Source: an uncultured Actinomycetes bacterium | GTDB lineage: Bacteria > Actinomycetota > Actinomycetes > Nanopelagicales > Nanopelagicaceae | Length of the DNA stretch: 22,809 bases | Direction: 5' to 3' | NCBI GenBank assembly: GCA_903852955.1 | Contig: CAINSH010000043.1 | Span: forward strand, 1-22,809 | Part shown: piece after piece, positions 1-22,809 of the stretch | Numbering within the stretch: position 1 is the first letter of the stretch | Layout: every line of letters begins with the position of its first letter | Made by a program: the position numbers and the translations under genes | The notes under the pieces: model-generated | Databases searched by the model: none | The model's input: only the letters and a program-made list of their open reading frames with translations | Told to the model about the DNA's origin: nothing

Positions 1-32
1 AGTGGCATCCTTGCCGCAGTATTAGATGCCAT
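1..32 (-). CDS. tatC: TatC, Sec-independent translocase subunit, N-terminal fragment
   Basis: Only the first ten codons are inside the window; they read MASNTAARMP and run off the left edge. The start ATG lies at 32, ten bases after the tatA stop. A short N-terminus ending in R-M-P fits TatC, where it leads into a conserved 'EHL-ELR' helix, and tatA-tatC is the standard actinobacterial order. TatC is the multi-spanning receptor for twin-arginine signal peptides. The identification rests on context and a very short peptide. A TAnnnT hexamer six bases upstream suggests an extra promoter of its own. Confidence 0.6.
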   Translation of the reverse strand, partial: MASNTAARMP

Positions 33-38
33 AGGCTA

Positions 39-44
39 AATTTA
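39..44 (-). promoter_or_regulatory. Candidate leaderless -10 element for tatC
   Basis: On the minus strand TAAATT is followed by exactly six bases (TAGCCT) and then the tatC ATG. The hexamer includes the tatA stop codon. The spacing matches seven other genes in the window, which would make the start codon the first transcribed base. It is probably additional to read-through from tatA. Confidence 0.4.
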
Positions 45-224
45 TTTGTCGGTTGATTCGCCGCTTGGTTTATTGTCATCCTCCTGGAGTTCCTTGATTT
101 CGCTTTTGAAGATGCGAAGTGAGCGTCCAAGTGAACGTGCAGAATCAGGTAGTCGTTTCGCGCCGAAAAGAACCAGGACAACAACTAGAAGAACAATTAG
201 ATGTGTTGGCTTGAGTGCGTTCAT
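42..224 (-). CDS. tatA: TatA/E family twin-arginine translocase pore subunit
   Basis: A 60-residue protein with the TatA layout: a very short N-terminus, one hydrophobic helix (about residues 8-20), the F-G hinge at 20-21, the A-K-R-L-P motif, an amphipathic helix (about 27-46), and an acidic polar tail. TatA oligomerises in the cytoplasmic membrane to let folded Tat substrates through. Length is short but normal for actinobacterial TatA. The ATG at 224 has a good ribosome site (AAGGAG, seven to eight bases upstream), so unlike many neighbours it is not leaderless. It lies 74 bases after pafC and directly before tatC, matching the pafB-pafC-tatA-tatC order of Mycobacterium. Confidence 0.93.
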
Positions 225-280
225 TACTTCTCCTTGATTTAGGTCGGCTTACAACGCTATAGGTTACCCCAGGCTTGTGT

Positions 281-292
281 CCTAGCGCTAGG
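281..292. repeat. Perfect 12-bp palindrome CCTAGCGCTAGG after pafC
   Basis: The 12-mer is its own reverse complement and is flanked by AGGCT (271-275) and AGCCT (296-300), which are also complementary, giving an interrupted longer stem. It lies just past the pafC stop, between pafC and the tatA start. There is no T-run, so it is not a standard intrinsic terminator. It may be a regulator-binding site or an mRNA-end hairpin; function unknown. Confidence 0.4.
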
Positions 293-298
293 CGCAGC

Positions 299-1219
299 CT
301 ATTGAGATTGATAACGATCGAGCATCAGTTGAGACTTTTCACATATTTCTTCCCGTAAATCCAATGGAGTAACTAGTTCGGCGCTACCTGAACTTGCCAA
401 GATACTTCGGATGAGCCATTGGGAAGAAAAGGAATCTTGAGAATAGTCAGAGTTACTTGATTTTTCCTCGGCATCAAATCGCTCTCTCATGAGCCTTAGG
501 CGTGAATTGAATCTAACTGTAAAACTCTGTTTAGCTGCTGCAGAGTCAGTCATCGCAGGTGGTTCATCTGAAACTTTATTGATGCTGGTGCAGGATTGAA
601 TACGATCTAAGCGAAAAACTCTAAAATCTTGTGCAGTTTCGCAAAATGCATAGAGGTATTCAGCGTTTTCATCGACCCGAAGCTCAAGCGGTCTTACTAA
701 TCGTTGTGAAATTTCATCTCGATAGATTGAATAATAAGAAATATCGAGGGCGTGCTTTCGAACTATGGCAGTTTCTATTTCAGCACGCATAGAAGCTGGG
801 ATGTTGCTGATAGCCCTTAATTTTGAAGTGATCCGAGAACTCTTAGATAAACGTTGGCCAAGAATTTCGATATTTTGCTTCAGCGCACTATCGGTCGGCA
901 AGGATTGTGACAGCAAATCCAACCCCATAATCAGGGCTACTTGTTCCTCTAGGTTAAGTGTTCTTGGTGATTGCAATGTTTCAGCGTTTTGAATAGTCAC
1001 AAATCCAGATTCAAAAGATAGATCCATCAGCTCAAGTGCTGTGTATCCCGGCAAACCACACATCCACAGAGTCGTTAAGTCTGAAACCATCTGCTTGGGT
1101 GAAACATCAAAGGCAGCGGCTAACTCCTTCACACTGATTCCCTGGTTGGCAGTAATAAATGGCACAAGAGCCAGCAGACGTTCGGTTTCGGCGAGTGCGG
1201 TTGGTTTGTTTTTAACCAT
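299..1219 (-). CDS. pafC: PafC, WYL-domain transcriptional regulator (partner of PafB)
   Basis: About 306 residues. The N-terminus is a winged-helix DNA-binding region (VKELAAAFDVSPKQMVSDL around residues 34-52), followed by a linker and a WYL ligand-sensing domain ending in the R-V-F-R-L-D-R-I strand typical of the family. PafB and PafC together activate the LexA-independent DNA-damage response in mycobacteria. The start used is the ATG at 1219, which overlaps the pafB stop by eight bases and begins MVKNKPTALAETERLLAL; an upstream in-frame start at 1249 would add ten residues lying inside pafB. Coupled translation with pafB is likely. The canonical WYL tripeptide is diverged here (E-Y-L-Y). 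Confidence 0.9.
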   Translation of the reverse strand: MVKNKPTALAETERLLALVPFITANQGISVKELAAAFDVSPKQMVSDLTTLWMCGLPGYTALELMDLSFESGFVTIQNAETLQSPRTLNLEEQVALIMGLDLLSQSLPTDSALKQNIEILGQRLSKSSRITSKLRAISNIPASMRAEIETAIVRKHALDISYYSIYRDEISQRLVRPLELRVDENAEYLYAFCETAQDFRVFRLDRIQSCTSINKVSDEPPAMTDSAAAKQSFTVRFNSRLRLMRERFDAEEKSSNSDYSQDSFSSQWLIRSILASSGSAELVTPLDLREEICEKSQLMLDRYQSQ

Positions 1220-2153
1220 GTATCCGCACCAGCTCTTTGAGGTTATCAATGACCTTGCCGCGGATATCTGCCGGCTCCTTCACCACCACATCGTCTAAAT
1301 GCCAAAGAACAGTGTCGATAAAGGTCTCTGTATCGCCGTAGGCAATTTCAATCCGATCCCACTCCCCTAAATCTTTTATTGAGTGAGCAACCTTGCGCAA
1401 CGTTGCAGCTTTGCCTTTACGAATATCCAAAACTGCAAGTTTTTCAGGTTCTTCTGAATCCATATTTTCAAAAAGGTCAAAGCCGTCCGGTACAGCAAAT
1501 CGATTTGGCTTGCCAGCGGTTTCTATTTGACTTGCAACCCGATCCATTCTAAAAGTACGTAACTCCTTCTTTTCTTGATCCAAACCCGTGAAATACCAGT
1601 GCCCGTTTCGAACGCCCACTGCGTAAGGGGCGATTTCACGGCGTTTAGCAATCAAATCAACTGAAAAATATTCAAAAACCACATGTGTTTGGTTTGCAAT
1701 GGCTTGAAGAACGGTTTCTAACTCCTCATTCATCAGAGTTATTCTCGGAGCTAATGTTGGAATGGCAGCAAGATCTGACTCGATCCCCATTGATTTCAAT
1801 TTAAGTAGTGCAGTATGCGCGCCTGAATCCAACGCCGCACCATTCCATGCTTGGGCAGCTAAGGATAAAAGCGCAATATCTGTCCCTGATATCTCACCAA
1901 GATCTAATGCATAATTCTCAGGCTTAATGCGATAGCCAGCTTCATCATTAAATAATGGATCTAGTCCACCAACTTCGATTTCTATCCCCAAAGTGCGTAA
2001 GTCATCCTTATCGCGCTCAAACATTCGCTCTTTAGATTCTTCGTTACCTTCGTAGCCTTCAATGCTTCGAAAGATTTCACTCTTAGTCAGATATCGCTTA
2101 GTGGCTAGCAAAGCGATAGTCAGATTTACTAAGCGCTCACTCTTCCGCGACAC
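1212..2153 (-). CDS. pafB: PafB, WYL-domain transcriptional regulator
   Basis: About 313 residues starting V-S-R-K-S-E-R-L-V-N-L, the usual beginning of actinobacterial PafB. It has an N-terminal HTH (about residues 1-60, with R-Y-L-T-K-S-E-I-F), a middle linker, and a WYL domain (W-Y-F variant, then T-F-R-M-D-R). It acts with PafC as a heterodimeric activator of DNA repair genes. I chose the GTG at 2153, which has AAGG about seven bases upstream; a TTG at 2189 would add twelve residues inside trmI. Even with the short start the gene overlaps trmI by 17 bases, so it is expressed from the trmI transcript. The Pup-proteasome genes that usually lie just upstream are absent. Confidence 0.92.
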   Translation of the reverse strand: MSRKSERLVNLTIALLATKRYLTKSEIFRSIEGYEGNEESKERMFERDKDDLRTLGIEIEVGGLDPLFNDEAGYRIKPENYALDLGEISGTDIALLSLAAQAWNGAALDSGAHTALLKLKSMGIESDLAAIPTLAPRITLMNEELETVLQAIANQTHVVFEYFSVDLIAKRREIAPYAVGVRNGHWYFTGLDQEKKELRTFRMDRVASQIETAGKPNRFAVPDGFDLFENMDSEEPEKLAVLDIRKGKAATLRKVAHSIKDLGEWDRIEIAYGDTETFIDTVLWHLDDVVVKEPADIRGKVIDNLKELVRIHG

Positions 2154-2988
2154 CGTATGCACCTTTTGATGGTCGACGTCTGCGAGCAAGAACTTCTACA
2201 CCTGGCGCCATTCTTCGGCTCTGAATGAGAAAACCTGTATGACCAATCATTCTTTGTTGCGGGCGAACGGCTAAGCCTTCATGGTGCCAACCACGAACTA
2301 AAGTTTCACTACTTTCGGGTTCAGTAAATCTTCCATCCTCTTTAATGGCTTCGGCAGTAGCTGACAACTGAGTTGTTGTTGCTACGTAAGCCATGAAAAC
2401 TCCTCCTGGACGAAGTGCATGTGCTGCCGTATCTATGCATTCCCAAGGAGCAAGCATGTCAAGAATCACTCGATCAAACTCACTTTCAAAACTTTGATCC
2501 TGTAGGTCGCCTACGGTTAAAGTCCAATTTGAAATATCATCATTGAAATAATGGGAAACATTCGAACGTGCGTTTTCGGCAAAATCAGCACGACGTTCAA
2601 CCGAATGAACTGTTCCATTTTCGCCAACAGCTCGTAGTAATGAGATTGTAAGAGCCCCGCTCCCAACGCCGGCTTCTAAGACACGTGCACCAGGAAAAAC
2701 ATCAGCCAACCCAATAATCATCGCGGCATCTTTTGGATAAACAATCGTTGCTCCGCGTGGCATTGTTAAAACGTAATCAGCAAGTAATGGCTTAAAGGCG
2801 GTAAATTTCAAACCTGCCGTGGTGCTAACTACTGAACCTTCAGGCATTCCGATCAAATCATCGTGGGTTATCCAGCCCTTGTGCGTATGCCATTCTTTTC
2901 CGGGCGTAATCGTAAAGCTATAAAGCTTTCCTTTAGGATCGGTGAGTTGAATCCGATCGCCCTCTGCGAAAAAACCTTGATTAGACAC
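2137..2988 (-). CDS. trmI: tRNA (adenine-58-N1)-methyltransferase TrmI
   Basis: 283 residues, normal for bacterial TrmI. An N-terminal beta-barrel region (about 1-75) precedes a class I SAM-dependent fold: motif I E-A-G-V-G-S-G-A-L at 105-113, an acidic E-R after strand 2 (131-132), G-D-L at 160-162, and D-M-L-A-P-W after strand 4 (177-182). It forms m1A58 in the T-loop of tRNA. The Mycobacterium orthologue is Rv2118c. The GTG start at 2988 lacks a Shine-Dalgarno sequence but has TAAGAT six bases upstream, so the mRNA is probably leaderless. It heads the trmI-pafB-pafC operon and diverges from the RecB-like nuclease, as Rv2118c does from Rv2119. Confidence 0.95.
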   Translation of the reverse strand: MSNQGFFAEGDRIQLTDPKGKLYSFTITPGKEWHTHKGWITHDDLIGMPEGSVVSTTAGLKFTAFKPLLADYVLTMPRGATIVYPKDAAMIIGLADVFPGARVLEAGVGSGALTISLLRAVGENGTVHSVERRADFAENARSNVSHYFNDDISNWTLTVGDLQDQSFESEFDRVILDMLAPWECIDTAAHALRPGGVFMAYVATTTQLSATAEAIKEDGRFTEPESSETLVRGWHHEGLAVRPQQRMIGHTGFLIQSRRMAPGVEVLARRRRPSKGAYGVAEE

Positions 2989-2994
2989 GGGAGC

Positions 2995-3000
2995 ATCTTA
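2995..3000 (-). promoter_or_regulatory. Leaderless -10 element of the trmI-pafBC operon
   Basis: TAAGAT on the minus strand, then six bases (GCTCCC), then the trmI GTG. No ribosome-binding sequence fits between. It is the only obvious promoter for trmI-pafB-pafC. Confidence 0.6.
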
Positions 3001-3026
3001 GGTCAAATAACAGGGCTAAGTGCGGG

Positions 3027-3032
3027 TATGTT
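3027..3032 (+). promoter_or_regulatory. Candidate -10 element of the RecB-like nuclease
   Basis: TATGTT ends seven bases before the GTG at 3040, close to the leaderless spacing seen elsewhere. It overlaps the alternative ATG at 3028, so only one of the two readings can be right. Confidence 0.35.
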
Positions 3033-3039
3033 GCCGTAC

Positions 3040-3801
3040 GTGAGTACCGAACCGTTACGCCTATCTCCCAGTCGAGTCAGTGAATTTGAAAACTGTCCTC
3101 AACTGTATAAATACCGCGTCATCGATCAACTTCCTCAACCACCTTCTTTAGATGCAGAACGTGGCACCTTGGTCCACACCGTACTCCATGATCTTTTTGA
3201 AAATCCGGCGCAATCTAGAACCCCAGAAACTGCAATCGAATTGTTGCCTTCGCGCTGGTTAGCGCAGCAAGAAGAAAAACCGGAACTTTTCGAAATGATT
3301 ACAAGTGAAAAGGAGTGGTTAGATCGCGCTGAAGCTCTGTTGCGCACCTACTTCACACTTGAGAATCCTTCGCAATTCGAAGCTACTCACCGTGAACTAC
3401 ATCTAGAAAATGACTTATCGCAAGAGATTTACCTCCATGGTTATGTAGACCGACTAGATGTTGCACCAACGGGTGAAGTTCGCATCATTGACTACAAAAC
3501 AGGTAAAGCGCCTAAGCCAGCGTGGGAAGAAAAAGCTCTCTTTCAACTGAGAGTTTATGCCCTCTTATACTTTAAAACTCATAATGTATTACCACGCCTG
3601 CTGCAGCTAATCTATTTAGGTGATGGAAAACTAGTTAAAAGTACGCCAACTCTTAGTGATTTGGCCGCAACAGAAAAGATACTAATCCGAGTGGCAAAAG
3701 ATATATCGGCTTCTATGGAAAAAGATTATTGGCCACCTAAACCAAGTCGCTTATGCGATTGGTGTTTCTTCAAAAGCATTTGTCCGGCGCATAATAATTA
3801 A
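3040..3801 (+). CDS. RecB-family PD-(D/E)XK exonuclease with AddB-type Fe-S cysteines
   Basis: About 253 residues. Nuclease motifs appear in order: G-T-L-V-H (H46), G-Y-V-D-R-L-D (D137), I-I-D-Y-K-T-G (D151, K153) and Q-L-R-V-Y. Four cysteines, C19 near the N-terminus and C239, C242, C248 at the C-terminus (C-x2-C-x5-C), match the iron-sulfur staple of AddB and Cas4 nucleases. There is no helicase domain, so this is a stand-alone nuclease like Rv2119. I prefer the GTG at 3040 (begins VSTEPLRLSPSR) because a -10 lies seven bases upstream; an ATG at 3028 adds four residues. It diverges from trmI and its stop interlocks with that of the HAD gene. Its substrate is unknown; DNA repair is the likely setting. 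Confidence 0.85.
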   Translation: MSTEPLRLSPSRVSEFENCPQLYKYRVIDQLPQPPSLDAERGTLVHTVLHDLFENPAQSRTPETAIELLPSRWLAQQEEKPELFEMITSEKEWLDRAEALLRTYFTLENPSQFEATHRELHLENDLSQEIYLHGYVDRLDVAPTGEVRIIDYKTGKAPKPAWEEKALFQLRVYALLYFKTHNVLPRLLQLIYLGDGKLVKSTPTLSDLAATEKILIRVAKDISASMEKDYWPPKPSRLCDWCFFKSICPAHNN

Positions 3802-4469
3802 ATTGGATATGTGAAATCCAACCAGAGTTTTCCAAGCAGATCATAAGAGATTTTCTCTAAGGATTTTATTGAGCGAACTCGCGCACTCTCTTCAACCGTT
3901 ACTAAATGAGGGACTGCGATTAGCCAAGCCCCACTAGTAGTTGCTGCCGCTACGCCAGTCAAAGAATCCTCAAAAACAAGACAATCTCTGATATCGCTCC
4001 CAGTTATAGTTGCAGCTTTTAGGTAGGCATCAGGGTGTGGCTTTGTTTGGGTGACATCATCACTTGAGATCGAAAATGGGAAAAGGTCAGAGCCGACATT
4101 TGAAAGAACGGCATCTACGATAATTCGCGGACTAGCTGATACGAGTCCAGTCTTTACTCCATGGCTTTGCAAAGATTTCACTAGCTCGTAAGCGCCAGGC
4201 ATTAGTGGTGTTTGGCTCAGCATTTTTGCTGCCTGCACAGCAATGAGTTTTTCGGTGAAAAACAAAGGAGTTTGGGCGTTGCCACACTTGTTGTGCATGT
4301 ATTCACCCACCCGACTAAGTGGCCCACCTAAACAGGCAACTTGATCTTCCAGCCGCCATTGGTAACCATATTCTGCGGTTATTTCTCGCTCGGATTCAAG
4401 CCATTGCGGTTCAGAGTCAACTAAGAGTCCATCCATATCGAAAAATATGGCATCAAAAAAGGGTTTCAC
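3798..4469 (-). CDS. HAD-superfamily phosphatase, beta-phosphoglucomutase-like
   Basis: About 223 residues with the full HAD subfamily IA motif set: F-D-M-D-G-L-L-V-D-S near the N-terminus (nucleophile and acid aspartates plus the start of the cap), V-S-A-S-P for motif II, K-P-H-P-D for motif III, and V-F-E-D-S-L-T-G-V for motif IV. A helical cap fills residues about 20-80. It probably hydrolyses a small phosphorylated metabolite or isomerises a sugar phosphate; the substrate cannot be read from sequence. The GTG at 4469 has GGAG five bases upstream and is preferred; a TTG at 4511 would add fourteen residues with no family support. Its stop overlaps that of the nuclease in a shared TTAA, and it diverges from the PAC2 gene. 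Confidence 0.85.
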   Translation of the reverse strand: MKPFFDAIFFDMDGLLVDSEPQWLESEREITAEYGYQWRLEDQVACLGGPLSRVGEYMHNKCGNAQTPLFFTEKLIAVQAAKMLSQTPLMPGAYELVKSLQSHGVKTGLVSASPRIIVDAVLSNVGSDLFPFSISSDDVTQTKPHPDAYLKAATITGSDIRDCLVFEDSLTGVAAATTSGAWLIAVPHLVTVEESARVRSIKSLEKISYDLLGKLWLDFTYPI

Positions 4470-4516
4470 GACGACTCCGGATTTCCCTGCAACAGTTGGC
4501 AGATTTTGCAAAGGTT

Positions 4517-4522
4517 ACCCTA
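4517..4522 (-). promoter_or_regulatory. Candidate -10 element of the HAD hydrolase gene
   Basis: TAGGGT on the minus strand, about 47 bases before the GTG start; an overlapping TAACCT (4512-4517) is an alternative. It almost abuts the PAC2 -10 on the other strand, so the two promoters may interfere. Confidence 0.35.
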
Positions 4523-4526
4523 AGGT
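4521..4526 (+). promoter_or_regulatory. Candidate -10 element of the PAC2 gene
   Basis: TAAGGT followed by eight bases and the ATG at 4535. The predicted leader is two bases or none, and no Shine-Dalgarno sequence is present. Confidence 0.4.
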
Positions 4527-4534
4527 TTAACCCT

Positions 4535-5398
4535 ATGGAGATTCACCACATTCCTGCGCTGAGAAATCCAATCATGGTGTTGGGGTTTTCAGGATGGAAT
4601 GATGCCGGTGAAGCCGCGACAGGAACAATCGAGCATCTTTTATCAGTTTGGCAAGATGTAGATAATGAAGTAGTTCCAGAATTAATAGCAGATATTGAAT
4701 CTGAAGATTATTACGATTTCCAAGTGAATCGCCCGCATATCTTTGTAGATGATTCTCAGATACGAAATATCACTTGGCCAACTACGGAAATATTTGGTAT
4801 TGCACTTCCGCACTTTGACCGTGATTTAGTAATTGTTAAGGGTACTGAACCGTCAATGCGCTGGAAAACATTTGTCCGTGAAATTTTAGATTTGGCAGAT
4901 GACTTAGAAGTATCCCTCGTTATTACGTTGGGATCATTGCTTGCAGATGTGCCACATTCACGTCCTATTGGAGTAAGTGGTAGCGGGGCACATCCTGAAA
5001 TAGCTACGCGTTTAGGTGTAGAAGTTTCCAGATATGAAGGACCAACTGGAATCTTAGGAATTATTGGTGATGCCTGTATGCGTAGAGGAATTGATGCCAT
5101 TTCATTATGGGCTGCCATTCCACATTACGCATCGTCATCGCCTTCTCCAAAAGCGAGTTTAGCTCTAGTTAACGCTTTAGAAGATTTTCTAGATGTTGAT
5201 ATCCCACTTGCAGATTTGGCCGAGGCCGCTGACGAATGGGAAAAGGATGTAACCGAAATGGCTAAAGAAGATAGTGATGTTGCCGAGTACGTGAAGGCTC
5301 TTGAAGATTCCAAGGACGCGGCTGAACTACCTGATGTTTCGGGTGATTCCATCGCTAAAGAGTTTGAAAGATATTTGCGCAGAAGGAATAAGGATTAG
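4535..5398 (+). CDS. PAC2 family protein (proteasome-assembly-chaperone-like fold)
   Basis: 287 residues starting MEIHHIPALRNPIMVLGFSG, the usual opening of actinobacterial PAC2 proteins (PF09754; Rv2125 is the mycobacterial member). The V-L-G-F-S-G-W-N-D-A-G motif and the P-T-G-I-L-G-I and S-L-W-A-A-I-P-H-Y segments belong to the core fold, which resembles purine nucleoside phosphorylases. The acidic helical C-terminus ending F-E-R-Y-L-R-R-R is also typical. Biochemical function is unknown; the name comes from the eukaryotic chaperone. Reading frame continues upstream to 4319, but that part overlaps the HAD gene and looks non-family. It converges on mshC with interlocked stops (TTAG). Confidence 0.9.
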   Translation: MEIHHIPALRNPIMVLGFSGWNDAGEAATGTIEHLLSVWQDVDNEVVPELIADIESEDYYDFQVNRPHIFVDDSQIRNITWPTTEIFGIALPHFDRDLVIVKGTEPSMRWKTFVREILDLADDLEVSLVITLGSLLADVPHSRPIGVSGSGAHPEIATRLGVEVSRYEGPTGILGIIGDACMRRGIDAISLWAAIPHYASSSPSPKASLALVNALEDFLDVDIPLADLAEAADEWEKDVTEMAKEDSDVAEYVKALEDSKDAAELPDVSGDSIAKEFERYLRRRNKD

Positions 5399-6636
5399 AA
5401 ACTAAGCCCAAGAAGAGCATCAAGGATGGTTACTAAATCTTGCTTATCTCCCCCGTTTTCCCCGGCTAGAGTTGCAGACGCCCATTGATCTATTGAATTC
5501 AATGCCCTGGCAGTATTTAGATCTTGAGCCAAGCAGTCAATTATCTCGCTAATAACAGTTTGAGTTGGAGCACAATTATTTGACATAAGTGCTTGCTTGA
5601 TTTGTGCAATTCGATTTTGGGCCGTTTCCAAAACAGCTTGGCTCCACATTCGATCATTTCGGTAGTGATCTGACATGAGCGCGAATCGAATAGCCATTGG
5701 ATCAACGCCACTATCTACCAGAGTTGAAACAAAAACTAAGTTCCCTTTGCTCTTGCTCATTTTTTCACCATCTAAACCAATCATCGCGCTGTGCACATAG
5801 TGCTCTGCCAATTCTTTACCAGTGATTACACGTGCCTGCGATGCGCACATTTCATGGTGAGGAAAAATCAAGTCACTTCCACCTCCCTGAATATCGATGC
5901 AGGTTTGTTCATCGGCTAAGGGTTGCAAGTATTTAAGTGCAATTGCCGTGCACTCTATGTGCCAACCGGGGCGACCTAATCCATGTATTGATGGCCATCC
6001 AGGTTCATCCTCGCGCTTTGCCATCCAAACTAAACAATCCAAAGGATCAATTTTTCCTGCAAGAGTTGGATCCCCGCCGCGTTCAGAGAAAATTTTCGCC
6101 ATTTCAGCCTTGTCCAAATGGGAAAGTTTGCCGAACTCGGAAGAAGAGTAGTTCTTGAAGTAGAGATCATTTTCTATCGGGTAAATGGTTCCAGCTTCTT
6201 GAAGAGCTGAAATTGATTGCGTTACCAAATCAATTGCTTCAACTGCGCCAATGTAATGATCAGGAGGCAAGATTCGAAGATTGACCATATCTGAGCGAAA
6301 AAGATCGATTTGGGATAACGCCAATTCTTGCCAATCAACTTTGTCGCGTTTTGCGCGCTCCAAAAGCGGATCATCAATATCTGTAATATTTTGAACGTAT
6401 TTAACAGTTGAGCCCTGAGCGCGTAAGTATCGGTTGATTAAATCGAAAGTTAAGTAAGTTGCAGCATGACCCAAATGCGTTGCGTCATATGGAGTGATAC
6501 CGCAAACATACATTCGATAAACGTCTTTCACTTTAATATCTTCAATTTTCAATGACTTTGAATCGGTCAACTTTAAAACTGGCAATACTCTCTCTTGCGC
6601 TAGTGCGGGAACATCGATTCCAGGCCAGGATTTCAT
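5395..6636 (-). CDS. mshC: MshC, cysteine:glucosaminyl-inositol ligase of mycothiol synthesis
   Basis: 413 residues, the expected MshC length, and related to class I cysteinyl-tRNA synthetase without its full C-terminus. Visible motifs: zinc and substrate Cys45 in M-Y-V-C-G-I-T-P, H-L-G-H at 54-57, W-H-I-E-C, H-H-E-M-C, and K-M-S-K-S at 292-296. It joins cysteine to GlcN-Ins using ATP, the penultimate step of mycothiol synthesis. The extended N-terminus (W-P-G-I-D-V-P followed by L-K-L-T-D) is an MshC feature absent from CysS. The ATG at 6636 has TATCAT six bases upstream, so mshC has its own leaderless promoter although it follows the phosphatase/DUF3090/SCO1664 operon by only 24 bases. Confidence 0.96.
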   Translation of the reverse strand: MKSWPGIDVPALAQERVLPVLKLTDSKSLKIEDIKVKDVYRMYVCGITPYDATHLGHAATYLTFDLINRYLRAQGSTVKYVQNITDIDDPLLERAKRDKVDWQELALSQIDLFRSDMVNLRILPPDHYIGAVEAIDLVTQSISALQEAGTIYPIENDLYFKNYSSSEFGKLSHLDKAEMAKIFSERGGDPTLAGKIDPLDCLVWMAKREDEPGWPSIHGLGRPGWHIECTAIALKYLQPLADEQTCIDIQGGGSDLIFPHHEMCASQARVITGKELAEHYVHSAMIGLDGEKMSKSKGNLVFVSTLVDSGVDPMAIRFALMSDHYRNDRMWSQAVLETAQNRIAQIKQALMSNNCAPTQTVISEIIDCLAQDLNTARALNSIDQWASATLAGENGGDKQDLVTILDALLGLSF

Positions 6637-6642
6637 GGGTAA

Positions 6643-6648
6643 ATGATA
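6643..6648 (-). promoter_or_regulatory. Leaderless -10 element of mshC
   Basis: TATCAT, six bases (TTACCC), then ATG on the minus strand. It lies in the 24-base gap after the SCO1664-family gene, so mshC can be transcribed independently of the operon upstream. Confidence 0.55.
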
Positions 6649-6660
6649 GTTACTTTCAGG

Positions 6661-7365
6661 TTAAAAAGCGGGCCAAGGTATCGCTGGCCAATCAGGATTT
6701 GGGGTTGGCATTAGCTCTGTCGAAATCAAATTATGGACTCTATTAAGTAAGGCTTGTATCTCCTGTTCAGTCAAAAAAGGTGAAAGATCTAAATCTGTTT
6801 TAATCCCAGAAACTAATTTCTTTAAGGATGCAATCTCGTTAATTGTTAATTTATCTCCTGCCCACTGCCAAAGCACAGTTCGCAGTTTGTCTTCGTGGTG
6901 GAAAGTTACTCCGTGATCGCAACCAAAAAGGGAGCCTTCAGAGGTCGGTATTAGATGTCCAATCTTTCGATCAGTGTTGTTAATGATTGCGTCAAAAACC
7001 GCCATCTTCCTTAGTTCAGGAAGATCTTGAGAAAAGTACTCGGCAAGATCGATTGATTCATCGATTTCAATCCACTCTTGGACCATTCCGAGCCCATATG
7101 GTCCCTCACGTAAAATAGTTAGTGGCACAATGTTGAATCCTAAATAACTGCTGACTAGAAATGCAGCAAATTCCCTATCTGCCAAAGTTCCATCAGGGAA
7201 ATCCCATAGTGGTCGTTCACCTGCAATGGGTTTATAGATGCAATTGATTTCATTTATTGAATCTGAAGCCTGTGCAAAAAGAGTGGCGTTGGATGCATCA
7301 ACTAAGCGAGCTGTCACTACAAGTTCGCCGTGGGATAATAATTTAAATTTATCGTCGATATCCAT
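6661..7365 (-). CDS. SCO1664 family protein, kinase-like (PI3/4-kinase-related fold)
   Basis: 234 residues. Family members show distant similarity to phosphatidylinositol 3/4-kinases. Features consistent with that fold: an early Y-K-P-I-A-G-E-R-P-L-W-D-F segment like a nucleotide-binding lysine strand, D-A-I-I-N-N-T-D-R-K-I-G-H resembling a catalytic loop (D-x-x-x-x-N), and G-C-D-H-G-V-T-F-H resembling the metal-binding DFG region. The phosphate acceptor is unknown. The ATG at 7365 overlaps the DUF3090 stop by 17 bases and has GAGG just upstream, so translation is coupled. The mycobacterial counterpart (Rv2133c) also lies by mshC. A catalytic kinase role is inferred from motifs, not shown. 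Confidence 0.85.
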   Translation of the reverse strand: MDIDDKFKLLSHGELVVTARLVDASNATLFAQASDSINEINCIYKPIAGERPLWDFPDGTLADREFAAFLVSSYLGFNIVPLTILREGPYGLGMVQEWIEIDESIDLAEYFSQDLPELRKMAVFDAIINNTDRKIGHLIPTSEGSLFGCDHGVTFHHEDKLRTVLWQWAGDKLTINEIASLKKLVSGIKTDLDLSPFLTEQEIQALLNRVHNLISTELMPTPNPDWPAIPWPAF

Positions 7366-7870
7366 TAGCCCTCGGGCATAGATGTCCGCGTGGATCTATA
7401 GGTATTCCGCAGAAAGGGCACGGTAAACGTCCCGCTCCAACAACTGCGTTACTTCTTGACACAAATGATTTAGCTTGAGCAACGGTTAACGCAAATGTGA
7501 TTTGTGGTTCCTCATCATCCTCACCCAGAGTTGAATCGACATCATTAATTGCATAAAACTCAACGACAACAACCTTGATTTCACTCTCCCAGGCAATAGA
7601 TATCGCCCCTATTGAAAAATCATTTTCAATAGGTTGCTCGAGCGGCTGATCATCAATAGAGGTTCTTTGGTTGGAAATTGATAAATCTTCTTTGGCAATC
7701 TGTTTGAGCAGTATGTCTATTCTCTCCGCCAGTGCTTGAACCTGAGCTTTTTCAAGCGATGCGGTTATCAATCTTTTTCCGCTTCTTAATTGAAGAAAAA
7801 ACTGACGCTCCCCTGGTTGGCCAACCGTTCCAGCGACAAAACGATCAACATTTTCAAAATTCTGACTCAT
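7349..7870 (-). CDS. DUF3090 family protein with C-terminal zinc-ribbon-like motif
   Basis: 173 residues. The N-terminal half starts with the family signature F-V-A-G-T-V-G-Q-P-G-E-R-x-F-F-L-Q, followed by a helix and an acidic, poorly conserved middle (about residues 62-85). The C-terminus has C-P-F-C-G-x-P-I-D-P-x-G-H-x-C-P-R, a probable C-C-H-C zinc site. Its function is unknown. It overlaps the phosphatase gene by four bases (ATGA) and the SCO1664 gene by 17, so the three proteins are made from one message and may act together. The same trio occurs in Mycobacterium (Rv2133c-Rv2135c) and Streptomyces. Confidence 0.9.
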   Translation of the reverse strand: MSQNFENVDRFVAGTVGQPGERQFFLQLRSGKRLITASLEKAQVQALAERIDILLKQIAKEDLSISNQRTSIDDQPLEQPIENDFSIGAISIAWESEIKVVVVEFYAINDVDSTLGEDDEEPQITFALTVAQAKSFVSRSNAVVGAGRLPCPFCGIPIDPRGHLCPRANGYRR

Positions 7871-8535
7871 CTACCCGCGCCACCACCCAGCAAATTTTGA
7901 TTTCGTTTCGGGGCACGCAAGGAATCGGTGACTGTGGAACGAACGTCATTGAGCAAGAGAATGCGGGCCTTTTTGTTGTGAAATTCTAAGATGCTTATTG
8001 AGGCCGGGTCGATGACGATTCGTTGAAAATCATCAAGATGCATACCCAAGGCACTAGCAATAATGGCCTTAATAACATCTCCATGGCTAACTAAGACAAC
8101 TGCGCCTTTGCCCTTTATGTCCAAGCTTTCGTGGACGGACGCCATGGCTCGCTGTTGCATATGTGCAAGTCCTTCGCCCTCTGGAAAATACATTGCACTT
8201 GGAGATTCTTGTACAACTTTCCACAATTTGTTTGTAGATAAAACCGCCAGTTTCTTCCCGCTCCATTTTCCGTAATCTACTTCTGACAAGTTTTCATCAA
8301 CTATAGGGGCTTTGATTTTGCCTTTGTTTTCACTGAGCCAAGGTTCAATCGTTTCTAAGCAACGCACCATTGGACTCGTTCGTAACTGTTTTATTGGAAA
8401 TTGACCAAGTCTTCGCGCCAGAAGGGCAGATTGTTCTTTACCCTTATCCGACAAATGGATACCTGGCAAACGTCCAGACAGCACACCTTTTGCATTGGCT
8501 TCTGAATGCGCATGGCGAATTAAAACTAGTTGCAT
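7867..8535 (-). CDS. MSMEG_4193-type histidine phosphatase (phosphomutase-like)
   Basis: 222 residues of the histidine phosphatase (phosphoglycerate mutase-like) superfamily. The catalytic signature L-I-R-H-A-H-S-E-A-N at residues 4-13 replaces the usual R-H-G by R-H-A. A second catalytic region is V-S-H-G-D-V-I-K, and the acidic residue in E-G-E-G may be the general acid. The G-V-L-S-G-R-L-P-G-I-H-L segment is typical of the actinobacterial MSMEG_4193 subfamily. It probably acts as a phosphatase on a small molecule; the substrate is unknown. It is the first gene of the operon with DUF3090 and SCO1664, and TAACCT lies seven bases before its ATG. Confidence 0.87.
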   Translation of the reverse strand: MQLVLIRHAHSEANAKGVLSGRLPGIHLSDKGKEQSALLARRLGQFPIKQLRTSPMVRCLETIEPWLSENKGKIKAPIVDENLSEVDYGKWSGKKLAVLSTNKLWKVVQESPSAMYFPEGEGLAHMQQRAMASVHESLDIKGKGAVVLVSHGDVIKAIIASALGMHLDDFQRIVIDPASISILEFHNKKARILLLNDVRSTVTDSLRAPKRNQNLLGGGAGR

Positions 8536-8542
8536 AACACAA

Positions 8543-8548
8543 AGGTTA
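8543..8548 (-). promoter_or_regulatory. -10 element of the phosphatase/DUF3090/SCO1664 operon
   Basis: TAACCT on the minus strand, seven bases before the ATG at 8535. No ribosome-binding sequence intervenes, so the message is probably leaderless. Confidence 0.45.
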
Positions 8549-8574
8549 TCGCAGGTTTTCCTTATATGAGTTGC

Positions 8575-8580
8575 TAGGGT
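8575..8580 (+). promoter_or_regulatory. Leaderless extended -10 element of the aldo/keto reductase gene
   Basis: TGC-TAGGGT is an extended -10, followed by six bases (CTATCC) and the ATG at 8587. It shares a 51-base spacer with the divergent phosphatase operon. Confidence 0.55.
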
Positions 8581-8586
8581 CTATCC

Positions 8587-9531
8587 ATGCAAATGCGCAA
8601 AGCAGGAAATAGTGGATTGATGCTTTCGCGTCTGGGTTTAGGGACCATGACTTGGGGTAGAGATACTGATGAGCATGAAGCTGCCGATCAGTGTCGTGCT
8701 TATATCGATGCTGGTGGAAATTTCTTAGATACGGCCGCGACGTATGGCGACGGCGATAGTGAGCGTGTAATTGGTGGCCTTTTAGGCGCGTTGTTCAAGC
8801 GAGATGAAATTGTTATAGCAACAAAGGCGGGATTAACTTTTCCTGATGGCGTTAGGACAATTGATAACTCTCGCCATGCTTTAATCGCAGAGTTAGATCG
8901 CTCTCTTTCTAGGTTAGGCACTGATTTTGTAGATATCTGGCAAGTTCATGCCTGGGATCCTTTTGTTCCAATTGATGACACGCTTTCAGCATTAGATTAT
9001 GCATACACAAGCGGACGTGCCAGATACGTCGGAGTTTCAAATTTTAATGGCTGGCAGTTAGCCCTTTCAGCAACAAAGCAAGCTAGTAATTCGGCAAAAG
9101 CTCCACTAACAACGGTTCAAAATGAGTATTCACTTTTAAATCGCGAAGTTGAAAATGAAGTTCTCGATAGCGCCGATGCTTGTGGTACGGGTTTCCTCGC
9201 TTGGTCTCCTCTTGGAAAAGGCGTACTGACGGGAAAATATAGAAACGGTCTACCAAGTGATTCCAGAGGAGCTGCACCTCATTTTGCAAAAGACATTGCA
9301 CCGTATCTGACTGCTCGTTGTAATCGAATTGTCGAAGCTGTGAGTGTTGCCGCAAGTGGATTGGGTTACTCCCCCCTTGAAGTTGCGATGTCTTGGGTAC
9401 GAGATGCACCGGGAGTCACGAGCACGATTATCGGTGCGCGCACAGGCGCACAGTTACGTGGTGTTCTAAAGACCGAAGAAATTACGCTTCCGCAAATTGT
9501 GCGAGAAGCTCTCAACGATGTAAGCGCTTAA
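8587..9531 (+). CDS. Aldo/keto reductase
   Basis: 314 residues forming a TIM barrel of the aldo/keto reductase superfamily. The catalytic tetrad is visible: D48 in F-L-D-T-A-A-T-Y-G, Y53, K80 in I-A-T-K-A-G and H121 in W-Q-V-H. The N-terminus L-S-R-L-G-L-G-T-M-T-W-G and the C-terminal I-I-G-A-R-T motif, which contacts the NADP phosphate, are typical of the YajO/Tas-like group. It should reduce carbonyls with NADPH; the physiological substrate is unknown. A leaderless promoter fixes the start at 8587 rather than at the second ATG six bases later. It converges on the M20 peptidase with interlocked stop codons. Confidence 0.93.
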   Translation: MQMRKAGNSGLMLSRLGLGTMTWGRDTDEHEAADQCRAYIDAGGNFLDTAATYGDGDSERVIGGLLGALFKRDEIVIATKAGLTFPDGVRTIDNSRHALIAELDRSLSRLGTDFVDIWQVHAWDPFVPIDDTLSALDYAYTSGRARYVGVSNFNGWQLALSATKQASNSAKAPLTTVQNEYSLLNREVENEVLDSADACGTGFLAWSPLGKGVLTGKYRNGLPSDSRGAAPHFAKDIAPYLTARCNRIVEAVSVAASGLGYSPLEVAMSWVRDAPGVTSTIIGARTGAQLRGVLKTEEITLPQIVREALNDVSA

Positions 9532-10841
9532 GCGTGCTCTAGAAAATCTTTTAAAACTCGAACGCCAAAAGTGAGTCCTTCAAGTGGAACTCGCTCATCA
9601 ACACCATGGAAAAGCGCCATGAAGTCAAAATCTGCGGCAAGTTTTAATGGAGAAAATCCATAACCGATAATTCCTAATTCCGCCAATGCTTTATTATCAG
9701 TTCCGCCACTCATTACATATGGAACTGGGATGCCTTCTGGATCTTCAAGCAGAATTGCAGCGCACATGCTTTCAACAAGATCGCCTTCAAATGGAACTTC
9801 TAATGCTTTATCAGTTGTGATCGTTTCTATTGTTATGTCTGGCCCAATCAGTGATTGGATTGTTTGGTTGAGTTCATCTTCAAAACCTGGAATGAATCGT
9901 CCATCAATAACCGCACTTGCTGAACCAGGAATAACATTAGCTTTGTAGCCCGCCTCTAACATTGTTGGATTGGCCGTATTTTGCAAGGTTGCGCCAACCA
10001 TTCTTGCGGCAAAACCAAGTTCGCTAAGCAATGGAGTCAAATCTTTCTCGTCATACTCTTTGCCGGTTTCATCTGCTACTTTTTTAAAGAACGCTTTAAC
10101 GGTCTTGCTATAGCGTTGCGGCCACTGATGATTACCGATTCTTGCAACCGCTTCACTAAGGCGAGTCAGTGCATTCTCACTATTTGTCACCGAACCATGT
10201 CCAGCTCGACCATGAGCGGTTAACTTCATCCAATGGATGCCTTTTTCCGCAGTTTCAATGAGATACAAACGTTTTCCACCTGCAACGGTGACAGAAAATC
10301 CACCAACTTCTGAAACAGCCTCTGTGCAACCCGCGAAAACTTCTGGATGTTTATCAACCATCCAGTGAGAACCATAAATAGAACCAGCTTCTTCATCAGC
10401 AAAGAAAACTAAAACGATATCTCTGGAAGGTTTATAACCTGTACGCGCCCATTCACGAACAGTTGCCAACATCATCGCATCCATATTTTTCATATCAACA
10501 GCGCCGCGACCCCAAATCATCTCATCACGGATTTCGCCAGAAAATGGATCAACGGACCAATCATCTGCATTTGCAGGGACAACATCTAAGTGGCCATGCA
10601 AGACAAGTCCTGGTCGAGATGAATCAGTGCCCTTGATCCGTGCAACCACGTTGCATCGACCAGGTGCGGACTCATACATCTTGGATTCAATTCCAACCTC
10701 GGACAGAAGTTTCATCACATGCTCAGCTACAGCTTTTTCATCACCCTTGCCATCACCAAAATTGACAGATGGGATACGGATCAACTCCTGGCAAATCCTG
10801 ATTACTTCATTTTCTAGTTCAGTGCGTGATGTTGTAGTCAT
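9528..10841 (-). CDS. M20 family zinc metallopeptidase (dipeptidase/deacylase type)
   Basis: 437 residues of the M20/M25/M40 family. Metal and catalytic residues: H84 and D86 in L-H-G-H-L-D-V-V-P, D116 in G-R-G-A-V-D-M-K, E150-E151 in A-D-E-E-A-G, and a C-terminal histidine in L-F-H-G-V-D-E-R. The dimerisation lid begins near H-G-R-A-G-H-G-S. Cytosolic; probably cleaves dipeptides or N-acylated amino acids. Annotated homologues are often called ArgE/DapE-related, but genuine DapE or ArgE cannot be assigned, and there is no arginine or lysine gene nearby. The ATG at 10841 has GAGA and a weak -10 (GAGAAT) upstream. It shares its 43-base upstream spacer with the tRNA-Leu promoter. Confidence 0.92.
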   Translation of the reverse strand: MTTTSRTELENEVIRICQELIRIPSVNFGDGKGDEKAVAEHVMKLLSEVGIESKMYESAPGRCNVVARIKGTDSSRPGLVLHGHLDVVPANADDWSVDPFSGEIRDEMIWGRGAVDMKNMDAMMLATVREWARTGYKPSRDIVLVFFADEEAGSIYGSHWMVDKHPEVFAGCTEAVSEVGGFSVTVAGGKRLYLIETAEKGIHWMKLTAHGRAGHGSVTNSENALTRLSEAVARIGNHQWPQRYSKTVKAFFKKVADETGKEYDEKDLTPLLSELGFAARMVGATLQNTANPTMLEAGYKANVIPGSASAVIDGRFIPGFEDELNQTIQSLIGPDITIETITTDKALEVPFEGDLVESMCAAILLEDPEGIPVPYVMSGGTDNKALAELGIIGYGFSPLKLAADFDFMALFHGVDERVPLEGLTFGVRVLKDFLEHA

Positions 10842-10865
10842 TTAGCCATTCTCTCACCCAATTGC

Positions 10866-10871
10866 TATCCT
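10866..10871 (+). promoter_or_regulatory. -10 element of tRNA-Leu
   Basis: TATCCT, thirteen bases before the mature tRNA 5' end, giving a short 5' leader for RNase P. No convincing -35 was seen. Confidence 0.4.
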
Positions 10872-10884
10872 TTCCCAGCACTTA

Positions 10885-10968
10885 GTCCGGGTGGCGGAAT
10901 TGGCAGACGCGCTAGCTTGAGGTGTTAGTTCCCGCAAGGGATTAGGGGTTCAAGTCCCCTCTCGGACA
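10885..10968 (+). tRNA. tRNA-Leu (anticodon GAG)
   Basis: An 84-base class II tRNA. The acceptor stem GTCCGGG pairs with CTCGGAC (one G-U pair), followed by discriminator A. The D-arm has the leucine-type GGCGGAATTGGCAGACGC. The anticodon loop TTGAGGT gives anticodon GAG at 10919-10921 in a CTAGC/GTTAG stem. The long variable arm has a CCC/GGG stem, and the T-arm is AGGGG-TTCAAGT-CCCCT. CCA is not encoded (ACG follows). It reads CUC and CUU leucine codons. The apt promoter begins six bases after its 3' end. Confidence 0.97.
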
Positions 10969-10974
10969 CGTAGT

Positions 10975-10980
10975 TAGGAT
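10975..10980 (+). promoter_or_regulatory. Leaderless -10 element of apt
   Basis: TAGGAT, six bases (GTGGTC), then the ATG at 10987. It sits in the tRNA 3' trailer. The spacing argues for the ATG start and against the GTG at 10981. Confidence 0.55.
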
Positions 10981-10986
10981 GTGGTC

Positions 10987-11514
10987 ATGAAGCTTGAGCA
11001 GGCCCTGGCTCTCATACGTCCGATTCCGGACTATCCGAAACCGGGAATTCTTTTCCAAGATATTACCCCGTTGCTTTCAAATGGAAACGCCTTTTCTGCA
11101 GTTACTTCAGAACTTGCCACCTTTGCCAATGAGTGCGACGTTGTTGCTGGAATTGAAGCGCGTGGATTCATTTTTGCATCAGCCCTTGCCAATCAACTCA
11201 ACTGCGGCTTCGTACCAATTCGCAAGGCAGGAAAGCTTCCCCATGAGGTTTTTTCACAAAACTATGGGCTTGAATACGGCGCAGATACCTTGGAGATTCA
11301 CGTTGATGCTCTGAAAAATACACGACAAGTTCTGTTAGTTGATGACGTTCTTGCAACTGGCGGCACTTTAGAAGCTGCAATAGATCTAATAGTAAAAGCT
11401 GGCGGCCAAGTCAACCAGATTGTTGCGCTACTAGAAATTCAATCACTTGATGGGCGAAAAAGATTGGCAAAGAAATATCCGAACATTCGACTTTCTAGTC
11501 TGGTGATCGCTTAA
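10987..11514 (+). CDS. apt: Adenine phosphoribosyltransferase
   Basis: 175 residues, the usual length. It begins M-K-L-E-Q-A-L, continues with the family segments I-R-P-I-P-D-Y-P-K-P-G-I-L-F-Q-D-I-T-P and G-I-E-A-R-G-F-I-F, and contains the PRPP-binding motif V-L-L-V-D-D-V-L-A-T-G-G-T with D119 and D120. It converts adenine and PRPP to AMP. In many actinobacteria apt lies between secDF and relA; neither is here, so this gene has been relocated. It is followed two bases later by the acyltransferase, so they share a message. With the NCS2 permease about 5 kb downstream it forms an import and salvage pair. Confidence 0.96.
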   Translation: MKLEQALALIRPIPDYPKPGILFQDITPLLSNGNAFSAVTSELATFANECDVVAGIEARGFIFASALANQLNCGFVPIRKAGKLPHEVFSQNYGLEYGADTLEIHVDALKNTRQVLLVDDVLATGGTLEAAIDLIVKAGGQVNQIVALLEIQSLDGRKRLAKKYPNIRLSSLVIA

Positions 11515-11516
11515 AA

Positions 11517-13367
11517 GTGCGCATTCTGCAGATTCAAGGTTTACGCGCACTAGCAGCGATATTAGTAGTTGTTTTCCATGCTCACTTTTTACCTGGTGGT
11601 TTCATTGGTGTCGATATCTTCTATGTGATTTCCGGATACCTTATTACAGGGTTAATTCTGCGAGAGATTGAATCAACGGGGCGTCTAGATGTCAAAGTTT
11701 TTTATCAAAGGCGTATTCGCAGACTTCTTCCAACATCGGTATTTGTGCTTTTCATTACAGCCCTCATTGCCTGGTTGATTCTCCCTCCTATTAATAGATC
11801 AACACTTGGGCGTGATTTCTTTGCGGCAGCTACTTACATGTCCAACTATCTTTTCGCCTGGTGGCAAAATGATTATCAAAACTTGGGCGCAACTCCTTCG
11901 CCTTTTATCCACTACTGGTCTTTAGCAGTAGAAGAACAGTTCTATTTGTTATGGCCGATTTTTCTTATTTTTCTTGCTCGCAAAAGTAAGCGCGCAGTAT
12001 TTATTGGAATTGCTGCGTCGACGGCCGCATCTCTCATTCTTTCAATTTTCTTTACACAATTAACTCCCATTTGGGCGTTCTACTCATTACCAACGAGAGC
12101 ATGGGAGTTGGGTTTTGGAGCTTTACTGGTTTTCTTACCGACAACTGCATTCAAGAATAGAGTCATCCCGTGGCTTGCAATAGCTGCATTGATTTATTCC
12201 GTTTTAAATTTCAACGAAAACACGCCCTTCCCAGGAAAAACCGCTTTGTTGCCGGTGTTAGCAACTGCTCTACTGCTAGCAACAGTCAAGTATTGGCCAC
12301 CGGTATTTAATGCATTAAGCAATAATCGATTAAGTCAATGGCTTGGATCAATTTCATATCCACTGTACTTGTGGCATTGGCCCGCGCTTGTTCTTCCAAG
12401 TGTGGCTTTAGCGCGACCTTTGAATTTTGTCGAGAGAATTCTCTGCATTTTGTTGACAGTACTCCTAGCTGACTTGACTAGTAGATATGTTGAACAACCG
12501 ATTCGATATAGCAAAATCAATGCACGTGCCACATTTACGGGGGCAATTGCCATAACCATAATCTCTGCGTTAATGGGGATTACAATTAGTTCTACTGCTT
12601 CATCTGTCATTACAACAAGTGGAGCCACTGTACAAAAGTTTGACTTTGCTCGCGTAACAGCAAAACCTAAGGTAAATGACGATAAATGCCACGTGACACA
12701 TGGCGGCTCAGTTTCTGGATCATGTACATATGGCGATTTGAATTCCAAGGTTACGATTGTGCTCTATGGTGATTCTCATGCAGCGCAATGGTTTCCTGCT
12801 TTGGAAAAACTGGCGAATAAATACAGTTTCAAACTGATCTCATTAACCAAATCTGCCTGCCCTTCTACAGACTCTATACGCCCAGATGATGGCGCATTCA
12901 AAATGGCAGATTGTGCGAAATGGCGTAAAAATTCTTTAAAAAGAATCGCACAAATACATCCCAAGGCGGTGATTGCAAGCAGTTTTCAATACTTCACTCC
13001 CCCTGCTGGTTACACGGACTGGAATAAATGGTGGGACGATGGACAACGTAAATTGTTGGCAGAGGTATCTAAATCAACTGCGCATCCAATTTACATAGGT
13101 GATACTCCCCACCCACGCGAAAATATTCCGGATTGCTTATCCACTCGCGCAGCACAAAGTTGTGACTCGACCCGCAAAAGTCCGCTTCGCATTGTTCCCG
13201 GGTTTGAAGGTATTGATCCCACCCCGTGGCTTTGTGCAGCTATTTGTCCAGCGATTATCGATGGCATCGTTGTCTATCGCGATGCATCTCACATCTCAGT
13301 AGATATGTCTATGGCTCTAGTACCAAAATTAGAAGCGGCGCTTAAAAGTAAGGGGCTGTTTTCATAA
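11517..13367 (+). CDS. Membrane acyltransferase with C-terminal SGNH domain (OafA/YrhL type)
   Basis: 616 residues. Residues about 1-350 form a multi-helix acyltransferase 3 domain beginning R-A-L-A-A-I-L-V-V-V-F-H, with G-F-I-G-V-D-I-F-Y-V-I-S-G-Y and the R-R-I-R-R-L-L-P loop. After a helix near 340-360, an extracytoplasmic SGNH hydrolase-like domain carries G-D-S-H (418-421, S420 nucleophile) and D-x-x-H (D589, H592). This layout O-acylates cell-surface polysaccharide, using acyl groups passed across the membrane. Eight cysteines all lie in the outside domain, suggesting disulfides. The GTG start is two bases after the apt stop, without a strong ribosome site, so translation is probably coupled. 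The acceptor glycan is unknown. Confidence 0.92.
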   Translation: MRILQIQGLRALAAILVVVFHAHFLPGGFIGVDIFYVISGYLITGLILREIESTGRLDVKVFYQRRIRRLLPTSVFVLFITALIAWLILPPINRSTLGRDFFAAATYMSNYLFAWWQNDYQNLGATPSPFIHYWSLAVEEQFYLLWPIFLIFLARKSKRAVFIGIAASTAASLILSIFFTQLTPIWAFYSLPTRAWELGFGALLVFLPTTAFKNRVIPWLAIAALIYSVLNFNENTPFPGKTALLPVLATALLLATVKYWPPVFNALSNNRLSQWLGSISYPLYLWHWPALVLPSVALARPLNFVERILCILLTVLLADLTSRYVEQPIRYSKINARATFTGAIAITIISALMGITISSTASSVITTSGATVQKFDFARVTAKPKVNDDKCHVTHGGSVSGSCTYGDLNSKVTIVLYGDSHAAQWFPALEKLANKYSFKLISLTKSACPSTDSIRPDDGAFKMADCAKWRKNSLKRIAQIHPKAVIASSFQYFTPPAGYTDWNKWWDDGQRKLLAEVSKSTAHPIYIGDTPHPRENIPDCLSTRAAQSCDSTRKSPLRIVPGFEGIDPTPWLCAAICPAIIDGIVVYRDASHISVDMSMALVPKLEAALKSKGLFS

Positions 13368-13388
13368 CTGTGTGGCAAGATGCGCTCC

Positions 13389-14033
13389 ATGGCTGAATTG
13401 ATTTACTACTGCGGAACAATGGATAGCGGTAAATCGACGTTGGCACTGCAAACGGCCCATAATCATCAAAGTCGCGGTCGAACTGGATTAATTTTTACCA
13501 ATAAGGACCGTGCCGGTGTCGGGGTGATTTCTTCAAGACTTGGTTTATCTAGTCCGGCAATAGAAGTGCACCAAGATTTAGATCTGCACAAATTCGTTGT
13601 TGATTCTCTTTCAGCTGGTGATCGAATTGACTACATCATCTGTGACGAAGCCCAATTTTATGAAAGTGTCCAAATTGAACAACTTGCACGCATTGTCGAT
13701 GGTCTAGGCATTGATGTATATGCCTTCGGAATTCTTACAGATTTTCGAACGGCACTTTTCCCAGGTTCAGCTCGCTTAGTTGAGTTAGCCGACCGAGTCA
13801 ACACATTACAAGTAGAAGCTCTTTGTTGGTGCGGTTCACGCGCTACACATAACGCCCGAACTGTGGGTGGCGTGATGGTAATCGAAGGTGAGCAAGTAGT
13901 TGTGGGAGATGTTTCTCCAGGCAACGAAGTTGGATACGAAGTTCTTTGTCGCAGACACCACATGCGCCAAGTTACAGCGCGCGCATCTAGAGCGGGTCAC
14001 GTATCATCTCAACCACTGCCGTTTAAAGAATAA
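13389..14033 (+). CDS. tdk: Thymidine kinase (type II, zinc-containing)
   Basis: About 214 residues starting MAELIYYCGTMDSGKST, where residues 9-17 are the P-loop. D-E-A-Q-F-Y is the Walker B and catalytic region, and C146, C148, C187 and H190 are candidates for the zinc site. It phosphorylates thymidine (and deoxyuridine) with ATP, a salvage step. The G-T-M-D-S-G-K-S-T form of the P-loop is common in actinobacterial members. I favour the ATG at 13389, which matches the family start and has CAAGAT seven bases upstream; an ATG at 13380 would add M-R-S. It follows the acyltransferase by about 20 bases and precedes the dehydrogenase by 20. Confidence 0.93.
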   Translation: MAELIYYCGTMDSGKSTLALQTAHNHQSRGRTGLIFTNKDRAGVGVISSRLGLSSPAIEVHQDLDLHKFVVDSLSAGDRIDYIICDEAQFYESVQIEQLARIVDGLGIDVYAFGILTDFRTALFPGSARLVELADRVNTLQVEALCWCGSRATHNARTVGGVMVIEGEQVVVGDVSPGNEVGYEVLCRRHHMRQVTARASRAGHVSSQPLPFKE

Positions 14034-14053
14034 TCAGAAATAAAGGAGAACAA

Positions 14054-15094
14054 GTGAAGGTTCGCGGATTAGCTGCACTGGAAGCAAAGAGTCAACTGGT
14101 TGCTCATGAATTTACTCGCCGTGATTTAGGCTCACATGATGTCGGCCTTTCAATTTCATTTGCCGGTATTTGCCACTCCGATATTCACCAGGCCCGCGAA
14201 GAGTGGGGTCCAGCGATTTTCCCAATGGTTCCAGGCCATGAAATAGCTGGAATCGTAACTTCAATCGGCAGTTCAGTGACAAAGTTTAAAGTAGGAGATC
14301 GCATTGGCGTAGGAGTTTTCATCGACTCATGTCGCACCTGCGCCAATTGCACTAGTGGATTGCAGCAATATTGCTTAGAAGGTATGACTGGTACGTACAA
14401 CACTCTTGAACGTGATGGAAAGACCGTGGCTTATGGTGGATACTCCAACGGATTTGTAATCAATGAAGACTATGCAGTTCATATTCCGCAAAATCTTGCG
14501 CTAGAAGGCGTTGCACCATTGTTGTGTGCTGGAATCACTTTATATTCACCAATTCGCAAATGGGGCGTGACCAAGGATTCAAAAGTTGCAGTGATGGGTC
14601 TAGGTGGTTTAGGCCACATGGGTGTTAAGTTCGCCGCAGCGCTAGGTGCTGAAGTCACAGTTTTGTCACATTCATCAGCTAAAAAAGTCGATGCCTTGGC
14701 GATGGGCGCAACTCATTTTGTTGATACTAGTAGTCCAAATGCGCTTGATCCCCTAAAGAAATCTTTCGATTTGATTCTCAATACCGTGAGCGCCCCATTG
14801 GACATTAACCTGTATCTCAATCTTCTTAAGTTGGATGCAACGCTGGTAGTAATCGGTTTACCAGGAGAAGCTTATGCAGTTAACCCAGGAACTTTATTAG
14901 ATGGCCGACGCCGCCTTGCCGGTTCAATGATCGGTGGCATTTCTGAAATGCAAGAGATGTTAGATTTTTGTGACGAGCATTCAATTGTGAGCGATGTAGA
15001 AGTCATTCAAGCAGATTACGTAAATACCGCCTACGAACGAACTGTCGCAAGCGATGTTAAATATCGCTTCGTCATAGATGGTACTAGTTTTTAG
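14054..15094 (+). CDS. Zinc-dependent alcohol dehydrogenase, cinnamyl/YahK type
   Basis: 346 residues of the medium-chain dehydrogenase family. The catalytic zinc ligands are C40 (C-H-S-D-I-H) and H62-E63 (G-H-E); the structural zinc site is C93, C96, C99, C107; the Rossmann motif G-L-G-G-L-G is at 182-187. The S-H-S-S-A-K-K after the second beta strand, without an acidic residue, suggests NADPH rather than NADH. It probably reduces aldehydes to alcohols. The GTG start has a strong AAAGGAG five bases upstream and no -10 at the leaderless position, so it is likely read from the tdk transcript. Its stop interlocks with that of the DUF554 gene (TTAG). Confidence 0.94.
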   Translation: MKVRGLAALEAKSQLVAHEFTRRDLGSHDVGLSISFAGICHSDIHQAREEWGPAIFPMVPGHEIAGIVTSIGSSVTKFKVGDRIGVGVFIDSCRTCANCTSGLQQYCLEGMTGTYNTLERDGKTVAYGGYSNGFVINEDYAVHIPQNLALEGVAPLLCAGITLYSPIRKWGVTKDSKVAVMGLGGLGHMGVKFAAALGAEVTVLSHSSAKKVDALAMGATHFVDTSSPNALDPLKKSFDLILNTVSAPLDINLYLNLLKLDATLVVIGLPGEAYAVNPGTLLDGRRRLAGSMIGGISEMQEMLDFCDEHSIVSDVEVIQADYVNTAYERTVASDVKYRFVIDGTSF

Positions 15095-15825
15095 GCAAAT
15101 ACATGAACGAGCGCTGCAAGCGCAGGGGCAATAGCAAGGGCTGGAAGTAAATTACCTACAGCAACATGCTTAATGTTAAGCAACCGCAAACCTATACCTA
15201 TCAACATTATGCCGCCAACAATCGTCATTGCATCAATCTGATATCCGCTTAGAATTTCACCGAGAGCTAAACCAATCACTGTCCAGAACCCTTGGTATAT
15301 ACCTACTGGAAGTGCAGCAACTGCTACGCCCCAACCCAAGGAAGATGCAAAAGCCATGGACGCAAAAAAATCGAGAGAACTTTTTAGTAGAAGCTGATCT
15401 ATTCCATTGCCCATACCATCGCTGATACTTCCCAGAATCGCTAAGGGACCAATCGCAAAAAGCAGTGAAGCTGAAACAAATCCCTCTACGAAAGTACTTT
15501 CCTTTGAAGCTTTAAATCGCTTGCGCAGATTCTCGCCAAGCTGATCCAAGCGATCCTCTAACTTCAGAGCAGATCCGATTAACCCACCAGTTAATAACGA
15601 ACCAAGGACAACTAAAAGTGGCCAACCTTGAGGAAGTGATTGGATAAATCGTTCAGACCACATAGGAATCAGTGCTGACGCTGCCCCTAATAATGTGGCT
15701 AAACCTAAGACATCGGTTAAGAGTGTTCGAGTTTTAATTCCCAAGCGGTGGCCAATTAGTATTCCCAGGCTTGCTCCACCAATCACGGCAACAAGATTTA
15801 TAAAAGTACCTACACCTGGAAACAT
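15091..15825 (-). CDS. DUF554 (YqgA-like) membrane protein
   Basis: 244 residues, about seven hydrophobic segments. It has the family start G-T-F-I-N-L-V-A-V-I-G-G-A-S-L-G and the internal G-S-L-L-T-G-G-L-I-G-S and F-A-I-G-P-L-A-I-L-G-S-I-S-D-G segments, the latter a likely re-entrant or binding loop. This is an uncharacterised transporter-like family; no substrate can be assigned. The ATG at 15825 is preceded by TATTCT with six bases between, a leaderless arrangement. It diverges from the YczE-like gene across a 50-base spacer. Confidence 0.9.
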   Translation of the reverse strand: MFPGVGTFINLVAVIGGASLGILIGHRLGIKTRTLLTDVLGLATLLGAASALIPMWSERFIQSLPQGWPLLVVLGSLLTGGLIGSALKLEDRLDQLGENLRKRFKASKESTFVEGFVSASLLFAIGPLAILGSISDGMGNGIDQLLLKSSLDFFASMAFASSLGWGVAVAALPVGIYQGFWTVIGLALGEILSGYQIDAMTIVGGIMLIGIGLRLLNIKHVAVGNLLPALAIAPALAALVHVFA

Positions 15826-15831
15826 TGTTGA

Positions 15832-15837
15832 AGAATA
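15832..15837 (-). promoter_or_regulatory. Leaderless -10 element of the DUF554 gene
   Basis: TATTCT on the minus strand, six bases (TCAACA), then the ATG at 15825. Confidence 0.5.
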
Positions 15838-15863
15838 GCCTGCCGATTGATATTAAATTCCAT

Positions 15864-15869
15864 TAGACT
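15864..15869 (+). promoter_or_regulatory. Leaderless -10 element of the YczE-like gene
   Basis: TAGACT, six bases (CCCCCG), then the ATG at 15876. Only 26 bases separate it from the divergent DUF554 -10. Confidence 0.55.
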
Positions 15870-15875
15870 CCCCCG

Positions 15876-16544
15876 ATGTCATCGAATCCTTTTATGGAGT
15901 TTCTGCGTCCACACCGAACTGTTCCCGTGACTTCATGGACGGCTCATTCACGTTGGGATCTTTCATTTCTTCGAGTAGTTATTCTATTTTTTGGGCTTTT
16001 TCTTTTTGGTATAGGTGATGCCTTTGTCATTCAATCAAATATTGGAAATGGTCCTTGGTCAGTTCTGGCCCAAGGAATTTCAAGAAACCTAAATATTTCG
16101 ATGGGTTGGTCAACTTTTGGAATCAGCGCTTTAGTCCTTTTGGCATGGATTCCGCTTCGTGAAAATCCAGGTTTTGGAACTATTTCAAATATGGTGATCA
16201 TTGCATCAGCGATTGAGGTTGGAGTTCTAACGATTCCACTTCAAACAAACTATGCAATGGGGATAATTTTTGCTCTTATCGGAATTGGTATGGTCGGAAC
16301 TGCCTCAGCCCTTTACATAACCTGCGGCCTGGGTTCAGGTCCTAGAGATGGGTTGATGACGGGCATTCATCTTAGAACCGGTATCCGAGTTGGACGTGTT
16401 CGATTAGCCATTGAAAGTTCGGTTTTCGCGCTGGGATGGATCTTGGGCGGAACTGTAGGCCTAGGTACGTTGCTTTTTGCTGGGTTAATTGGCCAATCTG
16501 TTGCCGTAGCCCTTGGTGTCGTTTCCCGCCTTACTTCCAAGTAA
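15876..16544 (+). CDS. YczE/YitT-like integral membrane protein
   Basis: 222 residues with about five to six membrane helices after a polar N-terminus of roughly 28 residues. Family marks include F-L-F-G-I-G-D-A-F near the first helix, I-G-N-G-P-W-S-V-L-A-Q-G in the first loop, and G-L-G-S-G-P-R-D-G-L-M-T-G in the second half; the repeated G-x-G-P segments suggest an internal duplication. Members include Bacillus YczE, needed for surfactin and bacillaene production by an unknown mechanism. No substrate can be assigned. The gene has its own leaderless promoter and is followed after 90 bases by the NCS2 permease. Confidence 0.85.
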   Translation: MSSNPFMEFLRPHRTVPVTSWTAHSRWDLSFLRVVILFFGLFLFGIGDAFVIQSNIGNGPWSVLAQGISRNLNISMGWSTFGISALVLLAWIPLRENPGFGTISNMVIIASAIEVGVLTIPLQTNYAMGIIFALIGIGMVGTASALYITCGLGSGPRDGLMTGIHLRTGIRVGRVRLAIESSVFALGWILGGTVGLGTLLFAGLIGQSVAVALGVVSRLTSK

Positions 16545-16572
16545 CTACTACCCTAAAACTATTCCCTCGGTC

Positions 16573-16634
16573 TGTGAGCCGTCATTTCACACGGGGTCGC
16601 AAACACCCCCGTTAACAAAATCAGGAAGGTCCTC
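16573..16634 (+). ncRNA. Structured 5' leader of the NCS2 permease, candidate cis-regulatory RNA
   Basis: Between YczE and NCS2, TGTGA (16573-16577) pairs with TCACA (16587-16591), and ACGGGG (16591-16596) pairs perfectly with CCCCGT (16607-16612) around a 10-base loop; the two share base 16591. AGGA (16623-16626) can also fold onto TCCT (16630-16633), masking part of the ribosome site. It does not match the purine riboswitch, preQ1 or ykkC consensus as I know them. Because most genes here have no leader, one with stable hairpins in front of a purine transporter is notable. A possible -10 is TACCCT at 16549-16554. Confidence 0.35.
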
Positions 16635-18071
16635 ATGCTCGAAACTTTCTTTAAAATCTCAGAACGCGGATCCACAGTGGGACGCGAAGTTCGAGGCGGT
16701 CTGGTCACGTTTTTCACAATGGCCTACATCGTTGCACTCAATCCACTCATCATCGGCCTTGCAAAAGACGCTGACGGTAAGTTCATTGGTGGCGGAGACG
16801 CTCCCAACCTGGCACTAGTTGCGGCAATGACTGCGCTGATGGCCGGTCTATTAACTATTTTGATGGGCGTTGTTGGTAACTACCCACTTGCGCTAGCTAC
16901 TGGTCTTGGACTCAATACTTTCGTAGCGGTGGGAATCGCTTCGAAAATGACGTGGGCTGACGCAATGGGTCTTGTTGTACTTGAAGGTTTAATCATCACG
17001 GTTCTTGTGTTGACCGGTTTTCGTACCGCAGTATTTAAGGCTGTGCCACCTCAACTAAAGATTGCAATCTCTGTTGGAATCGGTCTATTCATTGCCCTCA
17101 TTGGCCTTGTTGATGCTGGCTTTGTGCGCCGCACATCTTCTGGTCCAGTTCCGGTAACGCTTGGCGATGGCGGAACTCTTGTTGGTTGGCCAATCATAGT
17201 TTTCGCTTTCGGTCTTTTCTTAACTATCGCTTTGATGGTTAAGAAAACAAAAGGCGCAATCCTTATTGGAATCGTGCTTGCAACTATTTTGGCGGTCATT
17301 GTTGAAACTGCCTTCAAAATCGGCCCGAACTTTGATGGTGCTACTGGAAATGTGAATCCAAAAGGTTGGGGACTCAATGTTCCAGCTATGCCTGATTCTG
17401 TTGTAGCAACACCTGATTTTTCACTTTTCGGACAGTTCAATCTATTTGGATCACTCGATCGTGTTCCACTGATTACTGTGATCTTGTTCGTTTTCACACT
17501 TCTACTCTCAGATTTCTTTGACACTGTCGGAACTGTGACTGCGATCGGGCATGAAGCGGGATTGATTGACAAAGATGGAAATGTCCCAAACAACGATCGC
17601 ATCTTGCTCGTCGACTCTATTGCAGCCGTTGCTGGCGGCGCCGGAAGTATTTCCTCTAACACTAGCTACATTGAATCTGCGGCCGGTGTAGGTGAAGGTG
17701 CACGTACTGGCCTGGCATCTGTTGTAACTGGGTTGTGTTTCTTGCTCACAACTTTCCTTGCACCACTTGTAGCAATAATCCCTTACGAAGCGGCAACACC
17801 AGCTTTGGTAATTGTTGGTTTCTTAATGATGACTCAAATCAAGTCAATTGACTGGGATGATTATGGAATTGCTATTCCAGCTTTTCTTACAATTATCTTG
17901 ATGCCATTTACTTACAATATTTCTGTAGGTATTGGCGCAGGCTTTGTCTCTCACGTGGTAATTCGTGTGATTCAAGGACGCCGCAAGGAAGTACACCCAC
18001 TTCTAATGCTCGTCTCTGGTCTGTTCATGATCTACTTCCTTTCATCACCAATTAATAGTTGGATAGGTTAG
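16635..18071 (+). CDS. NCS2 purine permease (AzgA/PbuG-like, adenine/guanine/hypoxanthine)
   Basis: 478 residues with 12 or more hydrophobic segments. The start E-V-R-G-G-L-V-T-F-F-T-M-A-Y-I-V-A-L-N-P and the substrate-site segments D-F-F-D-T-V-G-T-V-T-A-I-G and S-S-N-T-S-Y-I-E-S-A-A-G-V mark the AzgA-like branch, whose known members carry adenine, guanine and hypoxanthine by proton symport. Exact specificity is inferred. The ATG has AGGAAGG five bases upstream, and a 60 to 75 base structured leader precedes it. It ends before a strong terminator. Imported adenine would feed apt. Confidence 0.94.
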   Translation: MLETFFKISERGSTVGREVRGGLVTFFTMAYIVALNPLIIGLAKDADGKFIGGGDAPNLALVAAMTALMAGLLTILMGVVGNYPLALATGLGLNTFVAVGIASKMTWADAMGLVVLEGLIITVLVLTGFRTAVFKAVPPQLKIAISVGIGLFIALIGLVDAGFVRRTSSGPVPVTLGDGGTLVGWPIIVFAFGLFLTIALMVKKTKGAILIGIVLATILAVIVETAFKIGPNFDGATGNVNPKGWGLNVPAMPDSVVATPDFSLFGQFNLFGSLDRVPLITVILFVFTLLLSDFFDTVGTVTAIGHEAGLIDKDGNVPNNDRILLVDSIAAVAGGAGSISSNTSYIESAAGVGEGARTGLASVVTGLCFLLTTFLAPLVAIIPYEAATPALVIVGFLMMTQIKSIDWDDYGIAIPAFLTIILMPFTYNISVGIGAGFVSHVVIRVIQGRRKEVHPLLMLVSGLFMIYFLSSPINSWIG

Positions 18072-18082
18072 GAAAGATTTAT

Positions 18083-18121
18083 AAATAAGCCCCGCAGAAA
18101 AATCTGCGGGGCTTATTTTTT
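18083..18121. terminator. Bidirectional intrinsic terminator between NCS2 and ung
   Basis: A perfect 16-bp stem, left arm 18083-18098 and right arm 18103-18118, closes a 4-base AAAA loop with a GC-rich core. T-runs follow on both strands (18116-18121 on plus, the matching A-rich arm on minus), so it can stop both converging genes. Its outer edge overlaps the ung stop codon. Confidence 0.95.
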
Positions 18122-18758
18122 ACCAATTAATGAGCGATTTATTTTGCTTAGCCAGAATGTGATTAACCCGCGAAAAAGGGCGCGAAGCAAAAAATCCACG
18201 ATACGCCGAAAGTGGGCTTGGGTGTGGCGATTTAATTACTAGTTCGTCGCTAAAAAGATGACTTAAATCAGCGCTCTTATTTCCCCAAACGATTGCAATG
18301 ACTTCGAGCTCGGCCAAAATTTTGGCAACCTCATCGGTAAAACTCTGCCATCCAATATTTGCATGGGCCAAAGATTGACCTGGAACGGTTGTGAGAATTC
18401 GATTAAGTAAAAATACGCCTTGATCGCTCCATTGGGTTAAATCTCCATCACTTTGCCTAACTATTCCCAAGTCGCTCGCTAACTCCTTATAAATGTTGCG
18501 AAGAGATGCCGGAATTTTTCCTGTTGATGAGGTGATTGAGAAAGCCAACCCCATTGCATTGCCTGGGGTTGGGTATGGATCTTGTCCAAAAATAACCACC
18601 TTAACTGCCGAAGGAGGGATGTGAAATACCTTCATTACATCGGAATGGCTTGGCACAAACGCTTGGATTTTTAACTCTGACTCAATACCATCTAAAGAAG
18701 TTTTTGTATGAGCTAGAGCAGCTTGCCACTCCGGATGCATTTGATGAAAAAAATCCAT
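18120..18758 (-). CDS. ung: Uracil-DNA glycosylase, family 1
   Basis: 212 residues with all family 1 motifs: the water-activating loop G-Q-D-P-Y-P (D60), the uracil-binding V-F-L-L-N-R-I-L-T segment, S-L-A-H-A-N-I-G-W-Q-S-F-T-D, and the minor-groove loop H-P-S-P-L-S (H179). Proline after G-Q-D-P-Y instead of histidine is common in actinobacterial members. It removes uracil from DNA and starts base excision repair. The ATG has AAGGA six bases upstream and lies nine bases after the ABC ATPase stop, so both are on one message. It ends at the bidirectional terminator. Confidence 0.96.
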   Translation of the reverse strand: MDFFHQMHPEWQAALAHTKTSLDGIESELKIQAFVPSHSDVMKVFHIPPSAVKVVIFGQDPYPTPGNAMGLAFSITSSTGKIPASLRNIYKELASDLGIVRQSDGDLTQWSDQGVFLLNRILTTVPGQSLAHANIGWQSFTDEVAKILAELEVIAIVWGNKSADLSHLFSDELVIKSPHPSPLSAYRGFFASRPFSRVNHILAKQNKSLINW

Positions 18759-18767
18759 TACAAATCC

Positions 18768-19559
18768 TTAGCCAACCGAGCGTGCAAAAAAGCGCCCTTC
18801 TTCGTGAGTTACTTGAATAGGCACAGCAAAAATAGTTGAGATATGTTCGGTAGTAATCACGGACTCGATGGGTCCTGACACTGCGATCTGTCCATCTTTA
18901 ATCAGTAATGCGTGAGTAGTACCGATAGGAATTTCTTCAATATGGTGAGTAACCAAGATTGTTGCTGGAGAAGAAGGATCTGTAGAGAATTGGGCAAAAC
19001 GCCTGAGAAGGTCTTCTCTGCCACCCACATCTAATCCACCTGCGGGCTCATCGAGTAATAAAAGCTCAGGGTCAGTCATCAGCGCACGGGCTATTTGTGT
19101 TCGTTTCTTCTCACCTTCACTCAAACTCCCATAAAGGCGATCGCCAAGGTCGCGAACACCAAAAGTTGTCAGTAACGCAATAGCCCGGGATTCATCCCAA
19201 AGGTCATAGTCCTCATTCCATCTACCTAAAATTGCATAGGCTGCGGTAAGGACTACATCTCTTACTTTTTCATCGTGAGGAATATCGTCGGCAATTTGAG
19301 CACCACAAATTCCAATGCGAGTACGAAGTTCGAATAAATCAACGTGACCCATTTGCTTATTTAGTACAAAAACATCTCCTCGGGTGGGGAAAATTCTCGT
19401 AGCAAGTAGTTGCAGTAACGTTGATTTGCCTGCCCCGTTGGGTCCAAGAATTACCCAACGCTCACCAGCTTTAATTTGAAAATTTATTGGTCCTAATATC
19501 GTATTTTCGCCGCGACGAACCGAGACATCTCTAAGTTCAAGTACCGGTTGCATCGTCAT
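18768..19559 (-). CDS. Solitary ABC transporter ATP-binding protein
   Basis: 263 residues with Walker A G-P-N-G-A-G-K-S-T at 39-47, signature L-S-E-G-E at 146-150, Walker B L-L-L-L-D-E-P with D170 and E171, and the H-loop histidine in V-T-H-H. It resembles the single-domain ATPases next to serB in other actinobacteria (Rv3041c in Mycobacterium, by Rv3042c serB2). No permease or binding protein is in the window, so its partner is unknown. A second ATG six bases inside (19553) is possible. TATCTT lies eight bases upstream of the first ATG. It is divergent from serB and cotranscribed with ung. Confidence 0.9.
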   Translation of the reverse strand: MTMQPVLELRDVSVRRGENTILGPINFQIKAGERWVILGPNGAGKSTLLQLLATRIFPTRGDVFVLNKQMGHVDLFELRTRIGICGAQIADDIPHDEKVRDVVLTAAYAILGRWNEDYDLWDESRAIALLTTFGVRDLGDRLYGSLSEGEKKRTQIARALMTDPELLLLDEPAGGLDVGGREDLLRRFAQFSTDPSSPATILVTHHIEEIPIGTTHALLIKDGQIAVSGPIESVITTEHISTIFAVPIQVTHEEGRFFARSVG

Positions 19560-19646
19560 AGAGCAAAAAGATAGCGGGTTAATGCTCCATTTCCTCGAAT
19601 TACTGGCATCGGTCCCCTGTGATTTTGCGTTAATCTTGCCTTCATC

Positions 19647-20837
19647 ATGAGCGATTCACCTATTGCGGCACAATTTACTGGCCTAGTGCTTCTTAGCGGA
19701 GTCGATAAGCCGGGAATAACCCAAGCGCTTTTTAATACGCTAGCGCCCTTCAAAATTAGCATTTTAGACATTGAGCAGGTCGTGATCAAAGATCGCTTGA
19801 TTTTGACAGTTCTTATTTCACTCAATCCTGATCACCAAGAAGCCATTGAGGAAGATTTACAAAAAATAGCGTCTGAAATCGGTGTAGATATTGCAACACT
19901 GTATTCAGTTACCGAAAGTGGTTTTATAGTCAGTAAACAAGGGCTGATTCATGTAGTTGTATTGGGCAAAAAAATCACTCCTCTAGCAATCGCCTTAATC
20001 AGTAGCGCAATTGCGTGCCAAAATTCAAACATAGAACGCATCTTCAGGACCGCATCTTCGCCAGTATTAGCAATAGAGTTTGTTGTTTCAGGTAGTTCGC
20101 AAGCAGAGTTAAGTCAGCTGTTAACTCCCATCGCTGCGGTACATTCAATAGATATTGCCGTCCTTCCAGGCGGTTCCATGCGATACGCCCGTAAACTTGT
20201 TCAATTAGATGTTGATTCCACATTGATTGCCCAGGAAGTTATTGAACTACTTGCTGCTAAGGCCGGCGCCGGCGAAGAAGTGAAAAAGATTACTGATGCA
20301 GCCATGCGTGGCGAATTAGATTTTGCCGAATCTTTAAGAGCTAGGACCGCACTTTTACGAGGTTTGCCAGAATCAGTAATTTCCGAAGTTCAAAAGGAGA
20401 TATCTCTAACACCTGGAGCAAGAAATCTTGTTGCAACTCTAAATAAACTTGGCCACTCGGTGTCAGTAGTTTCTGGTGGTTTTATCGATGTTATCGAACC
20501 TTTACTTAAGGATTTAGAGATTAAACATTACAAGGCTAATAAACTTAAAATTGAGGATGGGTTGTTAACGGGTGAAATAGAAGGCGAAATTATTGATCGT
20601 GCAGCAAAAGCGACAGCGCTTCGTGATTTTGCAAATGAACTTGGTATCAATATGTCACACACGATTGCCATTGGAGATGGGGCAAATGATCTAGACATGA
20701 TCGCCGCAGCGGGTTTTGGAATAGCTTTTAATGCCAAGCCAGCGGTTAAAGCTGCCGCTGATAGTGCCATTTCAGATCCGTATTTGGATTCAGTTCTTTA
20801 CTTGCTCGGTATTACTAGTCAAGATAGTGAAGAATAA
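19647..20837 (+). CDS. serB: Phosphoserine phosphatase with two N-terminal ACT domains
   Basis: 396 residues, like the mycobacterial SerB2. Two ACT-like regulatory domains (about 10-85 and 100-175) precede a HAD phosphatase domain with D188-V-D190-S-T, an S-V-V-S-G-G-F motif II, and G-D-G-A-N-D-L-D-M near residue 343. It makes L-serine from phosphoserine, the last step of serine synthesis; the ACT domains often sense amino acids. TAATCT lies ten bases before the ATG, so any leader would be only a few bases. Cysteine for MshC derives ultimately from this serine. It ends five bases from the hisG stop with no terminator between. Confidence 0.95.
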   Translation: MSDSPIAAQFTGLVLLSGVDKPGITQALFNTLAPFKISILDIEQVVIKDRLILTVLISLNPDHQEAIEEDLQKIASEIGVDIATLYSVTESGFIVSKQGLIHVVVLGKKITPLAIALISSAIACQNSNIERIFRTASSPVLAIEFVVSGSSQAELSQLLTPIAAVHSIDIAVLPGGSMRYARKLVQLDVDSTLIAQEVIELLAAKAGAGEEVKKITDAAMRGELDFAESLRARTALLRGLPESVISEVQKEISLTPGARNLVATLNKLGHSVSVVSGGFIDVIEPLLKDLEIKHYKANKLKIEDGLLTGEIEGEIIDRAAKATALRDFANELGINMSHTIAIGDGANDLDMIAAAGFGIAFNAKPAVKAAADSAISDPYLDSVLYLLGITSQDSEE

Positions 20838-20842
20838 AAGCT

Positions 20843-21700
20843 TTAAAGCCGGCAGGCATGGATATCAGTTACCAAAATTCCGCGTGCGCCCACTGCCCAA
20901 AGTTCATCCATTACTCGATTAGTCTCTTTCCGCGGCACCATTGCCCGGACTGCTACCCAGTCCTGATTTTGTAAAGGCGAAATTGTCGGCGACTCTAAAC
21001 CTGGTGTAATTGCGCAAGCTTTATCTACTAAGTTCTTAGGAATGTCATAGTCGAGCAACACATATCTACGTGCGGTAACGACTCCTTGAAGTCTGCGAAT
21101 AAGAATTTCTAATTCGGCAGGAATTGGTTGACCTTGTCTAGAAATTACTACCGCCTCACTGAACAAGATCGGATCTCCGAAAATCTGTAAACCCGCTTGT
21201 CTAAGAGTATTTCCAGTACTCACTACGTCGGCAATAAGGTCAGCTACGCCAAGTCGCACGCTACTTTCGACTGCGCCATCCAAGCGCACCACTTCGGCTT
21301 CTACGCCAAGTGTTGCCAAATGTTTTGAAACAAGGCCTGGATAAGCAGTTGCCACTCGTTTTTGGGCGATATCACCAATGCTCCATTGATGATTATTTGG
21401 TCCAGCGAATCGGAATGTTGATTCACCAAAATTTAATTCAAGTAGTTCCACGGCAGGTGCATCAGAATCGATGAGCAAATCTCGACCTGTGATCCCAGCT
21501 TCTAACTCCCCCGAACCAACATAAATGGCGATATCTCTAGGGCGTAGATAATAGAACTCAACTCCATTATCAGCATCAACTAGAACCAAATCTCTACTGT
21601 CACTGCGTTGGCGATAGCCAGCTTCTTTGAGAATTGCAATCGATTCTTCAGACAAAGACCCTTTATTCGGAACGGCAACTCTTAACATTTGTATACTCAT
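20843..21700 (-). CDS. hisG: ATP phosphoribosyltransferase, long form
   Basis: 285 residues. It begins [12 protein letters not shown], has the [29 protein letters not shown]-binding segment, and ends in an extra PII-like domain (about 210-285), so it is the long, histidine-inhibited form that needs no HisZ. It catalyses the first step of histidine synthesis, ATP plus PRPP to phosphoribosyl-ATP. The start at 21700 is five bases after the hisE stop; an ATG at 21688 would match the common M-L-R-V start and give 281 residues. No good ribosome site decides between them. Confidence 0.95.
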
Positions 21701-21705
21701 TTCAT

Positions 21706-21969
21706 CTACAGGTATGTATAAACATCGTTAAGGGATAGTCCGCGTGAAATCATGAGTGTTTGTAAATGATAGAGAAGTTGTGAAATTTCCTCAGCTAGAG
21801 CTTCGTCACTTTCGTGTTCTGCAGCTAGCCAAACTTCGCCAGCCTCTTCGAGAATCTTCTTACCGATGGCATGCACTCCTGCATCAAGGGCCGCTACGGT
21901 TCCTGAACCCTCTGGGCGAGCTATGGCAATCTGATTGAGCTCGTCCCAGAGAGATTCAAAAGACTTCAT
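21706..21969 (-). CDS. hisE: Phosphoribosyl-ATP pyrophosphatase
   Basis: 87 residues from the ATG at 21969, within the usual 85 to 110. The MazG-like helical fold is shown by the metal-binding motif E-E-A-G-E-V-W-L-A and the later [10 protein letters not shown]. It hydrolyses phosphoribosyl-ATP to phosphoribosyl-AMP, step two of histidine synthesis. TAAACT lies exactly six bases before this ATG, favouring it over a GTG two codons upstream. hisE and hisG form a two-gene unit that can be transcribed apart from the upstream riboflavin transporter. Confidence 0.95.
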
Positions 21970-21975
21970 GTACAC

Positions 21976-21981
21976 AGTTTA
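21976..21981 (-). promoter_or_regulatory. Leaderless -10 element of hisE-hisG
   Basis: TAAACT on the minus strand, six bases (GTGTAC), then the hisE ATG. It lies in the 25-base gap after ribM, so hisEG need not depend on the FMN riboswitch. Confidence 0.55.
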
Positions 21982-21994
21982 CTAGAACACAGAG

Positions 21995-22669
21995 TTATGC
22001 GGTGGCCAATTTCTCCTGTTTGGAGATTTTCAACCATGATACAAAGCCCCAAATGACAAACGGTAAGTAGATCGCATAGAGAGTGCCAGTTGGGTAGTAG
22101 CCATTCTTAAACGCAAAGGGCACACCTACTAAGTCGACGGCAATCCAAACCAACCAAAATTCAACATATCCCCGACTCATTCCATATGTAGCCAGAGCGG
22201 TACCCGTAAAGATCCAAGTATCTACAAGCAGCCAAGTTCCTGACTCGCCAAGAGCCTTAAATATCTGCATCGAAACAAAGAAAAAGATAATGATTGCGGG
22301 GATCAGAATCTTTTTCTCAGCTGTAGTTGTCCATCTCGGATTAACTGCGGGTTGCTCGCTACCGTTAGCTCTGCGGTGATGTGCCCAACGAATCCAACCG
22401 TAAACGCTAACGACAATAAGTAATAGATTTCGACTCGCCTGGCCATAAAAATTTGCTGAAGGTTGATCGGCGTAAGCAAAGACTGCTCCCAAAAACACCG
22501 TAAAAAGAAGGGCGTCGCCGATAATTCCAACTGGCCAGGCCGCAACTTTACGACGCATGCCCAAAATTGCACTTGTCAGACCTAGTACTCCACCGATAAT
22601 TTCGCGAAGAGGTATCGATTTACTTCCAAAATGAAGCGTACTTTCAAATAACCATTTAATGAGTGACAC
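21995..22669 (-). CDS. ribM: PnuC-family vitamin transporter, predicted riboflavin importer RibM/PnuX
   Basis: 224 residues with about seven hydrophobic segments and PnuC family marks: W-P-V-G-I-I-G-D-A-L in the first half, Y-G-W-I-R-W after the second third, and F-W-L-V-W-I-A-V-D-L-V-G-V-P near the end. PnuC proteins facilitate uptake of nicotinamide riboside, thiamine or riboflavin. The FMN riboswitch just upstream selects riboflavin, as for RibM of Streptomyces davawensis and Corynebacterium glutamicum. The GTG at 22669 has AAGGA six bases upstream, inside a hairpin that can hide it. In Streptomyces ribM lies in a rib operon next to hisE and hisG; here no rib enzyme gene lies between. Confidence 0.85.
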   Translation of the reverse strand: MSLIKWLFESTLHFGSKSIPLREIIGGVLGLTSAILGMRRKVAAWPVGIIGDALLFTVFLGAVFAYADQPSANFYGQASRNLLLIVVSVYGWIRWAHHRRANGSEQPAVNPRWTTTAEKKILIPAIIIFFFVSMQIFKALGESGTWLLVDTWIFTGTALATYGMSRGYVEFWLVWIAVDLVGVPFAFKNGYYPTGTLYAIYLPFVIWGFVSWLKISKQEKLATA

Positions 22670-22677
22670 TGTTGATC

Positions 22678-22703
22678 CTTCCTAGTAGAAAAGCTCCAGG
22701 AAG
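22678..22703 (-). promoter_or_regulatory. Shine-Dalgarno-masking hairpin of the FMN riboswitch
   Basis: On the minus strand CTTCCTGG pairs with CTAGGAAG over eight bp (one G-U) with a 10-base loop. The second arm contains the purine-rich ribosome site of ribM. No T-run follows, so control is probably at translation initiation. A second small hairpin, TGCGC/GCGCA with a six-base loop, lies further upstream near 22720-22736. Confidence 0.6.
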
Positions 22704-22745
22704 CAACGAGGAATCGCCAATGCGCAATAGAGCGCAAGAGCAAGA

Positions 22746-22809
22746 CCTGTCCCTTTATCCAGACTTTAACTGTCGGTTTTGGAGTTACACCAAATCAACC
22801 GATCAATGG
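22746..22809 (-). promoter_or_regulatory. FMN riboswitch (RFN element), 3' half
   Basis: The minus strand reads the 3' half of the RFN aptamer: a GGTTGATT start, the TTGGTGTAACTCCAA hairpin, the near-invariant CCGACAGTTAAAGTCTGG at 22776-22759, then GGATAAAGGGACAGG. These line up base for base with the ribD leader of Bacillus subtilis as I recall it. The 5' half lies beyond the right edge. It binds FMN and lowers expression of ribM when flavin is plentiful. Confidence 0.9.

Follow-up and report, generated by a model that had tools for sequence, protein, structure and literature searches.

Evidence for stepwise loss of the Pup-proteasome locus between trmI and pafB in Planktophila and its relatives

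In the DNA described here, trmI runs directly into pafB at the place where the genes for pupylation and the proteasome had been expected, which raises the question of how the regulator PafBC came to be parted from the proteasome and joined to trmI. The window, by which we mean the whole stretch of 22,809 nucleotides analysed (assembly GCA_903852955.1, contig CAINSH010000043.1), comes from a genome of the Nanopelagicaceae of Candidatus Planktophila type (genus g1, below Planktophila; other genera of the family are numbered likewise). The group is drawn from acI, a lineage described as outnumbering all other bacteria in most freshwater lakes (PMC5301498). For PafBC, a close association with the Pup-proteasome locus has been described (PMC8223512), and a group that keeps PafBC without a proteasome lets one ask, from evolution, whether either half depends on the other.

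All genes at the junction lie on the minus strand. The trmI gene (2137–2988; Pfam TrmI-like_N and GCD14) ends in a TGA codon at 2139–2137, and its product, which from its family we take to be a tRNA (adenine-58) methyltransferase, is full-length: when aligned with two proteasome-bearing relatives, it was found to have the conserved C-terminus SKGAYGVAEE, with a KG.YG stretch common to all three proteins. A deletion that shortened trmI was rejected on this alignment, in which the C-terminus is intact. The pafB gene (1212–2153; Pfam WYL and WCX) encodes a WYL/WCX transcription activator subunit, and its frame is open between a TTG at 2189 and position 1212. From homology, the start was assigned to the GTG at 2153–2151, predicting the sequence VSRKSERLVNL, which resembles the N-termini of relatives. 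This choice of start gives the 17-bp overlap (2137–2153) that the initial annotation had proposed, with the 3' end of trmI and the 5' end of pafB read in different frames. In the g3, g4 and g5 sequences inspected the pafB start is an ATG or GTG one codon further upstream, making the overlap 20 bp.

Downstream, pafC (299–1219; Pfam HTH_PafC, 104.8 bits, and WYL) encodes the partner subunit and overlaps pafB by 8 bp. By Pfam, the two products are thus adjacent proteins of the HTH–WYL(–WCX) type, with HTH_PafC in PafC, as expected of PafBC; at an E value of 0.001, Pfam reported neither an HTH model in PafB nor a WCX model in PafC. The tatA gene follows (50–224; Pfam TatA_B_E, NCBIfam NF001854), as it follows pafBC in mycobacteria, and roughly the first 32 bp of what is presumably tatC (1–32), so named for its position and N-terminal likeness, begin at the contig edge. 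The flanking order trmI–pafB–pafC–tatA on one strand, with no gap between trmI and pafB, is therefore as first annotated. Divergent from trmI is a gene for a PD-(D/E)XK nuclease (2863–3801), whose start as listed falls within trmI; translation probably begins further in, around 3040, which would leave the two genes a short shared promoter region.

The window's own assembly (1.36 Mb in 253 contigs) is only 79.9% complete, and the absence of the Pup-proteasome system is therefore argued from the 13 single-contig genomes among the 20 Planktophila genomes sampled. We screened 151 family genomes with four models: Pup_ligase (PafA, Dop), Proteasome (PrcA, PrcB), Pup and the proteasomal ATPase OB domain. 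None of the four matched in any of the 20 Planktophila genomes, and Pup_ligase had no match in the window's own, 79.9% complete genome; a locus of pup, pafA/dop, mpa/arc, prcA and prcB was found in neither. The proposal that these genes are missing and were lost was thus upheld. The idea that the locus had moved elsewhere was rejected on the lack of matches in the 13 single-contig genomes, the genome search for Pup, PafA, Dop, Mpa/ARC and PrcA/B having turned up no relocated cluster. In the family as a whole, Pup_ligase, Proteasome and Pup were found in the same five of 151 genomes, four from g6 and one from g15. The ATPase OB model matched these five and gave a weak match, 23.5 bits against a cut-off of 23, in proteasome-free G125. 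When 201 genomes were sampled at the level of the order, Pup_ligase was again confined to the same five.

Where the system is kept, it sits at exactly this junction. G014 (L044) has trmI–ARC–Dop–Pup–PrcB–PrcA–PafA, then two opposite-strand FKBP genes, then pafB–pafC–tatA; the order is the same in G005, G020 and G044, and G032 is cut after the first FKBP. The distance from trmI to pafB is 7.27–7.28 kb in the four loci of this state. The g6 and g15 genomes therefore share the flanks trmI and pafB–pafC–tatA with the window and differ in keeping arc, dop, pup, prcB, prcA, pafA and the two FKBP genes, as well as a –10 box of their own before pafB. The 12 outgroup loci represent 12 other families of the class, and in every one ARC is the gene immediately after trmI; Dop, PrcB and PrcA come next in 11, the twelfth being cut at a contig end, and PafA is present in nine. 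No Pup was found in L235 or in L230, a locus whose end falls in or after ARC. All eight outgroup loci that reach pafB (L232–L239) have PafA before pafB and at least one FKBP gene on the same strand. Two loci (L229 and L230) stop short of pafB, and in two more (L231 and L240) the remaining sequence contains neither pafA nor pafB. Because the outgroup FKBP shares the strand of the locus, the pair between pafA and pafB in L043, L044, L045 and L047 is inverted relative to L232–L239. These two inverted genes already part pafB from pafA in the carriers, so loss of the proteasome alone need not alter pafB expression.

The trmI–pafB junction is thus the usual place of the locus, as had been claimed, both in proteasome-keeping relatives and in outgroups. 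Since the system occurs in only five of the 151 genomes of the family, always at this very junction, and is found there in the outgroups too, its absence is a real loss, most simply in one event. In the open literature, with subscription journals and bioRxiv outside the scope of the search, we found no earlier report of proteasome loss in this group. Bifidobacterium, for example, is not known to have a proteasome. More generally, some actinobacteria are described as having no proteasomal subunit genes (PMC6017811). The present case shares with that general description the loss of proteasome genes within Actinomycetota, and differs from it in that the pupylation genes have gone as well, PafBC has stayed where it was, and relatives allow the steps to be followed.

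The junction was then compared across the family. A TrmI match was found in 145 genomes, and 142 loci were read, leaving out G082, G088 and G094, in which trmI is broken by contig ends. These loci fall into 39 with the overlap, 92 with a PPIase gene, four with the proteasome locus, three with a short gap and four that end before pafB (L046, L106, L139 and L150). The overlap occurs in one clade only: in all 20 loci of Planktophila, in all 17 read from g4, and in one locus each from g3 and g5. With the same junction at 39 of 39 measured positions in four genera, the arrangement is not due to chance. In the PPIase state, which covers ten proteasome-free genera, the gap is 538–956 bp and holds a single opposite-strand PPIase gene in 92 of 92 loci, FKBP-like in 83 and cyclophilin-like in nine; the latter are all nine loci measured in g10 and g13, the kind of PPIase having been checked by Pfam in two loci of each. 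The three short gaps, in which no PPIase was detected (L068, 236 bp; L091, 110 bp; L127, 28 bp), are separate losses of the gene that produced no overlap, so that, among the 95 gaps of 28–956 bp, 92 contain a PPIase. In L068 (G117), what looks by eye like a degraded PPIase remnant lies in the gap, and PPIase loss may recur in g2. At L137:1628–2377, L141 and the other g10 and g13 junctions, a cyclophilin gene stands where others have FKBP, on the same strand, placing two unrelated PPIase families at one site; additional FKBP genes occur elsewhere in g10 (L353–L355, L367 and L368).

We built a tree from TrmI, PafB and PafC together, using 62 family loci that were complete enough, at most six per genus, and rooting it on eight of the 12 outgroup loci. 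Being made from genes of the locus itself, it is not an independent species tree. The carrier genera g6 and g15 branch at the base of the family. The proteasome-free clade received 94 bootstrap and 80 SH-aLRT support and was single in 91% of 200 bootstrap trees, so that the branch pointing to a single loss is not strong. The overlap genera (100/100) and the cyclophilin genera (100/99) form well supported clades, and the FKBP-junction genera a weaker one (85/61). The fewest changes required were one for the proteasome and four for the junction state, a count in which g12 was scored as overlap although its gap is 28 bp. In the first tree g12 falls beside g9 on a long branch, which would make it a separate PPIase loss; it was omitted from the second tree for its branch length.

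Ten other proteasome-free genera hold an opposite-strand PPIase in the trmI–pafB gap, and the overlap clade branches from among these genera. The most natural reading of the overlap is thus a second, later step of one clade, in which the junction PPIase disappeared. The suggestion in the initial annotation that the overlap itself marks the proteasome loss was not supported by this comparison, with 92 proteasome-free loci keeping a PPIase in the gap. Two other histories have to be weighed against a two-step one. The overlap could be the direct scar of one deletion that ran from the proteasome genes through to pafB, which would suit the intact flanks and the tight junction in every locus of the four overlap genera. 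Such a scar would, however, demand separate proteasome losses in the overlap, FKBP and cyclophilin clades, and with the PPIase so widely present in the gaps of related genera we consider it quite unlikely. That the locus was gained by transfer in g6 and g15, rather than lost elsewhere, would agree with its presence in so few genomes of the family; this appears extremely unlikely given that ARC follows trmI directly in all 12 loci from other families and that the carrier genera are basal. Horizontal gain in the two carrier genera was rejected on the position of the locus, which is shared with those families.

The junction PPIase may still be present elsewhere. In 10 of 11 Planktophila FKBP loci retrieved, the gene lies just downstream of argG, the eleventh, from the window's genome, being cut at a contig end; among ten FKBP loci of g4, four are after argG and six elsewhere. 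The argG-linked gene begins a few bases downstream (L222:1026–1520; likewise L223, L225, L226, L228, L356–L360 and L363–L366). The gene has not been retained everywhere: only one weak FKBP_C match was found in each of G115 (g1), G003 (g4), G002 (g3) and G004 (g5). The simplest reading is that the argG-linked gene is likely the former junction gene, which has moved; the FKBP tree was too poorly resolved to show where it came from.

The loss of the intervening gene coincides with a change at the pafB promoter. We searched for a TANNNT box 5–7 bp before the start codon, taking the nearest in-frame candidate as the pafB start, with the caveat that single calls may be off. Such a box precedes pafB in all four loci of the proteasome state and 84 of 92 of the PPIase state, and in 0/39 overlap loci and 0/8 outgroups, against a background of 3.1% (2,304 of 74,259) at start-like triplets of the same loci. 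The spacer is 6 or 7 bp in all 84. Of the eight PPIase-state loci that lack the box, six are from g17; a ribosome-binding-like site was also seen in 18 of the 92. At trmI, the window has a –10 box TAAGAT (2995–3000, minus strand) 6 bp before the GTG at 2988, typical of a leaderless promoter in which transcription would start at the first codon. All 39 overlap-clade loci have a box 5–7 bp before a trmI start candidate, with several candidates allowed per locus (mean 1.3). Outside the clade just 35 of 102 loci have one (for example, 0/18 in g8), and the evidence for a leaderless trmI is accordingly confined to the overlap clade. The claim that pafB is placed under the leaderless trmI promoter therefore holds as far as the boxes go, present at trmI and absent at pafB throughout the clade, and was not supported where it made this a part of the proteasome loss. 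These patterns suggest that pafB likely moved onto the trmI mRNA as a second step, after that loss.

In the window, a ribosome-binding-like site, AAAAGG (2162–2167, minus strand), precedes the pafB GTG at 2153 by 8 bp and is formed by Lys-Gly codons within trmI. Each of the 39 overlap loci has a similar site, which we did not count as evidence, since the conserved TrmI Lys-Gly codons yield it anyway. In the overlap clade, synonymous conservation of trmI reaches 0.78 over the last columns versus 0.40 overall; the corresponding values in the control genera g7, g8 and g16 are 0.52 and 0.38. A single codon lying 5 bp ahead of pafB is also highly conserved, at 0.85 compared to 0.65 in the control genera. 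A terminator scan gave four hits with 3.3 expected, no more than chance.

The motif by which PafBC acts on recA, RecA-NDp, is described as tTGTCRgtg-8-TAnnnT (PMC5656591), and mycobacterial PafBC as being activated by ssDNA and working by sigma adaptation (PMC11804915). We read the region upstream of recA in the best 30 of 141 genomes with a recA match, which came from g1, g3 and g4. Within these 30, all 19 Planktophila genomes that have recA carry RecA-NDp upstream of it, with no mismatch over 12 positions in nine, one in six and two in four; in g3 and g4, eight of 11 had at most two mismatches and three of 11 had three, which is at chance level. Shuffled sequences reached two or fewer mismatches in 1.6% of cases, a rate to be read with the shuffles keeping base composition only and the genomes being related. 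Strict matches numbered 28 in 20 g1 genomes and 23 in 20 g4 genomes, versus three and five, respectively, for the reversed control. Among 20 of the 28 g1 sites that were inspected, six lie before recA, three before Rce1-like genes and one before carD. The Rce1-like genes, encoding membrane proteins of the CAAX protease family, have the motif 6–7 bp before their ATG in three Planktophila genomes (L200, L206 and L218) and are a possible leaderless target of PafBC. The site 24 bp before carD (L202:1024–1506, G040) was seen in one genome and may be due to chance, and the ORF after the site in L204 has no Pfam domain. In the window's incomplete genome, neither recA, LexA nor a strict RecA-NDp match was found. 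LexA is present in 19 of 20 genomes of the genus, so PafBC is not the sole damage regulator. With RecA-NDp upstream of recA in every Planktophila genome with recA, PafBC probably still runs a damage response in the genus, in line with the DNA-damage role for which it had been proposed to be kept.

The trmI promoter showed little of this motif. The upstream half of RecA-NDp has three mismatches of nine there in two of 39 overlap loci and five to eight in the other 37; at the old pafB promoter, there are four to nine mismatches in the 88 loci with a box. Self-control by PafBC was rejected for want of a good upstream half-site at either promoter, and is thus unlikely. Having no PafBC site, the trmI promoter looks constitutive.

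Both the promoter and the function of pafBC could be understood differently. Internal promoters are common in bacteria and our consensus scan covers one promoter type, so a promoter hidden within trmI might drive pafBC and make its expression independent of trmI. This we consider unlikely: not one of the overlap loci has a –10 box 5–7 bp before the pafB start, and no sigma-70-like site was found on the minus strand of 1–3200, where the scan gave two hits, both on the plus strand, with 4.6 expected. Moreover, in the 60 trmI columns before the last block, taken as three blocks of 20, synonymous conservation is 0.43, 0.40 and 0.30, not raised over the trmI average, and on this ground a conserved internal pafB promoter was rejected. 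PafBC might alternatively be a relic with no role in DNA damage, the proteasome that partners it in mycobacteria being gone and the proteins of the locus showing rapid divergence within the family (the combined tree of TrmI, PafB and PafC has a median end branch of 0.35). A relic would hardly be expected to sit beside trmI in all 39 overlap loci with its PafB and PafC domains still recognised by Pfam, or to have its target motif retained at recA in all 19 Planktophila genomes with recA, and this view seems very unlikely to be correct.

Taken together, these data make it likely that the actinobacterial Pup-proteasome locus decayed in steps, of which this junction is the last, and that the decay left the regulator on the trmI mRNA. 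The ancestral state, seen in the outgroups, would be a one-strand trmI–arc–dop–pup–prcB–prcA–pafA–FKBP–pafB–pafC, with one or two FKBP genes. In a first step, the FKBP pair would have been inverted and pafB would have gained its own leaderless-type –10 box, giving the state found in today's carriers. Next, arc to pafA and one FKBP would have been lost, leaving trmI, an opposite-strand PPIase and a self-promoted pafB, as observed in proteasome-free genera; that this happened once, as is simplest, and which FKBP stayed are points that we infer. In the Planktophila clade the PPIase would then have left the junction, in Planktophila mostly to the position downstream of argG, with the outcome seen in the living genomes: a pafB that has no –10 box and overlaps trmI. 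PafBC thus seems to have changed promoters twice, from the operon to a leaderless promoter of its own and then to the trmI mRNA, and intermediates of the decay are preserved in living relatives.

As for its present working, trmI, pafB and pafC would be read as one mRNA from the leaderless-type trmI promoter, with pafB translated either by coupling or from the site in the trmI Lys-Gly codons. The mycobacterial pafA–pafB–pafC operon (M. smegmatis; PMC5656591) is similar in having adjacent HTH–WYL genes pafB and pafC and RecA-NDp at recA; in Planktophila, pafA and the other proteasome genes are missing and pafB is joined to trmI. In mycobacteria, PafBC levels are described as unaltered by stress, and the proteasome as needed to lower RecA again after damage (PMC8223512). 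In Planktophila, the amount of PafBC might likewise stay constant and ssDNA act as the switch, as described for mycobacteria (PMC11804915), with PafBC activating recA by binding to its RecA-NDp promoter, where the motif is present; after damage, there would be no proteasome to clear RecA. It is conceivable, though we advance it only tentatively, that in the Planktophila clade pafBC, having lost a promoter of its own, is made along with TrmI and that trmI expression sets the damage-response capacity of PafBC, tying repair to growth and translation, with recovery proceeding without a proteasome.

Three further ORFs in the window deserve mention. The ORF at 15876–16544 had no Pfam domain in a search confined to Pfam. 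The one at 4319–5398 encodes a Pfam PAC2-family protein, in a genome that is proteasome-free, and bears a distant likeness to NCBIfam's family of proteasome assembly chaperones (31 bits against a cut-off of 200). The ORF at 6661–7365, in which Pfam found no domain, fits NCBIfam TIGR03843 (SCO1664 family).
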